Below, in pieces: positions 1 through 64,000 of a DNA stretch of 64,000 bases; position 1 is the stretch's first letter, and every line of letters starts with the position of its first letter. Origin of the DNA: Lachnospiraceae bacterium. Lineage in GTDB: Bacteria; Bacteroidota; Bacteroidia; Bacteroidales; Muribaculaceae. Location of the stretch: positions 1-64,000 of the forward strand of contig JAMPGZ010000011.1 of assembly GCA_023663655.1 (NCBI GenBank), read 5' to 3'. The notes under the pieces are model-generated. The model was not told the origin of the DNA, searched no databases, and saw only the letters and a program-made list of their open reading frames with translations. The position numbers and the translations under genes are program-made.

Positions 1-52
1 GCGCCAGCCCTAATTTTTTATTCTTTCAAAAAATTTTTATCGGACAGCAATA

Positions 53-99
53 ATTTTGATTATATTTGCCGATATGAATCATCAATCCATGAACGAATT
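53..99. repeat. 47-bp direct repeat, copy 1
   Basis: This stretch matches 185-231 at 45 of 47 positions. Both copies end in an ATG followed by the codons for N-E-L, which is the start of the ORF6N gene at 221. Copy 1 therefore looks like the 5' end of a second ORF6N gene whose reading frame stops almost at once. Confidence 0.85.
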
Positions 100-213
100 A
101 TGTTTCAGTTGAACCAAGCTGAATTTGATGCACTAAAACGCAGCTTGATATTCCAAAATGGAACATCAAGTTGGGACACCGATTATTTTGATTATATTTG
201 CCGATATAAATGA
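100..213 (+). pseudogene. ORF6N gene remnant
   Basis: The 37-codon frame starting at 100 begins MFQLNQAEFDALK and continues to a TSSW motif. The intact neighbour reads [13 protein letters not shown] and later TSNW at the equivalent place in its ORF6N domain, so this is a piece from the middle of a related domain. The N-terminal part of the domain is missing: the MNEL start at 90-101 runs directly into it and out of frame. After TSSW the frame enters the second 47-bp repeat and stops. The likely history is deletion or recombination between two tandem ORF6N genes. No function is expected for the peptide. Confidence 0.6.
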
Positions 214-231
214 TCAATCCATGAACGAATT
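185..231. repeat. 47-bp direct repeat, copy 2
   Basis: Second copy of the repeat at 53-99. It covers the upstream region and first codons of the intact ORF6N gene, whose ATG is at 221. The two differences from copy 1 lie just upstream of the start codon. Confidence 0.85.
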
Positions 232-787
232 GCAACTAATCCAAAGTAAAATTCACGAAATCAGAGGGCAGAAAGTGATGCTCGATCGTGATCTCGCCCA
301 GATGTATGGAGTGGAAACAAGAGTGTTGAATCAGGCTGTTAAACGCAACGCTGACCGCTTCCCGATTGATTTTATGTTTCGATTGTCCAAAGAAGAATGG
401 GAGAATTTGAAATCACAATCTGTGACATCAAATTGGGGTGGAGTTCGTAAGATGCCTTATGCGTTCACGGAGCTTGGGGTTGCTATGTTGTCGAGTGTGC
501 TGACATCACGTATAGCGATTCAAATTAATATAGGGATTATGCGGGCTTTTGTGGCTGTGCGTCAGATGCTGTCTGAGGATTCATCAATGAAACGCCTGAG
601 TGCGCTTGAAAAGAATTTCGAGGAGTTGAAACAGGATCTGGAAGATATATTTGCCGATTATAACGACATCAATGAAGACACGCGAGCCCAGTTGGAGGCA
701 ATCAATACCACTCTCGCCGAGCTGCAATCCCGACCGCCAATTACCCCTCGCCGTCCAGTGGGCTTCATCAAGCCCGATTCCCGATGA
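221..787 (+). CDS. ORF6N domain DNA-binding protein
   Basis: A 188-residue protein with an N-terminal ORF6N domain (about residues 8-100), including the motifs [22 protein letters not shown] and SNWGG. A probable coiled coil follows at about 115-170. ORF6N domains are phage- and mobile-element-associated DNA-binding domains related to KilA-N and BRO. The ATG at 221 is preferred over the ATG at 158 because the family begins a few residues before the EIRGQ motif; the extra 21 residues at 158 are encoded by repeat sequence. The role is probably transcriptional regulation in an accessory element. A decayed paralogue lies directly upstream and a YafQ-type toxin-antitoxin pair lies downstream on the opposite strand. 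Confidence 0.85.
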
Positions 788-899
788 TAAGGTATTGATT
801 GGCGGACATCTTCGATGCCCGTTTATTTGGCTTGCCTTACACCGCACCTCGGCTGTCGCCTCGTGGCGGTGCTATTGCTGCATAGCCGTTTCACGGCTA
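783..899. repeat. 115-117 bp dispersed repeat, copy A
   Basis: Aligned with 1506-1620. The first 38 positions match at 34, the 34 positions beginning at 840 match at 33, and the last 16 are nearly identical; a 17-19 base spacer differs. The repeat contains inverted parts: CACCGC against GCGGTG, and AGCCGT-TTC-ACGGCT. It begins inside the last codons of the ORF6N gene and ends 6 bases before the toxin stop codon. It could be a REP-like element or the scar of a cassette insertion. Confidence 0.8.
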
Positions 900-905
900 C
901 ATTGT

Positions 906-1175
906 TTAGAAGAGTTCGGAATGAGAGCCAAAGCGAACGAGTTTTATTATCGGAGCATCTCTGTCAAACCATATTAGCAAAGTGTCATTTTCTACATGGC
1001 ATTCCATGTGGTTCTTATAATTTCCCTGAAGCATGTGTGGACGATACTCTTCGGGAATAACTTCATTATTCACCAATAGGTTAAGAATATATTCCAGTTT
1101 GTCTAATACGGTGGCATTGTGCTTATATTTCTTTAAGTCCTTTTTGAACTGAGATGTCAATTTCAGAGTGTTCAT
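906..1175 (-). CDS. YafQ-family mRNA-interferase toxin
   Basis: An 89-residue protein with the RelE/ParE fold pattern of the YafQ group: an N-terminal LTSQFKKDLKK helix, a central LQGNYKNHMECHVE segment, LLIW, and a C-terminal GSHSELF. In YafQ the equivalent TGTHSDLF tail carries the catalytic histidine. Family members cut mRNA on the ribosome and are neutralised by a cognate antitoxin. The gene overlaps the upstream antitoxin by 4 bases (ATGA), so the two are translationally coupled. Family membership is confident; activity is inferred. Confidence 0.88.
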   Translation of the reverse strand: MNTLKLTSQFKKDLKKYKHNATVLDKLEYILNLLVNNEVIPEEYRPHMLQGNYKNHMECHVENDTLLIWFDRDAPIIKLVRFGSHSELF

Positions 1176-1417
1176 AATGAATCTACTAAACTTCTGAAAT
1201 TACACATATCGAGAGTTTCCAAATTATCGGATTCTTCGGCTTCCTTCATGGCTGCCAATGTAGTCTTATTGGGGCGTGCTGAAACAAAAGCCATAAGTAC
1301 ACTTTCGACCAAATTATTTAGACTGCGATTATGGCGTTTAGCCTCCTCTTGCAGTTGAGAGAGAAGTTCGGCGTTAAGTCGGAATGAGGTCTGTTTTCGT
1401 GCGGATGCTGTATTCAT
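1172..1417 (-). CDS. Ribbon-helix-helix antitoxin
   Basis: An 81-residue protein. Residues 5-40 (KQTSFRLNAELL to SLNNLVESVL) form a ribbon-helix-helix DNA-binding pattern; the rest is an acidic tail expected to wrap the toxin. It is not a close DinJ match by eye. The ATG at 1417 is chosen because a promoter box lies at 1438-1445; the longer frame starting at 1462 would run through the promoter. It is first in a two-gene operon with the YafQ-type toxin and probably represses its own promoter through the inverted repeat at 1421-1450. Confidence 0.85.
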   Translation of the reverse strand: MNTASARKQTSFRLNAELLSQLQEEAKRHNRSLNNLVESVLMAFVSARPNKTTLAAMKEAEESDNLETLDMCNFRSLVDSL

Positions 1418-1420
1418 TAT

Positions 1421-1467
1421 TGTATTATTTTGTAGTGCAAATGTAATACAAAAATATAACAAAGCAA
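1421..1467 (-). promoter_or_regulatory. Antitoxin promoter and operator
   Basis: On the minus strand TTTG/TTG (1467-1465), 19 bases, then TACATTTG (1445-1438), matching the Bacteroidetes consensus; the start codon follows 20 bases later. A perfect 7-bp inverted repeat, TGTATTA (1421-1427) and TAATACA (1444-1450), brackets the predicted transcription start and overlaps the -7 box, as expected of an autorepression operator. Confidence 0.7.
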
Positions 1468-1505
1468 AACGAAAATTGTTGCGTTGGGATCATGGACCAA
1501 TTTCT

Positions 1506-1620
1506 GATGATACGGCATTGACCGGCGGACATCTTCGATGCCCAAGGTTATGTAAACTTACACCGCACCTCGGCTATCGCCTCGTGGCGGTGCTCAAATT
1601 ATTATGCCGTTTCACGGCTA
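1506..1620. repeat. 115-117 bp dispersed repeat, copy B
   Basis: Partner of 783-899 in the same orientation. The two copies bracket the toxin-antitoxin operon (906-1417) and its promoter. The remainder of the gene-free stretch 1418-1786 holds only the antitoxin promoter and the promoter of the next gene. Confidence 0.8.
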
Positions 1621-1735
1621 TATCTAGCTAACTTAAAAAAATGAAATGACGTAATTAGAACCGGTAAAAATCGAGAAAACATGGATGTTAGCGTAATAGG
1701 TTTTTATAGAACTTGTAACGACTCTTTGATGCAGA

Positions 1736-1766
1736 TTCGTAATTTATCTCTGAATTGGTAACTTTG
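1736..1766 (+). promoter_or_regulatory. Promoter of RibD-like gene
   Basis: A TAACTTTG -7 box at 1759-1766 matches TAnnTTTG. The -33 element is weak: TTCG at 1736-1739, with 19-base spacing. The predicted start is about 15 bases before the ATG at 1787. Confidence 0.6.
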
Positions 1767-1786
1767 CATTCACATTAATTTTGACT

Positions 1787-2317
1787 ATGAGAAAAACTGT
1801 ATTGTATATTGCTCTGAGTATTGACGGCTACATTGCCGACATAGAAGGCGGCGTTGAGTGGCTACAAGGACATAATATTTCCGAAGATATGCCTGATACA
1901 TACTCCGAGTTTGTAAAAGCAGTTGATACGGTAGTAATGGGGTGGAACACGTATCATCAGATTGTTACGGAGCTGTCTCCGACACAATGGGTTTACGAGG
2001 ATTTGGAAACTTATGTAATTACTCACCGTAAAATTGCAGATATGCCTCATGTGCGTTTTTTATCCGAGAACCCTTGTGAGGTTGTAAAGCGTCTGAAACT
2101 ATCCGAGGGCAAAAATGTATGGATATGTGGTGGAGCGGATATTGTCCAACAGTTATTGCAAGAGGATTTGATTGATACTTTTCATTTGGCAATAATCCCA
2201 ATCATATTGGGTAATGGCATCCGACTTTTTGAAAAAAATGGATGTAAAATCCCATTACGACTTGTAAACTCGCATTGCTATAACGGTATAACAGAACTTA
2301 TATACGACCGCCGATAA
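1787..2317 (+). CDS. RibD C-terminal / DHFR-fold reductase family protein
   Basis: A 176-residue single-domain protein with the dihydrofolate reductase fold of the RibD C-terminal family: YIALSIDGYIAD at the N-terminus, VVMGWNTY, VWICGGADIVQQLL and IIPIILGNGIRLF. Such stand-alone proteins are usually annotated as dihydrofolate reductase family proteins; some act in riboflavin or pterin reduction but most have no proven substrate. The true folA is elsewhere in the window (53862), so this one probably does not supply tetrahydrofolate. The ATG at 1787 is preferred to the TTG at 1781. It is monocistronic with its own promoter and lies in the accessory block. Confidence 0.85.
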   Translation: MRKTVLYIALSIDGYIADIEGGVEWLQGHNISEDMPDTYSEFVKAVDTVVMGWNTYHQIVTELSPTQWVYEDLETYVITHRKIADMPHVRFLSENPCEVVKRLKLSEGKNVWICGGADIVQQLLQEDLIDTFHLAIIPIILGNGIRLFEKNGCKIPLRLVNSHCYNGITELIYDRR

Positions 2318-2344
2318 TAGCGACGAATGTTCTTCTGATGATAA

Positions 2345-2587
2345 ATGAAAATCAGGTGGTATCAGCTATTGTTTGTGCCTTCAAACAAGGCTGAAGTTCA
2401 AATCAAGCCCGACCCAAAGGACGGCAACCAATTCCATCTGTGCATCAACGGCAAGAATATTTTTCAGTGGTTCAAAGACCTGCGGAAATCACTGAGGCAA
2501 ACCATCAACCAGGAATCCGCCGTTAACAATTCAGCCCGGCGAGAGAAAAGTTCTTTCGCCGGGCTGATTCTTGCTCCTATTTTATAG
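2345..2587 (+). CDS. Small unknown protein, possibly a fragment
   Basis: An 80-codon frame that I do not recognise. It contains KPDPKDGNQFHLCINGKN and FQWFKDLRKSLRQT, which look like real protein sequence, but the last 20 codons run through a strong terminator-like hairpin (2531-2567). That suggests either a gene that ends at its terminator or the tail of a larger gene truncated in this accessory block. No promoter box was seen upstream; the gap from the RibD-like gene is 27 bases, so read-through is possible. Confidence 0.4.
   Translation: MKIRWYQLLFVPSNKAEVQIKPDPKDGNQFHLCINGKNIFQWFKDLRKSLRQTINQESAVNNSARREKSSFAGLILAPIL
2531..2567 (+). terminator. Strong hairpin, probable terminator
   Basis: Perfect 12-bp stem TCAGCCCGGCGA (2531-2542) with TCGCCGGGCTGA (2556-2567). 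Five further A-T, G-C or G-T pairs extend inward to a 3-base loop. Only a weak T-rich tail follows. It overlaps the end of the 80-codon frame. Confidence 0.6.
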
Positions 2588-2652
2588 AGTTGCCATTAAA
2601 TATAATCACCCTGAAAAGTAGGCTAATACGCTGATATGTCGTTTTTTTGATA

Positions 2653-2672
2653 TATCTTTGCATTTGAAATGC
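2653..2672 (+). promoter_or_regulatory. KilA-N gene promoter with palindrome
   Basis: TATCTTTG at 2653-2660 is a consensus -7 box. The perfect palindrome GCATTT-G-AAATGC (2660-2672) covers the predicted start site and could be an operator. No good -33 element was seen. Confidence 0.55.
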
Positions 2673-2688
2673 AAGTGCTTATCTCCTA

Positions 2689-3492
2689 ATGACAAAAATA
2701 ACCGTAAAAGAAACCGAAGTCAATGTTGTAAAAGTAAACGGAGAGGATTACATCTGTCTCACCGATATGTTGCGTGCCAAAGATGGGGACTTCTTCATAA
2801 CGGATTGGCTGCGTAACCGTAACACGCTTGAGTTTATCGGCATATGGGAGAAAGTATATAATCCGGATTTTAATTATGGCGAATTCGCCACAATTAGAAA
2901 TCAGTCCGGCCTCAACAGTTTTAAGATAAGTGTCAAGGAGTTTGTTGCACGAACCAATGCTATATCACTTCAAGCCAAAGCAGGGCGATATGGTGGCACA
3001 TACGCCCATAAGGATATAGCGTTTGAATTCGCCATGTGGATCAGCCCGGAGTTCAAGGTCTATATTGTCAAGGAATTCCAGCGGTTGAAAGCCGAGGAAC
3101 ATCGGTTGATCGGGTGGTCGGCGAAGCGTGAGTTATCGAAAATCAACTACCGCATACACACCGATGCCATCAAGCAGAACCTAATTCCTGCAGAGGTCAC
3201 AAAAGCGCAGGCGAGCATCATTTATGCCAATGAAGCGGATGTATTGAATGTGGCAATGTTCGGCATGACCGCAAAACAGTGGCGTGAGGCTAACCCGGAT
3301 TTGAAAGGGAATATACGCGACTATGCCTCGGTCAACGAACTTATCTGCCTCTCAAACATGGAGAGCCTTAATGCAGTATTCATAGAGCAGGGCTTACCAC
3401 AATCAGAACGACTTATCAAACTAAACCAAATCGCTATCCATCAGATGAGTGTATTGGAAAACGATAATAATGAACGAAAATTACTACAATGA
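2689..3492 (+). CDS. KilA-N domain protein
   Basis: A 267-residue protein with a KilA-N domain over about residues 15-135: DYICLTDMLRA, DFFITDWLRNRNTLEF, AGRYGGTYAHKDIAFEFA and MWISPEFKVYIVKEFQ. The C-terminal half is helical and contains a segment typical of Bacteroidetes KilA-N proteins (YANEADVLNVAMFGMTAKQW). KilA-N is a DNA-binding domain common in phages and mobile elements. Its stop codon overlaps the start of the S41 peptidase gene by 4 bases, so the two are co-translated. The pairing with a membrane-anchored protease is odd and unexplained. Confidence 0.85.
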   Translation: MTKITVKETEVNVVKVNGEDYICLTDMLRAKDGDFFITDWLRNRNTLEFIGIWEKVYNPDFNYGEFATIRNQSGLNSFKISVKEFVARTNAISLQAKAGRYGGTYAHKDIAFEFAMWISPEFKVYIVKEFQRLKAEEHRLIGWSAKRELSKINYRIHTDAIKQNLIPAEVTKAQASIIYANEADVLNVAMFGMTAKQWREANPDLKGNIRDYASVNELICLSNMESLNAVFIEQGLPQSERLIKLNQIAIHQMSVLENDNNERKLLQ

Positions 3493-4757
3493 AGAAACCT
3501 GTTAAAATCACACTGATTGTTCTGAGTAGCATTATTGGATTGCTACTGATTGGATTGGGTTCGTTGATTGTGTATGCTCAATTCTCTAAAACTCAACACG
3601 AAGAAACCATCAGGTATTATGTCGATGAACTGAGTATCAACAAGAATGATTTTAAGAGTGAATTTGATGAAATATACCAACTCACTCTTGATAACTATTC
3701 TTTGTATCAAGCCAAAGGGTTGAATATGGATAGTATTCACAGTTCGTTTTTACAGCGATTTGAAAACACTGATGTTGACAAGGCTGAATTTGGCAATATT
3801 CTGAAAGAATTTTTTAGCAGCTTGAATGTTGGACATTCGTTTGTCTATCTGAGGGATTACACCGCAGGCTATGACCCTATTTTTATAGAAAATCGAATTT
3901 TTATAGATACTCCTAATGAGTACTTATTGGCAAACGGCTTCAAAGATAAAGACGAGATAATAGCCGTGAATGGCACTGCTGTGTCTGAATGGTTAGATAA
4001 ACATGAAAAATTCACATCAGCATCTACTGATAAAGCAAGAAGATTGAACACGGCTTTGGCTATGTTCCGTTCTTGGGAAGATACGATAGTGAAATACAAT
4101 GTAGTCCGTGAAGCGGACACGTTGGAAATTGGACTGCCGTTAAAGAAATATGACCTTTTGCCGAAAGAGGCGGAAGATAACCAACTTGTCAAATGGTCGA
4201 TTATTAATGATTCTATCGGCTATATCAATATTCAGTCGATGATGGATCCTGTGACTGATGACTTTATAAAGGCATACAGGAATGTCAGTGAACTTCCACA
4301 TCTGATTGTCGATATTCGGAGAAACGAAGGTGGCAACAGTGGAAATGGCATGGATATAGCAGAATATCTTATCAAGAAGCAGCAGCCACATTGTGTTTCT
4401 CCATCAAAAGTCATGGAGCCTCAAAGTGACGCATACAAAGGGAGATTGTACTTATTGATAAGCCCATATACCTTTTCCGCCGCAGAGAGTTTTGCTTTGG
4501 ATATTAAGGAAAGTGGAAATGCAATTCTGATAGGCTCTGCAACAGCAGGTGATACAGGCAATAGTCCAAAAACATTCCATACCTCAAATGACATTTATTT
4601 CCGACTCCCAACACGAGAACCATCAAAATCACCAAAAGGATTTCCGATGGAGGGCATCGGCATTAGTCCCGATTATAAGGTTGAACAAACTGTCTCTGAT
4701 TTTATGAACAGCCATGACACAGTTTTGGATTTTACCGTTGACTTAATCAATAAGTAG
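3489..4757 (+). CDS. Membrane-anchored S41 family peptidase
   Basis: A 422-residue protein with one N-terminal membrane segment (about residues 7-31) and the rest outside the cytoplasm. A PDZ-like stretch lies around 130-165 (GFKDKDEIIAVNGTAV). An S41 (C-terminal processing protease) domain lies at about 225-395, with LIVDIRRNEGGNSGNG and the nucleophile motif TFSAAES. The usual lysine is not clear by eye. Family members degrade or trim periplasmic proteins. It is translationally coupled to the KilA-N gene and ends in a strong terminator. Confidence 0.85.
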   Translation: MKKPVKITLIVLSSIIGLLLIGLGSLIVYAQFSKTQHEETIRYYVDELSINKNDFKSEFDEIYQLTLDNYSLYQAKGLNMDSIHSSFLQRFENTDVDKAEFGNILKEFFSSLNVGHSFVYLRDYTAGYDPIFIENRIFIDTPNEYLLANGFKDKDEIIAVNGTAVSEWLDKHEKFTSASTDKARRLNTALAMFRSWEDTIVKYNVVREADTLEIGLPLKKYDLLPKEAEDNQLVKWSIINDSIGYINIQSMMDPVTDDFIKAYRNVSELPHLIVDIRRNEGGNSGNGMDIAEYLIKKQQPHCVSPSKVMEPQSDAYKGRLYLLISPYTFSAAESFALDIKESGNAILIGSATAGDTGNSPKTFHTSNDIYFRLPTREPSKSPKGFPMEGIGISPDYKVEQTVSDFMNSHDTVLDFTVDLINK

Positions 4758-4781
4758 CCAATACAATGTTTAAGAACTGAC

Positions 4782-4820
4782 AAAAAGACGCTCAACATGC
4801 AATAAGTTGAGCGTCTTTTT
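4782..4820 (+). terminator. Rho-independent terminator
   Basis: A 15-bp perfect inverted repeat, AAAAAGACGCTCAAC against GTTGAGCGTCTTTTT, ends in a T-run. It terminates the KilA-N/S41 operon. Nothing else recognisable lies between it and 4975 apart from two AGTACAC direct repeats (about 4948-4962). Confidence 0.9.
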
Positions 4821-4975
4821 GTAATAATGTCGTTCAAACAAATAGATTTTCGTTGCGAATTAGGAAAACAAACAGGATTAAATGAAGCAAGCAGACTTAA
4901 AAATGGCTAAACTACGGTCATTAGTTTGCCTTTGTTTCATCAATTAGTACACTTTTAGTACACCTTAAAACGAAA

Positions 4976-5011
4976 ATAATGACTGAAAATCAAGTGATTA
5001 ACAGTCATTAT
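4976..5011 (-). terminator. tRNA-Leu terminator
   Basis: A 10-bp stem ATAATGACTG/CAGTCATTAT. On the minus strand it is followed by TTTCGTTTT and lies just downstream of the tRNA. Confidence 0.65.
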
Positions 5012-5014
5012 CAG

Positions 5015-5096
5015 TACCCAGACCCGGGATCGAACCGGGATGGATTGCTCCACTGGTGTTTGAGACCAGCGCGTCTACCGATTCCGCCATCTGGGC
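5015..5096 (-). tRNA. tRNA-Leu (CAA)
   Basis: Minus-strand cloverleaf of 82 nt. The acceptor stem starts GCCCAGA, the anticodon stem is CTGGT/ACCAG with loop CTCAAAC (anticodon CAA), and the T arm is CCCGG-TTCGATC-CCGGG. A short variable arm and the long D-arm pattern GGCGGAATCGGTAGAC are typical of tRNA-Leu. The CCA end is not encoded. Its 3' end faces the accessory block at 1-4975, as would be expected if an element had integrated at this tRNA. Confidence 0.95.
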
Positions 5097-5186
5097 TTTT
5101 TGTTGGGCAAAGGTACGGAGTTTTTTTCGGATGTGCAAGTGTTTGGTGCGTAAATTCTGCGTGAGGTGGCAAAAAAGTGCAAAGAA

Positions 5187-5213
5187 AAAGCCCTCGCAGG
5201 TGGCGAAGGCTTT
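5187..5213 (-). terminator. Terminator of argS/BI-1 operon
   Basis: Stem AAAGCC/GGCTTT with inner TCGC/GCGA. On the minus strand it ends in GGCTTTTTCTTTG. It lies 27 bases past the BI-1 gene stop codon. Confidence 0.8.
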
Positions 5214-5239
5214 GATATTGAAGATTGCTGCAATCGTGA

Positions 5240-5941
5240 TCAGTCGCGGCTGCTGCCGAAGAAGCGGAGCAGATACAGGAACAAGTTGATGAAATCAAGA
5301 TAGAGCGAAAGGGCTCCGATGGTGGCGAGGCGTGACTCGGTGAGTCCGCTGCCATATTGTGCCATCTGCTTGATTTTCTGGGTGTCCCATGCGGTGAGTC
5401 CCACGAAGATGATGACTCCGGCTATCGACACGATCCATTCCAGTGTGCTGTTTGCCCAGAAGAGGTTGATCACGCTGGCGATGATGAGTCCGATGAGAGC
5501 CATGAATAGGAACGAGCCTATCTTGGTGAGGTCACGGTTGGTAAAATAGCCATATACGCTCATTGCTCCAAACACTCCGGCTGTGATGAGGAATGTCTTG
5601 AAGATTGATACAGGGGTATAGGCGTAGAATATCAAGGCGAATGTCACGCCGTTGAGCAGAGAATATACGAAGAACAATGCTGTTGCGGCAGGCGAGCTGA
5701 TCTTGTTGACGGCTCCGCTGATGCCGAACACCATAAGGAGCTCGACGATGAGCAGTCCCCAGTATACCCAGCGGTGGGTGGCGAGGAACATGACAAGGTT
5801 AGGGATGCCTGAGCACAAGGCTGCGGCTCCGGCAGTGACAAGCAATGCAAGAAACATCTTGACATAGACTTGCTTCATCACCTGCGAAACTCGTGTGTCG
5901 AGTGACTGAGATTCGTAAGAGTTGAGATTGTAATTGTTCAT
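5240..5941 (-). CDS. Bax inhibitor-1/YccA family membrane protein
   Basis: A 233-residue protein with seven predicted membrane helices. It carries BI-1/YccA hallmarks: a soluble N-terminus before MFLALLVTAGAAAL, ISSPAATALFFVYSLLNGVTF, and a C-terminal AWDTQKIKQ followed by LYLDFINLFLYLLR. Bacterial members are inner-membrane proteins; YccA interacts with FtsH, and BsYetJ is a pH-dependent calcium leak channel. Which role applies here is unknown. The gene starts 32 bases after argS ends on the same strand, with no promoter seen in the gap, so it is probably co-transcribed. Confidence 0.92.
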   Translation of the reverse strand: MNNYNLNSYESQSLDTRVSQVMKQVYVKMFLALLVTAGAAALCSGIPNLVMFLATHRWVYWGLLIVELLMVFGISGAVNKISSPAATALFFVYSLLNGVTFALIFYAYTPVSIFKTFLITAGVFGAMSVYGYFTNRDLTKIGSFLFMALIGLIIASVINLFWANSTLEWIVSIAGVIIFVGLTAWDTQKIKQMAQYGSGLTESRLATIGALSLYLDFINLFLYLLRFFGSSRD

Positions 5942-5973
5942 AACTATAGTTAAATGTTAAGTTTTACGTGGTG

Positions 5974-7758
5974 TTACATGCGTTCAGGCACCTCGATGCC
6001 GAGAAGCCTCATTCCTTTTTTAACAACCGACGCTACATTTTTGCTCAGAGCAAGGCGCAAAGAACGCACTGCGGCGTCAGGTTCGTTAAGGATAGAGTAG
6101 TCGTGATAGAACTGGTTGTACTCCTTGACAAGCTCATACACGTAGTTGGCGATGAGTGCCGGTGAATAGGTGCGTCCTGCTTCGGCTACCACTTGCGGGA
6201 AGTCAGCGAGGTGCTGGATGAGCGAGGTCTCCTTTTCATTGGGAGAAACCATTTCATATCCGGTCATGTCATATCCTGCGGCTTCTGCCTTGCGAAGCAC
6301 TGAGCGGATGCGGGCGTAGGTGTACTGGATGAATGGACCGGTGTTGCCGTTGAAGTCGATGGATTCCTTGGGGTTGAAAGTGATGTTTTTGCGCGGATCA
6401 ACTTTCAGAAGGAAATATTTCAAGGCTCCCATGCCCACGATGCGTGCTATTTCGGCTGATTCCTCGGGGGTGAAGTCGTTTTTACCGCGTTCAGCCGATA
6501 CTTCGGCAGCATCGCGTATCATGTCGTCCATCAGGTCGTCGGCATCGACTACTGTTCCCTCGCGGCTCTTCATTTTGCCTTCAGGAAGTTCCACCATGCC
6601 GTAGGAGAAGTGTACAAGATCCTTGCCCCACTTGAATCCGAGACGGTCGAGAAGGAGCGAGAGCACCTGGAAGTGATAGTTCTGTTCATTGCCCACCACG
6701 TAGATCATCTTGTCGATGGGATAGTCGATGTAGCGCAATTTGGCTGTGCCGATGTCCTGAGTCATGTAGACTGATGTGCCGTCGCTGCGCAGAAGCAGTT
6801 TGTGGTCCAGTCCTGCATCGGTAAGGTCCGCCCACACTGAGCCATCCTCCTTGCGGTACATGATGCCCTTTTCGAGTCCTTCAAGCACCTTTTCTTTTCC
6901 TTCAAGGTAAGTGTTGCTCTCGTAGTAGATTTTGTCGAAATCCACGCCAAGACGCTTGTAGGTGATGTCGAAGCCGTCATATACCCAAGTGTTCATGCGT
7001 TCCCACAATGCTCTCACCTCAGGGTCGCGCGCTTCCCACTTGCGCAGCATTTCGCGTGCTTCCTGCATCAGCGGCGATGCGGCTTCAGCCTCTTCCTGGG
7101 CCATGCCTTTCTCCATGAGTTCCTTGACTTCGGCTTTATAATGCTTGTCAAACAGCACGTAGAAGTCGCCGATGAGGTGGTCGCCTTTCTTGCCTGTCGA
7201 TTCGGGAGTGGCACCGTCGCCCCACTTCTGCCATGCGAGCATCGACTTGCAGATGTGGATTCCTCGGTCGTTGACAATGTTGGTCTTGATTACGTTGTTT
7301 CCGCAAGCCTTCAGAATCTCCGCAAGGCTATATCCGAGCAGATTGTTGCGGATGTGTCCGAGGTGGAGAGGCTTGTTGGTGTTGGGCGAAGAGTATTCCA
7401 CCATCACCAGCGGGCTTTCGGGAGTCGCCTTGCGAATGCCGAAGTCTTCGGTGCTGTCGATGTGACGCAGCATAGAGGTGAAATAGGTGGGCTCAATCAC
7501 TATATTGAGAAAACCCTTGATGACGTTGAAGCGGTTGACTGCGGGTTCATTTTCCACGAGCCAGTCGCCAATTTCCTTTCCTACAGCTTCCGGCGCTTTG
7601 CGGGCGGCTTTTACCCAAGGGAATACAACAATGGTGAGATTGCCCTCAAATTCCTTTTTGGTGGTTTGGGGTACAATCGACGAGGGATCAGACTCCACTC
7701 CATAGAGATCGTGGACAGCACGTGCCACGGCTTGAGCTATAATATCATCAATAGACAT
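5974..7758 (-). CDS. argS: Arginyl-tRNA synthetase
   Basis: A 594-residue class I aminoacyl-tRNA synthetase that attaches arginine to tRNA-Arg in the cytoplasm. An N-terminal Add-1 type domain (about 1-90) is followed by the Rossmann catalytic core with the HIGH-type motif HLGHIRNN (about residue 130) and the KMSKS-equivalent GKMKSREGT. The C-terminal DALR anticodon-binding domain ends in KKGMRLLGIEVPERM. Length is normal for the family. The upstream region carries one promoter that feeds a short terminated leader RNA and a second possible promoter box closer to the gene. Confidence 0.97.
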   Translation of the reverse strand: MSIDDIIAQAVARAVHDLYGVESDPSSIVPQTTKKEFEGNLTIVVFPWVKAARKAPEAVGKEIGDWLVENEPAVNRFNVIKGFLNIVIEPTYFTSMLRHIDSTEDFGIRKATPESPLVMVEYSSPNTNKPLHLGHIRNNLLGYSLAEILKACGNNVIKTNIVNDRGIHICKSMLAWQKWGDGATPESTGKKGDHLIGDFYVLFDKHYKAEVKELMEKGMAQEEAEAASPLMQEAREMLRKWEARDPEVRALWERMNTWVYDGFDITYKRLGVDFDKIYYESNTYLEGKEKVLEGLEKGIMYRKEDGSVWADLTDAGLDHKLLLRSDGTSVYMTQDIGTAKLRYIDYPIDKMIYVVGNEQNYHFQVLSLLLDRLGFKWGKDLVHFSYGMVELPEGKMKSREGTVVDADDLMDDMIRDAAEVSAERGKNDFTPEESAEIARIVGMGALKYFLLKVDPRKNITFNPKESIDFNGNTGPFIQYTYARIRSVLRKAEAAGYDMTGYEMVSPNEKETSLIQHLADFPQVVAEAGRTYSPALIANYVYELVKEYNQFYHDYSILNEPDAAVRSLRLALSKNVASVVKKGMRLLGIEVPERM

Positions 7759-7816
7759 AGTGATTATTATGTAATTATTTTAATTAGCTAATATATGTTG
7801 TTTTCATTAGAAAGTA

Positions 7817-7824
7817 CAAATATA
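7817..7824 (-). promoter_or_regulatory. Possible second argS promoter box
   Basis: TATATTTG on the minus strand lies just after the leader terminator. The start site would fall about 50 bases before the argS ATG. No -33 element is at the right distance, and the region is A+T-rich, so this could be chance. Confidence 0.4.
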
Positions 7825-7828
7825 CTAC

Positions 7829-7907
7829 AAAAAAAAATTATTTGTCTCACGACAAATAATCTTCTTAACCTTAAATCTAATACCATGAAAAACACGATGC
7901 AAAGTTA
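7829..7907 (-). ncRNA. Promoter-leader-terminator element upstream of argS
   Basis: Minus strand: -7 box TAACTTTG (7907-7900), a 31-base core (7895-7865), then a perfect 10-bp stem ATTATTTGTC/GACAAATAAT (7860-7837) with a 4-base loop and a run of nine T. The predicted RNA is about 65 nt. The 31-base core is identical to the one upstream of era (55379-55409), where the hairpin has a different sequence. It may be a free small RNA or a transcription attenuator of argS. The gap 7759-8056 holds only this element, the box at 7817 and the terminator at 7972. Confidence 0.7.
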
Positions 7908-7971
7908 CGCGTTTTATGTTATAAAACATAATAATGCAACATAAAAATGCATCCGGTTAACATTATTTAAG

Positions 7972-8007
7972 AAAAGCGTCATAGAAATTGCTTCCATGAC
8001 GCTTTTT
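7972..8007 (-). terminator. Terminator of the kor operon
   Basis: AAAGCGTCAT (7973-7982) pairs with ATGACGCTTT (7996-8005), flanked by A/T tracts on both sides, so it can work in either direction. It lies 50 bases after the korB stop. Confidence 0.85.
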
Positions 8008-8056
8008 ATAGTGAATTGCTGACTTTAAAATGGTGGTCGGCGTTTATGTGCCATCA

Positions 8057-9070
8057 TTATTTCACTTCCCAGTGCTCGCCTGCGAGAATCATGTCGCGGA
8101 GAGTGTCGAATCCTTTCTTTGCCTTTACTTCGGCGATCTGCATATCCACGCCTTCGTTGTAGACGGGGCTTTCAACATCGCGGATGATGCCCACTGCAAG
8201 CGGCAGTGAATATCCGTCCATCATGGCAAGCTGCTGGTGGAGGAAGTTGCTCGGAGTGTGTGCGTCGTGCACAAGCACGTCGTCGATGGTGTATCCATCT
8301 TTACCCACTTCAACAGCTTTCAAAAGGAAACCGTCTCGCACGAGACCCTTGTCCATGTTCTTGCCAAAGAGCATCTTTTCGCCGTGGCGCAGATGGATGG
8401 TGCGGTCGGCACGGAATTCGCGGTCAGTAATATAGTTGTGGATGCCGTTGTTGAAGATCACGCAGTTTTGCAGCACTTCAACCACCGATGCGCCCTTGTG
8501 GCGGGCTGCGGCAACCATTACTTCCTGTCCTACGGGCAGATCCACATCGATGGCTCTTCCGAAGAAGTTACCACGGGCTCCGAATACGAGTTCGGCGGGG
8601 ATGAATGGATCTTCAACCGTTCCGTAGGGTGATGATTTGCTGACAAATCCACGGTCGCTTGTGGGAGAATATTGTCCCTTGGTCAAGCCATAGATTTTGT
8701 TGTTGAAGAGAAGTATGTTGATGTCGACATTTCTGCGCACGGCGTGGATGAAGTGGTTACCACCGATGGCAAGTCCGTCGCCGTCACCTGAAATCTGCCA
8801 CACGGTCATTTCTGGATTAGCTACCTTGAAACCTGTCGCCACGGCAGCAGCACGTCCATGGATGGTGTGGAAGCCGTAGGTGTTCATGTAGTAAGGAAGG
8901 CGTGAGCTGCATCCTATACCGGAGATCACCGCGGTTTTATATGGAGGCACGCCAAGTTCAGCCATAGCCTTGTGGAGCACGTTGAGAATGGCATGGTCGC
9001 CGCATCCGGGGCACCAGCGCACCGACTGTCCGTTCTTGTAGTCGGCTGCAGTATAATTTTTACATTCCAT
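8057..9070 (-). CDS. korB: 2-oxoacid:ferredoxin oxidoreductase, beta subunit
   Basis: A 337-residue thiamine-diphosphate subunit. WCPGCGDH at the N-terminus and GIGCSSR supply cysteines for the iron-sulfur cluster. The ThDP/Mg motif is GDGDGLAIGGNHF followed by NNKIYGLTKGQ. With the alpha subunit it converts 2-oxoglutarate (or a related 2-oxoacid) and CoA to the acyl-CoA and CO2 while reducing ferredoxin, part of the partial TCA cycle of anaerobic Bacteroidetes. It starts 13 bases after korA ends. Substrate choice (2-oxoglutarate versus other 2-oxoacids) cannot be fixed from sequence alone. Confidence 0.92.
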   Translation of the reverse strand: MECKNYTAADYKNGQSVRWCPGCGDHAILNVLHKAMAELGVPPYKTAVISGIGCSSRLPYYMNTYGFHTIHGRAAAVATGFKVANPEMTVWQISGDGDGLAIGGNHFIHAVRRNVDINILLFNNKIYGLTKGQYSPTSDRGFVSKSSPYGTVEDPFIPAELVFGARGNFFGRAIDVDLPVGQEVMVAAARHKGASVVEVLQNCVIFNNGIHNYITDREFRADRTIHLRHGEKMLFGKNMDKGLVRDGFLLKAVEVGKDGYTIDDVLVHDAHTPSNFLHQQLAMMDGYSLPLAVGIIRDVESPVYNEGVDMQIAEVKAKKGFDTLRDMILAGEHWEVK

Positions 9071-9083
9071 GATTCGTAACTGT

Positions 9084-10931
9084 TTACTTTTTGTCCATTA
9101 GGTTAATTACGGCATCCACCACTTCGCTCACCAGGAAGGGCTGTCCTTGAATCTTGTTGATGCGCTGTACTTGCAATCCGCCGAATTTGCTTTGGAGATA
9201 ATCGGCAAATTGTCCGCTGTTCAATTCTGCGCATATCACTTGCTTGTATTTTGAAAGCACCTCGGCGGTGTTGGCGGGTAGCGGGTTGATGTAGCGGAAA
9301 TGTGCGAATGCCACCTTGTGTCCGGCTGCACAGAGTTCCTGGGCTGCGGTGTAGAGGTGTCCGTAGGTACCGCCCCATCCTATGAGAAGGGTGTCGGCGT
9401 CCTGGTCGCACATAACCTCAAGCTGAGGAATGCTGTCGGCGATCTTGGCAATCTTTTCCTTGCGCACGTTCACCATGTGTTCATGGTTCTGTGGATCGTT
9501 GGAGATGACGCTTGTGTTGAAATCTTTCTCAAGACCTCCTATGCGATGGGCGAGACCTTCAGTGCCGGGAATAGCCCAGTAGCGCACGAGAGTCTCAGGG
9601 TTGCGCGAATATGCACGCCAGTTCTCTTTGAGGGAGTCGGGCACGAAATTGGGCTTGATCTCGGGATACTCATTGTCTTCAGGTATGCGCCATGCCGATG
9701 AGCCGTTGCCGATGAACGCGTCGGATAGCAGAATCACCGGAGTCATGTGTTCGATGGCAAGGCGGCAAGCCTCAAATGCCATGGTGAAGCAATCGGTGGG
9801 TGATGCCGGAGCCACTACGGCAACGGGAGATTCGCCGTTTCGTCCGTAGAGTGCCTGCATGAGGTCGGTCTGCTCGGTCTTGGTGGGAAGTCCTGTTGAA
9901 GGACCGCCGCGCTGAACGTCGATCACTACCAGAGGAAGTTCTGCCATTACGGCGAGTCCTATAGCCTCGCTCTTCAATGCGAGTCCGGGACCTGAGGTTG
10001 ATGTCACGGCGAGGTTTCCGGCAAATGAAGCGCCGATAGCCGAACAAACACCGGCAATTTCGTCCTCCATCTGCACCGCTTTCACGCCAAGGTCTTTGCG
10101 CTTGGCAAGTTCATGAAGAATGTCGGTTGCCGGAGTGATAGGATAGCTGCCAAGGAAGAGCGGACGACCTGATTTCTCAGATGCCATAATCAATCCCCAT
10201 GCGGTAGCAGTGTTGCCGTTGATGTCGGTGTAATATCCCGGACGGATAGCTTCCGACTCGATGCGGTAGGTGGAAACCGATGCGTGTATGTTTTCGCCAT
10301 AGTTGTAACCAGCCATAAGCACTTTGGAGTTTGCCTCATAGACGGCGGGTTTCTTGGCAAATTTATTTTTTAAGTGGTGGAGCACAGCTTCGATCGGGCG
10401 GTCAAAAAGCCAGCACACAAGTCCGAGCGCGAATATGTTGCGGCACTTCATCACAGCCTTGTTGTCAAGCCCTGAATCGGCGAGTGCCGCCTTTGTCATC
10501 GAGGTCACTGGCACTTCCACCACCTGGGCGTTGATGTTAAGCTCCTTGAAGGGATCCATTGTCTCGAAGAGCGCCTTCTTGAGGTCGGCTTCTTTGAATG
10601 AATCGATGTCGACGATTGCCACACCGCCGGCTTTGAGATGCTTCACGTTTTGTTTAAGAGCGGCAGGATTCATCGCTACGAGCACGTCGGCTTTGTCGCC
10701 GGGTGTGTGGACTCCCACACCAACACTTACTTGAAATCCTGAAACTCCGCTCAATGATCCTTGCGGGGCACGGATTTCAGCCGGATAGTCGGGAAATGTT
10801 GATACCTGGTTGCCCACTCCTGCCGATACATTAGTAAAAATGTTACCGGCAAGCTGCATTCCGTCACCGGAGTCACCGGAAAAACGGATTACAACCTTGT
10901 CTAAGCACTTTACATCAGCTTTTTCTAACAT
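9084..10931 (-). CDS. korA: 2-oxoacid:ferredoxin oxidoreductase, gamma-alpha fusion subunit
   Basis: A 615-residue subunit. The gamma (POR) domain is at about 10-190 (RFSGDSGDGMQLAGNIF), the pyrimidine-binding alpha domain at about 215-440 (YPITPATDILHEL, TSTSGPGLALKSEA, QRGGPSTGLPTKTEQ), and a PFOR-II-like C-terminal domain after that. The fused arrangement is normal for Bacteroidetes Kor. The ATG at 10931 (MLEKADVK) is preferred to one 27 bases upstream because the family starts just before the gamma domain and the shorter form leaves a 37-base gap to pyrC. Partner of korB. Confidence 0.92.
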   Translation of the reverse strand: MLEKADVKCLDKVVIRFSGDSGDGMQLAGNIFTNVSAGVGNQVSTFPDYPAEIRAPQGSLSGVSGFQVSVGVGVHTPGDKADVLVAMNPAALKQNVKHLKAGGVAIVDIDSFKEADLKKALFETMDPFKELNINAQVVEVPVTSMTKAALADSGLDNKAVMKCRNIFALGLVCWLFDRPIEAVLHHLKNKFAKKPAVYEANSKVLMAGYNYGENIHASVSTYRIESEAIRPGYYTDINGNTATAWGLIMASEKSGRPLFLGSYPITPATDILHELAKRKDLGVKAVQMEDEIAGVCSAIGASFAGNLAVTSTSGPGLALKSEAIGLAVMAELPLVVIDVQRGGPSTGLPTKTEQTDLMQALYGRNGESPVAVVAPASPTDCFTMAFEACRLAIEHMTPVILLSDAFIGNGSSAWRIPEDNEYPEIKPNFVPDSLKENWRAYSRNPETLVRYWAIPGTEGLAHRIGGLEKDFNTSVISNDPQNHEHMVNVRKEKIAKIADSIPQLEVMCDQDADTLLIGWGGTYGHLYTAAQELCAAGHKVAFAHFRYINPLPANTAEVLSKYKQVICAELNSGQFADYLQSKFGGLQVQRINKIQGQPFLVSEVVDAVINLMDKK

Positions 10932-10968
10932 AATGTATGCACGGTTTTTGGTTTGCACCGACAGGCGT

Positions 10969-12348
10969 TCAATGCGCCGTGCCGGTTTGATTATTTGGTT
11001 TTCTGTTAAATCTTAATTCGCTTCCCTTTGCATCAGGTGAGATAGTGCCGTGGGAATAAACTTTTTTCCCGTTGACGATTGTCATCACCACACGGTTGTG
11101 CAGGGTGGTGCCGTCGAGCGGAGTCCATCCGCAACGGCTTAAAGCCATTTTGTCGGTCACTTCGTAAGGCGTGTCGGGCGTTACGACGGTGATGTCGGCA
11201 TAATAACCGTTGCGCAGGTATCCACGCCTGTCGATGCCGTAAAGCTCAGCCGGAGCGTGGCACATTTTATCTACCACGAGTTCATGTGTGAACACACCTC
11301 GGTCGGCAAGTTCAAGCATCACCGGCAGTGAGAATTGAACCATCGGCGCACCTGATGCTGCAGTGAGAGCGTTGCCCTCTTTTTCCGACAGCAAGTGGGG
11401 AGCGTGGTCGGTGGCAACGATGTCAAGCCGTCCTTCACGCAATCCTTTACGCAAAGCGTCGCGGTCGGCATCGGTTTTGATTGCCGGATTCATTTTCACC
11501 CTTGTGCCGAGTGTGTCATAATCGGCATCGGAAAACCACAGGTGATGGGCGCACACTTCCGAGGTGATGCGTTTCTCAGCCAGCGGTTCTGTAGAGAACA
11601 TCTCTACCTCCTCGGCGGTCGATACATGGAGCACATGAAGCCGGCTGCCATATTTCCGTGCCCTCTCGATGGCTCGACGGGTGGATATTATGCAGGCTTC
11701 TCGGCTGCGTATTATGGGGTGTAGCCTCACCGGCACATCGCCGTTGTATTCCGAGGCTATCTTATCGCGGTTTTCGCGTATGGTGGTTTCGTCTTCCGAG
11801 TGTATGGCAATGATTGCAGGCACCTCGCTGAATATGCGGTCAAGCACCTCTTCATTGTCGACGAGCATATTGCCTGTCGACGAACCTAAAAATAGTTTCA
11901 CTCCCGGCACCCGTGAATAATCGCACTTCAACAATTCATCGAGATTGTCATTGGTGGCTCCGATGAAAAAACTGTAGTTCACCGCCGATTGATTGGCTGC
12001 ATGGGCGAGTTTCCATTCCACGTCAGCCACCGACACTGTGGGCGGCTTGGTGTTGGGCATATCCATGAATGAGGTGACGCCTCCTGCGGCTGCGGCTCTT
12101 GACTCGGTGAATATGTCGCCCTTGTGGGTGAGACCGGGATCGCGGAAATGCACTTGATCATCGATTGCTCCGGGAAGGATATATGCGCCTTTCACATCAA
12201 TGGCTTCTGTGGCATCGGCGATAAAGTCTTTGCCTGGGGTGCCTTCTGCGACATCGGTGATCGTGTCGCCGTCAATCACGACATACCCCTTGAAACTGTT
12301 GTTTTCGTTTATGATTGTTCCGTTGAAGAGAATGAGGTCATGTTTCAT
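10969..12348 (-). CDS. pyrC: Dihydroorotase
   Basis: A 459-residue amidohydrolase of the long (class I) dihydroorotase type. It closes carbamoyl-aspartate to dihydroorotate in pyrimidine synthesis. Zinc-binding DDQVHFRDPG, the GGVTSFMDMPNT motif, and the ATDHAPH aspartate/histidine motif are all present. Allantoinase is the close alternative, but the operon context and motifs favour dihydroorotase. It starts 18 bases after the glycosyltransferase gene ends and precedes korA. carB, another pyrimidine gene, is about 10 kb away on the same strand. Confidence 0.88.
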   Translation of the reverse strand: MKHDLILFNGTIINENNSFKGYVVIDGDTITDVAEGTPGKDFIADATEAIDVKGAYILPGAIDDQVHFRDPGLTHKGDIFTESRAAAAGGVTSFMDMPNTKPPTVSVADVEWKLAHAANQSAVNYSFFIGATNDNLDELLKCDYSRVPGVKLFLGSSTGNMLVDNEEVLDRIFSEVPAIIAIHSEDETTIRENRDKIASEYNGDVPVRLHPIIRSREACIISTRRAIERARKYGSRLHVLHVSTAEEVEMFSTEPLAEKRITSEVCAHHLWFSDADYDTLGTRVKMNPAIKTDADRDALRKGLREGRLDIVATDHAPHLLSEKEGNALTAASGAPMVQFSLPVMLELADRGVFTHELVVDKMCHAPAELYGIDRRGYLRNGYYADITVVTPDTPYEVTDKMALSRCGWTPLDGTTLHNRVVMTIVNGKKVYSHGTISPDAKGSELRFNRKPNNQTGTAH

Positions 12349-12366
12349 GGTAGAATCTCAATTGGC

Positions 12367-13122
12367 TTAGACGGTTCTGCGGTTCTTTTTTGACAGACTT
12401 GACACTTTGAGCTTTATGACGCCAAATACTGCTTCCGAGAAAATGCCGCTGTTCATTTTGCTGACACCAAGCACGCGGTTGGTGAATATGATGGGCACTT
12501 CAACTACTTTGAATCCGAGCATTGAAGCTGTGAATTTCATTTCGATCTGGAAAGCGTAGCCTTTGAAGCGGATTTTGTCAAGCTCGATGGTCTCAAGCAC
12601 TTTGCGGCGGTAGCACACGAAGCCGGCTGTCGTATCGTGGATGGGGAGACGAGTGATGAGCTGCACATACTTTGACGCGAAATATGACATGAGCACGCGG
12701 CTCATGGGCCAGTTGACCACATTCACGCCGGTTATGTAGCGGGAGCCTATCGACACGTCGGCGCCATCATCATGGCAGGCGGCATAAAGTCTGAGCAGAT
12801 CCTGAGGATTGTGGGAGAAATCGGCATCCATCTCGAAGATGTAGTCATACTTGTTGGCTATCGCCCACTTGAACCCTGCTATGTATGCCGTGCCGAGTCC
12901 GAGTTTTCCCTTTCGCTCGATTATGTGTATGCGTCGTGGATATTCGTCCATTTTTCCCTTCACAATCGCTGCCGTGCCGTCGGGCGATCCGTCGTCGACG
13001 ATGAGCACATCCATGCGATGAGGCAACGAGAGCACGGCGTCGATTATCGCCGCCGCGTTCTCGGCTTCATTATAGGTCGGGATTATAACAACCGAATCAG
13101 ATTCGGGTTTCATTTCTGACAT
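12367..13122 (-). CDS. Polyprenol-phosphate glycosyltransferase (GT2, DPM1-like)
   Basis: A 251-residue family 2 glycosyltransferase: VIIPTYNEAENA, VDDGSPDGT, the DxD-type FEMDADFSHNP, and the C-terminal RVLGVSKMNSGIF of the dolichol-phosphate mannosyltransferase group. No C-terminal membrane segments are present, as in yeast-type DPM1. It probably loads a hexose onto a polyprenyl phosphate for use outside the membrane, which would fit the GT39/ArnT-like transferase at 32042, although the two are not linked. It sits in one operon with the aminotransferase and pyrC (gaps 30 and 18 bases). Confidence 0.88.
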   Translation of the reverse strand: MSEMKPESDSVVIIPTYNEAENAAAIIDAVLSLPHRMDVLIVDDGSPDGTAAIVKGKMDEYPRRIHIIERKGKLGLGTAYIAGFKWAIANKYDYIFEMDADFSHNPQDLLRLYAACHDDGADVSIGSRYITGVNVVNWPMSRVLMSYFASKYVQLITRLPIHDTTAGFVCYRRKVLETIELDKIRFKGYAFQIEMKFTASMLGFKVVEVPIIFTNRVLGVSKMNSGIFSEAVFGVIKLKVSSLSKKNRRTV

Positions 13123-13152
13123 CTCAGAGAATTACTGGTTGTAAAATTCAGA

Positions 13153-14346
13153 TCAGATGAGCTTGGCGAGAGTCGCTTCGATGCGTCTCATTGCTTCGCG
13201 TATATTGTCGTCGCTTGTGGCATAGCTCATGCGGATATATCCGGGACAAGCGAATGCCGATCCGGCTACGGTTGCCACGTGTCCCTCTTCGAGCAGGAAC
13301 ATTGCGAGGTCTGAATCGTTGTTGATCACGCGGTCGCCGCATCGTTTGCCGAAATAGCTCGACACTTCGGGGAAGAGGTAGAATGCTCCGTCGGGGTTGT
13401 TCACCTTCCATCCCGGTATTGCGCGGGCAAGCCCTACGATAAGGTCGCGGCGGCGTTCAAAAGCCTTGCGCATCTCTTCAACGCATTCCTGTGAGCCTGT
13501 ATAGGCAGCTTCGGCTGCTTTCTGCGCGATTGACGAAGCATTGGAAGTGTATTGGCTCTGGAGCTTGTTGGTAGCCTTGGCGAGCCACAGCGGGGCTGCA
13601 AGGAAACCGATACGCCATCCGGTCATCGCGTATGCTTTCGATACACCGTTCACCACGCAGGTGCGGTCGGCGATTTCCGGGAATGATGCGAGCGATGTGA
13701 AGCTTCCGGTGAAGTTGATATGCTCATAAATCTCATCGGATAGAATCAGGACATTGGGGTAGTCGGCAAGCACATTTACCAGCTCTTGCAATTCATCGCG
13801 GCTGTACACGCTGCCGGTGGGGTTGCTCGGTGAGCAGAAGAACACTATGCGGGTCTTTTCAGTGAGAGCGTCGCGTAGCTGCTGGGGAGTGATTTTGAAA
13901 TCGGTCTCTATAGTCGCGGGCACAAGCACGTTCTTGCCTTGCGCGAGATTTACCATCTCCATGTAGCTCACCCATGCAGGTGTGGGAATGATTACCTCGT
14001 CGCCGGGGTTGACCACTGAAAGGATTACATTACACAGGGACTGCTTGGCACCGTTTGACACTACAATCTGCTCGGGTGCGAAATCAATTCCGTTCTCATC
14101 CTTCAGCTTTTTGGAGATAGCTTTGCGAAGTGACATATATCCGGGGACCGGAGTATAGAATGAGAAGTTTTCATCAATAGCCTTTTTGGCTGCATCCTTG
14201 ATGTGTGCCGGTGTAGGAAAATCAGGTTCACCCACCGAAAGGTTAATCACGTCTACTCCCTGAGCTTTGAGCTCCTGGCTTTTTTGTGACATCGCGAGAG
14301 TTTGCGAAGGTGCAAGTGACTGCACTCGTTGAGAAATCTGCTCCAT
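13153..14346 (-). CDS. Pyridoxal-phosphate aminotransferase (aspartate type)
   Basis: A 397-residue fold-type I aminotransferase. Motifs: NLSVGEPDFPTP near the N-terminus, CSPSNPTGSVYS, LSDEIYEHINF, the PLP lysine in VNGVSKAYAMTGWRIGF, and an arginine near the C-terminus in YIRMSYA. The pattern is that of subgroup Ib aspartate aminotransferases, which interconvert aspartate and 2-oxoglutarate with oxaloacetate and glutamate. First gene of a five-gene minus-strand operon running to korB. The product of the reaction links to 2-oxoglutarate use by Kor and to aspartate use by PyrC, which may explain the grouping. Confidence 0.9.
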   Translation of the reverse strand: MEQISQRVQSLAPSQTLAMSQKSQELKAQGVDVINLSVGEPDFPTPAHIKDAAKKAIDENFSFYTPVPGYMSLRKAISKKLKDENGIDFAPEQIVVSNGAKQSLCNVILSVVNPGDEVIIPTPAWVSYMEMVNLAQGKNVLVPATIETDFKITPQQLRDALTEKTRIVFFCSPSNPTGSVYSRDELQELVNVLADYPNVLILSDEIYEHINFTGSFTSLASFPEIADRTCVVNGVSKAYAMTGWRIGFLAAPLWLAKATNKLQSQYTSNASSIAQKAAEAAYTGSQECVEEMRKAFERRRDLIVGLARAIPGWKVNNPDGAFYLFPEVSSYFGKRCGDRVINNDSDLAMFLLEEGHVATVAGSAFACPGYIRMSYATSDDNIREAMRRIEATLAKLI

Positions 14347-14383
14347 TATATAGTCTCTGTTTTGTGTTCTTATTTACTTTTTG

Positions 14384-14391
14384 CAAATATA
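14384..14391 (-). promoter_or_regulatory. Promoter box of the aminotransferase operon
   Basis: TATATTTG on the minus strand, 37 bases before the ATG at 14346. No clear TTG at the -33 position. Confidence 0.5.
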
Positions 14392-14466
14392 TATCAATTT
14401 TGCGATACATATTGCATAAAATATCTCTTATTTTATAACTATTGAAAAAAGCTGTATATGACGACG

Positions 14467-17400
14467 TTATTTCTTGGACAATTCTTTCATCAACTCTTCA
14501 ACAGCTCTTTTCAACTGCTGGTCCTCGCCCTTGACAATTGCCGCAGGGTCATTTACCACGAGGATATCGGGATCGAGTTGTGAGTTTTCAAGATAGTTGC
14601 CCTCAGCCGTGCGGTAGCCGATCACGGGAACTCCAAACAGCAGCGTGGGATCCTGAAGTCCTATCCAGTTCACACTTGTCATGGTTCCGGGGACAGGCAT
14701 ACCCACAAGTTTGCCGAGTCCCATGGTCTTGTACACCCAGGGTGTGCCATGCGCGTTGCTGTAGTTGGCTTCGCACTGAAGCATTATACTGGGCTTGTTC
14801 CAACGGCGGCTGGGCATATCGCACACGTCAACGCCGCGAATCACCTGGGTGAGATATTTCTTGCCGCTGAACAGCACCTCGATATCTTCATGCAGACGTC
14901 CGCCACCGTTCCAACGGGTATCGATCACGATTCCCTCTTTGCCGACATACTTGCCGAAGAGGTCGGTGTAGATGTTGCGGTAGCTTTCATCGTCCATTGA
15001 GCGGATGTGGACATATCCGAGTTTTCCGCCTGACAGACGGTCGACATCGGCGGCGCGCTGTTTGATCCAACGGTCATAAAGCAGATCGGTCATGGCTCCG
15101 GCTGAGATGGGGAGCACTACCTCTTCCCAGCGTTTGCCGCTGTTGGGGTCATAGAGAGCTACCAATGTCTTTTTACCGCCAATGTTGTTGAACAGGGTGG
15201 TGTAGTCGGTCTTGTCGTCGATGGCTTTAGTGCCTATTTTTTCGATTATGACACCCGGTTTCACGTTGGTGTTGGCGTGGTCAAATGGTCCGTTTTCCAC
15301 AACTTCAGCCACTTTAAGACCCTTGCCGTTGTAGGTCCAGTCGTAGAACAGACCCAGCGATGCGGTGGGCTCTTTGCCTCCGTAGGGAGAGTAGCGCGAA
15401 CCGGTGTGCGACGCGTTCAACTCGCCGAGGAGCTCGCTGAGCATTTCGGCAAAGTCGTAGTTGTTGTTGATGTGCGGAAGGAATTTGCGGTATGCCTTAG
15501 TCATCGCAGCCCAGTTGATGCCGTGGTAGGTCTTTTCGTAGAAACGGTTTGCCACCTCCTGTTGAACGTAGTCAAACATATATTCGCGTTCAGCGGCGGG
15601 GTTTATGAATTGGCGAGCCGAGAAAGTGATGGGGGTGAGCTTTTCTGAGCTTACTGCCATCTTTCTGAGGATTCTGGGACCGAGGATGAAGATGTTGGCG
15701 CCTTTTGCGTCGGCTTGCAATCCGCCTGCAGAGGGGAGTGATGCCACCTGCGACAAGTCATGTTTGCGCAGATCCACTTTCCATAAAGCGGGTTCGTCAT
15801 TGGAGTAAGCGATATAGTAGAGTTTGTCGCCATCCTTGTTTATGATTGCGTCGCGGATGTCGGTCGATGCCGGAGTCACGCGGACAATGCGGTCGCGTAG
15901 TCCGTCAAGTTCAATTTTTATATCTTTGCTTGAAGCCGAGTCGGCGTCCTCCTTTTTATCTTTCTTGTCTTTTTTGTCCGATTTCTTGCCGCTTGATTTT
16001 TCTTTGTCCTCTTTTTGCTGCTTTTCAAGCTCTTTGCGCAGTTCGTAGTCCTCTTTTGACAGACGGTATTTGTCGTAAGCGTCCTGATTCATGAACACGA
16101 GCATCGCATCGAGCTGTGAGCCCCATGATGCCTGGCTTCTCAGTCCGTAACGGTCAGATAGGAAGAGGATGGCGTTTCCGTCCATCACCCACACGGGGTT
16201 TTCATCGAAGTATGATGATTGGGTTATGTTGGTCACTTTCGGAGTGCCGGTGGTGTTGACGATAGCAACGTCGCAATATGGTTCATGACCGTTGCCGGTG
16301 TGCTCAAGCACAATCCATTTTCCGTCGGGCGACCATGTGTAGGAAAAACCACCTCCGCTTTCCGGATGGGTGGATCCGTCGGTTATCTGACGTGTCTTTT
16401 TTGAGTCCAGATTCATTACCATGAGCTTGCGGCGGTCCTGGATGAATGCTATCTCCTTTCCGTCGGGTGAGTAGGTGGGACAGGAGCGTTCGATGCCGTC
16501 CTTGCCGTCGAAAAGAGCTTTCTCTTCGATCACGGTAGCGTTGGGGAAGTTGAGGTCTTCTTTGCGTGAGATGGTTGCCGTGTAGATGTTGGCGTGTCCG
16601 TCGCGCTCGCTGGTGTAGGCTATGGTGCGGTTGTCGGGAGCCCATGAAATGTTGCTTTCGGCAGCCGGGGTGTCGGTGATCTGCTTAGTGGTGTTGTATT
16701 CGACTGAGGTAATGAATATGTTGCCACGATTGGTGAAAGCCACCATCTTTCCATCGGGGGATGCGATAGCTCCTGAAGAAGTTGCCACGCTCACTTGTTC
16801 GAGGGGGTTCTCTTCATCGATGGTGATGTTCACATTCACTTTTGCGGGCTTCTGTCCCGGAGTCTGGGTGTAGAGTTCGCCATCGTAAGTGTAGGCGAGC
16901 AGTCCGTTGTCACTCTGCGATAGGAATCTCACGGGGTGGGTGGTGAACTGTGATTCCTGACGAGCAGCGGTGGGATTGTCGATGGGGAATGAGTAGACGT
17001 TGAATGTCTTTCCATTGCGTTCGCTCAGCAGGTAGACTGTCTTTCCGTCGGGGGCGAGAATCGGGTCGCGGTCTTCGCCGGCACGGTTTGTGAGATTTTT
17101 GTGTGAGCCTTTTTTCGCGTCATATAGCCATATATCGCGGGTGACAGATGAGGTGTGGTGTTTACGCCATTCATCCTCAAATCCTTTCATGTCCTGATAC
17201 AAGAATGAACCGTTGCCGTCGATGAATTCTATTTTTTGAGCCGGAGTTCCGAGCACCTGCTCGATTCTGCCTCCGTCGACCGGCACTTTATATACCTCGG
17301 TGAGACGTGCGGTGGGGAAAGCGGCGCTCTCTGCGGGATCCTGTATGGATGCCGAGAAGTACACATATTTACCGTCGGGGGAGAACGCTTCCACGGTTTC

Positions 17401-17721
17401 TTTCACTGAATTGAAAGTGAGTCGTCGTGCCGTTCCACCTGTGGCAGGCATGACATATATGTCCTGACCGCCGTTGCGGTCGCTTGAGAATGCTATCCAC
17501 TTGCTGTCGGGCGACCATTTGGGGTCGGTTTCATAGGAGGATTGGGTGGTAAGGCGTGTAGCTTCTCCACCTTTAGGACTTACGGTATAGATGTCGCCTT
17601 TGTAGGTAAAAGCGATTTTGCTGCCATCGGGTGAAATCATTGCGTCACGCAACCATAGCGGGGCTGCCCATGCGCAAGAACCTGCAAATAATGCGGCTAA
17701 TGAAAGGATTATTTTCTTCAT
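14467..17721 (-). CDS. Tricorn-like S41 protease with beta-propeller and PDZ domains
   Basis: A 1084-residue secreted protein with a signal peptide (first 19 residues, ending CAWA). Repeated SPDG-containing blades of TolB/WD40-like beta-propellers run to about residue 540. A lysine/aspartate/glutamate-rich linker follows at about 560-600, then a tricorn C1-like helical region, a PDZ domain at about 765-850 and an S41 catalytic domain (DTRWNGGG, then the serine in EANYSNAHG). It resembles the archaeal tricorn protease, which cuts peptides from the proteasome; bacterial secreted versions probably digest periplasmic peptides. Last gene of the parAB operon, 29 bases after mltD. Confidence 0.9.
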   Translation of the reverse strand: MKKIILSLAALFAGSCAWAAPLWLRDAMISPDGSKIAFTYKGDIYTVSPKGGEATRLTTQSSYETDPKWSPDSKWIAFSSDRNGGQDIYVMPATGGTARRLTFNSVKETVEAFSPDGKYVYFSASIQDPAESAAFPTARLTEVYKVPVDGGRIEQVLGTPAQKIEFIDGNGSFLYQDMKGFEDEWRKHHTSSVTRDIWLYDAKKGSHKNLTNRAGEDRDPILAPDGKTVYLLSERNGKTFNVYSFPIDNPTAARQESQFTTHPVRFLSQSDNGLLAYTYDGELYTQTPGQKPAKVNVNITIDEENPLEQVSVATSSGAIASPDGKMVAFTNRGNIFITSVEYNTTKQITDTPAAESNISWAPDNRTIAYTSERDGHANIYTATISRKEDLNFPNATVIEEKALFDGKDGIERSCPTYSPDGKEIAFIQDRRKLMVMNLDSKKTRQITDGSTHPESGGGFSYTWSPDGKWIVLEHTGNGHEPYCDVAIVNTTGTPKVTNITQSSYFDENPVWVMDGNAILFLSDRYGLRSQASWGSQLDAMLVFMNQDAYDKYRLSKEDYELRKELEKQQKEDKEKSSGKKSDKKDKKDKKEDADSASSKDIKIELDGLRDRIVRVTPASTDIRDAIINKDGDKLYYIAYSNDEPALWKVDLRKHDLSQVASLPSAGGLQADAKGANIFILGPRILRKMAVSSEKLTPITFSARQFINPAAEREYMFDYVQQEVANRFYEKTYHGINWAAMTKAYRKFLPHINNNYDFAEMLSELLGELNASHTGSRYSPYGGKEPTASLGLFYDWTYNGKGLKVAEVVENGPFDHANTNVKPGVIIEKIGTKAIDDKTDYTTLFNNIGGKKTLVALYDPNSGKRWEEVVLPISAGAMTDLLYDRWIKQRAADVDRLSGGKLGYVHIRSMDDESYRNIYTDLFGKYVGKEGIVIDTRWNGGGRLHEDIEVLFSGKKYLTQVIRGVDVCDMPSRRWNKPSIMLQCEANYSNAHGTPWVYKTMGLGKLVGMPVPGTMTSVNWIGLQDPTLLFGVPVIGYRTAEGNYLENSQLDPDILVVNDPAAIVKGEDQQLKRAVEELMKELSKK

Positions 17722-17750
17722 GTCTTATCGGAGAATATATGCGTGAATTG

Positions 17751-19409
17751 TTATGAACGGGGTATTTTCAGTTTTTGTCCTATTTTAATGTCTGAGCCTG
17801 TGAGCCCGTTGAGCTTCTGAATGTCGGCGACAGTGACTCCTTTATATTTTTTTGCTATGCGGAACAGGCTTTCGCCTTTTCTCACTGTGTGGTATTTTAC
17901 CTTGGGAGCGGCAGCTTTTGCCGGTGTCGCTTTTGCTGTTGTGGATTTCTTGGCGGGGGCTTGAGCTTGTGGCTGCGGTTGCTCTTTGGGTGTCTCTGTC
18001 GGTTGAGCCTGGGCTATTTCAGTTGACGACGCGGTGGCAACCGAATCTGCAGCTGCTACGGTTATTGAGTCATTCTGAGTTTTTTCGTCGGCTTTGGCTA
18101 TGACTTCGGGCGTTTTCTTTTTACCGGTGGCAACACGCTCGTATGCGTTTATTTTCAGCTTTTTGCCTCGTGCGATGGTGTTGCGCTTCAGTTTGTTCCA
18201 TTTCTTGATGTCGGCTACGGTAACGCCATACTTGGATGCGATTTTCGACAATGTTTCGCCGCGTTTCACCACGTGAGTCTTGACCACAAGTTTTGTGGTG
18301 TACTCCATGTTGGGGTCCTCGGTGGGGTTGAGGGTCGGCTCCACCATGTCGCGGCGAGCGTAGAGCTTATAGTCGTGGCTCACGATGCTGTCCTCGCTCA
18401 TGAGGTAGGAATATACCTGCATTGACGGCAGCACAAGCGAATAGGGGCGGCTGTCGCCGGGGATTATGTCTTTGCGGTATTGCGGGTTCAGCACACGGAG
18501 CTCTTCGACCGGAATGTTGAGCACATCGGAGATCTGCTTCAGATGCACGCGCTTGGTCACATGGATGGAGTCGGTGATTATGGGGCGGCGTGCGAGAGCC
18601 GGGCTGATATTGTGCTCGTTGTAATATGTCATGACATAGTTGGCGGCGATGAATGCCGGAACGTATCCACGTGTCTCCTGCGGCAGAAGATAGTATATGG
18701 ACCAGAAATCCTTGTTCTCTCCACCGGCACGGCGCAACGCCTTGTTCACATTGCCTGGGCCGCAGTTGTAGGCGGCGATGGCAAGTGACCAGTCATTGTA
18801 CATATCGTAGAGTTGTTTCAGATAGGATGCTGCCGCCTCGGAAGATGCGTATGGGTCACGGCGTTCATCGACAAGGGTGTTTATCTCAAGCCCAAGTCCG
18901 CGAGCGGTGGGCAGCATGAATTGCCACAGTCCGGTGGCTCCGACACGTGACACGGCATCGGGGTTGAGCGCCGATTCTATCACGGGCAGGTAGCGTAGTT
19001 CAAGAGGCAATCCCTTACGCTCAAGAGCTTCCTCGAATATGGGCATATAATACAGACTCATGCCGAGCATATTCTCCACGAGCTGACGGCGGCGCTGAGT
19101 GTACATATTGATGTAGGATCTCACCACCTGGTTGTAGGGCATCTCGATGTCGGTAGGCATTTTGCTGAGACGCTGCATATACACTTCGTCGGTCGCGTCG
19201 ATATTTGGCGTGTTCGACATATTTTCGTTCAGCACCGCATAGTTTTGCAGATACCAGTTCTGCAACATCTTGTGGGTGTCGGTCTCGAAACTCTCGGGAT
19301 ATTGTATGGCATTGTCGGTTATCGACTGCTTGAGAGTGAGTATGGAGGGGGCTGCCGATGCCAGTAGCATCGATCCTCCGAGTAAGATTGTAGATATTAA
19401 CTTTTTCAT
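17751..19409 (-). CDS. Lytic transglycosylase with two LysM domains (MltD-like)
   Basis: A 552-residue secreted muramidase-type enzyme. A signal peptide (MKKLISTILLGG to ASAAPS) is followed by an SLT domain at about 120-260 with catalytic glutamate in VIESALNPDAVSRVGATGLWQF and AYNCGPGNVNKALR. Two LysM modules come last (HVVKRGETLSKIASKYGV and HTVRKGESLFRIAKKY), separated by a low-complexity Q/A/P/K-rich linker. It cleaves peptidoglycan glycan strands. The ATG at 19409 is chosen over an upstream TTG at 19442 because it starts the signal peptide directly. In Bacteroidetes this gene commonly follows parB and DUF5683. Confidence 0.9.
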   Translation of the reverse strand: MKKLISTILLGGSMLLASAAPSILTLKQSITDNAIQYPESFETDTHKMLQNWYLQNYAVLNENMSNTPNIDATDEVYMQRLSKMPTDIEMPYNQVVRSYINMYTQRRRQLVENMLGMSLYYMPIFEEALERKGLPLELRYLPVIESALNPDAVSRVGATGLWQFMLPTARGLGLEINTLVDERRDPYASSEAAASYLKQLYDMYNDWSLAIAAYNCGPGNVNKALRRAGGENKDFWSIYYLLPQETRGYVPAFIAANYVMTYYNEHNISPALARRPIITDSIHVTKRVHLKQISDVLNIPVEELRVLNPQYRKDIIPGDSRPYSLVLPSMQVYSYLMSEDSIVSHDYKLYARRDMVEPTLNPTEDPNMEYTTKLVVKTHVVKRGETLSKIASKYGVTVADIKKWNKLKRNTIARGKKLKINAYERVATGKKKTPEVIAKADEKTQNDSITVAAADSVATASSTEIAQAQPTETPKEQPQPQAQAPAKKSTTAKATPAKAAAPKVKYHTVRKGESLFRIAKKYKGVTVADIQKLNGLTGSDIKIGQKLKIPRS

Positions 19410-19438
19410 TGCGAGAGATATGTTTTTGAGTAGAGAAT

Positions 19439-20335
19439 TCAAAAGTTAAACGCCCATTGCATCCCTATTCCCGGAGTGGGGGATGACGAGGACTGGATCA
19501 CCGCCGGATGCACATCCATGGACAGATTGTCGGATATGTCGAAATGGGCGAGCGACGCGTCGACGTAGGCATCGACCATTGCCACGAGATACACGCCTAT
19601 CATCGATATGATGCAGAGGTCGCGTTGGCGCCGGAATTTGTCTTTCTTATTTTTCAGCACTTTTTCCAGCCAGCCTTTGTTGAGCGACGCTTCATCGGTG
19701 TTTGGCGGGTAGAAGTCCATGTAGCTGTTGGTCGACGGGTCGTTGTCGGTGATATCGCGGTAAGCTTGTGTGTAGTCGCGCAGCATACGGTTGTTCCAGT
19801 TGGTAGCATATCCGAGTCCCACGTAGGCTCCCACGACTATAGGGAGTTTCCAGTAGCGGCGGTTATAGAGCTGTCCCAGTCCGGGGCATAGTGCCGACAT
19901 CCACAGCGCGCGGTTGGGATCGGGGTTGAATTCCCTCACCCTGTAGTCGGGATCGACCGGCTTGCCGGTCGAAGGGTCGATCATCGCCACGCTGTCTACG
20001 GGGACTGCACCCACGGGTGTTACTTCAATGCTGTCGCCCGACACCTGAATTGAATCTCCCTCCACGAGCACACGTTCATGACGGGGCACTGAGAGATATA
20101 TTGAGTCGGGAAATACCTCCGGCGCTTCATCGGCCGGCATTACCGGAATCGAGTCGGGAGCCGCTATAGGGCGCTGTGCTTTCTTAGCAACGGTGGAGTC
20201 GGGATATTGTATATCAGGAGAAATTGCTGAAAAAATGTTAAAAGATGGCACCGCCGCCAAAATCAACATGATTGTCAATAATCGCGGGGCGAGTGTTAAC
20301 TGTAGCAATATTTTAATCGAGCACTCTTGTTTCAT
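19439..20335 (-). CDS. DUF5683 family membrane protein
   Basis: A 298-residue protein with an N-terminal hydrophobic segment (about 15-38), a serine/proline/acid-rich region to about 130, and the DUF5683 domain with ALWMSALCPGLGQLYNRRYWKLP and two further hydrophobic stretches (VVGAYVGLGYA, ISMIGVYLVAMVDAYVDA). Its function is unknown. The family almost always lies between parB and a LysM transglycosylase in Bacteroidetes, as here (73 bases after parB, 29 before mltD), suggesting a link with envelope growth or division. Confidence 0.85.
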   Translation of the reverse strand: MKQECSIKILLQLTLAPRLLTIMLILAAVPSFNIFSAISPDIQYPDSTVAKKAQRPIAAPDSIPVMPADEAPEVFPDSIYLSVPRHERVLVEGDSIQVSGDSIEVTPVGAVPVDSVAMIDPSTGKPVDPDYRVREFNPDPNRALWMSALCPGLGQLYNRRYWKLPIVVGAYVGLGYATNWNNRMLRDYTQAYRDITDNDPSTNSYMDFYPPNTDEASLNKGWLEKVLKNKKDKFRRQRDLCIISMIGVYLVAMVDAYVDASLAHFDISDNLSMDVHPAVIQSSSSPTPGIGMQWAFNF

Positions 20336-20408
20336 TTCATATTCTCCTGATGGTCAGGAATGTATGAGTTGTTGTGACACATATTTACCGGAGATGAGCC
20401 TTGTCGGT

Positions 20409-21302
20409 TCATCCCTCGGAATGTTTTATAGTGTCAAAGATAGCAATTAATTGCTCAAGTTCCGCTTCATTGCTGAAAGGAAATGTGATTTTTCCTTTAC
20501 CTTGCTTGTTGCAGGTGAATTGGACGGGGGTGCGGAATGAGGCGCTTAAATGCTTTTTCAGTATGTCGAAATCGTGGTTGGTCATGCTCTGAGGTGCCGG
20601 TTTTTCGGGCATCTCCCCATTTTCCGCCGCTTGCTGATAAGACTTGGCAAGCTCCTCGACTTTTCTTACAGAAAGCCCTTGCTTTACAATCTCGTTGTAG
20701 AGCTTCAGTTGCAGCGACGGGTCATTGATGGTGAGCAGCGCGCGGGCGTGACCCATGTCCACGCGTTTATCGCGCAGTCCGAGCTGCACTTCGGCTGGCA
20801 GCTTCAGCAGGCGCAGGAAATTGGCTATTGTGGCACGTTTCTTGCCTATTCTCTCGCTCAGGCGTTCCTGGGTGAGATTGTATTGGTCGATGAGTTTTCG
20901 GAACGTCAGAGCTATCTCTATTGCGTTGAGATCCTCGCGCTGGATGTTCTCGATGAGCGCCATTTCGGTGAGCTCGCTGTCATTTGCCGTGCGGATATAT
21001 GCCGGAACCGATGTGAGCCCGGCTTTCAGGGCAGCGCGGTAGCGTCGTTCACCGGCGATGATCTGATAGGAATTTTCGCCGGTTTTGCGCAGTGACAGCG
21101 GCTGTATGATTCCGAGTTCGCGTATTGATGCGGCAAGTTCGTCGAGTGCTTCTTCGTCAAAGGTGGTACGTGGCTGTTCCGGATTGGGAGAGATGAGTTC
21201 GAGCTGAATGTCGTTGATCGCGGTGGATCCGCGAGCCGGCACATCATCCATCTGTATCAGGGAATCAAGTCCGCGACCGAGTGCGTTTCTTTTAAGAGCC
21301 AT
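20409..21302 (-). CDS. parB: Chromosome-partitioning protein ParB
   Basis: A 297-residue ParB/Spo0J protein. The N-terminal CTP-binding domain has NPEQPRTTFDEEALDELA and the GERRYRAAL box. A helix-turn-helix follows (LSERIGKKRATIANFLRLLKLP), then a C-terminal dimerisation domain. It binds parS sites near the origin and works with ParA in chromosome segregation. It starts 11 bases after parA ends. No canonical parS palindrome was seen in the window. Confidence 0.95.
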   Translation of the reverse strand: MALKRNALGRGLDSLIQMDDVPARGSTAINDIQLELISPNPEQPRTTFDEEALDELAASIRELGIIQPLSLRKTGENSYQIIAGERRYRAALKAGLTSVPAYIRTANDSELTEMALIENIQREDLNAIEIALTFRKLIDQYNLTQERLSERIGKKRATIANFLRLLKLPAEVQLGLRDKRVDMGHARALLTINDPSLQLKLYNEIVKQGLSVRKVEELAKSYQQAAENGEMPEKPAPQSMTNHDFDILKKHLSASFRTPVQFTCNKQGKGKITFPFSNEAELEQLIAIFDTIKHSEG

Positions 21303-21313
21303 GATTCAATGGA

Positions 21314-22102
21314 TTAAGTTGTAGCCACTACCGGCTGTTTGCGATGTTTTGTGATGAGTTCTTTGGCAAGCATTGTGTGGCTTGTCGCTCCGCGGCTTTC
21401 CGGATCGTAGAGCAGAGCGGGCAAGCCGTGGGAGGGAGCCTCGCTGAGACGTATGTTGCGCGGGATGACAGTGTTGAACACCATGTCGCCGAAGTGACCT
21501 TTCAGTTCCTCGTATATCTGGTTGGCGAGACGCAGACGTGCGTCATACATGGTGAGCAGGAAGCCTTCTATCTCCAGCTCGGGATTGAGCTTGGACTTTA
21601 TGATGCGGATGGTGTTGAGCAGCTTGCTGATTCCTTCAAGTGCGAAGTATTCGGCTTGCACGGGTATTATCACCGAGTCGGCAGCGGTAAGCGCGTTGAC
21701 AGTGATGAGTCCGAGTGAAGGTGAACAGTCGATAAGGATGTAATCATATTTGTCGACAATGGGAGATAGCACGTTGAGAAGCACTCTTTCGCGATTATCT
21801 TTGCTGACAAGTTCTAATTCAGCTCCGGCAAGGTCGATGCGTGACCCCACGAGGTCAAGACCCTCGATGCAGGTGGGCACTTGGGAGCCATCGATTGGAT
21901 AGTTGTCGACGAGACATTCATATATTGAAGATGACATCGACTTTGGGTCAATTCCGTAGCCCGAGGTGGCATTTGCCTGCGGATCTGCGTCAATAATGAG
22001 GACCTTCTTCCCTTGGTTGGCAAGAGAAGCGGCAAGGTTGATGGTGGTAGTGGTTTTGCCTACGCCCCCTTTCTGGTTAGCTATTGCAATGATTTTACCC
22101 AT
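21314..22102 (-). CDS. parA: Chromosome-partitioning ATPase ParA
   Basis: A 262-residue ParA/Soj ATPase with the deviant Walker A motif [14 protein letters not shown], Walker B-type [13 protein letters not shown], and [17 protein letters not shown]. It forms ATP-dependent gradients on DNA that move ParB-bound origins. First gene of the operon parA-parB-DUF5683-mltD-tricorn. A promoter box lies 22 bases upstream. Confidence 0.95.
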
Positions 22103-22123
22103 AATCAGTTATTAATGATAACG

Positions 22124-22131
22124 CAAAGATA
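22124..22131 (-). promoter_or_regulatory. parA operon promoter box
   Basis: TATCTTTG on the minus strand, a full match to TAnnTTTG. A TTG is 22 bases further upstream (22156-22154), slightly wide. Confidence 0.6.
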
Positions 22132-22254
22132 ATGATTTATATCCAATTGCATCCAAAAATCATGCCGTCAAAATGAGTTAAATGTTTATAACTGCCCCTT
22201 TATGTTGATAACGCCGATTCTGTCGGGGGATGATTGGGTAAAATGCGCTATAAT

Positions 22255-22292
22255 AAAAAAATAGCCCGGATCCGTGTGGACTCGGGCTATTT
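22255..22292 (-). terminator. carB terminator
   Basis: Perfect 10-bp stem AAATAGCCCG/CGGGCTATTT. On the minus strand it is followed by a T-run. It lies 22 bases after the carB stop. Confidence 0.9.
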
Positions 22293-22313
22293 CGTCGTAT
22301 AGGGTGATTTCGA

Positions 22314-25300
22314 TTAGTATTCCTGCCAAGGTGTGATGCCGATTTTGTCGATGGGCTTGTTGATGAAAGCCTTCACGTAAGCGCCGGCAAGACGGGCGTT
22401 GGTGAGCAACGGAATGTTGTGGTCGATAGCCCAGCGGCGTATGCGGTATCCGTTGGTGAGCTCGCGCTTGGTGTGGTTCTTGGGGATGTTTATCACAAGA
22501 TCCACGGTGTGGTTGGAGATGAGATCGAGGATGTTGTCGCCGTCTTCATCGGGCCAGCACACAGCATGAGCTTCGACGCCGTTGTTGTTGAGGAACTTGG
22601 CGGTTCCTTCAGTGGCATATATCTTGTAGCCGTTCTCTGCGAGCAGGCGGCAAGCGTCGAGCATATCCACTTTTCCGCGCACGTCGCCTGAGCTGACGAG
22701 CACAGCGCCTTTCGGCACGTGGTGGCCTACTGAGATCATGGCGTTGAGAAGAGCCTCGTCGAAATCTTTGCCGAGACATCCAACCTCTCCGGTAGAGGAC
22801 ATATCCACGCCGAGTACCGGGTCGGCTTTGTGCAGGCGGGCAAATGAGAATTGCGAAGCCTTGATGCCGATGTAGTCGATGTCGAATGTCGATGTGTCGA
22901 CTTTCTCCACTTTCTCTCCGAGCATGATGCGGGTTGCGGTCTCGATGAAGTTCTTCTTGAGCACTTTGCTGACAAACGGGAATGAGCGTGACGCGCGGAG
23001 GTTGCACTCGATCACTTTCACATCGTTGTCCTTGGCGAGGTACTGGATGTTGAACGGTCCCGAGATGTTGAGCTCCTTGGCTATCTTGGCGCTGATGCGC
23101 TTGATGCGTCGTGCTGTAGCCATATAGATTTTCTGTGCGGGGAACACGAGGGTGGCGTCGCCTGAATGCACACCGGCAAACTCGATGTGCTCCGAGATGG
23201 CATATTCCACAATCTCACCGTTGCGAGCCACTGCGTCAAACTCGATTTCCTTGGCGTTCTGGAGGAATTCCGAAACCACCACGGGGTATTCTTTTGACAC
23301 TTTCGCTGCCTGGGCGAGGAAGCGGTGCATCTGCTCGTAATCGTAGCACACGTTCATTGCCGCACCTGAAAGCACGTAGCTCGGACGGATGAGCACCGGG
23401 AAGCCTACTTCCTTGATGAAGCCGTCGATCTCCTCGGTGGTGGTGAGCTCCTTCCAGCGTGGCTGGTCGATGCCGAGCTGGTCGAGCATAGCCGAGAACT
23501 TGTGGCGGTTTTCAGCACGGTCGATTGATACCGGCGATGTGCCGAGGATGGGCACGTGGCGGCGGTAAAGTTTCATCGCGAGGTTGTTGGGGATCTGTCC
23601 GCCTACGCTCACGATGACTCCGCGCGGAGTCTCAAGATCGATTATATCCATCACGCGCTCGAAGCTGAGCTCGTCGAAGTATAGACGGTCGCACATATCG
23701 TAGTCGGTCGACACGGTCTCAGGGTTGTAGTTGATCATGATCGACTTATAGCCGAGCTTGCGGCAGGTGTTGGCGGCGTTGACCGAACACCAGTCAAACT
23801 CTACCGAGCTACCGATGCGGTAGGCACCAGAGCCGAGCACGACAATGTTGTTGCCGGCGTTCATGTCGTAGCGGATGGCGTTTTCATCGGCTCCGTAAGT
23901 CACATACAGATAGTTGGTGAGGTCGGGATATTCCGATGCCACAGTGTTGATGCGTCTTACGCAAGGCAAGATTTCGAGCGACTTGCGGTGAGCGCGCACT
24001 CGAAGTATCTCCTGCTCCATGCTGCCTGAGGGATTTTCCACGAATCGGGCAATCTGGAAGTCGGAGAAGCCGAGGCGTTTTGCTTCTTTGAGCACATCCT
24101 TGGGCAGGTCTTCAATCTTGTTGTAGGATGAAAGCACATTCTTGTACTTAACGATGTTTTCAAGGCGAGAGATGAACCACTTGTCGATTTTGGTGAGTTC
24201 CTCTATGCGTTCCACTGAATATCCTTCCTCAAGAGCCTGTGCGATGGCAAACACGCGGAGGTCGGTGGGGTGGGAAAGGGCTGTGTCGAGGTCATCGAAG
24301 CGGATGTCGGTATTTCCCACAAATCCGTGCATTCCCTGACCTATCATGCGGAGTCCTTTCTGGATGATCTCTTCAAATGATTTTCCGATCGACATGATTT
24401 CACCAACAGATTTCATCGATGACCCGATTTCGCGGTCTACGCCCACGAATTTAGTGAGGTCCCAACGCGGAATCTTCACAATCATATAGTCGACCGAGGG
24501 TGCTACGTAGGCTGAGTTGGGGGTGCCCATTTCGCCGATCTGGTCTAGTGTGTAGCCGAGGGCGAGCTTCGCTGCTACAAAAGCCAAAGGATAGCCCGAT
24601 GCCTTGGATGCAAGAGCTGATGAGCGGCTCAGGCGGGCGTTGATCTCGATGATTCGGTAGTCGTTGGTCTCGGCGTTGAAAGCGTACTGGATGTTGCACT
24701 CTCCCACGATGCCGATGTGGCGCACTACGCGGGTGGCGATATCTTCGAGCATCTTTATCTGCTCCTTGGAGAGCGACACGATAGGAGCCACAACGATTGA
24801 TTCTCCGGTGTGGATGCCCAGCGGGTCAAAGTTTTCCATCGGAACGACAGTGAAGCAGTGGTCGTTGGCATCGCGGATCACTTCAAATTCGATCTCCTTC
24901 CAGCCTTTAAGCGATTCTTCTACCAGGATCTGCTTGGAATAGGCGAGGGCGCTTTCGCAATGAGCCTTAAACTCCTCGTCGTTGGTGCAGATGCCTGATC
25001 CGAGACCTCCGAGAGCATATCCTGAGCGCACCATTACCGGGAATCCGATGCGGTGAGCCACCTCGATTGCGTCGTCGATTGATTCCACTGCTTGCGAAAC
25101 CGGAGTCTTTACCTCGATTTCGTTGAGCTTCTTCACAAACAGGTCGCGGTCCTCGGTGATCATGATTGCTTCAACTGAAGTACCCAGAACCTTCACGCCA
25201 TACTTTTCAAGTGTGCCGTTGAGGTAGAGTTCGGTTCCGCAGTTGAGAGCGGTTTGTCCGCCGAATGCGAGCAAGATGCCGTCGGGACGCTCCTTTTTGA

Positions 25301-25514
25301 TCACTTCCTCTACAAAATAGGGTGTGATCGGAAGGAAATAAACCTTGTCCGCCACACCCTCCGAAGTTTGGATTGTCGCGATGTTTGGATTGATTAGCAC
25401 TGTCGAGATACCCTCTTCGCGCATAGCTTTCAGAGCCTGCGAGCCTGAGTAGTCAAATTCGCCCGCCTGCCCGATTTTGAGGGCGCCGGATCCAAGAAGG
25501 AGAACCTTTTTCAT
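22314..25514 (-). CDS. carB: Carbamoyl-phosphate synthase, large subunit
   Basis: A 1066-residue protein, close to the E. coli length of 1073. Two homologous ATP-grasp halves are visible (GSGALKIGQAGEFDYSG near residue 8 and GSGAYRIGSSVEFDWCS near 560), each with the LEINARLSRSS or IECNLRASRSF type motif. A C-terminal methylglyoxal-synthase-like regulatory domain starts at about 935. It makes carbamoyl phosphate from bicarbonate, glutamine-derived ammonia and two ATP for pyrimidine and arginine synthesis. The small subunit gene carA is not beside it in this window. Monocistronic here, with its own promoter and terminator. Confidence 0.97.
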   Translation of the reverse strand: MKKVLLLGSGALKIGQAGEFDYSGSQALKAMREEGISTVLINPNIATIQTSEGVADKVYFLPITPYFVEEVIKKERPDGILLAFGGQTALNCGTELYLNGTLEKYGVKVLGTSVEAIMITEDRDLFVKKLNEIEVKTPVSQAVESIDDAIEVAHRIGFPVMVRSGYALGGLGSGICTNDEEFKAHCESALAYSKQILVEESLKGWKEIEFEVIRDANDHCFTVVPMENFDPLGIHTGESIVVAPIVSLSKEQIKMLEDIATRVVRHIGIVGECNIQYAFNAETNDYRIIEINARLSRSSALASKASGYPLAFVAAKLALGYTLDQIGEMGTPNSAYVAPSVDYMIVKIPRWDLTKFVGVDREIGSSMKSVGEIMSIGKSFEEIIQKGLRMIGQGMHGFVGNTDIRFDDLDTALSHPTDLRVFAIAQALEEGYSVERIEELTKIDKWFISRLENIVKYKNVLSSYNKIEDLPKDVLKEAKRLGFSDFQIARFVENPSGSMEQEILRVRAHRKSLEILPCVRRINTVASEYPDLTNYLYVTYGADENAIRYDMNAGNNIVVLGSGAYRIGSSVEFDWCSVNAANTCRKLGYKSIMINYNPETVSTDYDMCDRLYFDELSFERVMDIIDLETPRGVIVSVGGQIPNNLAMKLYRRHVPILGTSPVSIDRAENRHKFSAMLDQLGIDQPRWKELTTTEEIDGFIKEVGFPVLIRPSYVLSGAAMNVCYDYEQMHRFLAQAAKVSKEYPVVVSEFLQNAKEIEFDAVARNGEIVEYAISEHIEFAGVHSGDATLVFPAQKIYMATARRIKRISAKIAKELNISGPFNIQYLAKDNDVKVIECNLRASRSFPFVSKVLKKNFIETATRIMLGEKVEKVDTSTFDIDYIGIKASQFSFARLHKADPVLGVDMSSTGEVGCLGKDFDEALLNAMISVGHHVPKGAVLVSSGDVRGKVDMLDACRLLAENGYKIYATEGTAKFLNNNGVEAHAVCWPDEDGDNILDLISNHTVDLVINIPKNHTKRELTNGYRIRRWAIDHNIPLLTNARLAGAYVKAFINKPIDKIGITPWQEY

Positions 25515-25546
25515 ATATTCGTATTCAGTGATAGTTAATTCTTTTG

Positions 25547-25578
25547 CAAAATTACGTCTTTTCCGGCTCCTTTACAAA
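25547..25578 (-). promoter_or_regulatory. carB promoter
   Basis: Minus strand TTTG (25578-25575), 20 bases, TAATTTTG (25554-25547): a full consensus match. The predicted start is about 26 bases before the ATG. The gap 25515-25783 otherwise holds only the divergent promoter of the RhuM-Fic gene. Confidence 0.75.
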
Positions 25579-25749
25579 TTTTGACCCGCAGAAGATTCCG
25601 CCACTCCCATTTTAACCGGCAAAAACACGCCCCGCCGAGAATCCAAATCCGTCGCGGCTACCTCAACCACACCTGCAAAATCACCTGCAAGATTGGAGCT
25701 ATTATTAATGGATATAAATGTAAATCGGTTGATTTATTGATTGTTATGA

Positions 25750-25780
25750 TTGCTAATCTGGATAATTTTTATTAAATTTG
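25750..25780 (+). promoter_or_regulatory. RhuM-Fic gene promoter
   Basis: TTG (25750-25752), 20 bases, TAAATTTG (25773-25780). The box ends only 3 bases before the ATG at 25784, so the mRNA would be leaderless or nearly so. Confidence 0.65.
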
Positions 25781-25783
25781 CGT

Positions 25784-26791
25784 ATGGAAAATCAAATCGA
25801 ACCGATCAGCAGCGTCGTCATCTATCAGACCAACGATGGTGAAACAGCCATTGATGTAAAGTTTCAGGATGAAACCGTATGGCTGTCGCAGACACAGATG
25901 GCAGAACTATTTCAAAAGGATAGGACTGTCATAGGACGCCACATAGGTAACATTTTCAAGGAGGGAGAATTGGAAGAATCCTTGGTTAGTGCAAAATTTG
26001 CACATGCCAAGGAATACGGTCGTAGAGAGGGATTTACGCAGCGAACAGAAACAACTCTCTACAACCTTGATGTAATCATATCAGTTGGTTATCGTGTCAA
26101 ATCAAAACGTGGAACTCAGTTCCGTATCTGGGCTAACAAAGTTTTGAAACAATATCTGCTTAAAGGCTATGCCGTCAACGAGCGCCTCGCCTCGCAGAAA
26201 TATGATGAACTGAGCCAATTGGTTAAAGTGCTTGGGCGAACCATTCAGAATCAGGAGAAACTGACAGAGGACAGCCGCTCTCTACTTGATGTGGTTGTGG
26301 ATTACACGTATGCTCTTGACACTCTCGACCGTTACGACTATCAGGAACTGACTATTGAGGAGACAACGAAAAAAGAAGAATTCCACGCCACATACGAAAA
26401 TGCTATGGAGGTTATTCGCGAACTTCATGAGAAGTTTGGCGGCAGCACGCTGTTTGGTAATGAGAAAGACGATTCTTTCAAAAGCTCTATCGGTCAGATA
26501 TATCAGACTTTCGGTGGAATTGACCTATATCCTTCAGTGGAAGAAAAAGCAGCCATGCTTCTTTACCTCGTTACGAAAAATCATTCATTCAGTGATGGTA
26601 ATAAACGCATTGCCGCTACTCTGTTCTTGTGGTTCCTCAATGGTAACGGCATTCTCTACAATGAGGATGGTGCCAAGCGCATCGCCGATAACACCCTTGT
26701 GGCACTTACCCTCATGATAGCCGAAAGCCGCACCGAGGAGAAAGACACAATGGTGAAGGTCATCGTCAACCTTATAAACAAGAACAACTGA
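25784..26791 (+). CDS. RhuM-Fic/Doc fusion protein
   Basis: A 335-residue protein. The N-terminal RhuM (virulence protein) domain covers about 10-180: VVIYQTNDGETAIDVKFQDETVWLSQTQMAELF, described in pieces VIYQ, VKFQDETVWLSQ and RTVIGRHI, plus NLDVIISVGYRV. The C-terminal Fic/Doc domain covers about 215-335 with the active-site motif HSFSDGNKRIA. The lysine after N is as in Doc-type kinases (DxNK) rather than AMPylating Fic (GNGR), and the second arginine is absent. This suggests transfer of a phosphate or nucleotide to a target protein. The ATG at 25784 is preferred to the TTG at 25778. No separate antitoxin gene is adjacent, so the RhuM half may be regulatory. Confidence 0.88.
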   Translation: MENQIEPISSVVIYQTNDGETAIDVKFQDETVWLSQTQMAELFQKDRTVIGRHIGNIFKEGELEESLVSAKFAHAKEYGRREGFTQRTETTLYNLDVIISVGYRVKSKRGTQFRIWANKVLKQYLLKGYAVNERLASQKYDELSQLVKVLGRTIQNQEKLTEDSRSLLDVVVDYTYALDTLDRYDYQELTIEETTKKEEFHATYENAMEVIRELHEKFGGSTLFGNEKDDSFKSSIGQIYQTFGGIDLYPSVEEKAAMLLYLVTKNHSFSDGNKRIAATLFLWFLNGNGILYNEDGAKRIADNTLVALTLMIAESRTEEKDTMVKVIVNLINKNN

Positions 26792-26799
26792 TTGTCTTC

Positions 26800-26832
26800 T
26801 TGCCATCCTTTTTCGCGGTGGCAATTTTTTTT
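26800..26832 (+). terminator. Terminator of RhuM-Fic gene
   Basis: TTGCCA/TGGCAA with an inner CC/GG, followed by eight T. It lies 8 bases after the stop codon. Confidence 0.85.
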
Positions 26833-26906
26833 CAGTGTCCTGGTGTAACTCGGGTATATACTACCCGACCTAACCCAATCTTGTATTGCTATATAATTGG
26901 ATATAA

Positions 26907-26936
26907 CAATGGCTGAACCGCTACGTCCAGCCATTG
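26907..26936 (-). terminator. Hairpin after the Ig-like repeat gene
   Basis: Perfect 9-bp stem CAATGGCTG/CAGCCATTG, 28 bases past the stop codon at 26964. The T-run on the minus strand is weak. Confidence 0.5.
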
Positions 26937-26963
26937 CATTTACCGCTCTATGTATATTTCATT

Positions 26964-29900
26964 TTATTTGATAATTCGCTTGATACGACCACCTTGTGAT
27001 ATGATTATGTATGTGCCCAATACAAGATTTGATTCCGAGTATACACCTTCATAAACAAGGACTCCATGGAGATTGTAGATTCTTACATATTGATTGTCGT
27101 CAATCTCAATGTCATTGATGCCAGCGCCTTCATCAACGACAACGGCGCATATGCCTGATATTCCTGAACCATCGGTAGCGGACACTTTTATTATTGCATT
27201 GCCTTTGGTATGCAACGAAATTAGCCCTTCTGAATCAACGGAGGCTACTTTCGGATTGTCGCTTGACCATGCTAATGTTGTATCAGAAGCATTTTTGGGC
27301 GTAATTGTGGCTGTCAACTGGTAGGTCTCGCCGATGTTGCCAGTGACAGTAGACGGGTCTATTGTTATGGAAGAAATCAATACCGTAGGCTCGAATACTT
27401 CAACATTACATGTCCCAGATAAATTAGAGCCATCTTGCGAAGACGCAACAATTGTTGCCGTGCCAATTCCTTTTGCGGATAATTGACCATTTGAATCTAC
27501 TATAACCACAGATGGATTTGTTGAGGACCAGTTAATATTTTTATTTGTCGCATCGACAGGCGTGATTTGTGCGTCCAAATTGAATGTTTCATCAACTGCC
27601 AATCTGACAGAGGATGGGTTGATTGAAATTTGATTGATAGGAACGAAGTTATCGTTAACCAATATTTCACAAATGGCAGATAGATTGCTACCATCTGTCG
27701 TTGATACTATAATAAGTGCGGAACCCTTTTTAATAGCAGACACGATTCCATCGGGAGATACTACAGCCACACTTGTATCTGAGCTTTCCCAATTCACGGT
27801 TTTATCAGAAGTATTATCGGGAATGACGGTTGCTTCTAATTGGAAAGATTTGTTCTCTTCCAATTCTAAAGATTCTACATTTAACGATACCCTAGTGGCT
27901 AATTGAACCACGGTGACCTTGCAAGAATTACTAACTTTAGGATTGTCAACTGAATAGGCATGTATATCAGCTGCACCTTCCTTTTTGGCATAGATACATC
28001 CTTTTTCATCAACTGTAACGACGTCGCGATTATTTGATTCCCATAAAACCGATTTGTTATCTGCATTGTCAGGTAAAATAGTTGCGTTTAGGCTAAAATA
28101 ATCTCCAATACATAGTTTTGTATTATTTTCAGAAATTAAAATTTCCTCTACTGGTTGCATCACGCGAATATTGCATTTTGCAATTATGTGACCACAAGAT
28201 GCTTCAATAATCGCATTACCCGGAGATATAGGATAAACCAGTCCTGTATCGGTTACTTTCGCAACTGTTTCATCACTACTATGCCATTGTATATTTGACA
28301 CATCGGCTTCTATTGGAAGTGCATGCCAATTAAGCTGATATGGCTCAGTTATCTTTAATTTTAAATTATTTTCTTCTATAGCAATTTGTTGAAGTTTAGG
28401 TTTTTTTACTCTGACTTCACACAAGGCGGGCAGTCCAGTTTGTCCGCTAACACGTAGATGTGCTTCTCCCTCAGAAAGGGCTGTAATGTAAGCCCAGGTT
28501 TTATCCCCATCGGCACCTGCATTAACTTCTACTACTTCAGGATTATCATTTGACCATTCTATATTAGAGACCGTAGCATTTGATGGTAATACAAATGGGC
28601 ATATAAGTTCTGTTTCTCCCAATGTCAATGTAACTATGTCCCAATTAAAATATAAGCGTTGTATATCGGTAGGTTTTACTATAATTTTACAAGAATCAGA
28701 CAAGTTCGAACTGGGAGAATATGCAATTACTGTTGCTTCCCCTACTTTTAAAGCAGAGATACAACCATCTTGTGAAATCTCAATTATTCCGTCATTATCT
28801 TTTGTAGACCATTCTATGTCTTTGTAGGTAGCATTGTGAGGTAATATACTAACATTTAGAAGTTTGCTCTCTCCTTTTTCCATATACACAAATTTATTTG
28901 TAAATGTCACACTTTCCACCTTTTGGGGTGCTACACTCACAATGAGACTTTTTTCCAAACCCGATAATGTTTTTGCTGTAATCTTTGTTTCTCCTGGTGC
29001 GAAAGCATGCACAATTCTGACAGAATCTATTATCGCTATTTCGATATTTTCATTTCTCCATTTTATTGTGTCGTTTGAATCCTCAGGATATAATTTTGTT
29101 AGCAACTTCAGAGAATCTCCGGCTATTATAGAAATTGTTGATAATGGTGCATTTGTTTCTGCTTCAAAAATTTCAATATCTGATGCAGGTTTTACAACAG
29201 TTAGCTCAAATTTATCAATATCTCCATTCCAATGGGTCGCCGATATAACAACGGTGCCTTTTTTTATTCCTTTAAGACATCCGTTTTCATCCACTGTTGC
29301 AACTGATGTATCTGATGATTCAAAGCTAAAAAATTGATTTGATATAGGTCTAAAGTTTCTATTGCCTATATATTCCATCATTGCCAATGTGACACTCTGA
29401 TTTTCCATTATAATCTTGGGAGTATCGTAATCAAAGCAAAATATTATATAAGCATCTGATTCAGCTAATATTTTTTTGAAATTTTTCCAGCCTGTTGAGT
29501 TCTGATAATTAGCTTTTGATCCATCTGGAACCCATAGCGTGGCGGTTTCATACGCTTCTTGACTAAATGTATTATTATAGGCAGATGGTGCAGAAGGATT
29601 CTTACATACAATCTTAGCCCCCTTCATATCTGAAAAAGCTCCGCTTCCAATAGAAGAAATGGATTTTTCAATATTTAATGTAGCTATTTTACTGCAACCC
29701 TTAAATGCATTAGCGTGTATCTTAGTAGAACCTCGGGTAATGGTATTATCATGCCCTACCGTAACGTATTTTACCCCAGACGAATGAAAACCTATAATAT
29801 CAGTGATTGTCTTACCGGTTGCAAATAGATAATCACAACAATCTCCATATGATGTTGATGCATCCAATGCATCAACGGTATACCATAATCCATTGACAGA

Positions 29901-30107
29901 AAAATCTCCGCCATTACAGTACCACGTTTCCCCATATCTAGAGATTTCTCTACCCGTTTCGGTTGCCTTACCACCCATCGTTACACCGGAAGAAGACGAA
30001 TTTCGTAGTGTGTAATTATAACCATTTCTAGTATAGGCGTAACTTTGGAAACTGATAGTGACTACCGCTGTAATCACAGTAATCAAAGCAAATAATAGTT
30101 TTTTCAT
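26964..30107 (-). CDS. Secreted Ig-like (BIG2) repeat protein with LRR-type N-terminus
   Basis: A 1047-residue protein with a signal peptide (first 24 residues). A BspA-like leucine-rich region lies at about 110-215 (IHANAFKGCSKIATLNIEKSISSIGSGAF, seen as two short repeats). About nine bacterial Ig-like group 2 domains follow from about 230 to 985, recognisable by repeated SSDTSVA/VD-x-G-x-I-x-A-x-x-x-G and TATITP motifs. The C-terminal 60 residues resemble a type A sorting tail (GTYIIIS, KRIIK). It is probably a surface adhesin or binding protein. It looks A+T-richer than the flanking core genes, in keeping with transfer. Confidence 0.85.
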   Translation of the reverse strand: MKKLLFALITVITAVVTISFQSYAYTRNGYNYTLRNSSSSGVTMGGKATETGREISRYGETWYCNGGDFSVNGLWYTVDALDASTSYGDCCDYLFATGKTITDIIGFHSSGVKYVTVGHDNTITRGSTKIHANAFKGCSKIATLNIEKSISSIGSGAFSDMKGAKIVCKNPSAPSAYNNTFSQEAYETATLWVPDGSKANYQNSTGWKNFKKILAESDAYIIFCFDYDTPKIIMENQSVTLAMMEYIGNRNFRPISNQFFSFESSDTSVATVDENGCLKGIKKGTVVISATHWNGDIDKFELTVVKPASDIEIFEAETNAPLSTISIIAGDSLKLLTKLYPEDSNDTIKWRNENIEIAIIDSVRIVHAFAPGETKITAKTLSGLEKSLIVSVAPQKVESVTFTNKFVYMEKGESKLLNVSILPHNATYKDIEWSTKDNDGIIEISQDGCISALKVGEATVIAYSPSSNLSDSCKIIVKPTDIQRLYFNWDIVTLTLGETELICPFVLPSNATVSNIEWSNDNPEVVEVNAGADGDKTWAYITALSEGEAHLRVSGQTGLPALCEVRVKKPKLQQIAIEENNLKLKITEPYQLNWHALPIEADVSNIQWHSSDETVAKVTDTGLVYPISPGNAIIEASCGHIIAKCNIRVMQPVEEILISENNTKLCIGDYFSLNATILPDNADNKSVLWESNNRDVVTVDEKGCIYAKKEGAADIHAYSVDNPKVSNSCKVTVVQLATRVSLNVESLELEENKSFQLEATVIPDNTSDKTVNWESSDTSVAVVSPDGIVSAIKKGSALIIVSTTDGSNLSAICEILVNDNFVPINQISINPSSVRLAVDETFNLDAQITPVDATNKNINWSSTNPSVVIVDSNGQLSAKGIGTATIVASSQDGSNLSGTCNVEVFEPTVLISSITIDPSTVTGNIGETYQLTATITPKNASDTTLAWSSDNPKVASVDSEGLISLHTKGNAIIKVSATDGSGISGICAVVVDEGAGINDIEIDDNQYVRIYNLHGVLVYEGVYSESNLVLGTYIIISQGGRIKRIIK

Positions 30108-30236
30108 ATTTCAAATTTTATCAATAATCGAAGCTTGGTCTTAAAAAACAATTATTTAAAATACGGGTTAAACATTGTACATAATCGGATAATACACTAT
30201 GCATAGTATGATTAGGTGCAACATATGATTGGGAAG

Positions 30237-30671
30237 TCATTTATTCGTATATATTGTTTTGATTAGCTTTTCAAGTTCATATATTTTCTTATATAAATCA
30301 CTTTTCTCTTTCACTAGCCAATCTTTCAAAACTTCCAAATGTTTGGTTTCCTCATAAACCCATTGTTCATGAAGAAGACTGGAATGTCCCGTTGCATCAT
30401 TCCGTAAGATATTTGATATTCCACCAAGAAGAAGTATTGTTAAATTTAACAATCGTTTTGGTGGGATATCTTCTCCTCTAGCCCATTTTGAATCTGCTGA
30501 TGTTTTGCGAAAAACTTTTAACGAAATAGTTTCGTTATCAAATTGAGACAATCCCAATGAAAGATATTTAACATCATCACTCTCTTCGGGATCTGTGTTC
30601 TCACAAGCCAAAATAGGCTTATGCTGCAATGTGTGAGGGATGTCCTTTATAGGATAAATTCCATTATTCAT
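30237..30671 (-). CDS. Unknown 144-residue protein behind structured RNA
   Basis: I do not recognise the family with confidence; the pattern KPILACENTD, LSLGLSQFDN, SLKVFRK, SKWARGEDIPPKRLLNLTILL may be an uncharacterised DUF. No signal peptide or membrane segment is visible, and the C-terminus is a charged helix (LKDWLVKEKSDLYKKIYELEKL). The start at 30671 lies 57 bases after the end of the structured RNA at 30729-31048, with no promoter box in between, so the gene is probably read from the RNA's promoter. It is A+T-rich, like the Ig-like repeat gene that follows on the same strand. Confidence 0.6.
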   Translation of the reverse strand: MNNGIYPIKDIPHTLQHKPILACENTDPEESDDVKYLSLGLSQFDNETISLKVFRKTSADSKWARGEDIPPKRLLNLTILLLGGISNILRNDATGHSSLLHEQWVYEETKHLEVLKDWLVKEKSDLYKKIYELEKLIKTIYTNK

Positions 30672-30728
30672 ATTATGATCGTCGGCCGCGGTCTTCCCCT
30701 CGTTGGCGACTGATTGGGTTATACGAGA

Positions 30729-31048
30729 AAGCGTAGGAATCTGTATCTGTCACCGTCCTACTCTCCGAGGCTTCTCGCATTGCCCTATTGATGTCAGACG
30801 GCAACGCAGAAGCCCACGCTTGTATATGTAACAATAGCGTCCGGCTGTACCTTTCCCAAGGCGCTTTGCCGAATGCATGATATTACATATCCACGGGCAT
30901 CTACCGTTGCTCAGTCCTTGACATCAATATGAATTTTGCGAGAATTCCGAAGAGTCAAGAATCAGCGCGGATAAACGCTTTCTATTATGTTCACTGCATC
31001 CCGCCTCGCTTTACCCCAAACCGGGCCTCTGCGATGCGGTCTACGCTT
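30729..31048 (-). ncRNA. Large structured RNA, identity unknown
   Basis: About 320 nt on the minus strand, starting at the predicted transcription start of a consensus promoter. Its ends pair (8 bp: 31048-31041 with 30736-30729). Internal helices: 31037-31033/31000-30996 (5 bp); 30959-30954/30922-30917 (6 bp) closing a hairpin 30947-30943/30935-30931; 30890-30883/30831-30824 (8 bp) enclosing a CCTT-GGGA-AAGG GNRA hairpin (30861-30850); and a 15-bp helix 30814-30800/30784-30769 with one bulge. The loop of that last helix (30795-30786) is complementary over 10 bases to 30929-30920, a pseudoknot. RNase P, tmRNA and SRP signatures were not found. The stretch 30672-31292 has no other gene. Confidence 0.65.
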
Positions 31049-31049
31049 G

Positions 31050-31080
31050 CAAAAATAGCAACAAATTTTCAAAATTACAA
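31050..31080 (-). promoter_or_regulatory. Promoter of the structured RNA
   Basis: Minus strand TTG (31080-31078), 20 bases, TATTTTTG (31057-31050). The predicted start (about 31047) coincides with the 5' strand of the closing helix. Confidence 0.7.
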
Positions 31081-31086
31081 TATTTA

Positions 31087-31118
31087 GCTCAAAATGTGAA
31101 TGTTAAAAAACCGCAGAG
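31087..31118. repeat. 32-bp direct repeat, left copy
   Basis: Begins GCTCAAAATGTGAATG. It matches 31960-31991 at 30 of 32 positions (first 23 identical). The two copies bracket the MntA/HepT module. Confidence 0.85.
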
Positions 31119-31292
31119 GGAGGTAAGTGCCGTTAGGCATGAGTGAGCATATATTCCGGCGATGGTGAAACAAATCGGGAGCATGATGATGCCGGTTAAA
31201 CGGTTTCACGGCTCATTTTCAAACGATTTTCAGGCTTAGAGTGTTTCTTTATCAGGAATATTCCCTATATTCGCACTTAGAAACAATGTCTT

Positions 31293-31598
31293 ATGAAATT
31301 GATCGAACTCAACCTGCAATGCATTATTGATCTTTGCCGTCGGCATAAGGTCAAATCGCTCGCTGTCTTTGGCTCTATTCTGACGGATAGATTTAACGAC
31401 CAAAGCGATGTGGATCTGCTTGTGGATTTTGAGCCTACAGATCCTGATAAATTTGATTACGTCACTAATTTCTTTGACTTACAGGATTCTTTAGAATCAC
31501 TTCTGAAAAGAAAAGTTGATCTGGTAGTTGGCAGCAGTTTGAGAAACAAATACTTTATTAATAACGTGAACCGGACAAAGCAAGTGATATATGGATGA
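31293..31598 (+). CDS. mntA: MntA-type nucleotidyltransferase antitoxin
   Basis: A 101-residue minimal nucleotidyltransferase. The motif GS-x10-D-x-D is exact (GSILTDRFNDQSDVD), with a further acidic residue in VDLVVG. In the MntA/HepT system the antitoxin attaches AMP units to the HEPN toxin's active-site tyrosine and blocks it. It overlaps hepT by 8 bases. The start is the first ATG after the upstream repeat and precedes the conserved region by the usual distance. Confidence 0.88.
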   Translation: MKLIELNLQCIIDLCRRHKVKSLAVFGSILTDRFNDQSDVDLLVDFEPTDPDKFDYVTNFFDLQDSLESLLKRKVDLVVGSSLRNKYFINNVNRTKQVIYG

Positions 31599-31941
31599 GA
31601 GCATTCTTAAATATCTTGAAGATGTGCGGATGGCGTGTGATGACGTTGAGCAGTTCTTTGTCGATTATCCCAATCGCTTTGACGTGTTTACCAATGACCG
31701 CCTGATGATTCGTGCCGTTGAGCACTCGGTGGAGATAATGGGTGAAGCTATAAACCGAAAACTGAAAAGGTATCCTGGTTTCAGCCTTCCAAATGCAAGG
31801 GCGATAGTGCAAACTCGCAATAGAGTTATTCACTCATACGAAAAAGTAGAGAGTGAATTTCTGTGGGGATTGGTGAAGCGCCACATTCCCGAACTTAAAA
31901 AAGACGTTGAACACATTCTTGCCGAATATGAGAAGCAATAG
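31591..31941 (+). CDS. hepT: HepT-type HEPN ribonuclease toxin
   Basis: A 116-residue HEPN (DUF86) protein. The RX4HXY catalytic motif is present as RNRVIHSY near residue 80, with VFTNDRLMIRAVEHSVEIMGEA upstream typical of the family. HepT is a ribonuclease (reported to cut tRNA in one system) that MntA inactivates by AMPylating the motif's tyrosine. The order antitoxin-toxin and the 8-base overlap fit the MntA/HepT family. The whole module lies between 32-bp direct repeats. Confidence 0.9.
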   Translation: MDESILKYLEDVRMACDDVEQFFVDYPNRFDVFTNDRLMIRAVEHSVEIMGEAINRKLKRYPGFSLPNARAIVQTRNRVIHSYEKVESEFLWGLVKRHIPELKKDVEHILAEYEKQ

Positions 31942-31959
31942 TACAATCGGTAGAAGCCG

Positions 31960-31991
31960 GCTCAAAATGTGAATGTTAAAAAGCCGCTGAG
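31960..31991. repeat. 32-bp direct repeat, right copy
   Basis: Partner of 31087-31118. In this copy CGGCT (31958-31962) and AGCCG (31982-31986) can pair, so it may also act as a hairpin after hepT. Confidence 0.85.
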
Positions 31992-32000
31992 AACGGTTGA

Positions 32001-32024
32001 CACACGATGCCCGGGCATCGTGTG
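32001..32024. other. Perfect 24-bp palindrome
   Basis: CACACGATGCCC followed at once by its exact reverse complement. It lies between the convergent ends of hepT and the GT39 gene, 9 bases after the right 32-bp repeat. With no loop and no T-run it is not a standard terminator; it could be a recombinase or regulator site, or a cruciform-forming terminator. Confidence 0.75.
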
Positions 32025-32041
32025 CCAAATAATGCCTAATG

Positions 32042-33736
32042 TTATTTCTTGGGGGTGAACTTGAGTAGGAGCACTTGGCGGCGCAGGTCGCAACTGCGGG
32101 TGCGGAAATGCTTCAGTAGGTAGAAGTCGTATTTTGAGGCATTTTCGGGCAGGTATGTTTTGCCGTCGTCCACGGTGATGATCATGTAGCCGGAGTCGCC
32201 CTCAGGTGCGGTGGCGATGCTCTTTAGGCGGTCGTCAAGGTAGTAGTTCACGCCGTAGAAGCGGGTGTTGTAGTCCGCGGTGTAGGCATAGAGGTTTCCT
32301 TCGGGTTGCAGTTCGGTGAGAGCGGCCGCTATGCGTTTGTCGCTCTTGGTGTTGAGCACTGTCGGCTGGTAGACTCCGGCAAAAGCCCAGTAGAGTGTGA
32401 CAGTCACGGCAATGCACCATCCGAGAGCGCTGTAGCCCGACATACGGCGAAGTTTTATGAAAAATATAATCGCCAATACAACCGGTATTTCGGCTATTAT
32501 CCACTTGATAAAAGAGAAATGCTGTGATAGCGCAGTGACGTAAAGCGCGTTTTCAAGTGCGTGTTTTCCGGAGAGGCGACTATAGGGGAAATCTCCGCAT
32601 TGCAGGAACAGGAACACCCCGAAAAGCAGTATCGCCGCCACGCATATTACGGATGAATATACCTTGACCACGCGTTTTGACACATTGGCAAGATACTGGA
32701 TGTAGCCGGCGATGAAAAATGCCGTGAACGGATACATGGGCAGCAGATACACGCTGCGCTTACTTGCCGGAATGCAATAAAACAGGAAGATAGCCAAGGC
32801 AGCGACAATCGACAGCATGGTCACAGGCTCAAGCCGGAGGAACGACTTGATGAAGCCGTCGGCAGGCTTGTGAAACCGGTAGTGACGGAACACCACCGCC
32901 AGTGAAAACAATAGCAGCAATGTGTAGGGGAGGAATCCCGCTACGAGTGTCATCACATTGTAGTGCCACGGATTGACGTGCGATTCATAGCTCATGTTGC
33001 CGGTCATGCGTCCCACGTTTTCCTCCATCATGAGTTCGCGGAATTGTTCTCCGCCCTGTTGGAATGCGGCGGCATACCATGCCGCCGGTATCAGGCACGA
33101 GACGATGCCCCACAATGTGAGCAGCCCGAGAACTTTCCAGAAGCGTTCACCACGCAACAGCATGAACAGCCCCATCACGCCACACGGCAGAGCCACGCCC
33201 ACCGGACCTTTGGTGAGAAATGCTCCGGTCATCATGAGTATCGCCACTAAGGGTATTCCTTTCAATCCACGTTCCCAATAGGCATACAAGGAGTAGATGG
33301 CTCCCACAGTGAACAGGGTGAGCAGCATATCCACGCGGCAGGCAAATCCCGCACGATACACCTCAAATGAAGTGAGCAGCAGGAAAGCCGTCAACAGTGC
33401 TCTTCCTTTGCCGGCACGTTTCACATAGAACATGAAAGTCCACATCACCAGTGCTATCAACGCGATTGCCGACGGGAGGCGCGACGTGTATTCAGTCACG
33501 TGTCCCCACGGAAGCGACACCGCTGCTATGCACCAAGCCATGAACGGCGGCTTGTAGGGAATCATGTCGCCGTTGCTTATCGGTAGGATCCAGTTGCCTG
33601 ATTGCAGCATTGAGACAGCTACGATAGCCTCGCGTGGTTCACCTTTGGAGTAAAAAAGCGCTTCGCCCAAAAATGGCAGCAGGGTGAGCGAGGAGATGAT
33701 CAGTAGCAGAAGAAAAGCATATTTGGTTTTCATCAT
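32042..33736 (-). CDS. ArnT/PMT-like glycosyltransferase (GT39/GT83 type)
   Basis: A 564-residue integral membrane protein with about 12 hydrophobic segments. The first periplasmic loop has GEPREAIVAVSMLQSGNWILP and PYKPPF, the metal/lipid-donor region of ArnT and PMT family transferases that move a sugar from a polyprenyl phosphate to lipid A or protein. The substrate is not predictable. The start is set at the MMKTK pair (33736) because a consensus promoter ends 27 bases upstream; the longer frame to 33826 would include that promoter. Divergent from the GH106 gene. Confidence 0.85.
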   Translation of the reverse strand: MMKTKYAFLLLLIISSLTLLPFLGEALFYSKGEPREAIVAVSMLQSGNWILPISNGDMIPYKPPFMAWCIAAVSLPWGHVTEYTSRLPSAIALIALVMWTFMFYVKRAGKGRALLTAFLLLTSFEVYRAGFACRVDMLLTLFTVGAIYSLYAYWERGLKGIPLVAILMMTGAFLTKGPVGVALPCGVMGLFMLLRGERFWKVLGLLTLWGIVSCLIPAAWYAAAFQQGGEQFRELMMEENVGRMTGNMSYESHVNPWHYNVMTLVAGFLPYTLLLLFSLAVVFRHYRFHKPADGFIKSFLRLEPVTMLSIVAALAIFLFYCIPASKRSVYLLPMYPFTAFFIAGYIQYLANVSKRVVKVYSSVICVAAILLFGVFLFLQCGDFPYSRLSGKHALENALYVTALSQHFSFIKWIIAEIPVVLAIIFFIKLRRMSGYSALGWCIAVTVTLYWAFAGVYQPTVLNTKSDKRIAAALTELQPEGNLYAYTADYNTRFYGVNYYLDDRLKSIATAPEGDSGYMIITVDDGKTYLPENASKYDFYLLKHFRTRSCDLRRQVLLLKFTPKK

Positions 33737-33762
33737 GGAGTGGATTTCGTTATTGTAATCTG

Positions 33763-33794
33763 CAAAATTAAGCGATTTACCGGCGTTGCCACAA
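33763..33794 (-). promoter_or_regulatory. GT39 gene promoter
   Basis: Minus strand TTG (33794-33792), 21 bases, TAATTTTG (33770-33763). Confidence 0.7.
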
Positions 33795-33815
33795 CGATAA
33801 GTCAAGTTTTTTGCG

Positions 33816-33823
33816 TAAGTTTG
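33816..33823 (+). promoter_or_regulatory. GH106 gene promoter box
   Basis: TAAGTTTG on the plus strand, 43 bases before the GTG start. No TTG at the right distance was found. Confidence 0.55.
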
Positions 33824-33866
33824 CAAAAAACTTATTAATCTTATACCTAAATTTACCTAAACAGCA

Positions 33867-36398
33867 GTGAAAAAAACAGCTCTTATTTCGTGTGGAATAC
33901 TTTTCGCACTATCGGCTGCAGCCCAGCAATGGCCTGCGGTGAAACAGGAAGCCCGTCCGGGCGCCCGCTGGTGGTGGATGGGATCGGCGGTTGATTCAGC
34001 CAATCTCAGATACAACATAGGCGAGTATGCCAAAGCCGGTCTTGGTTCGGTGGAGATTACACCCATCTACGGTGTGCAGGGTAATGATGCCAATGAGATT
34101 CCGTTTTTGTCGGATGCCTGGATGGATGCCTTGCGTGTGGTTCAGGCTGAAGCGGCTGCCGACGGAATGCTTGTTGATATGAATCAAGGCACAGGTTGGC
34201 CTTTTGGTGGTCCGGAAGTGCCAATCGAGGACGCAGCCTGCAAGGCTATATTCCTTGTCGACACTGTTGCGGCAGGCGAGGCTCCCGTGAAAGGCGTAGG
34301 TCCTAAAGAAGAGGATATCGCCAAACTGATTGCCACATCACGACGCACACTTCCCTCGGGCGAGGATGAGGTGATAAGAGTGTTTGAAAGCCGCACCCGC
34401 CAGAAGGTGAAACGTGCCGCTCCCGGTGGAGAGGGTTACGTGATTGACCACTTTGACCGCAATGTGGTGAAGAAATATCTTGATAAATTCGGACAGGCGT
34501 TTGACTCTCGTCATGCTGCCTATCCCCACAATTTTTTCAATGACAGCTATGAGGTCTACGGAGCCAACTGGACTCCCACGCTTTTTGCTGAATTTGAGCG
34601 CCGTCGCGGCTACAAACTTCAGGACAAACTTCCTGAGTTGCTTGGGCTGGTTGATGACGGAAATGCCGCGTTGAGCGACTATCGCGAGACGCTTGCCGAT
34701 ATGCTCCTTGAAAACTTTACCGAGCAATGGACGCAGTGGGCTCACGAAAAAGGATCACAGACCCGTAATCAGGCTCATGGCTCGCCGGCAAATCTGATTG
34801 ACCTCTATGCCGCTGTCGATGTCCCTGAAATAGAAGGATTCGGACTGTCGGACTTCGGTATAAAGGGTCTGCGCACCGATGAGGGATTCACTCGCCCCAA
34901 TGACAGCGACGTGTCGATGTTGAAGTATGCGTCGTCGGCAGCCCACATCACAGGCAAGCCGTTCACCTCGAGCGAGACCTTCACTTGGCTCACTGAGCAT
35001 TTCCGCACCTCGTTGTCGCAGATGAAGCCCGACATCGACTTGATGTTCACCTGCGGTGTGAACCACATGTTCTATCACGGCACCACCTATTCTCCGCGTG
35101 AGGATGCATGGCCGGGATGGAAGTTCTACGCATCGGTCGACATGAGCCCCACCAATACGATATGGCGCGACGCTCCTGCGTTGAATGAGTATATCACACG
35201 TTGCCAGAGCTTCCTTCAGATGGGAAATCCCGACAATGACTACCTTGTGTATCTTCCCGTGCGCGATATGTGGCGTGAACGCCTTTCCAACAGCACCAAA
35301 GGCTTGTTTCTCACATTTGACATCCATGGCATGAAGAAAAAAGCACCGGGATTCATTAAAAGCATTCTCGAGATCGACAGCCTCGGATTTGACTGCGACT
35401 ATATAAGCGACAAGTATCTTATGACTACCGAATTCAAGGACGGAATGCTCACCACTGCCGCAGGAACACGTTACCGTGGACTTATCATTCCCGGCAGCGG
35501 CAAGCTGACTCCGGCTCTTCAGGCTCATATTGATTCATTGAAGGCTCAGGGCGCTACAATCATAATGGGAGTGGATAAAAACGCCATAAAAGCCGGAGCC
35601 AAATCGGAACCGGCACGAACCGACCTCAAGTTGCGTGCCATACGTCGCAGCAATGACGGAGGACACCACTATTTCATCGCCAACCTCACTCCCAATGACG
35701 TGAGCAAAGCCGTGCCTCTTGCCGTGGATTTTGTCGATGCCGCATGGTTTGATCCTATGACCGGGGATATTTACGCCGCTGAGATTGCCGATGGAAAAAT
35801 CATGATGGATTTCCGCTCGGGAGAATCGCGTATTCTTCAGACGTATGACCACAAGCTCAATCTTCCCAAGCGTTTCAGCCATGTGTCGCGTCCCGACACT
35901 ATCAATCTGTCGGATCGTGAATGGAAGTTGTCATTCACTGAATCAGTCCCCGATGTCAAGCGCGGTTTCACGCTTAACGGACTGAAACCATGGACACAGC
36001 TTGGTGACAAAGAACTTAATGATCTTGCCGGAACAGGAATCTATACCACTACGTTCAATATGGATAAAAAGCAACTGGACGGTGATTGGAGCATTGACCT
36101 CGGTGATGTGCGCGAGAGTGCCCGGGTGTATCTCAACGGCAAATATCTTGGTTGTGCGTGGGCGGTGCCATTCACTATAAGTTGTGGCGACGCTCTCAAG
36201 AAGGGCAAGAATGAACTTCGCATCGAAGTCACCAATCTTCCTGCCAACCGTATTGCGGCTCTTGACCGTGCCGGTGTGAAATGGCGCAAATTCAAAGAGA
36301 TAAATCTCGTGGGTATCGGCTACAAAAAAGGCGATTACTCAGGGTGGGACACTGTTGCCGGAGGTCTCAACTCGACAGTGAAGCTGGTGCGTCACTAA
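33867..36398 (+). CDS. GH106-type alpha-L-rhamnosidase
   Basis: An 843-residue secreted enzyme with a signal peptide ending SAAAQ. Family features: RPGARWWWMGSAV at the N-terminus, GTGWPFGGP, PHNFFNDSYEVYGANWT, the glutamate-containing SSETFTW, and GVNHMFYHGTTYSP. A C-terminal galactose-binding-like domain starts at about 680 (WSIDLGDVRESARVYLNGKYLG, seen as SIDLGDVRES and VYLNGKYLGCAW). GH106 enzymes remove alpha-L-rhamnose, often from pectin side chains. The start codon is GTG at 33867, supported by the signal peptide. It stands alone rather than in a polysaccharide locus and is followed by a terminator. Confidence 0.82.
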   Translation: MKKTALISCGILFALSAAAQQWPAVKQEARPGARWWWMGSAVDSANLRYNIGEYAKAGLGSVEITPIYGVQGNDANEIPFLSDAWMDALRVVQAEAAADGMLVDMNQGTGWPFGGPEVPIEDAACKAIFLVDTVAAGEAPVKGVGPKEEDIAKLIATSRRTLPSGEDEVIRVFESRTRQKVKRAAPGGEGYVIDHFDRNVVKKYLDKFGQAFDSRHAAYPHNFFNDSYEVYGANWTPTLFAEFERRRGYKLQDKLPELLGLVDDGNAALSDYRETLADMLLENFTEQWTQWAHEKGSQTRNQAHGSPANLIDLYAAVDVPEIEGFGLSDFGIKGLRTDEGFTRPNDSDVSMLKYASSAAHITGKPFTSSETFTWLTEHFRTSLSQMKPDIDLMFTCGVNHMFYHGTTYSPREDAWPGWKFYASVDMSPTNTIWRDAPALNEYITRCQSFLQMGNPDNDYLVYLPVRDMWRERLSNSTKGLFLTFDIHGMKKKAPGFIKSILEIDSLGFDCDYISDKYLMTTEFKDGMLTTAAGTRYRGLIIPGSGKLTPALQAHIDSLKAQGATIIMGVDKNAIKAGAKSEPARTDLKLRAIRRSNDGGHHYFIANLTPNDVSKAVPLAVDFVDAAWFDPMTGDIYAAEIADGKIMMDFRSGESRILQTYDHKLNLPKRFSHVSRPDTINLSDREWKLSFTESVPDVKRGFTLNGLKPWTQLGDKELNDLAGTGIYTTTFNMDKKQLDGDWSIDLGDVRESARVYLNGKYLGCAWAVPFTISCGDALKKGKNELRIEVTNLPANRIAALDRAGVKWRKFKEINLVGIGYKKGDYSGWDTVAGGLNSTVKLVRH

Positions 36399-36422
36399 AG
36401 ATGATATATTTTATAAACAAGT

Positions 36423-36448
36423 AATGGCACTCAGAAATGGGTGCCATT
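36423..36448 (+). terminator. GH106 gene terminator
   Basis: 8-bp stem AATGGCAC/GTGCCATT followed by ATTTGTTTT. Confidence 0.8.
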
Positions 36449-36462
36449 ATTTGTTTTAGCCA

Positions 36463-36505
36463 TAAAAAACATCCCCTGCCTTTGCGTTCAACAAAGAAGG
36501 GGATG
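36463..36505 (-). terminator. Terminator of the DUF5053 unit
   Basis: CATCCCCT/AGGGGATG with an inner TTTG/CAAA helix. On the minus strand it ends in six T. Confidence 0.85.
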
Positions 36506-36522
36506 CCTGTCTTAAGAAAAAT

Positions 36523-36924
36523 TTAACGAGTTAATTGGGTTGATATTAAATGAAGTTGTTGGCTTAGTTCTTCGAGTGATTGTGATAGTGTATGCAATTC
36601 AGCATTGGTGAATGAAGCCGGTTTGCCATTGACTGTTGATTTGTTAAGACGTTGATACAGCCATGTGCGATCTTTGTTGAAATAATGCTTGGCGATATAT
36701 GAAAGATTCAAAGCATCAGCCATGTCGCCAAGATGCTCTTTTACGCTAATGTCAGGACGCTTCCTGCGGCTTATGGATTCTGTCAGATATTTTCCTGCCT
36801 CTCTCTTTTCCTCCGGAGTCTTGGCGAGAGCGAATGCTTGAGACATCAAGCTGTCTGTGACATTTGGAGCCAAATCGGGTTGTGAGGCGATTGAGTCAAG
36901 CAATTTTTTTAATTCAGGCTTCAT
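36523..36924 (-). CDS. DUF5053-like protein
   Basis: A 133-residue soluble protein that resembles the Bacteroidetes DUF5053 family: SLMSQAFALAKTPEEKREAGKYL, SYIAKHYFNKDRTWLYQRLN and a C-terminal helical LSQSLEELSQQLHLIS. The part containing IAKHYFNKDRTWLYQRL looks like a helix-turn-helix, so DNA binding is possible. These proteins are frequent in phages and mobile elements. It is preceded on the same strand by a 57-residue gene, with a 103-base gap, and both share the promoter at 37222. Confidence 0.65.
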   Translation of the reverse strand: MKPELKKLLDSIASQPDLAPNVTDSLMSQAFALAKTPEEKREAGKYLTESISRRKRPDISVKEHLGDMADALNLSYIAKHYFNKDRTWLYQRLNKSTVNGKPASFTNAELHTLSQSLEELSQQLHLISTQLTR

Positions 36925-37027
36925 ATATGATAATATATGATAATAGTATTTTAAATCAAAAAAGTCTTAAGAAATTAGATGAATCATTGAAAGAAGTTCT
37001 CCGCAATAAAGCGGAGAATCAAGACTG

Positions 37028-37201
37028 TCACTTCTCTAAAAGTAAAATTGCGGCATACTCTCTGATGAGGCGCTCCACAATTTCCAAGAAGTCCGATTCT
37101 GAAAGCCATCCTTCTTCAAGGAGGCTTTTCTCATATCGGAGATAGAATCTCATCTCATTGAGAATTTCTATCCGGTCATTTAAACCTTTCAATGAACTCA
37201 T
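37028..37201 (-). CDS. Small 57-residue protein upstream of DUF5053 gene
   Basis: An open frame starting ATG at 37201 and stopping at 37028: MSSLKGLNDRIEILNEM, then RYEKSLLEEGWLSESDF and EIVERLIREYAAILLLEK. It is highly helical and charged with no membrane segment. A consensus promoter ends 20 bases upstream, which supports expression. I do not recognise a family. Small helical partners of this kind commonly accompany helix-turn-helix proteins in mobile elements; whether it binds the downstream DUF5053-like protein is unknown. Confidence 0.6.
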   Translation of the reverse strand: MSSLKGLNDRIEILNEMRFYLRYEKSLLEEGWLSESDFLEIVERLIREYAAILLLEK

Positions 37202-37221
37202 TTGTCTTTCTTAAGACACTA

Positions 37222-37252
37222 CAAATGTAATAATCAAAAGATTATTATGCAA
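37222..37252 (-). promoter_or_regulatory. Promoter of the 57-residue gene
   Basis: Minus strand TTG (37252-37250), 20 bases, TACATTTG (37229-37222). Confidence 0.7.
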
Positions 37253-37341
37253 GTTTTCGCATGAAAAATTTCAAAAAACTGAGTGAATCTTTCTCATTTA
37301 ATTTTGTTGGAACGCTCAAGTCGTGAGAATATTTAAGGAGG

Positions 37342-37389
37342 CAAATTTCAAATAAATTTGGTTTTGAGCTCTACTTATTTGTATCTTTG
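37342..37389 (+). promoter_or_regulatory. Fumarase promoter with inverted repeat
   Basis: TTG (37358-37360), 21 bases, TATCTTTG (37382-37389). The inverted repeat CAAATTT-N5-AAATTTG (37342-37360) overlaps the -33 element and may bind a regulator. Confidence 0.65.
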
Positions 37390-37421
37390 CAACAATGTAA
37401 ATTTTAAAGAATTCTTTTCTT

Positions 37422-39071
37422 ATGGCACAAAAACCGTTTGTATATCAAGAGATGTTCCCGATGTCGGCAGACACTACGGAATACTACCACTTGACCTCCG
37501 ATTATGTGAAGGTTGAGAACTGGAACGGCAACGAGATGCTTGTTGTTGAGCCGGAGGCTCTGCGAGTGCTTGCCCGTCAGGCAACTCATGACAATGCATT
37601 CATGCTGCGTCGTGAACATAACGCTATGGTGGCAAAAATACTTCATGACCCCGAAGCGAGTGAAAATGACAAGTTTGTGGCGCTCACCATGCTTCGCAAC
37701 GCTGAGATTGCCGCAAAGGGTCAGCTTCCGTTCTGTCAGGATACCGGTACAGCGATCGTGATCGGAAAGAAGGGACAGAATGTGTTTACCGGCGGTGGCG
37801 ATGAAAAAGAACTCTACCACGGGGTATACGACACTTATACTGAAAATAATCTGCGCTACTCTCAGAACGCTCCGTTGAATATGTATGACGAGGTCAATAC
37901 CGGATGCAATCTTCCCGCACAGGTCGACCTTTATGCCGTGGATGGCAACGAATACAAGTTCCTGTTCGTAGCTAAGGGTGGAGGCTCGGCAAACAAGACC
38001 TATCTCTATCAGGAGACCAAGGCTCTGTTGAACCCCGAGAAGTTGGTGCCGTTCCTCGTTGAGAAAATGAAGTCGCTTGGCACTGCTGCTTGTCCTCCTT
38101 ACCACATCGCTTTTGTGATAGGTGGAACATCGGCTGAGATGAATCTCGCAACAGTTAAGAAGGCGTCAGTGAAATATTATGACAATCTTCCCACTACCGG
38201 TAATGAATACGGACGCGCTTTCCGCGACGTGGAGCTTGAGCAGACATTGCTGAAAGAGGCTCAGAAGATAGGTCTCGGCGCTCAGTTCGGTGGAAAGTAT
38301 TTCGCTCATGACATCAGGGTGATACGTTTGCCGCGTCACGGTGCGTCATGCCCCGTTGGTCTTGGCGTAAGCTGTTCAGCCGACCGCAATGTTAAGGCTA
38401 AAATCAATAAAGATGGTCTTTGGATCGAGAAGCTCGACACCAATCCCGGTGAGTTGATTCCCGAAGAACTCCGCAACCAAGGCGAAGGAAATGCCGTTAA
38501 GATCGATCTTAACCGACCGATGCCTGAGATTCTTGCTGAATTGACCAAATATCCCGTATCGACCCGTCTGTCGCTCAACGGCACCATCATTGTGGGTCGT
38601 GACATCGCTCATGCCAAGATCAAGGAGCGTCTTGATGCCGGCGAGCCGATGCCCGACTATCTGAAGGATCACCCCATTTATTATGCAGGTCCCGCCAAGA
38701 CTCCGCAAGGAATGCCTTCAGGCTCATTCGGACCCACTACAGCAGGACGTATGGACTCCTACGTTGACCAGTTCCAGGCTGCCGGAGGATCAATGGTGAT
38801 GATCGCCAAGGGCAACCGCAGCAAGCAGGTGACCGATGCCTGTCACAAGCATGGCGGATTCTATCTGGGTAGCATCGGCGGTCCTGCCGCAATCCTTGCT
38901 GCCAACAGTATCAAGAAGGTGGAATGTCTCGAATACCCCGAACTCGGAATGGAGGCTATATGGAAGATTGAAGTCGAAAACTTCCCCGCATTCATTCTCG
39001 TCGATGACAAAGGCAACGATTTCTTCACTCAAATCGCAGAGCGTTGCCAGGGTTGCCCGATAGCGAAATAA
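37422..39071 (+). CDS. Fumarate hydratase, class I
   Basis: A 549-residue iron-sulfur fumarase of the single-chain E. coli FumA/FumB type. It interconverts fumarate and malate using a [4Fe-4S] cluster. Visible features: [56 protein letters not shown] and, in the beta region, [19 protein letters not shown]. The cysteines fit the cluster ligands. In fermenting Bacteroidetes it supports the malate-fumarate-succinate branch. It has its own promoter; rubrerythrin, an oxygen-protection protein, follows, which is of interest because class I fumarases are oxygen-sensitive. Confidence 0.95.
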
Positions 39072-39096
39072 GACATAGATATAATTAATCATGATA

Positions 39097-39131
39097 AACG
39101 CGGATGTGCTGAACCTCAGTGCATCCGCGTT
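39097..39131 (+). terminator. Hairpin after fumarase gene
   Basis: 10-bp stem AACGCGGATG/CATCCGCGTT, 25 bases past the stop. There is no T-run, so termination may be weak. Confidence 0.5.
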
Positions 39132-39226
39132 GCCATTACCGGAGGTGATAAAATTGGGTGCGGGGTAAACATTAATGCTTGGAAGGTTGTTCTGATATAG
39201 AAACCAGAATTCAAAAACTTAAAGTT

Positions 39227-39808
39227 ATGAGTACAACAAAAAGTGTTAAGGGTACAAAGACCGAACAATATTTGGTCAACTCCTTCGCAGCGGAAACACA
39301 GGCTTACGCACGTTACACATTCTATGCACAACAGGCTGATAAAGAACTGTATTTCCCTATCGGCGAAATTTTCCGTGAAACTGCCGACAATGAACTTCGC
39401 CACGCCAAGATATTTTTGAAATTCCTCCCCGATGTGGAAGCTACCTGCAATGGCGGCGTTGATGCCGGATTTCTCGGCGACACCGCATCCAACCTTGCTA
39501 TAGCTATCAAGGAAGAATCGGTCGACGGTTACGAATATTATGAGGAAGCCGCAAAGGTGGCTGAAAAAGAAGGGTTTGATGAGATTGCAAGCCATTTCCT
39601 TGCCATCGCTTCAATTGAAAAATATCACCACGACCGTTTCCAGCGTTACTTGAAGCAGGTTAAGGACGGTACCGTGTGGAAACGTGACACCCCGATCAAC
39701 TGGAGATGTCTTGTGTGTGGATATGTGCATAATGGCACAGAACCTCCAAAGAAATGTCCCGGTTGCGATCATCCCTATCAGCACTATATGGCTATGGACG
39801 ATGAATAA
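39227..39808 (+). CDS. rbr: Rubrerythrin
   Basis: A 193-residue peroxide-reducing protein. The ferritin-like diiron domain has FAAETQAYARYTFYAQQA, ETADNELRHAKIF, ESVDGYEYYEEAAKVAEKEG-type and SIEKYHHDRF helices that supply the metal ligands. A C-terminal rubredoxin domain has CLVCGY and CPGC. It reduces hydrogen peroxide in anaerobes using electrons from NADH-linked carriers. The ATG at 39227 (MSTTKSVKG) is used; the upstream ATG at 39179 lengthens the protein with unconserved residues. It may share the fumarase transcript or have a separate promoter, which was not seen. Confidence 0.95.
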   Translation: MSTTKSVKGTKTEQYLVNSFAAETQAYARYTFYAQQADKELYFPIGEIFRETADNELRHAKIFLKFLPDVEATCNGGVDAGFLGDTASNLAIAIKEESVDGYEYYEEAAKVAEKEGFDEIASHFLAIASIEKYHHDRFQRYLKQVKDGTVWKRDTPINWRCLVCGYVHNGTEPPKKCPGCDHPYQHYMAMDDE

Positions 39809-39829
39809 TCGTCACCCGAAAAATAACAT

Positions 39830-39863
39830 AAGCCCCATCAGGCAGAAGAGTCTGATGGGGCTT
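39830..39863. terminator. Bidirectional terminator between convergent genes
   Basis: 12-bp perfect stem AAGCCCCATCAG/CTGATGGGGCTT between the ends of rbr and the thioredoxin-like gene. Confidence 0.8.
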
Positions 39864-39890
39864 ATTCTATGTTTTATGGCTGTGGTTTCT

Positions 39891-41240
39891 TTACAGCAGG
39901 GCTTCGATCTGTTGTTTGAGCTTGGGATCGGAGGGACGCTTTGCATAGGAATCGATTATTTTTCCCTCTTTGTCGATAAGCATTATTCGGGGCACCTTGT
40001 TTATTTGCAGTTTGGGAAGCAGATCGGAGTTGAAGCCTCCGGGCAGATTCAGTCCGAGCACGCGTGAGTCGGTGGGTTTGGCTTTCATCACTTTCTTCCA
40101 TTCGGCAATAAGTTCATCGCCGGTGTCAAGCGATATCGACAGGAATTGCACGTCTTTGCCATCCATTTCTTTTGCCAGTTTCTCAAAATAAGGCACTTCA
40201 GCCTTGCAAGGAATGCATCCGGTGTACCAGAAATCGATCACAGTCAGCTTTCCCTTGAAGTCGGCGATTGAATATTCCTTTCCATCGAGAGTATTTGCGG
40301 TAAATTCAGGTATCTGCTTTCCGCGAGCCACCGGAGCCTCCATTTCGCGTATTTTGGCGCATGAGTCGATGAGAGCTGTCAACTCGTTGCTGTCCTCAGG
40401 CATAATCATCGGTTTTATTTTCTCTACCTGACTGGTGAAATCATTGGTGTAGCCGCTTTTCAGCACCAGTTCCAACAGTCGCAGAAGGTATTTTGATTTT
40501 ATTGTGCCATCCTTTATCCTGTCAGCGTAGATGCTCATGTAGTTGTCATTGTCGACAGGCAGGAGTCCGTTGGATTCCATCTGTGACAGCGCTCCGTTGA
40601 CGATTTCAAACCATTTAGGTTGCGACAACAGCTTCGGATTATTGAATTGCAATGAATCAAGGAATGCATAGTAGTTTTCCGGGATGCTGTTTTTTGCATT
40701 TCCAAAAAGATTTTCCAGGCGAGGACCGTTAAGTCTCTGATTGAGGAAAGTCTGTAGGTAATACAATTTATGGGTGTCGATAAAATCGTTGTCGAGACCT
40801 GATTTGTCCAACATCTGTGACAGGCGTTCCACTTCCGATGTATGGTAGTCTGCCCACTGCTGTGAATACATGGCGATGGAATCGGGGGTATGGCACAGAT
40901 ACTTGTTGGAGTTTACAAATTCGTTTTCGGCGCTAAGGTCGCCGGTGATTGATATGCCGCTGTCGTTTAGCTCTATGCTGGTGGATGTGCCCGGTGCTAT
41001 ATAGACCACTTTTTGAGTGTTTCCACCCATGATTGTATAGTATGCCGGGATATCGATATCAAGGGTCAGCGTGGTGTCGGTCGACTCAATCTTGTTGTAT
41101 CCAAGACTGTTTTCCGGCTGGAAATACACTTTTGGCTGATTGCTTTTGATAGTGACTGTGGTGGCGGTTTTGATGTTCTGTGATCCGCAGGCAGTCAGAG
41201 CCAGAGATAGTAAAATAAGTTGAAATTTCATCAGTGTCAT
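39891..41240 (-). CDS. Thioredoxin-like (TlpA/ResA family) lipoprotein
   Basis: A 449-residue lipoprotein: the signal peptide ends LSLALTAC-G, giving a lipidated cysteine at about residue 18. The N-terminal 300 residues are a beta-rich and then helical domain seen in Bacteroidetes thiol-disulfide proteins. The thioredoxin domain lies at about 315-449 with the active site WYTGCIPC. It probably reduces or isomerises disulfides in the periplasm. Its start overlaps the SusD-like gene stop by 4 bases (ATGA at 41240); an alternative ATG is at 41231. Last gene of the peptidase-SusC-SusD operon, so it may reduce disulfides in imported peptides. Confidence 0.88.
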   Translation of the reverse strand: MTLMKFQLILLSLALTACGSQNIKTATTVTIKSNQPKVYFQPENSLGYNKIESTDTTLTLDIDIPAYYTIMGGNTQKVVYIAPGTSTSIELNDSGISITGDLSAENEFVNSNKYLCHTPDSIAMYSQQWADYHTSEVERLSQMLDKSGLDNDFIDTHKLYYLQTFLNQRLNGPRLENLFGNAKNSIPENYYAFLDSLQFNNPKLLSQPKWFEIVNGALSQMESNGLLPVDNDNYMSIYADRIKDGTIKSKYLLRLLELVLKSGYTNDFTSQVEKIKPMIMPEDSNELTALIDSCAKIREMEAPVARGKQIPEFTANTLDGKEYSIADFKGKLTVIDFWYTGCIPCKAEVPYFEKLAKEMDGKDVQFLSISLDTGDELIAEWKKVMKAKPTDSRVLGLNLPGGFNSDLLPKLQINKVPRIMLIDKEGKIIDSYAKRPSDPKLKQQIEALL

Positions 41241-42727
41241 TTGCTATTTTGGATTAACTTACTTGTTTGCATCGCTTTAAGAGGGAACGGATAAGTGAGG
41301 AGATGGGAATCGGGACCTATGCTGTAGGTGGTGCCGTTGATTTCCTTGGTGACGGTTTCATTAAATTCAGCACAGAAACGTCGCATATCAAAAAATCCGT
41401 TGCTGGTGAGGAACAGCTCGCGTTTGCGCTCTTCTCTCACATGACGCAACGCTTCTTCGTCGGTGCTTGCCGTAAGACGGTTGTATTTTCCGGCTATGAG
41501 CCTGTGTGAGCGCAGGGTATCGAGATATTGCATGGCGAGGGCTATGTTTTGAGGTCCGCCTTTGCGGGCATAGCATTCGGCAAGCATCAGATATACTTCC
41601 GAGAGCCTCATTCCGCCGGGATTCCAGCGTATGCTCAATGTGGCAAACTCACGGTCGCCTTCCGGTGCGGTTTCGTGGGTGCGGTTATATCTTATGCAGC
41701 AGCGGTAGCGCATATCGGCATTCTGCTCGAAGAGGTCGAGCACGCGTTTTGTCACATACATGGGATATGGGTCGGTGTAGGTGGTGCCGAATTGATACAG
41801 CAGGTTTTCGGCTCCGTCATAATTGTATGTGATGGCGTTTTTCCAGATGTTTTCAATCGTGGGGTTTATGTAGCCATATCTTGGATCGTCGATAGCCATG
41901 TCGATGCCGTAGGCGTTCAGCAGCATCGGACCGTAGCGGTTATATTCGGCGTTCATGTCCCACAGTTGATGACCGCCTGCCGCAGCTTCGTCGAGGGCAT
42001 TCTGGCAAGCCGCTATGCACTCGTCGATCTCTCTCATGAAAAGATGCACCTTTGCCTTTAGCGCGTAGCCGAATGTGCGGTCAGGACGGAAGCTGTTTAT
42101 CGCCTTGTGGGGAAGCGCCGGGATCGCATCGGTGAGATCCTGCTTTATGAAGCGGTAGGTATAGGCTACGCTCTGCTGGATTCCCGCCTCCTCAATGCTC
42201 TGAAACATCTTTTCGCGCACTATTATGCCGGGCTCGCTTTCAGCGGTTGCCGGGTCGTAGGGACGGGCAAATGTGTTGAGCAGGAAAAAGTAATTATAGG
42301 CTCTCATCGCTTTTGCCTGTGCCATGGCGAGCTCCTTGTCGCTTTCAGGACCGTCGGCTTTGTCGATGTTGGAGATTATGGCGTTGTAGTTGGTGATGCG
42401 GCTGTAGCATGAGTTGTAAAGCTCGCTGTCGATGGTATAGGAGCAGCGGTCAACCGATTCGTCCCAATAGAATGCTGCCGATCTCAACGGAACGGTGTAG
42501 CGCTCAAGGTCGCCGAGTATGTACCATGATGCTTCGTCACACATGGTCCAGCTGTTGCCGTGGTCATAATTGGGTGAGATCTCTTCGAGAAGTCCCAGAT
42601 AGTCGGTTGTGGTGGTGAGCTGGGTTCTGCCCTTAGGCTCTATGTCGAGATAGCTGTCGCATGATGATAATGCGGTGGCTGATGCTGCTGCGAGTAGCAG
42701 GCTTATATATGATAGTCTGGTGTTCAT
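41237..42727 (-). CDS. SusD/RagB-like outer-membrane lipoprotein
   Basis: A 496-residue lipoprotein whose signal peptide ends ATALSSC, followed by DSYLDIEPKGRTQ, the standard SusD N-terminus. SusD features follow: AMRAYNYFFLLNTFARPY, RPDRTFGYALKAKVHLFM, RWNPGGMRLSEVYLMLAECYAR and REERKRELFLTSNGFFDMRRF. It caps the SusC barrel and binds the nutrient. The neighbouring C10 peptidase suggests peptides rather than glycans, as in the RagAB system, though this is inference. It starts 18 bases after susC ends. Confidence 0.95.
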   Translation of the reverse strand: MNTRLSYISLLLAAASATALSSCDSYLDIEPKGRTQLTTTTDYLGLLEEISPNYDHGNSWTMCDEASWYILGDLERYTVPLRSAAFYWDESVDRCSYTIDSELYNSCYSRITNYNAIISNIDKADGPESDKELAMAQAKAMRAYNYFFLLNTFARPYDPATAESEPGIIVREKMFQSIEEAGIQQSVAYTYRFIKQDLTDAIPALPHKAINSFRPDRTFGYALKAKVHLFMREIDECIAACQNALDEAAAGGHQLWDMNAEYNRYGPMLLNAYGIDMAIDDPRYGYINPTIENIWKNAITYNYDGAENLLYQFGTTYTDPYPMYVTKRVLDLFEQNADMRYRCCIRYNRTHETAPEGDREFATLSIRWNPGGMRLSEVYLMLAECYARKGGPQNIALAMQYLDTLRSHRLIAGKYNRLTASTDEEALRHVREERKRELFLTSNGFFDMRRFCAEFNETVTKEINGTTYSIGPDSHLLTYPFPLKAMQTSKLIQNSK

Positions 42728-42745
42728 ATTCTGTTGCAGGATATA

Positions 42746-45700
42746 TTACAGGTTAATATTCACTCCGAATATGTAAGTGGGCTTGGTGGTGCCTGAATTG
42801 GTGAGTGACGAGCGTGATCCGGTGTTGGCGTTAAACGCTTCAGGATCGATGTCATACTTGTTGGCTGTCCAGCGGCATAGGTTGTCGACCTGGAAACGCA
42901 ATGTGGCTCCCTTGAGGAATTTTGTGCGTGTCAACAACTTTTTTGGGAAGGTGTAGGACACGCCTACATTGCGGAGTTTGGCAAACGATGCGCTGCAGGT
43001 GTTGACATCGGCATACTTCCACTGATAGTTGCTCTCGCCGGTGTCGTCATGAAGACCTATTGCCGGGATGCGGGTATCGGTATTGTCGGGAGTCCATCGG
43101 TCGGCGATATCTTTGTGCACTGCTCCACTCGCGATTTTTTCGGCTGAGTCATAGAGTGTGGGCACGTCGCGACGCAATGAATGTCCGGTGTAATATACGA
43201 TCTTGGCAAATACGTTGAGCCCTTTCCAGCGCAGATCGAGGTTGAGGGCGCCGTTCCACTTTGGAGAGAGCTGTCCCACGCACACTACCGCTCCTACATT
43301 GCGCACTGACTTGACCGATGAGATTTCTCCGTTCTCGTCATAAACCGACGGGCGTCCGGTGTCGGTGAGTCCGGCATACTTGTAGGCGTAGAGCGAGTTG
43401 TAGGTGTCGCCTATGCGATAGTTGGAGCCGGGTTGACGCATCATGTCGAGAGCGTCGGTGGGCTCGTAGTCCACTTTTTCAATGCGGTTGCTGTTGTATG
43501 CTGCCGAGAATGATGTGGTAAACACAAGGTCGCGGGTGCTTATCCAGTCGTAGGAGAGGTTGAGCTCGACACCGGTGTTCTTCATCTCGCCGTTATTGGC
43601 ACGCGCCATGCCGTTGAATCCAAGCGATGGGTCGATGCGCTTGTTCACGAGCAGGTCGGAGCTGTACTTGCGGTAAGCGTCGATGCTACCCGACAGGCGG
43701 TTGAACAGGCGGAAGTCCACGCCGGCATTGAATGTTGATGTGCGCTCCCAACGCAGCGAGCTGTTGGGGGGCGTGAGAATCATGCTTATCTGCTGGCTTG
43801 TGTAGAGCGATGTGCCGAATGAGGCGAGCAGGTAGGGCGATGATGACTGGTCGACATTTCCGGTGATACCGTAGGTGGCGCGGAGTTTCAATGTATTGAT
43901 CCATGAAAAATCTTTCATGAACTCCTCGTTGGAGATATTCCAGCTTCCTCCCACCGACCATAGCGGACGGTAGCGGTATTTGGGATCGGAGCCGAAGAGG
44001 TCGGCTTGCTCGACTCTCACACTCGCATTCAGGGCATAACGGGCATCATAGATGTAGCCGAGGTTGAAGTATGCCGACACATAGCGGTGCTTGATGTCGG
44101 AGAGTGAGAGATTTTCCGATTTGCGTCGGGGTGTGGAGTATAGCTGTCCCACCACGCCGTTGGTGGAGAGTGTCTTCCAGTCGACTTGCGTATAGGTGAG
44201 CTTCTGGTCGTCATATCCGAATCGTTCGCCTGAATGGCTTTCCGTGTGGTCTTGTCTTATCTCGCCTCCGAGAAGGGCGGTCACGTCATGCTTTTCGGCG
44301 AAGGTCTTTTTGTAGTTGGCTTGGGCGCGGAGGTTGTAGTAGTCGTAAGAGGCATTGTACATATACAGTCTGCCACCCTGCGGAATGTTGTAGACAAGGT
44401 TGCCGTTGGCTCCGGTCGATGCAAATTCGTTGACCATGGAACGCATCATGTAGGAGTCGGCTTCGTCATACTCTTTTCCGTCAAGTTTGCGCTTCTCATA
44501 CTGGAATTTCACTTCAAAGTCAAGATCTTTGGTTATGTCGAAACCTGCCTGAATGAAATATTTCATGTAAAGATTGTCGGTCTTGTACATATTGTTCCGG
44601 GATTCTTCGATGGCATTGTAGCCCATGTGCTGCAAGCCGGGAGTGTTGCCCACCTCCTCGGCGAGGAGCTGATTGTAGGGGTAGCGGTAGGAGAGGGTTC
44701 CGTCGGCATTGTAGAGCGCGTCGTATGCCATCGCGTCGGTCTCGCCCATGTATGATGCCTGCGAGTAGGCGGCGCGGTTGAATGATATGTCGGCACCGAG
44801 GGTGAGATTGAACCATTTGGTTATCTTCAGGTCGTTCTTTAGATATAGCGACAGACGGTCATCGCTGTCATGCTTGTTGTAAAGCCCGAGTTTGCGGTAG
44901 CGTGCGGCTGCATAGAATCCGTAATTGTCGCCACCCTTGGATATTGACAGATTATAATCCTGAGTGAGGCTGTTACGCAGAAGATGGTCGCGGTATTCGC
45001 GGCGATAATCGTTGCGGCGCAGGGCGTTGAGTCCTGCGGTCACGTCGTTTTCGCTGATTTCATTTTTCGACAGGCGGTAGTATAGCATATCCACCTGATT
45101 CATGTATTTTGCGTTGTTCTTGCCGGTGAGTGTCGAGAAGTAAGCCGACGGGCTTTGGATATAGTCGGGATTGGTGGTGAGAAATTCGCTTTGGAAGTCG
45201 ATTATGTCGCTTGTAGAGGCATATTTCTGGTAGTCGAGCGAAGGCACCGGGTCAAGGTAGAAGCTCGCTGAAGCGTTGATGTCGAGGCGTGAATCATTGC
45301 CGTTTTTAGTGGTTACGACAATCACACCGTTGGATGCCCTCACACCGTAGAGCGATGTGGCGGCGGCATCCTTCAGCACCGTCACGCTCGCGATGATGTC
45401 GGGGTTGATGTCGTTGAGAGTCGTTCCGGTTGCTGGCTGTCCGTCGATCACCAGCAGCGGAGTGCTGTCGATGGAGAATGACGATGTTCCGCGTATGCTC
45501 ATCTGATTGTTGTACATGGAGAGTCCCGGAGTTAGTCCCTCGAGTTTAGCGCTGAGGTTAGGAGCCTGTATTTTCCCTATTTTGTCCTTGTTGATCACGA
45601 TAGCCGATCCGGTGGAGCGTTCACGGGATATGGTCTGGAATCCCGACACGATCACTTCGTCGAGCACATTGGCATCAGGTTGGAGAGTTATCGTTACGTT

Positions 45701-46027
45701 TTCTCCCGGCTTAACGGTGTACTCCGCCGGTTTCATGCCGATGTAGCTCACTGAAAGCGTGATTTTCCTTCCTGAGGGAACCGATAGAGAGAATGCTCCG
45801 TCGAGGTCGGTGCTGGTGCCGTTGGAGGTGCCTTTTACCATGACGGTGGCGCCCATTACGGGCTCGCCGTCTTCATCGACGATCTGTCCTTTTACTGAGA
45901 CGTTAGCCGGAGCCACCGCTTGGCGTGGCGCTGCCGAGGCTGAAACACTTGCATAGCATATTGCCGGCAGAAACAGTGAACACGCCGTGATGGCGATCCC
46001 CTTGATATTGTGAATAGTGATATGCAT
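42746..46027 (-). CDS. SusC/RagA-like TonB-dependent transporter
   Basis: A 1093-residue outer-membrane transporter. A signal peptide (about 1-27) is followed by a carboxypeptidase-regulatory-like domain at about 43-125 (VKGQIVDEDGEPVMGATVMVKG), then the plug with NVLDEVIVSGFQ, LTPGLSMYNNQMSIRG and LKDAAATSLYGVRASNGVIVVTTK, and a beta-barrel to the C-terminus. It imports oligomers using TonB energy. It follows the C10 peptidase stop by only 3 bases, a strong sign of coupled expression. No sigma/anti-sigma genes are adjacent. Confidence 0.96.
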   Translation of the reverse strand: MHITIHNIKGIAITACSLFLPAICYASVSASAAPRQAVAPANVSVKGQIVDEDGEPVMGATVMVKGTSNGTSTDLDGAFSLSVPSGRKITLSVSYIGMKPAEYTVKPGENVTITLQPDANVLDEVIVSGFQTISRERSTGSAIVINKDKIGKIQAPNLSAKLEGLTPGLSMYNNQMSIRGTSSFSIDSTPLLVIDGQPATGTTLNDINPDIIASVTVLKDAAATSLYGVRASNGVIVVTTKNGNDSRLDINASASFYLDPVPSLDYQKYASTSDIIDFQSEFLTTNPDYIQSPSAYFSTLTGKNNAKYMNQVDMLYYRLSKNEISENDVTAGLNALRRNDYRREYRDHLLRNSLTQDYNLSISKGGDNYGFYAAARYRKLGLYNKHDSDDRLSLYLKNDLKITKWFNLTLGADISFNRAAYSQASYMGETDAMAYDALYNADGTLSYRYPYNQLLAEEVGNTPGLQHMGYNAIEESRNNMYKTDNLYMKYFIQAGFDITKDLDFEVKFQYEKRKLDGKEYDEADSYMMRSMVNEFASTGANGNLVYNIPQGGRLYMYNASYDYYNLRAQANYKKTFAEKHDVTALLGGEIRQDHTESHSGERFGYDDQKLTYTQVDWKTLSTNGVVGQLYSTPRRKSENLSLSDIKHRYVSAYFNLGYIYDARYALNASVRVEQADLFGSDPKYRYRPLWSVGGSWNISNEEFMKDFSWINTLKLRATYGITGNVDQSSSPYLLASFGTSLYTSQQISMILTPPNSSLRWERTSTFNAGVDFRLFNRLSGSIDAYRKYSSDLLVNKRIDPSLGFNGMARANNGEMKNTGVELNLSYDWISTRDLVFTTSFSAAYNSNRIEKVDYEPTDALDMMRQPGSNYRIGDTYNSLYAYKYAGLTDTGRPSVYDENGEISSVKSVRNVGAVVCVGQLSPKWNGALNLDLRWKGLNVFAKIVYYTGHSLRRDVPTLYDSAEKIASGAVHKDIADRWTPDNTDTRIPAIGLHDDTGESNYQWKYADVNTCSASFAKLRNVGVSYTFPKKLLTRTKFLKGATLRFQVDNLCRWTANKYDIDPEAFNANTGSRSSLTNSGTTKPTYIFGVNINL

Positions 46028-46030
46028 GGT

Positions 46031-47818
46031 TTATAATATGATTTTTCGAGTTATACGATTGTTGTTGTTTGAGGTGGCTTGCAGGATGTAGGTGCCATGG
46101 CTGAGTGCCGATGTGTCGATTGTGGCATTCTTGCCGCAGTGATTGAGATTGGCGACTGTTCTGCCGCTTATATCGCACAGAATCACCTGTCCGAGTCCGC
46201 TTTCCGAACTGATTTCGATGCTTCCTTGTGCAAATCGGAGCTCTATGGGAGTATCGTTATCTATTGACATGATTGACGATATGGCATCCTTACCGAATGT
46301 CACATCATCGCCGCTCACCTTGACCGCTGCCTGATACGGAGTGCTGTAACGGCTTTTCATCGGGTACCAGTTGTCATCGCCCTCAAGACGGTAGTGGAAG
46401 CTCACGGTGTAGGTGCCGTCGGCAAGTGATGTGGGTATGTACAGGGTTACGGGGGTGTTGTTGCCCGCTGTTATTTCACCTGACCACTTGTTGCTTACAG
46501 GAATTATCTCGCCGTCCACATTGATGGTGGCGTATATGTCGCCCTTGAACTTGTAATGTCCGAGATTCAAGCAGTAAAATATGAATCCCGATTTATCGGC
46601 TTTACCGATATAAGTGTTCTCATCGGAGTAGACCTCGGTCTTGGCTGTGAACACATTCAGGCTGTATATTCCGGCGAGATGCTTGGTCTGCGGCACGCTT
46701 CCGGCGGCATCGGCGGGCATAATGCCGCACTCAGCCACCTGCTCGCCGGTGTAGTCCTGAATGCCGCTGCCGCTTGTAGGGGTCAAAGCTGACAGGGCGA
46801 AATATCCGTCGCTTAGTCCGCCCCATCCCCAGTTGAAGTGGAACATTCCATTGCCGTCATATCCGTCGCACACGAATGCGTGACCTCCCGACTGGGTTGA
46901 TCTGCCGTCATACAGTATCGGGCGGTTAGCCGACAGTTCGGCTACAAGCAGCTTCATCCATTCATCGGCATGGATGTAGGCTCTTTCATAGCGGTGTATG
47001 TTGGGTGAGTAGTTGAATGTCTTGATAAGGGCGAATGCCGCATCGTTGAGATAGGCTATGCTTGTCGATGGTGAATATTGCATCTTCATGGCATGACCTA
47101 CTTGAAGCATCAGTTCGGCAACGGCATCGCATTCCTGTGTGCTTACCGGAAACGGGTATCGTCCGGTGATGTTTGTCCAGTTGAAATCTCCACGCGAGGT
47201 GAAATCCATCATGCGCTCCACTTTCTGTTTTGGGTCAGTATAAGTGATTGTCCCGGTTCCTCTAAGAGGATACCGGTGGAAATTCATTATCTGTGCTGAA
47301 GCAGTTGCCAGACATCCTGTAAGGCATTTCTTGCCCGATGATGCGTCGGTGGGGCAACTGTTGTTGAATGGGGCTTCCTGGCTCCATGTGGTCTTTATGA
47401 GAGGGGCTATTATTTCTTTCGGGTATTCGGTTTCCGTTGCCGCTGTCGCGAGCGATGTGCTGGCTACGGAGTTTATCTCGGCGGCATATTGATTGAGCCA
47501 TTGGTGGCACGGCTCGGGAATTGATGATGAGTCGAAGTTGCCTTCAAGGCTGTAGGCGAGCACCGGTTTGGCACGGTCGTCGCCGGCTATGATTATGAAT
47601 CCGCCTTCCGACAGATTGAAGATGTGATATGGAGCTTCGATGTCTCCGCTTCTTGATTGTGATTGGTTTTCAAGGTAAGTGGCATTCAAGGTTGTAGAGA
47701 TGCCTTTGGCTTGCAGAAACTTTTCGGCGATGCGGCTGGCGCCATTTTCATCGATAGTTCTGCCACTCATGGTGGTTGCTGCTGCAAGCAATGCGATAAA
47801 TGTGATGATCCGCTGCAT
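46031..47818 (-). CDS. C10 family (streptopain-like) cysteine peptidase
   Basis: A 595-residue secreted peptidase with a signal peptide (MQRIITFIALLAAATTMSG). A Spi-like pro-region lies at about 20-140 (ENGASRIAEKFLQAKG, GGFIIIAGDDRAKPVLAYS). The catalytic domain has the cysteine in KKCLTGCLATASAQIMNFHRYP (motif GCLATASAQ) and the histidine in SGGHAFVCDGYDG, with FHFNWGWGGLSDGYF after it. A C-terminal tail resembles a type A sorting signal. It probably digests extracellular protein. The ATG at 47818 is preferred to 47830 because it starts the signal peptide. First gene of the operon with SusC, SusD and the thioredoxin-like lipoprotein; no clear promoter box was found upstream. Confidence 0.92.
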   Translation of the reverse strand: MQRIITFIALLAAATTMSGRTIDENGASRIAEKFLQAKGISTTLNATYLENQSQSRSGDIEAPYHIFNLSEGGFIIIAGDDRAKPVLAYSLEGNFDSSSIPEPCHQWLNQYAAEINSVASTSLATAATETEYPKEIIAPLIKTTWSQEAPFNNSCPTDASSGKKCLTGCLATASAQIMNFHRYPLRGTGTITYTDPKQKVERMMDFTSRGDFNWTNITGRYPFPVSTQECDAVAELMLQVGHAMKMQYSPSTSIAYLNDAAFALIKTFNYSPNIHRYERAYIHADEWMKLLVAELSANRPILYDGRSTQSGGHAFVCDGYDGNGMFHFNWGWGGLSDGYFALSALTPTSGSGIQDYTGEQVAECGIMPADAAGSVPQTKHLAGIYSLNVFTAKTEVYSDENTYIGKADKSGFIFYCLNLGHYKFKGDIYATINVDGEIIPVSNKWSGEITAGNNTPVTLYIPTSLADGTYTVSFHYRLEGDDNWYPMKSRYSTPYQAAVKVSGDDVTFGKDAISSIMSIDNDTPIELRFAQGSIEISSESGLGQVILCDISGRTVANLNHCGKNATIDTSALSHGTYILQATSNNNNRITRKIIL

Positions 47819-47912
47819 AAACACGCACACTATAAAAATGAGAGATTGGTGTATAATATATGGAGTTGACCGGCTTAAGCTGTGTGCCGGGGGAGAGGTT
47901 GTTTGTCAAGTG

Positions 47913-47950
47913 AACCGGACACAGCCGTTATCTGTAGGCTGTGTCCGGTT
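47913..47950 (-). terminator. Hairpin after the 443-residue protein gene
   Basis: Perfect 14-bp stem AACCGGACACAGCC/GGCTGTGTCCGGTT. On the minus strand it is followed by only a weak T-rich stretch. It separates the secreted-protein gene from the C10 operon. Confidence 0.65.
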
Positions 47951-47973
47951 ATTATGATTCTGAGTGGATGCTG

Positions 47974-49305
47974 TTATTCAACAACAACCTTAGCCGAAGC
48001 TGAGCGGTTGTTGCCATACACAACGATGAGGTAGATGCCTGAGGGAACATCGAGAGTGATCACCTGCGATTCAGTTCCTGCTGCTACGGCAGTCTCAGCT
48101 ACCTTGCGGGCGTTCATGTCGTAAGCCACAACCTTGGCGCCACCTGCGAGAAGCACGTTGTTGATAGAGAAGCTCTTTCCGCCGAGTGCCACGATCTCAA
48201 CAGTGTTGTTGTCATTGCCTACGTTGTTGATGCCGCCGGTGGCGTTGCCCTTAACAACTTTAAGGTAAGGAGCACCTTCTGCAAGTTTGGTGAATACGTC
48301 AGACTGAACTGCAACGAGGTCGCCCTTGGCAAGAGTCTTTACGATCATTGCGTCCTTGTCGCCCACGATTGCGGTTTCACCCTCGCTGAAATCGCAAGAG
48401 AGCTTGTTGCCGAAAGGAGATGTGTCAGCATCGCCTCTCACGATTTTACCGATATTCAACTCCGAGCCTTTTGCTGCGTGGTTGATGAAGGTATATTCGC
48501 CATCTTCGGGTGCTTCAAACACTTTGTCAACAGTCCAATAGGCGTTGGGATAAGTGGTCTCTTCGTCAAGTCCCAATTTAGGTCCGCGGCTGAGGTTATT
48601 GTTGCAACTTTGTGCTGCTGTAGCGTTTGTGCCGAGCTGGAATTGAACAGGGGCGGTTGCTGCGGCAGATGCAGTTACACCGACCAGATTAACACCGGCT
48701 TTATTATAAGGAGGAATAACAGAGTTGCCTTCATTTACACCGCCGGGGCATTCTTGGTGTTTCACTACTACTTTTTCGATATCTACAACCGGAGCAAAGA
48801 AGAAATTGGTGGTAACTGTTGAGGGATATGCATGGTTAATTTTATACCATACAGTCTGTCCTGCTTCAACAGTGCGGGTAAGCCCCATTTCAGTAGCTCC
48901 TACTTCAATCGGATAATATTCCGCTCCTTTTTCGCTATCATCACGAAGTTCCGTTCCTGACAACATTACCGGAGCGACTGCATCGGGAATAAATTTGAAG
49001 AGATATTCTTTTCCCGATTCAACTACGTAAACTCCGTTTGAGTTTTTTGGAGCCTCCATAGTTCCATCGGCGCATTGGAATACCTTATATTCGCCGGAAG
49101 GTGGCATTGAAGGATATAGTGCGGGACGTCCGTTCTGAGTTGTCACTTTGAATTTGAACCAAACTTCAGTCTTGTTATCTACCAATGATTGATCCGGAAA
49201 CCAGAATCCGGGAGCGTCAGTAGCCGTTTCGGGCGAGGTGCCGTAGTCAGCCGCATTTGCAGTCATAGCCACTGCAAGTGTTGAGAGGAGTAAAAATTTT
49301 TTCAT
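47974..49305 (-). CDS. Secreted protein with type A-like C-terminal tail, unknown
   Basis: A 443-residue protein with a signal peptide (MKKFLLLSTLAVAMTANA). The body is beta-rich with repeated short segments (VWFKFKV, VWYKINHAYPS, KEYLFKFIPD) and no catalytic motif that I recognise. The last 75 residues (KSFSINNVLLAGG, VVAYDMNARKV, SGIYLIVVYG, AKVVVE) match the type A sorting-tail pattern also seen in the C10 peptidase. It is probably a cell-surface or released binding protein. The ATG at 49305 starts the signal peptide; the frame upstream to 49341 is not needed. It has its own promoter and terminator. Confidence 0.7.
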   Translation of the reverse strand: MKKFLLLSTLAVAMTANAADYGTSPETATDAPGFWFPDQSLVDNKTEVWFKFKVTTQNGRPALYPSMPPSGEYKVFQCADGTMEAPKNSNGVYVVESGKEYLFKFIPDAVAPVMLSGTELRDDSEKGAEYYPIEVGATEMGLTRTVEAGQTVWYKINHAYPSTVTTNFFFAPVVDIEKVVVKHQECPGGVNEGNSVIPPYNKAGVNLVGVTASAAATAPVQFQLGTNATAAQSCNNNLSRGPKLGLDEETTYPNAYWTVDKVFEAPEDGEYTFINHAAKGSELNIGKIVRGDADTSPFGNKLSCDFSEGETAIVGDKDAMIVKTLAKGDLVAVQSDVFTKLAEGAPYLKVVKGNATGGINNVGNDNNTVEIVALGGKSFSINNVLLAGGAKVVAYDMNARKVAETAVAAGTESQVITLDVPSGIYLIVVYGNNRSASAKVVVE

Positions 49306-49390
49306 GTCTAAATTATGTTTATTAATGATTGGATTACACAAAGTAAAAAAACAGATGCTGAGCTCTTAAGGTTGAACAATGCATCGATTA

Positions 49391-49423
49391 CAAAAATACA
49401 TAATTTTATTTATAAATATACAA
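49391..49423 (-). promoter_or_regulatory. Promoter of the 443-residue protein gene
   Basis: Minus strand TTG (49423-49421), 22 bases, TATTTTTG (49398-49391). The predicted leader is about 80 nt. The rest of the gap 49306-49629 holds only the hairpin at 49565-49606. Confidence 0.55.
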
Positions 49424-49564
49424 AATTTTGGTGGATTTAACTTATCTTTTTTCAAATATTTGGAAATTTGCAATGTAAATCATTAAATCCACCCCCTTTC
49501 AACGGGTGTGCAGGGTATATTTTTGCTAAAAATAGGTTGTGACGGATTCCTTCCTGTCACAATG

Positions 49565-49606
49565 CGATAAGGCTAATAAGCCTTAATTGACTCATCAGCC
49601 TTATCG
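49565..49606. other. Overlapping alternative hairpins after rpiB
   Basis: CGATAAGGCT (49565-49574) pairs perfectly with AGCCTTATCG (49597-49606). Part of the first arm can instead form AAGGCT-AATA-AGCCTT (49569-49584). There is no T-run on either side. It lies 23 bases after rpiB and may terminate it. Confidence 0.5.
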
Positions 49607-49629
49607 ATTAATTATTGAATTGAAGGTGA

Positions 49630-50085
49630 TTATTTGCAGCAGGGGATTTTTTTGATGCGGTTTTCGTGTCTGCCGCCTTCAAAGGGGGTGTTGAGAAACT
49701 CGTCGACGATGGCGAGCGCCAGTGTAGGTTCGATGAAGCGGGCGGGCAGCACGAGCACATTGGCGTCGTTGTGGGCGCGGGCGAGACGGGCAAGCTCCAC
49801 TGTCCAGCATATTGCCGCACGGATGCCCTGATGCTTGTTCAGGGTCATGGCGATGCCGTTGCCGCTGCCGCATATTGCAATGCCGGGATAATTAACACCG
49901 CGTTCGATGGCTTCCGCGCAAGGGTGGGCGAAATCGGCATAGTCGCAACTGTCGGCGCTGTGGGTGCCGAAGTCATCGCATTCGATTCCCTGTGAAAGAA
50001 GATAACCTTCTACTATTCCTTTCAGTTCATATCCTGCATGATCGCTGCAGGTGGCGATTTTCTTTCCTTCTTCAATGATAGACAT
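49630..50085 (-). CDS. rpiB: Ribose-5-phosphate isomerase B
   Basis: A 151-residue LacA/RpiB family isomerase that interconverts ribose 5-phosphate and ribulose 5-phosphate in the pentose phosphate pathway. It shows CSDHAGYELK at the N-terminus, DFGTHSADSCDYADFAHPCAEAI (seen as DFGTHS and CDYADFAH), ICGSGNGIAMTLNK, and ELARLARAHNDANVLVLPARF. The catalytic cysteine is in AICGSGNG. It ends in RIKKIP, typical of the family. It is 23 bases downstream of the ABC exporter gene and probably shares its transcript. Confidence 0.95.
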   Translation of the reverse strand: MSIIEEGKKIATCSDHAGYELKGIVEGYLLSQGIECDDFGTHSADSCDYADFAHPCAEAIERGVNYPGIAICGSGNGIAMTLNKHQGIRAAICWTVELARLARAHNDANVLVLPARFIEPTLALAIVDEFLNTPFEGGRHENRIKKIPCCK

Positions 50086-50108
50086 GGCAAATTAGGTATT
50101 GTGTAAGA

Positions 50109-51935
50109 TTAGAATTTCTGCATATCAACGAGCCGTTTGTAGTAGCCGTTTTTGGCGATAAGCTCGTCGTGGGTGCCCGCTTCCACTATTTTCCCTTCGT
50201 TCATCACGCATATCATGTCGGCGTTCTTGATTGTCGACAGGCGGTGGGCTATCACGATTGTGGTGCGGTCCTTCATCAGGCGGTCGAGGGCTGTCTGCAC
50301 GAGCTTTTCATTTTGGCTGTCGAGTGCCGAGGTCGCCTCATCGAGAATGAGGATGGGCGGATTTTTCAGGATGGCACGAGCTATGGATAGGCGTTGGCGC
50401 TGTCCCCCCGACAGGCGGCAGCCACGGTCGCCTATGCAGGTGTCATATCCGTGCTCCGATTCGATGATAAATTCATGAGCGTTGGCTATCTTTGCCGCTT
50501 CCTCTACCTGCTCCTTGGTGGCATTGTCAACGCCGAAGGTGATGTTGTTGTAGAAGGAGTCGTTGAACAGGATAGCCTCCTGGTTCACATTTCCCATGAA
50601 GCTGCGCAGCTCATGCACCTTGAGGTCGCGTACGTCGATGCCGTCGACAAGAATCTGCCCCTTGTCGATGTCGTAGAATCGGGGGAGAAGATCGGCGAGA
50701 GTCGATTTGCCCGATCCGCTCTGTCCCACGATAGCCACTGTCGCTCCTGCCGGAATCTTCAGCGACACGTCGTCCACCACCGGCTTCTCGCCGTAGGCAA
50801 ATGTCACGTCGCGGTACTCAATGTCGCCCTTCAGATGATCGATGTGCTGTGGTTTAGCCGGATCCTTGATGGGATTGTCGGTGTTGAGGATCTTGTCGAC
50901 GCGCTCCATTGAGGCAAGTCCTTTCTGTATGGCATACACCGCTTTGGAAAGCTCCTTGGCGGGGTTGATGATGCTGTAGAATATCACCATGTAGTAGATG
51001 AATGACGGAGCGGTGATCGATGAGGTGCCCATGATGATGAGCGTGCCTCCGAACCATAGCACAATCGCGATGGTGAGCGTGCCGAGGAACTCGCTCATGG
51101 GGTGGGCGAGCGACTGGCGGCGGGCTATGCGGTTGCTGATGTTGAAAAACACCTGATTTTCGCGGCGGAAACGGTTCCTGACTTTATCCTCGGCATTGAA
51201 TGCCTTGATGATGCGTAGCCCTCCGAGGGTCTCCTCGATGTTGGACATGAGCACGCCCCACTGGTTCTGCCCTTCAAGCGACTTGCGTTTAAGCCTCTTA
51301 CCGATGCGTCCCATCACTACTCCGGCAAGCGGCAGGAGAATGAGTACAAACACGGTGAGCTGCCATGAGATGACCACCATCATCACAAGACACACGATGA
51401 TCATGATGGGATTCTTGAAAAACATATCGAGCGATGACATGATCGAGTTCTCGATTTCAGCCACATCGCCGGTCATACGTGCCATCACATCGCCTTTGCG
51501 GGCTTCGGTGAAGAATGATATGGGAAGGTTCAGAATCTTGTCATACATATAGTTGCGTATGTCACGCACTATTCCCGAACGCATGGGGATGATGAAGTAT
51601 GAGCTGAGGTAGGTGACACCGGTTTTTAGTCCTGTCATCACCACGAGCAGTGCTGCGAGTCCGGCAAGGGCGCCCGAAGGTCCCCAGTCGGCTATCATGA
51701 CCTGGGTGTAGTAGTAGAAGTTGTTTATCACCACGTCCTTCAGCGATCCGGCATCCAGGGTCATATAATCGTAGTGCCCCTCCTTTATGCCAAAGAGCAT
51801 CTCCAGGATGGGGATTATCACCGCAAATGAAAATAGTGTCAGAAATGCGGCGAGTATGTTGAAGATTATGTTGAGCGCGAGGTTCTTTTTATAAGGCGGG
51901 ACGAAGCGCTTGATAATCTTGAAAAATTCTTTCAT
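50109..51935 (-). CDS. ABC exporter, MsbA-like fused permease/ATPase
   Basis: A 608-residue half-transporter. Six membrane helices occupy about 20-320, and the ATPase domain about 365-608 has Walker A GQSGSGKST, the signature LSGGQRQRLSIARA, Walker B ILILDEATSALD, and the H-loop IAHRLSTI. It works as a homodimer exporting a lipid or hydrophobic compound; MsbA-type lipid A flipping is the likeliest role but cannot be fixed by sequence. Its promoter box is at 52020-52027. Confidence 0.92.
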   Translation of the reverse strand: MKEFFKIIKRFVPPYKKNLALNIIFNILAAFLTLFSFAVIIPILEMLFGIKEGHYDYMTLDAGSLKDVVINNFYYYTQVMIADWGPSGALAGLAALLVVMTGLKTGVTYLSSYFIIPMRSGIVRDIRNYMYDKILNLPISFFTEARKGDVMARMTGDVAEIENSIMSSLDMFFKNPIMIIVCLVMMVVISWQLTVFVLILLPLAGVVMGRIGKRLKRKSLEGQNQWGVLMSNIEETLGGLRIIKAFNAEDKVRNRFRRENQVFFNISNRIARRQSLAHPMSEFLGTLTIAIVLWFGGTLIIMGTSSITAPSFIYYMVIFYSIINPAKELSKAVYAIQKGLASMERVDKILNTDNPIKDPAKPQHIDHLKGDIEYRDVTFAYGEKPVVDDVSLKIPAGATVAIVGQSGSGKSTLADLLPRFYDIDKGQILVDGIDVRDLKVHELRSFMGNVNQEAILFNDSFYNNITFGVDNATKEQVEEAAKIANAHEFIIESEHGYDTCIGDRGCRLSGGQRQRLSIARAILKNPPILILDEATSALDSQNEKLVQTALDRLMKDRTTIVIAHRLSTIKNADMICVMNEGKIVEAGTHDELIAKNGYYKRLVDMQKF

Positions 51936-52019
51936 ATAAATACTTTTTTATGCAAGCCTAAACCGTTACAACGTGATAATAAATCCGGGTATTACGGACC
52001 ATGGCAAATAATACTGTTG

Positions 52020-52027
52020 CAAAATTA
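52020..52027 (-). promoter_or_regulatory. ABC exporter promoter box
   Basis: TAATTTTG on the minus strand; TTG elements are 18 and 22 bases further up. The predicted leader is about 80 nt. Confidence 0.55.
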
Positions 52028-52094
52028 GCAAAATTCGGGTAGCTCCAAGCAATCATAATGCAACAATTCTTTATATTGATGTAAAGTTTTTTCG

Positions 52095-52102
52095 TAACTT
52101 TG
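52095..52102 (+). promoter_or_regulatory. Promoter box of the ferredoxin-thyA-folA operon
   Basis: TAACTTTG on the plus strand, 19 bases before the ATG at 52122. The nearest TTG is only 16 bases away. Confidence 0.5.
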
Positions 52103-52121
52103 TCAATCTCGGCAATTCCAG

Positions 52122-53087
52122 ATGAAGGGAAACGGATTGAAAATAGCAAGAATCATTGTGTCGCTGGCGGTGTTTTTCGCCGTCACGCTGCTGTGGGTAT
52201 GTTATGGACCTGCGGTTGCGCGCTATATGGCATGGGCTACCAAAATCCAGATTTTCCCGATGGCGATGGCTCTATCGGTGACCATGGCGGCATTCTGGGT
52301 GCTGGTGGCGTGGCTGTTCGGGCGCATCTACTGCTCGTCGGTGTGTCCGCTTGGCACATGGTTTGACATAGTGGGGGCAGCAGGGCGACGAAGCCGTCAA
52401 GGCTCGTTGCGCGACTATCATTATTCACCGGCGCTCAACCGCTGGCGTTATGGCTCATTGCTTGTCGTGCTTGTGTGCTTCATCGGCGAGGTCACTATTG
52501 TTCCCGCGCTCATTGATCCTTACAGCATCTACGGGCAGGCGGTTGTCAATCTTTTGAAACCATGCTGGGGCTATGCCTGCAATTTCATGTCGCGTCTCGG
52601 CGAAATGACCGGGCTATGGCATTTCGGGCAGGTGAAAATCATTACGGCGGGCGTATTCTACACGGCGCTTTCCGGGGCGATTCTGCTTTCGGTGAGCATT
52701 CCTGCGTGGATGTATGGCAGAACCTACTGCAACTCGATATGTCCTATAGGCACGGTGTTAGGGATGTGTAGCCGCCAATCGCTGTGGCACATAGATATCG
52801 ATACTGACCTTTGCACCAACTGCCGTAAGTGCGAGCACGTGTGCAAAGCGTCATGCATAAATATGGATGACCACGTGGTCGACGGCTCGCGTTGCGTGAA
52901 TTGCTTTGACTGTCTTGCGGTGTGTCCCGACGACGCTATCTTCTACCGCATGGCACGCAAGCAACTGTCGTTACCTATGATGCAACGCGTGAATCCTCCG
53001 GGAGTCAATGCCACGGCATCGTGCGCCTCAGCCGAGACCACATCTTATAATCAGACTAAACAAAACGACAATGAAACAATATCTTGA
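52122..53087 (+). CDS. Membrane 4Fe-4S ferredoxin (NapH/CcoG-like)
   Basis: A 321-residue protein with about five membrane segments. The family's two conserved cysteine pairs are in the loops CSSVCPLG and CNSICPIG, and a C-terminal double [4Fe-4S] ferredoxin domain has [15 protein letters not shown] and [12 protein letters not shown]. Relatives pass electrons from quinol in nitrate reduction (NapH) or assist cytochrome oxidase assembly (CcoG/RdxA). No such complex is beside it here. It overlaps thyA by 17 bases, so the three downstream genes form one operon; the reason for pairing with folate/thymidylate genes is not known. Confidence 0.88.
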
Positions 53088-53865
53088 CCTCCTGCGCCAT
53101 GTGAAAGAGAATGGCGTGCAAAAAAGCGACCGCACCGGTACCGGCACTCGAAGTGTGTTTGGCTACCAGATGCGATTTAACCTTGACGACGGATTTCCGT
53201 TGCTGACTACCAAAAAACTGCATCTGAAGTCGATCATCTACGAGCTGTTGTGGTTCCTGAAGGGCGACACCAATGTGCATTATCTTCAGGAAAACGGGGT
53301 GAGGATATGGAATGAATGGGCTGATCCCGACGGATCGGTGGGTCACATCTATGGCTATCAGTGGCGTTCATGGCCTGACTACAAGGGCGGGCACATCGAC
53401 CAGATAGCCGAGGTGATAAAGACCATAAAGGAGAATCCCGATTCGCGCCGCATCCTGGTGAGCGCATGGAATGTAGCCGACCTCGGCAACATGAATCTGC
53501 CCCCGTGCCATCTGCTTTTCCAGTTCTATGTCGCCGACGGGCGTCTGAGCCTTCAGCTCTATCAGCGTTCGGCTGATACGTTTTTGGGCGTTCCGTTCAA
53601 CATCGCTTCCTACGCGTTGCTGCTCATGATGGTGGCTCAGGTGACAGGCTTGAAAGCCGGTGACTTTATCCACACGCTCGGCGATGCCCACATCTATAAT
53701 GACCACATCGAGCAGGTGGATCTGCAATTGACGCGTGATCCGCGTCCGCTGCCACGCATGAAGCTCAATCCTGACGTGAAGTCGATATTTGACTTTAAGT
53801 ATGAGGACTTCACGCTTGAGGATTATGATCCGCATCCCCACATAAAAGCCAAGGTGTCGGTATGA
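53071..53865 (+). CDS. thyA: Thymidylate synthase
   Basis: A 264-residue enzyme, exactly the E. coli ThyA length. It methylates dUMP to dTMP using methylene-tetrahydrofolate and yields dihydrofolate. The catalytic cysteine is in [47 protein letters not shown] and the C-terminal [12 protein letters not shown] are present. The ATG at 53071 is chosen because it gives the standard MKQYLDLL start; the upstream frame would overlap the ferredoxin gene more. Overlaps folA by 4 bases. Confidence 0.97.
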
Positions 53866-54359
53866 GCGCTACGGTTTCGATTATAGTCGCCATGACTCCG
53901 TCGGGAGCTATAGGGCGCAACGGCGATCTGCTATATCATATAAGCACCGACCTGAAGCGGTTCAAGGCGGTGACAATGGGAAAGCCGGTGGTGATGGGGC
54001 GTAAAACTTTTGAGTCGCTTCCCGGCGGCGCTTTGCCCGGGCGCAGAAATATTGTCATAACCCGAAACAAGGGATATGAGGCTCCGGGAATAGAGGTTGC
54101 CGGCTCGCTTGATGATGCTCTTGCTTTGGTTGCTGATGTCGAGGAGGTGATGATAATAGGCGGAGCCGAAATCTATCGTATGGCGAGCGAGGTGGCTCAG
54201 CGTGTGTATCTCACGCTCATTGATTCCGAGGTTGCCGATGCTGATACTTTTATCGCTCCGTTTGGTAAAGAAACGTGGGCGATCTTAGAGGAATCTGACC
54301 CCATGACCGACCCACGTTCAGGTGTGGTGTATAGATTTTTAAATCTTGAGCGGAGATGA
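53862..54359 (+). CDS. folA: Dihydrofolate reductase
   Basis: A 165-residue enzyme that reduces dihydrofolate, the product of ThyA, back to tetrahydrofolate with NADPH. Features: [20 protein letters not shown], the active-site acidic residue in [32 protein letters not shown], and [13 protein letters not shown]. It overlaps thyA through ATGA, giving tight co-translation. The pair makes the thymidylate cycle self-contained. Confidence 0.96.
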
Positions 54360-54369
54360 CATGCGGTCA

Positions 54370-55260
54370 TCATTCGATGTAGCCGAATGAGCGTAGCTTG
54401 TTCTCGCGGTTTCGCCAGTCTTTCTCGACCTTCACGAACAGTTCGAGATACACGTGCTTGTCGAAGAATTTCTCAATATCTTTGCGGGCTTCAGTGCCTA
54501 TTTTCTTCAGCATGCTGCCGCCTTTTCCGATGATGATGCCTTTTTGGGAGTCGCGCTCTACATAGATCACTGTCATGATGTGGATGCTGTCCTCCTTTTC
54601 GTCAAACTTTTCGACTACCACTTCTACTGAATAAGGCACCTCTTTGTCGAGATGGAGCAATAGTTTCTCGCGAATGATTTCAGTGACGAAGAATCGTGCC
54701 GGTTTGTCGGTGAGCGCGTCTTTTCCAAAATATGGTGGAGCCACCGGAAGCAGCTCGATGATGCGGTTCATCAGCACATTCACATTGAATCCGAGTTTTG
54801 CCGATGTGGGAAGGATTTCGGCATTTGGAAGCAGCTTGTGCCAGCGGTCCACTATCTCGTTCAGCTCGTCATTGCCTTTCAACAGGTCAACCTTATTGAT
54901 TACCAACAGCACAGGCACTTTCTCCTTTGCCACCTTTTCAAGGAAGTCGGCGTTCTTGGTGGGATCCTCGACCACATCGGTCACATACAGAAGCACATCG
55001 GCATCGGTGAGCGCTCCTTCCGAGAATTCACGCATCGCCTCCTGCATCTTATAGTTTGGCTTCAGCACGCCGGGGGTGTCGGAAAACACGATCTGGTAAT
55101 CGTCGGTGTTCACTATGCCGGTTATGCGGTGTCGTGTGGTCTGGGCTTTTGATGTAATGATACTGATGCGTTCGCCGACCAAGTCATTCATCAATGTGGA
55201 CTTGCCGACATTAGGATTGCCAACGATGTTGACAAACCCTGATTTATGATTTTCGTTCAT
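54370..55260 (-). CDS. era: GTPase Era
   Basis: A 296-residue GTPase needed for 30S ribosome assembly. The G domain has GNPNVGKST (G1), DTPG (G3) and NKVD (G4); the C-terminal KH domain has KGIIIGKGGSMLKKIG, which binds the 3' end of 16S rRNA. The ATG at 55260 (MNENHKSG) is chosen; the frame upstream to 55416 runs through the leader element and is not protein. The gene lies 10 bases beyond folA on the opposite strand. A weak box, TATATTTA (55291-55284, minus), lies between the leader terminator and the ATG. Confidence 0.95.
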   Translation of the reverse strand: MNENHKSGFVNIVGNPNVGKSTLMNDLVGERISIITSKAQTTRHRITGIVNTDDYQIVFSDTPGVLKPNYKMQEAMREFSEGALTDADVLLYVTDVVEDPTKNADFLEKVAKEKVPVLLVINKVDLLKGNDELNEIVDRWHKLLPNAEILPTSAKLGFNVNVLMNRIIELLPVAPPYFGKDALTDKPARFFVTEIIREKLLLHLDKEVPYSVEVVVEKFDEKEDSIHIMTVIYVERDSQKGIIIGKGGSMLKKIGTEARKDIEKFFDKHVYLELFVKVEKDWRNRENKLRSFGYIE

Positions 55261-55335
55261 ACACTTGAATTTTTTTCGGTTTCTAAATATACATATATAA
55301 GTATAACAAAGCAAATCGGGAAAATATTGCACCGT

Positions 55336-55421
55336 CATAAAATTACTACGGGCGAGTCTCCCGACCCACCCGTAATAATTAACCTTAAATCTAATACCAT
55401 GAAAAACACAGTGCAAATATA
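55336..55421 (-). ncRNA. Promoter-leader-terminator element upstream of era
   Basis: Minus strand: -7 box TATATTTG (55421-55414), the 31-base core (55409-55379) identical to the argS copy, then a hairpin with 12 pairs between 55380-55369 and 55352-55341 (one U-G) plus an inner GGGTC-GGGA-GACTC, followed by TTTT. Predicted RNA about 75 nt. The hairpin sequence differs completely from the argS copy while the core and layout are the same, which argues for conserved function rather than recent duplication alone. Confidence 0.7.
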
Positions 55422-55546
55422 GTAATTATAACTACTAAACACGGGGGATGGTGAATGGTTCGCTAAAAATGCAAGTTTAACATTAGTTAACATTGTTTGT
55501 CGGTCATTCTGAGTAATTTTACAATCAAAATAAAAAATCTAATTCA

Positions 55547-56257
55547 ATGAGAATAAAAATCTTGGTAGTAGATGACGAGGAAGCTCTCGGCGAAATTTTA
55601 AAATATAACCTTGAGCTTGACGGTTACGAAGTAGATACCGCTCTGTCGGCAGAGGAGGCTCTTACTATGGACCTGTCAAGTTATTCGCTCTTCATCCTTG
55701 ACATAATGATGGACCAGCTTAGCGGATTTGATTTCGCGAAGCAGTTGAAAAACAATACATCGACTGAGAACACACCTATCATATTCTGCTCGGCTCTCAA
55801 TGGAGAGGACGACACGGTTATGGGGCTTAATCTCGGTGGCGATGACTATATCACCAAGCCGTTTGTGATAAGTGAGGTGCTTGCGAGAGTGCGTGCCGTG
55901 TTGCGCCGCAGCCATGTTTCTCAGCAGTATGCCTACAATCTGTCGAAAGGTATCCAGGAACCCGACATTGTGTTCAAGACTATGCGTGTCGACCGCAACG
56001 AGAAGACCTGCTATCTCAACGGCGAGCCGGTGGCTTTGACAAAAACCGAGTTTGAGATATTGATGTTCTTCCTCACTCACCGCGGCAGGATTTATTCGCG
56101 CGAGGAGATCATACGTGAGGTGTGGCCCGGAGAAACTGTCGTGTCCAATCGTACAATCGACACCAACATCACCCGACTGCGTAAAAAAATAGAGCCTTAC
56201 GGGAACAATATCATCACTCGTTTAGGTTTCGGTTATGGTTTTAAGGAGACGGTTTAG
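55547..56257 (+). CDS. OmpR-family response regulator
   Basis: A 236-residue regulator. The receiver domain (about 1-118) has acidic DD at 9-10, the phosphorylation site Asp52 in LFILDIMMD, a threonine/serine position in FCSAL and the lysine in YITKPF. The C-terminal winged-helix DNA-binding domain has VALTKTEFEILMFFLTHRGRIYSREEII and VSNRTIDTNITRLRKKI. It is translated with the histidine kinase gene downstream (23-base overlap). The target genes are unknown; it is not a clear match to RprY. Confidence 0.92.
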   Translation: MRIKILVVDDEEALGEILKYNLELDGYEVDTALSAEEALTMDLSSYSLFILDIMMDQLSGFDFAKQLKNNTSTENTPIIFCSALNGEDDTVMGLNLGGDDYITKPFVISEVLARVRAVLRRSHVSQQYAYNLSKGIQEPDIVFKTMRVDRNEKTCYLNGEPVALTKTEFEILMFFLTHRGRIYSREEIIREVWPGETVVSNRTIDTNITRLRKKIEPYGNNIITRLGFGYGFKETV

Positions 56258-57722
56258 CTACTGGGGTAGGCTGTTTCTTCCGCTCATTGTGTTTTTGTGG
56301 GGGTTGATCGCCATTCAGGCATATTCCCGCTACAATAGCGAGAAGGAATTCCGCACTGAGCAATTGGCTAATGACCTTGAGCTTATTAATGCCCGTATCA
56401 TCGATGCTTACGAGAATGACGTAGAGCTTGAGCCGTTCATCAAGTTCATCGAAAATTATTATGACGACACCGAGCTCAACGGTGTGCGCATATCGATTTA
56501 CGATGATAATGACAGCTTGATGTTCAGCAGCGGTGTGCCTATACCTATTTATATAGACTCTGACACAGTCCCGGAATTTGCCGAGGCAGTGGCGAGCGGC
56601 CATGGAACCGCGTTGCGCCATAGTTCGGTTATTGACAAATTCTATTTCTTCGATGTGCGCCGCAGTGAAGACGGCAAGATCTATGTGCATACCGCGATGC
56701 CTTACACCGAAGCGCTGATAAAATCGGTGACTGTCGATAGCGGAATGTGGAATGTGTTGCTGCTCATCGCTACGGTGGCTACTCTTTTCTTGTTCTTTTT
56801 TACGCGTTATCTTGCCAAGAACGTGAAGCTGCTTCATTCATTTGCCATAAAGGCGGCAAATGGCGAAGAGATTGATGACACGGTGCCATTCTCAAAAGAT
56901 GAACTCGGCGATGTGTCGCGACGTATTGTGTCTCTTTACAGGGATAAAGCTGAAGCCAATGAGCGTTCGGAGCGGGAGCATCGTCTTGCTTTGAAGATTA
57001 ACGAGGAGAAAATGAGGATGACCAAGCAGCTCACCAACAACATAAATCATGAGCTGAAAACTCCGGTGGGAGTGATAAAGGGGTATCTTGACACGCTCGC
57101 CGAGCATCCCGACATGGACGAGGCGGCAAGGCAACGCTTTCTTAACAAAGCTCGCGAACACATGGATCGCCTTTGCGTCATGCTCAATGACCTATCGTCG
57201 ATGACTCGCCTTGAAGATGGCGGTGCCGGAGTGATGAGGGAAAAGATCGATTTCAGCGAGCTGGTGCAGAATCTTTCGATGGAGCTGAAGAATATCCAGT
57301 TGAACAACGGGGTACAGTTTGTTTATAATCTGCCGCCTCATTGTCTCGTGCTGGGTAATTACAACCTGCTTTACGGAATGGTTATAAATCTGGTGCGTAA
57401 TGCCGATTTCCATAGTCATGGAACCGAGTGCGGGATAAAGCTGTTGTCGGAAAACAATCGTGAGTACCGATTTTCATTTTATGACAATGGCACCGGCGTG
57501 GGAGAAGAGCATCTGCCTCATCTTTTTGAACGATTTTACCGCATCGATAAAGGTCGCTCGCGTAAAGTGGGCGGAACAGGGCTGGGACTGCCCATCGTGA
57601 AGAATACCATCAATGTGATGGGTGGCACCATTAATGTTAAAAACAGGGTCGAAGGAGGCCTTGAATTCGTGTTTACCTTGCCTAAATGGAAAGAAAACGA
57701 GGCAAATAAGCCGAGTGCCTGA
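56235..57722 (+). CDS. Sensor histidine kinase
   Basis: A 495-residue membrane kinase. Membrane helices lie at about 11-29 and 172-190, with a periplasmic sensor of about 140 residues in between (no family recognised). A HAMP-like linker follows, then HisKA with the phospho-accepting His272 in NINHELKTPVG, and the ATPase domain with the N box (NLVRNADFH), G1 (DNGTGVG), F box (FERFYRID) and G2 (GGTGLGLPIVKN). It pairs with the response regulator just upstream. The signal sensed is unknown. Confidence 0.92.
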   Translation: MVLRRRFSYWGRLFLPLIVFLWGLIAIQAYSRYNSEKEFRTEQLANDLELINARIIDAYENDVELEPFIKFIENYYDDTELNGVRISIYDDNDSLMFSSGVPIPIYIDSDTVPEFAEAVASGHGTALRHSSVIDKFYFFDVRRSEDGKIYVHTAMPYTEALIKSVTVDSGMWNVLLLIATVATLFLFFFTRYLAKNVKLLHSFAIKAANGEEIDDTVPFSKDELGDVSRRIVSLYRDKAEANERSEREHRLALKINEEKMRMTKQLTNNINHELKTPVGVIKGYLDTLAEHPDMDEAARQRFLNKAREHMDRLCVMLNDLSSMTRLEDGGAGVMREKIDFSELVQNLSMELKNIQLNNGVQFVYNLPPHCLVLGNYNLLYGMVINLVRNADFHSHGTECGIKLLSENNREYRFSFYDNGTGVGEEHLPHLFERFYRIDKGRSRKVGGTGLGLPIVKNTINVMGGTINVKNRVEGGLEFVFTLPKWKENEANKPSA

Positions 57723-57774
57723 AATTTTATTTAAATTGGAATATTGCTGTAATCGCTTTGTAATATCGAAGTGC

Positions 57775-58017
57775 TATCTTTGCATTACAAAATTAACCAA
57801 CGGGTTAATTGAAGATATCACAATCAATATCACAAAAACGCAGTATTTGCAAGGTTTATAGTAATTTTATTTGAATAATATATGTGGGCTCGGCCTTTCT
57901 TGAAAAGCGAGGCACCGATTTCTCGGAAAGAGTGGGTAGACATCGAGAAGATAAAAACCGTTACCACAGAAAACATATTATTTCTATCAAAAGGCTCCCA
58001 ATCGGGAGCCTTTCCTT
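57775..58017 (+). ncRNA. Probable small RNA with own promoter and terminator
   Basis: A TATCTTTG box (57775-57782) leads to a predicted start near 57789, immediately followed by a perfect 8-bp hairpin AATTAACC-AACG-GGTTAATT (57791-57810). A long-range stem pairs AATAATAT (57874-57881) with ATATTATT (57975-57982) and TGTGG (57883-57887) with CCACA (57964-57968). It encloses hairpins at 57889-57911 and 57915-57926. A terminator, AAAGGCTCCC-AATC-GGGAGCCTTT (57990-58013), ends it. The predicted RNA is about 230 nt. An open frame crosses it into the TPR gene, but the terminator and helices explain the sequence better. The gap 57723-58094 holds nothing else. Confidence 0.6.
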
Positions 58018-58043
58018 TTAATTCCAAAAAGATGAGGGGAATG

Positions 58044-58074
58044 TTGCAAGGGCGTTTTTTTTTGCGTAAGTTTG
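58044..58074 (+). promoter_or_regulatory. TPR gene promoter
   Basis: TTG (58044-58046), 20 bases, TAAGTTTG (58067-58074). The ATG follows 20 bases later. Confidence 0.75.
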
Positions 58075-58094
58075 CATTTAATAAATTGCAAAAA

Positions 58095-61070
58095 ATGAGG
58101 AAACTTATCATATTGCCCGTAGCCATGTTGACGGCATTGTCGGGTATGTCGCAGATTAATTCGCCCAAACCTGACGGAAGCTTGCTGAGAGGCGAACTCA
58201 TGTTGCTCGACAAAACTTATTATGGAACTATAGATCAAATTTCCAATGTGCGTCCCGGCGAGTTCTCCGGCACGGAACGTGAACGTGCAGCCATCGCTCT
58301 TGCCTCGGGATATATGCTCTCCGGAAATCTTCAGGAGGCACGGCGGCTCTTCGAGGAGTTTGTCGATGAATTTCCTGTCTCTCCCAATTGCATCACGGCA
58401 CGTATGGGTATCGCCGACTGTTATTTCTATGAAGGCAACTACCGTAAGGCATTGAAGGCATATCGTGTTGTCGACAGTGGATCGCTCAATCTGTCGGCGG
58501 CTGAAGATTACACCTACCGCACCTCATTCTGCCACCTCATGCTCGGCGATTTCGATGAGGCTGAATCCGGTTTCGAGTCGTTGACCTATGTGCCCCGCTA
58601 TCGTTCGGCAGCTCTTTTTTATCAGGGTTACATAAATTATGCTCAAGGCGCCTATGCTAAGTCAAAGAGATTTTTCAGTGAGGTCGACGAAAGCTGTCCA
58701 CCCGGCAACATGGCACCTTACTATCTTGCTCAGATAGCCTACATCGACGGTGATTACCGAAAGGCTCTGTCAATGTCGCGTGAGCATATCGATGACATTA
58801 AGGAATATCGTCCGGAACTGAGACGCATAGCCGGCGAGTCGCTTTATAATCTTGGCGAGGAGCGTCAGGCTATAGACTACCTTAACCAATACATCTCGGA
58901 GACTTCCGATCCTCAGTTGTCGGCTCTTTACATTCTCGGAGTAAGCTACTATAAGGAGGGCAATTACGCCAAGGCTATCGAGACTCTCGGAAAAGTCACC
59001 TCGTCCAACGATGCGATGGGGCAGTCGGCTTACCTTTACATCGGGCAGAGCTACCTGAAGGAGGGCAATGCCAATGCCGCTCTTCTCGCTCTTGAAAAGG
59101 CATACCGCATGGACTTTGACCGCAATGTGAGTGAAACGGCATTTTTCAACTATGCTGTGGCTCGAAGCGAGGGGGGAAGAACTCCGTTCGGAAGTTCGGT
59201 GGATATGTTTGAATATTTTCTAAAGCAATACCCCAATTCCCGTTATGCTCCTGAGGTGCAGGAGTACCTTGTCACCGGCTATATGACCGATGATAATTAT
59301 GAGAAGGCTCTTGCTTCGATAAAGAAAATACGCCGTCCGTCGGCTGGCATACTTAAAGCAAAACAGAGGGTGCTCTACACTCTCGGCTCGAGGGATCTTG
59401 CATCGGGCAAGGCTTCGCTGGCTCTTGAACGCTTCAAGGAAGCCCGTTCCATATCAGGCGGCGACAAGACCATAGCGGCTGAATGCAACCTCTGGATAGG
59501 CGATTGCTATTACAGGCTCGGAAAGTATTCCGATGCCTCAAAAGCATTGACCGATTATATTAAAGCGGCTGGAACCTCTTCGCCCAACCGTGCTCTCGCT
59601 TATTATGACTTGGGCTACAGCCGGTTTGCTGAGAAGAAATATGATGCGGCACGCAAGGATTTCGAGCGTGTGATAAGTGCTCCCGGCAATCTTGGCGACG
59701 GTATCGTTGCCGATGCCTACAACCGCGTGGGCGACTGCTATTACTATATGTCGCAGTTCGGAAAGGCTGAACAGAGCTATGAGAAGTCATATTCCATGAA
59801 CCCGTCAACCGGCGATTATGCGCTCTACCAAAAGGCGATGATGAAGGGACTCGGCAGGGATTACAACGGAAAAATACAGTTGCTCGATGAGATGACAGCC
59901 GCCTACCCCACATCGGGATTGATTCCGGCGGCATTGCTTGAGAAAGCTGAAAGCTATGTGTCGCTTGGCAGAAGCGGCGACGCGGTCAATCTTTATCGTG
60001 AGCTTGTGAGAAAATACCCTTCTACTTCGCAGGGACGTAACGGATATATACAGCTTGCCGTCACCTTGCAGGGGCAAGGAAAAACAGGCGAGGCTATCGA
60101 CACGTATAAGAAGGTGATACGCACTTATCCTACAAGCGAGGAGGCAAGAGTGGCTTCTGACGACCTGAAGCGCATACTTGCCGATGCCGGACGTCTGAAC
60201 GAATATACATCGTTCATAGCCTCGGTGCCCAATGCTCCCAAATTTGAAATTTCGGAGATGGACGGACTCACATTCCAGGCGGCTGAGAAAGCCTACCTGC
60301 TTGACAACAGCAGCACCCGCCGTCTCAAAGACTACATATCGCAATATCCCGGTGGCAGACATGAGGCACAGGCGTTGTATTACTTGAGCGAAGCATCTAT
60401 GGCTGCGGGCAATGAAGCCGAGGCTCTGAAATATGCCACAAGAATCGTGGAGAAATATCCTGACAGTGACGCGGTAGAGGATGCCCTTGCCGTGAAGGGA
60501 ACGGTGGAATATAATTCAGGCAACGGAGAAAAGGCGCTGTCCACTTTCCGCCAGCTTGAACAGCGTGCGTCGGTGACTCGCAATATCGTGACAGCACGTC
60601 TCGGCATAATGAGAGTGTCGAGCGATCTGGGCAAGCATAAGGATGTGATAAATGTAGCCGACCGGTTGCTCGCGTCGGAATCTCTTCCGTCAGCCAACCG
60701 TCAGGAAGTTGTTTATTCACGTGCCCTCGCGCTTTCTAAAACAGGTCGTGGTGCTGATGCTGCCAAGGAGTGGGAGGCTCTTGCCAAGAACACCGATGAT
60801 CTTTACGGAGCTAAAGCCGCTTATTATCTGGGGCAGTATTACTTTGACGAAGGGCAGACTAAGAAAGCGCGCAGCGTGACCGAGAAGCTCATCGATTCCA
60901 ATACGCCTCACTCTTACTGGCTCGCCCGTGGCTACATATTGTTGAGCGACATATACAAGAAGCAGGGCAATGATTTCGAGGCGCGTGAGTATCTCAAGAG
61001 CCTCAAGGAGAATTACCCCGGTAAAGAGAGCGACATATTCATGATGATTGACAAGCGTCTAAATAAGTAA
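58095..61070 (+). CDS. Secreted tetratricopeptide-repeat protein
   Basis: A 991-residue protein with a signal peptide (MRKLIILPVAMLTALSGMSQ). About 20 TPR-like helical hairpins fill the rest, for example GNLQEARRLFEEFVDEFP, YRKALKAYRVVDSG, YAKAIETLGKVTSS, GEAIDTYKKVIRTYPTS and EKALSTFRQLEQR. The pattern resembles BamD/YbgF-type envelope assembly proteins but the length is much greater. It is followed after 11 bases by an outer-membrane barrel gene, so the two may act together at the outer membrane. The ATG at 58095 is chosen because it starts the signal peptide directly after a consensus promoter; the frame reaching back to 57882 crosses a terminator. Confidence 0.85.
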   Translation: MRKLIILPVAMLTALSGMSQINSPKPDGSLLRGELMLLDKTYYGTIDQISNVRPGEFSGTERERAAIALASGYMLSGNLQEARRLFEEFVDEFPVSPNCITARMGIADCYFYEGNYRKALKAYRVVDSGSLNLSAAEDYTYRTSFCHLMLGDFDEAESGFESLTYVPRYRSAALFYQGYINYAQGAYAKSKRFFSEVDESCPPGNMAPYYLAQIAYIDGDYRKALSMSREHIDDIKEYRPELRRIAGESLYNLGEERQAIDYLNQYISETSDPQLSALYILGVSYYKEGNYAKAIETLGKVTSSNDAMGQSAYLYIGQSYLKEGNANAALLALEKAYRMDFDRNVSETAFFNYAVARSEGGRTPFGSSVDMFEYFLKQYPNSRYAPEVQEYLVTGYMTDDNYEKALASIKKIRRPSAGILKAKQRVLYTLGSRDLASGKASLALERFKEARSISGGDKTIAAECNLWIGDCYYRLGKYSDASKALTDYIKAAGTSSPNRALAYYDLGYSRFAEKKYDAARKDFERVISAPGNLGDGIVADAYNRVGDCYYYMSQFGKAEQSYEKSYSMNPSTGDYALYQKAMMKGLGRDYNGKIQLLDEMTAAYPTSGLIPAALLEKAESYVSLGRSGDAVNLYRELVRKYPSTSQGRNGYIQLAVTLQGQGKTGEAIDTYKKVIRTYPTSEEARVASDDLKRILADAGRLNEYTSFIASVPNAPKFEISEMDGLTFQAAEKAYLLDNSSTRRLKDYISQYPGGRHEAQALYYLSEASMAAGNEAEALKYATRIVEKYPDSDAVEDALAVKGTVEYNSGNGEKALSTFRQLEQRASVTRNIVTARLGIMRVSSDLGKHKDVINVADRLLASESLPSANRQEVVYSRALALSKTGRGADAAKEWEALAKNTDDLYGAKAAYYLGQYYFDEGQTKKARSVTEKLIDSNTPHSYWLARGYILLSDIYKKQGNDFEAREYLKSLKENYPGKESDIFMMIDKRLNK

Positions 61071-61081
61071 AATTGAAAGTG

Positions 61082-62758
61082 ATGAAAATAACCAGATATA
61101 CTTTTGCCGGATTGATGGCGTTTGTCGGAATGGGAGCCATGGCTCAGGATCTGACTAAAGAGATTACGGTAGAAAAAGATATTGTGCCCATCGAGCGCGA
61201 TGCGTCGCGCATGGACCGGTTGCCGCAGCTTAGATTGCCTGCGGTGTCCATGAAGAAGCTGTCATGGAGCGACCGTGCGGTGTCGGCGCCTGTCACGGCA
61301 TCCATATCCACACTTGCTCCTGCCGGTTATCTTTCAAACATGGATCGTCCCGAACACAAGGGATACGTGTATGCCGGATACTTCCCCACGCTTCAAGCCG
61401 AGCTGTCAGCAGGATACCGATTCGTGGATAACGAGAACACAAATGCCGGGGCATGGCTGCAATATGACGGAAGCCAATACAAGCAGCGCAACATATACAA
61501 GAACAAGCTCGATTATCGTGACCATACCGCGAAAATCGGAGCTGATGTGAGCCATCGGTTTGACTATGCCGGGACGTTGTCGGCACGGTTGAACTATATG
61601 TTCTCATCGTTCAATTACCCCACCACTTTGGAGAAAGGATTCACCCAAAGTGTCAACAATGTGGATTTTGGCGTGGCATGGCATTCTGAGCCGGGACGCT
61701 TTGAATACTATGCGGCTCTTGACTACGGCTATTTCAAATTCGGCAAGCCTGATTTCAACGCAGCGAAGGCGATGGCCGAGAATTACGGCGATTTTTCTGT
61801 TGGCGGACGGTTTGCTCTTGGTGGAGCAAGCTATGTCGGCGCTGACATCGATGCGGAGTTTGTGAATGATTCGGAGGCTGAGGAGTCGGGATTGAAATCG
61901 ACTGCTGCCAATTTCGGAATCACGCCCTATTTCAAGGTGTCAGGCACTCGCTATAGCATAAAACTGGGAGTCAAGGTGGGACACGCTTTCAATCGTGGCT
62001 CCTCCACCTATGTGGCGCCCGATGTCAAACTTGAATGGATGCCTACCTCCAAGTTTACGGTATATGTAGGTGCCGATGGCGGAGCGCGTCTCAACACGGC
62101 GGCTATGCTCTTTGCCGAGAATCATCTGATCAATCCGTCGCAAAGTTATGAGACCACCCGAAAAAAAATAGGTGTTGACGGCGGCTTCCTGATCGGTCCC
62201 TTTGCCGGCGCGTCTATAAAGGCATGGGGTTCTTATGCCACCTTCTCTCGCCAGCTCATGCCGGAACTGCTTGAGAATGACCTTGGCGATTATACCGGAG
62301 TGTACATGGGATCTTACGATTTCAAAAGCATAAATTACGGCATCATGTTCAGCTATGAATATCGTGACATCGCAAAAGGATATGTCAGCTACGAGGGCGC
62401 TCCTCGTTCTTATGACGAAGGATATGCTGCGTGGCGCGACCGAGCCAAGAGCGTGTTTGGTGCCGGAGTGTCGGTGTCGCCCATCAAGGCGCTCGACATA
62501 ACGCTTGACTACCGTTTGCGCAGCGGGCGTGCCGTGTATATAGCGGGCGATCCGCTTGTGGGTCCTTTCGAGGGTGGTTATACAGCGGTGAAGCTCGGCA
62601 ATGTCAGCTCGCTTGACCTTGGAGCCTCCTATCGTTTCAATGACCGCTTCAATGTGTGGGCGCGTGGCGAGAATCTTCTCGGATCTCGCTGGCAGGAGAA
62701 TTTCCTGTTGCCATGCAAGGGAGTCACCGGACTTGTAGGAGTAGGCTATAAGTTTTAG
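61082..62758 (+). CDS. Outer-membrane beta-barrel protein, TonB-receptor-like
   Basis: A 558-residue protein with a signal peptide (MKITRYTFAGLMAFVGMGAMAQ) and a short acidic N-terminal segment (EITVEKDIVPIERDASRM). Alternating amphipathic beta strands fill the rest and end in aromatic GVGYKF, typical of barrel insertion signals. Parts resemble the barrel of TonB-dependent receptors (FNVWARGENLLGSRW) but the plug domain is absent. It is probably co-transcribed with the TPR gene 11 bases upstream. Its substrate is unknown. The ATG at 61082 is preferred over TTG at 61073. Confidence 0.75.
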   Translation: MKITRYTFAGLMAFVGMGAMAQDLTKEITVEKDIVPIERDASRMDRLPQLRLPAVSMKKLSWSDRAVSAPVTASISTLAPAGYLSNMDRPEHKGYVYAGYFPTLQAELSAGYRFVDNENTNAGAWLQYDGSQYKQRNIYKNKLDYRDHTAKIGADVSHRFDYAGTLSARLNYMFSSFNYPTTLEKGFTQSVNNVDFGVAWHSEPGRFEYYAALDYGYFKFGKPDFNAAKAMAENYGDFSVGGRFALGGASYVGADIDAEFVNDSEAEESGLKSTAANFGITPYFKVSGTRYSIKLGVKVGHAFNRGSSTYVAPDVKLEWMPTSKFTVYVGADGGARLNTAAMLFAENHLINPSQSYETTRKKIGVDGGFLIGPFAGASIKAWGSYATFSRQLMPELLENDLGDYTGVYMGSYDFKSINYGIMFSYEYRDIAKGYVSYEGAPRSYDEGYAAWRDRAKSVFGAGVSVSPIKALDITLDYRLRSGRAVYIAGDPLVGPFEGGYTAVKLGNVSSLDLGASYRFNDRFNVWARGENLLGSRWQENFLLPCKGVTGLVGVGYKF

Positions 62759-62819
62759 ACGGGCTTATAGTCGACTCATGCCATAAAATCAATTACCATA
62801 ATTCAAGAAAACACAGTTT

Positions 62820-64000
62820 ATGAAAATTGCCTCACTTATCGTTGGAATCGCGTTGGCTGGCAGCCTGACCGTTTCAGCCGTCAACCCGATCATTCCCCGT
62901 GACGAAGCCATGGAGCGTCGCATCGATGAAATGCTTGCAAAGATGACGCTTGAGGAGAAAATAGGTCAGATGACACAGTTGGAGGTTGTGACTTTGGGAT
63001 GTGATTACACGGAAAAGAATCCCAATCTGAAGCTTTCCGGCGAGCGTCTTGACGATGTTATCGGCACCCACAAGGTGGGCTCGATTCTGAATGTCCCCAA
63101 AATCGCCCTCTCAGCTCCGCAATGGTGTGAGGTGATTGAGCAGATACAGGATTATTCAATGAAATCCCTTCAGATACCATGTATTTACGGGCTCGACATG
63201 AATCATGGGGCGAGTTATGTGCTTGGCGCCACGCTGTTTCCGCAGAATGTCAATATGGGTGCCACGTTCAACCGCGATCTTGTCCGTCGTGGTGGTGAGA
63301 TAACAGCTTATGAAACCCGTGCGAGCGACGTGCCCTGGACTTTCAATCCCACTGTCGACCTGAGCCGCGACCCTCGCTGGCCGCGAGTGTGGGAGAACTA
63401 TGGTGAGGATGCCTGTCTCAACAGTGAGCTTGGAACTGCGGCTGTGTTGGGTATGCAGGGCACCGATCCCAACCGCATCGACCGTTATCACATAGCAGCC
63501 AACCTAAAGCATTTCATGGGCTACGGGGCACCGGTGAGCGGACGTGACCGCACCCACTCGTCGATAGGCGAGCAGGAGATGCGCGAAAAGCATTTCGCTC
63601 CCTATCTTGCCGGTATCAAGAACGGCTATGCGCTGTCGATCATGGTCAACTCCACCACCAATAATGGAGTGCCGTTTCATGCCAATGCCAAGTATCTTAC
63701 CACATGGCTTAAAGATCAGCTCAATTGGGATGGACTTATTGTGACCGACTGGTCGGACATAAACAATCTGTATACCCGCGAGGGTGTCGCCGCCAACAAG
63801 AAGGAGGCGATTAAGATGGCGATAAACGCCGGCATCGACATGGCGATGGAGCCGTATAAGACCGACTACTGCACGCTGATGAAGGAGTTGGTGGATGAAG
63901 GAGAGATCCCTATGAGCCGCATTGACGATGCGTGTGCCCGTGTGCTCCGCATGAAGATGCGTCTGGGGCTGTTTGAAACTCCCAACACCAACTATGCCGA
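62820..64000 (+). CDS. GH3 family beta-glucosidase, 3' end beyond window
   Basis: The first 393 codons of a secreted family 3 glycoside hydrolase; the frame is open to the window edge. Signal peptide: [20 protein letters not shown]. The (beta/alpha)8 domain shows [54 protein letters not shown], and the nucleophile aspartate in VTDWSDI. These enzymes remove terminal beta-linked glucose or related sugars from the reducing-end-distal side. It is the third gene after the TPR and barrel genes (61-base gap), possibly under separate control. Confidence 0.93.

What the first reader, a model, noticed from the sequence alone, without database searches (positions are those of the whole stretch)
30729..31048. 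Unidentified structured RNA of about 320 nt with closing helix and pseudoknot
The gene-free stretch on the minus strand has a consensus promoter (TTG-20-TATTTTTG) whose predicted start sits on the first bases of an 8-bp helix that pairs with bases about 310 nt downstream. Inside are an 8-bp helix with a GNRA-capped hairpin, a 15-bp helix, and a 10-base perfect complement between that helix's loop (30795-30786) and upstream bases 30929-30920. Such a set of nested and pseudoknotted pairs is not expected by chance and points to a functional RNA. The hallmark sequences of RNase P RNA, tmRNA, SRP RNA and group I/II introns were looked for and not seen. I cannot rule out that it is a known Rfam family or a common Bacteroidales repeat.
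Basis: partly seen in the sequence, partly recalled or inferred. Interest (0 to 1): 0.82.

Follow-up and report, generated by a model that had tools for sequence, protein, structure and literature searches.

The report
Leader RNA with hypervariable paired loops
This is one of about a dozen copies in the genome of an apparently undescribed ~320-base RNA leader that sits in front of many different, mostly surface or secreted, protein genes across gut Bacteroidales, and each copy carries two short matching sequence tags that pair with each other but change almost completely from copy to copy.

Summary
The structured RNA is real and matches no Rfam family. It is a repeated 5' leader: 11 copies in this genome, present in 186 of 225 Muribaculaceae genomes and in other Bacteroidales. 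It has a conserved Bacteroidota promoter (191/208 copies) and ends in a terminator-like hairpin with U-run, about 55 nt before a start codon. The operons differ: many surface proteins, often BspA-type LRR; here DUF6530 plus a Big_2 protein.

Covariation supports hairpins H1 and H2 with complementary loops, and a terminator sharing bases with the H2 stem, so I favour transcription attenuation (inferred).

The surprise is two loop helices, V1 and V2: correctly paired in about 95% of copies, yet saturated with change even when the rest of the core is <6% diverged. In one pair with 98% identical downstream DNA all four V segments are replaced together. They look like copy-specific codes; whether they insulate paralogues was tested and is unproven.

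The parts
31050..31080 (-). Bacteroidota promoter: -33 TTG (31080-31078), 20-nt spacer, -7 box TATTTTTG (31057-31050); start expected near 31047-31044
   Evidence: sequence; box in 191/208 copies vs 4% of control windows, box plus TTG in 130 vs 0.8%
30729..31048 (-). leader RNA body
   Evidence: homologues in 42/99 relatives; R1 model: 11 copies in this genome, 186/225 family genomes; z-score -7.45
30964..30979 (-). P1 small hairpin AGCG:CGCU; its loop bases 30973-30970 pair with 30744-30747 (PK2)
   Evidence: P1 92-100% and PK2 95-98% paired in 214 copies, 30971:30746 U-A/C-G
30916..30960 (-). hairpin H1: stem 30960-30954:30916-30922, loop = V2a (30953-30949), mid arm (30944-30937), V1a (30929-30923)
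   Evidence: stem 94-100% paired with compensatory changes
30825..30889 (-). apical arm: helix AUAUG:CAUAU and hairpin 30864-30858:30847-30853 with GNRA-like loop
   Evidence: helices 7 and 8
30749..30805 (-). hairpin H2: stem P3 30805-30796:30749-30758, loop = V1b (30786-30792), mid arm (30772-30779), V2b (30762-30766)
   Evidence: P3 pairs mostly 97-100% with compensatory changes; helix 9 100% of cells, 6 of 10 pairs changed on both sides
30923..30929 (-). V1a, hypervariable; pairs with V1b 30786-30792
   Evidence: V1 >=6 bp in 96% of copies vs 12% after swapping loops; saturated divergence
30786..30792 (-). V1b, hypervariable partner of V1a
30949..30953 (-). V2a, hypervariable; pairs with V2b 30762-30766
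   Evidence: V2 >=5 bp in 95% of copies vs 8.5% after swapping; top mutual-information pairs
30762..30766 (-). V2b, hypervariable partner of V2a
30725..30761 (-). terminator-like hairpin 30761-30756:30733-30738 plus U-run (UUUCUC here, longer in most copies); shares 30756-30758 with the H2 stem
   Evidence: 79-95% paired, 30759:30735 A-U 127 / G-C 53; mean 5.9 U in 8 nt; stem >=6 bp in 66% vs 13% of shuffles
30685..30707 (-). second conserved mini-hairpin GCC...GGC just before the start codon
   Evidence: 14% diverged where its flanks are 47-55% diverged
30237..30671 (-). first gene of the operon, DUF6530 protein (144 aa)
   Evidence: Pfam PF20140 E 4.9e-12
26964..30107 (-). second gene, 1047-aa Big_2 / LRR_5 protein
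   Evidence: Pfam Big_2 E 8.9e-90, 9 stretches; LRR_5 E 2e-07

Best explanation
The RNA is a cis-acting 5' leader of a large Bacteroidales family. Transcription starts at its own promoter near 31047. The nascent RNA folds hairpin H1, then hairpin H2, whose loops are complementary to each other through the V2, mid and V1 helices. The H2 stem, held by the H1-H2 loop pairing, occupies bases that would otherwise form the terminator hairpin before the U-run. If loop pairing and H2 hold, RNA polymerase reads through into the operon; if not, it stops and releases a ~320-nt RNA. A mini-hairpin just before the start codon may add translational control. V1 and V2 must match within one RNA but differ between copies, so they act as copy-specific codes. 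Shown: leader position, promoter, helices, overlap of terminator and H2 stem, hypervariability. Inferred: termination itself, the direction of control, and the role of the codes. The trigger is unknown; I favour an RNA or a protein acting on the loop-loop complex over a metabolite, because the downstream genes share no pathway.
For: Co-directional ATG ORF >=100 aa 30-110 nt after the U-run in 132/166 copies vs 8% (divergent strand) and 24% (random positions). Promoter in 191/208. Unbiased covariation finds V2, V1, mid, P3, PK2, terminator pair; fixed-register counts; 97.8% of cells paired and 28/58 pairs changed on both sides, 0/500 shuffles as high. Terminator and H2 stem share 30756-30758 and both covary. 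Terminator-like stem plus U-run. Same architecture in other Bacteroidales families.
Against: The terminator stem is short and weak in this copy (-7.8 kcal/mol, U-run interrupted), and about a third of copies lack a perfect 6-bp stem by the simple rule. At 30757 the H2 pairing is kept at the cost of the terminator pair in 39 copies. No expression data. Geometry of about 20 bp between two closed hairpin loops is demanding, so H1/H2 stems and loop pairing may alternate rather than coexist.
Confidence: 0.62

Rival explanations
1. Barcoded trans regulator: the terminated ~320-nt RNA acts in trans on nascent copies of the same leader (H1 loop of one molecule with H2 loop of another), giving locus-specific feedback. 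V1/V2 diversify so that paralogous leaders in one cell do not cross-talk, as in plasmid incompatibility RNAs.
For: V1/V2 replaced in concert in near-identical leaders; no pair of distinct leaders in one genome shares both codes (0/708); 11-18 leaders per genome.
Against: Within-genome sharing of single codes (V1 6 vs 8.2 expected, V2 5 vs 7.1) is not significantly low (one search agrees). No trans effect shown; cis pairing explains complementarity.
Confidence: 0.25
2. V1/V2 are only structural spacers: any sequence will do if it pairs, and mutation plus compensation (perhaps helped by template switching) randomises them without selection for difference.
For: G-U intermediates exist in V helices (e.g. 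L102, L106, L109); template switching can cause concerted multibase compensatory change (PMC8794818).
Against: V differs completely where the downstream DNA is 88-98% identical (5 of 6 pairs) and the apical hairpin 0-6% different. The arms lie about 130-190 nt apart, far for template switching. V alleles recur far above chance (TCAATA 20/214).
Confidence: 0.3
3. Translational rather than transcriptional leader: the mini-hairpin near the start codon is the output and the U-run is incidental.
For: A conserved mini-hairpin 10-15 nt before the start codon; weak terminator in this copy.
Against: U-run and terminator pairs are conserved and compete with the H2 stem.
Confidence: 0.2
4. Free-standing trans-acting sRNA gene that merely lies upstream of genes.
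For: It has its own promoter and a terminator-like end.
Against: Co-directional start codon at a fixed distance and a second conserved element between U-run and start codon.
Confidence: 0.06
5. Guide RNA or end structure of a mobile element, with V1/V2 derived from the target site.
For: Leader plus operon is found in different genomic contexts, and this copy lies in an accessory insertion.
Against: No recombinase or nuclease family is among the commonest downstream families; V segments are not enriched in flanks; V differs in a pair whose upstream context is 92.5% identical (L131/L162).
Confidence: 0.03

Closest known systems
Transcription-attenuation leaders and terminator-type riboswitches (general class)
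   Same: 5' leader with its own promoter, structured domain, terminator-like hairpin and U-run that share bases with another conserved helix
   Different: No Rfam match; no common pathway downstream; two hypervariable self-complementary loop helices; up to 18 copies per genome
Plasmid copy-control RNAs with loop specificity (I-complex RNAI / stem-loop I; PMC10724649, read; that paper's reference list also names the pT181 countertranscript attenuator and the ColIb-P9 repZ pseudoknot)
   Same: Complementary loops whose few bases set which related RNAs can interact; loop pairing as a molecular switch
   Different: Chromosomal, many copies, both loops lie in one RNA, no antisense gene seen, no replication gene downstream
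FopS paralogous sRNAs (RF04319)
   Same: Multi-copy Bacteroidetes RNA in the same genome
   Different: About 71-nt sRNA without similarity to this element; found at 7828-7895 and 55336-55409

Membership tests
Any Rfam 15 family | covariance-model score above the curated threshold | tested here: not met
   window and 19 distant homologous loci at gathering score, this stretch at E 10; one sub-threshold DUF805b match in L319 lies outside the leader
Transcription attenuator leader | between a promoter and the start codon of the regulated gene | tested here: met
Transcription attenuator leader | intrinsic terminator (stem plus U-run) | tested here: met
   66% of family and 76% of order-level copies vs 13% of shuffles; weak in this copy
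Transcription attenuator leader | alternative helix mutually exclusive with the terminator | tested here: met
   H2 stem and terminator share 30756-30758, both with compensatory changes
Transcription attenuator leader | signal-dependent read-through | not testable with these tools
   needs RNA-seq or in vitro transcription
Metabolite riboswitch | conserved aptamer and functionally coherent downstream genes | tested here: inconclusive
   conserved core exists, but 64 Pfam families were seen in 116 downstream proteins; ligand binding untested
Plasmid antisense copy-control RNA | antisense transcript of the target loop and a replication gene | tested here: not met
   no replication gene among the commonest downstream families; no match in 72,556 plasmids; an antisense transcript was not tested
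Transposon guide RNA (IS110 bridge RNA, omega RNA) | adjacent recombinase or nuclease and a guide matching the insertion site | tested here: not met
   no such family among the commonest downstream Pfam families; V1/V2 not enriched in flanks

The most novel reading that the evidence does not exclude
A chromosomal, order-wide system of barcoded leader RNAs: each operon's leader carries a private two-part loop code, its terminated RNA regulates only leaders with the same code, and diversifying selection keeps about a dozen such circuits per cell insulated. It would be a natural set of orthogonal RNA switches controlling surface and secreted proteins of gut Bacteroidales.
Probability: 0.25. Interest if true: 0.92.

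Novelty: new variant of a known kind. Interest (0 to 1): 0.8.

Why it matters
It adds a large and widespread RNA leader class (up to 18 copies per genome, most Muribaculaceae genomes sampled) in front of much accessory surface and secreted protein coding capacity in common gut bacteria, and gives those poorly understood genes a common regulatory handle. The hypervariable yet matching loops are a striking case where compensatory change outruns everything around it. This makes directly testable whether RNA loops can act as private codes on a chromosome, and how complementary segments far apart are replaced in concert.

Tried and rejected
Known RNA families: cmscan of the window, of this stretch at E 10, and of distant homologues gave nothing at the leader. 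Guide RNA of a mobile element: V segments not enriched in flanks; no phage, plasmid or viral-contig match. Closing helix: not conserved. The 15-bp helix and a GCAACG:CGUUGC alternative: arms conserved but little covariation. Trans RNAs carrying only an H2 loop in this genome: a pattern search with up to 3 mismatches found two leaders and one isolated 3-mismatch hit (G000:C22:9417), not followed up. Avoidance of shared codes within a genome: suggestive, not significant. Outside Bacteroidales: no match in a phylum-wide sample of 296 genomes other than this genome. Literature searches found no description of this leader; supplementary tables, e.g. of PMC8040213, could not be read, so an unnamed entry there cannot be excluded. 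No protein structure was predicted, as the question concerns RNA.

Full report
What was checked first. The 320-nt stretch folds much better than shuffled sequence on the minus strand (-134.4 vs -95.3 kcal/mol, z -7.45; the plus strand less so, -110.6, z -5.3). cmscan of the window finds only two FopS sRNAs elsewhere and nothing at 30600-31320 even at E 10. The named inverted repeats exist.

It is a family. blastn against the window's own genome gives 9 matches. A covariance model of the 5' core (R1) finds 11 copies there. In the family, 186 of 225 genomes and 24 of 26 genera match, up to 18 copies per genome. In a sample of the order, 43 of 295 genomes match, most of them outside this family. 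A phylum-wide sample gives no match besides the window's genome. Named loci from an exact-pattern scan include Duncaniella, Muribaculum, Paramuribaculum, Heminiphilus faecis AM35 and 'Barnesiella' sp. WM24, beside many unnamed or oddly labelled metagenome bins. No match in phages, plasmids or viral contigs (the viral scan was an exact pattern).

It is a leader. In 191 of 208 copies with enough upstream sequence TAnnTTTG lies 30-150 nt before the core, against 4% of control windows; in 130 of these TTG lies 17-22 nt further upstream, mostly 19-20. That TAnnTTTG with TTG about 20 nt upstream is the Bacteroidota promoter is my background knowledge. In 132 of 166 copies a co-directional ATG ORF of at least 100 aa starts 30-110 nt after the U-run (peak 50-60 nt), against 8% on the divergent strand and 24% at random positions. 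Between U-run and start codon there is a second conserved mini-hairpin, less diverged than its flanks in close pairs (14% against 47% and 55%). The genes differ from copy to copy. Of 116 first or second downstream proteins 27 carry BspA-type LRR_5, 5 PEGA, 3 Big_2, 2 each OMP_b-brl, BACON and Por_Secre_tail; 64 Pfam families were seen. By a simple hydrophobicity rule about 58% of first and 77% of second ORFs look secreted or lipoprotein-like (a rough rule, not a signal-peptide predictor). In the window the operon is DUF6530 plus a 1047-aa Big_2 protein.

Structure. An unbiased mutual-information scan of 214 distinct copies, mapped to window coordinates, gives V2 (30953-30949:30762-30766) as the strongest pairs, then V1 (30929-30923:30786-30792) and mid (30944-30938:30772-30778), and also P3 (30797:30757), a pseudoknot contact (30971:30746), a terminator pair (30759:30735) and the apical hairpin; other column pairs in the list do not form helices. 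Counts in fixed register: H1 stem 94-100% paired; V2 93-98%, most positions with all four Watson-Crick types; mid 98-100%; P3 mostly 97-100%; terminator 79-95%; P1 92-100% and PK2 95-98%. V1 reads 60-98% there because its length varies and the alignment slips. The count on the 25-copy alignment gives 97.8% of cells paired, 28 of 58 pairs with changes on both sides and covariation score 0.358, with 0 of 500 shuffles as high and collapse on sliding by one column. The 15-bp helix has conserved arms but little covariation.

Attenuator logic. The terminator stem GUAGGA:UCCUAC uses 30756-30758, which the H2 stem also uses. Both are supported: 30759:30735 is A-U in 127 and G-C in 53 copies, 30797:30757 is C-G in 136, U-A in 42 and U-G in 31. 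U content after the stem averages 5.9 of 8. Stems of at least 6 bp directly before the U-run occur in 66% of family and 76% of order-level copies, against 13% of shuffles. In distant copies the terminator can be long, e.g. GCGUGGAA...UUCCACGC and nine U in L319. In the window copy it is weak (-7.8 kcal/mol, U-run UUUCUC). That the structure controls termination, and in which direction, is inference.

Hypervariable codes. Copy by copy, V1 pairs over 6 bp or more in 96% and V2 over 5 bp or more in 95% of 102 copies; swapping loops between copies drops this to 12% and 8.5%. A joint search finds V1, V2 and mid helices in nearly all of 111 copies from eight genomes (it takes the best match in a region, so its weak hits are not evidence alone). 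For pairs whose body without V differs by 3-6%, V1 and V2 differ at about 60%, the apical hairpin at 10%, mid at 0%. Promoter flank, linker and post-hairpin sequence are also saturated in that bin, because such pairs are mostly paralogues in different places; the fair comparison is with pairs whose downstream DNA is homologous. Six pairs have 88-98% identical downstream DNA over at least 400 nt, and V1 and V2 both differ in five of them. The clearest, L073/L164, is 98.3% identical over 1236 nt downstream and identical in the apical hairpin, yet all four V segments are replaced and still complementary. In the one group with V unchanged (L099/L100/L159) the upstream DNA is 98% identical. V alleles recur far above chance: V1 TCAATA in 20 of 214, the combination TGTTG+TTCTCT in 8. 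Two copies (L177, L098) have mismatched V arms, perhaps assembly chimeras.

What the codes are for. Avoidance of shared codes within a genome was tested. No pair of distinct leaders shares both codes (0 of 708), but single-code sharing (V1 6 vs 8.2 expected, V2 5 vs 7.1) is not significantly low (an earlier label-permutation test agrees). So insulation between paralogues is a hypothesis. Template switching can produce concerted multibase compensatory changes in stems (PMC8794818), but that study required source and target close together, whereas here the arms lie about 130-190 nt apart. Plasmid copy-control RNAs show that single loop bases can set compatibility between related RNAs (PMC10724649).

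Context. Three congeners have carB and the PMT_2 gene about 90 nt apart, while the window has 6.5 kb between them (about 25583-32050) with a Fic/RhuM protein, the leader operon and an MNT/HepT-like pair. So this leader operon is accessory. Homologous downstream DNA is usually found without detected homologous upstream DNA (some loci lack upstream sequence), consistent with movement of leader plus operon as a unit.

Limits. Most genomes are metagenome-assembled; leaders are repeats and often lie at contig ends. V pairing also holds in assemblies labelled as isolates (L093, L109, L131). There are no expression data, no ligand and no partner protein. The literature searched is open-access only, and supplementary tables could not be read.

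Noticed in passing
window 25583-32050: A 6.5-kb accessory insertion between carB and a PMT_2 gene; three congeners (L337, L338, L339) show the empty site with the two genes about 90 nt apart. It carries a Fic/RhuM protein, the leader operon and an MNT/HepT-like pair.
   Followed up: partly
window 25778-26791 (+): Fic/RhuM fusion protein matching PADLOC candidate defence model PDC-S23 at E 5.8e-143.
   Followed up: no
window 31293-31941 (+): Nucleotidyltransferase (MNT-like) and HepT-like pair, a probable toxin-antitoxin module, divergent from the leader.
   Followed up: no
window 7828-7895 and 55336-55409 (-): Two FopS paralogous sRNAs (Rfam RF04319).
   Followed up: no
L086: Two leaders in tandem 340 nt apart with different V1/V2 codes.
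   Followed up: no
L005 about 1187-1569 (G000 contig C17): Shortened or degenerate leader-like copy that keeps the 3' end and mini-hairpin before a lipoprotein gene.
   Followed up: no
L041 and L042 (G000 contigs C19 and C42): Two identical leaders in one genome before different operons, a recent duplication with the same codes; a natural test case for cross-talk.
   Followed up: no
L320 (G471, 10 weak hits): Compact relatives in another Bacteroidales family that appear to lack the long H2 stem but keep V2, mid and V1 helices (read by eye).
   Followed up: no
L319 908-943 (-): Sub-threshold DUF805b RNA match (28.4 bits, gathering score 35.6) just before a small ORF with a GG-type leader-peptide motif, outside the leader itself.
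   Followed up: partly
G000:C22:9417-9435 (+): Isolated 3-mismatch match to the H2-loop core not at a known leader.
   Followed up: no
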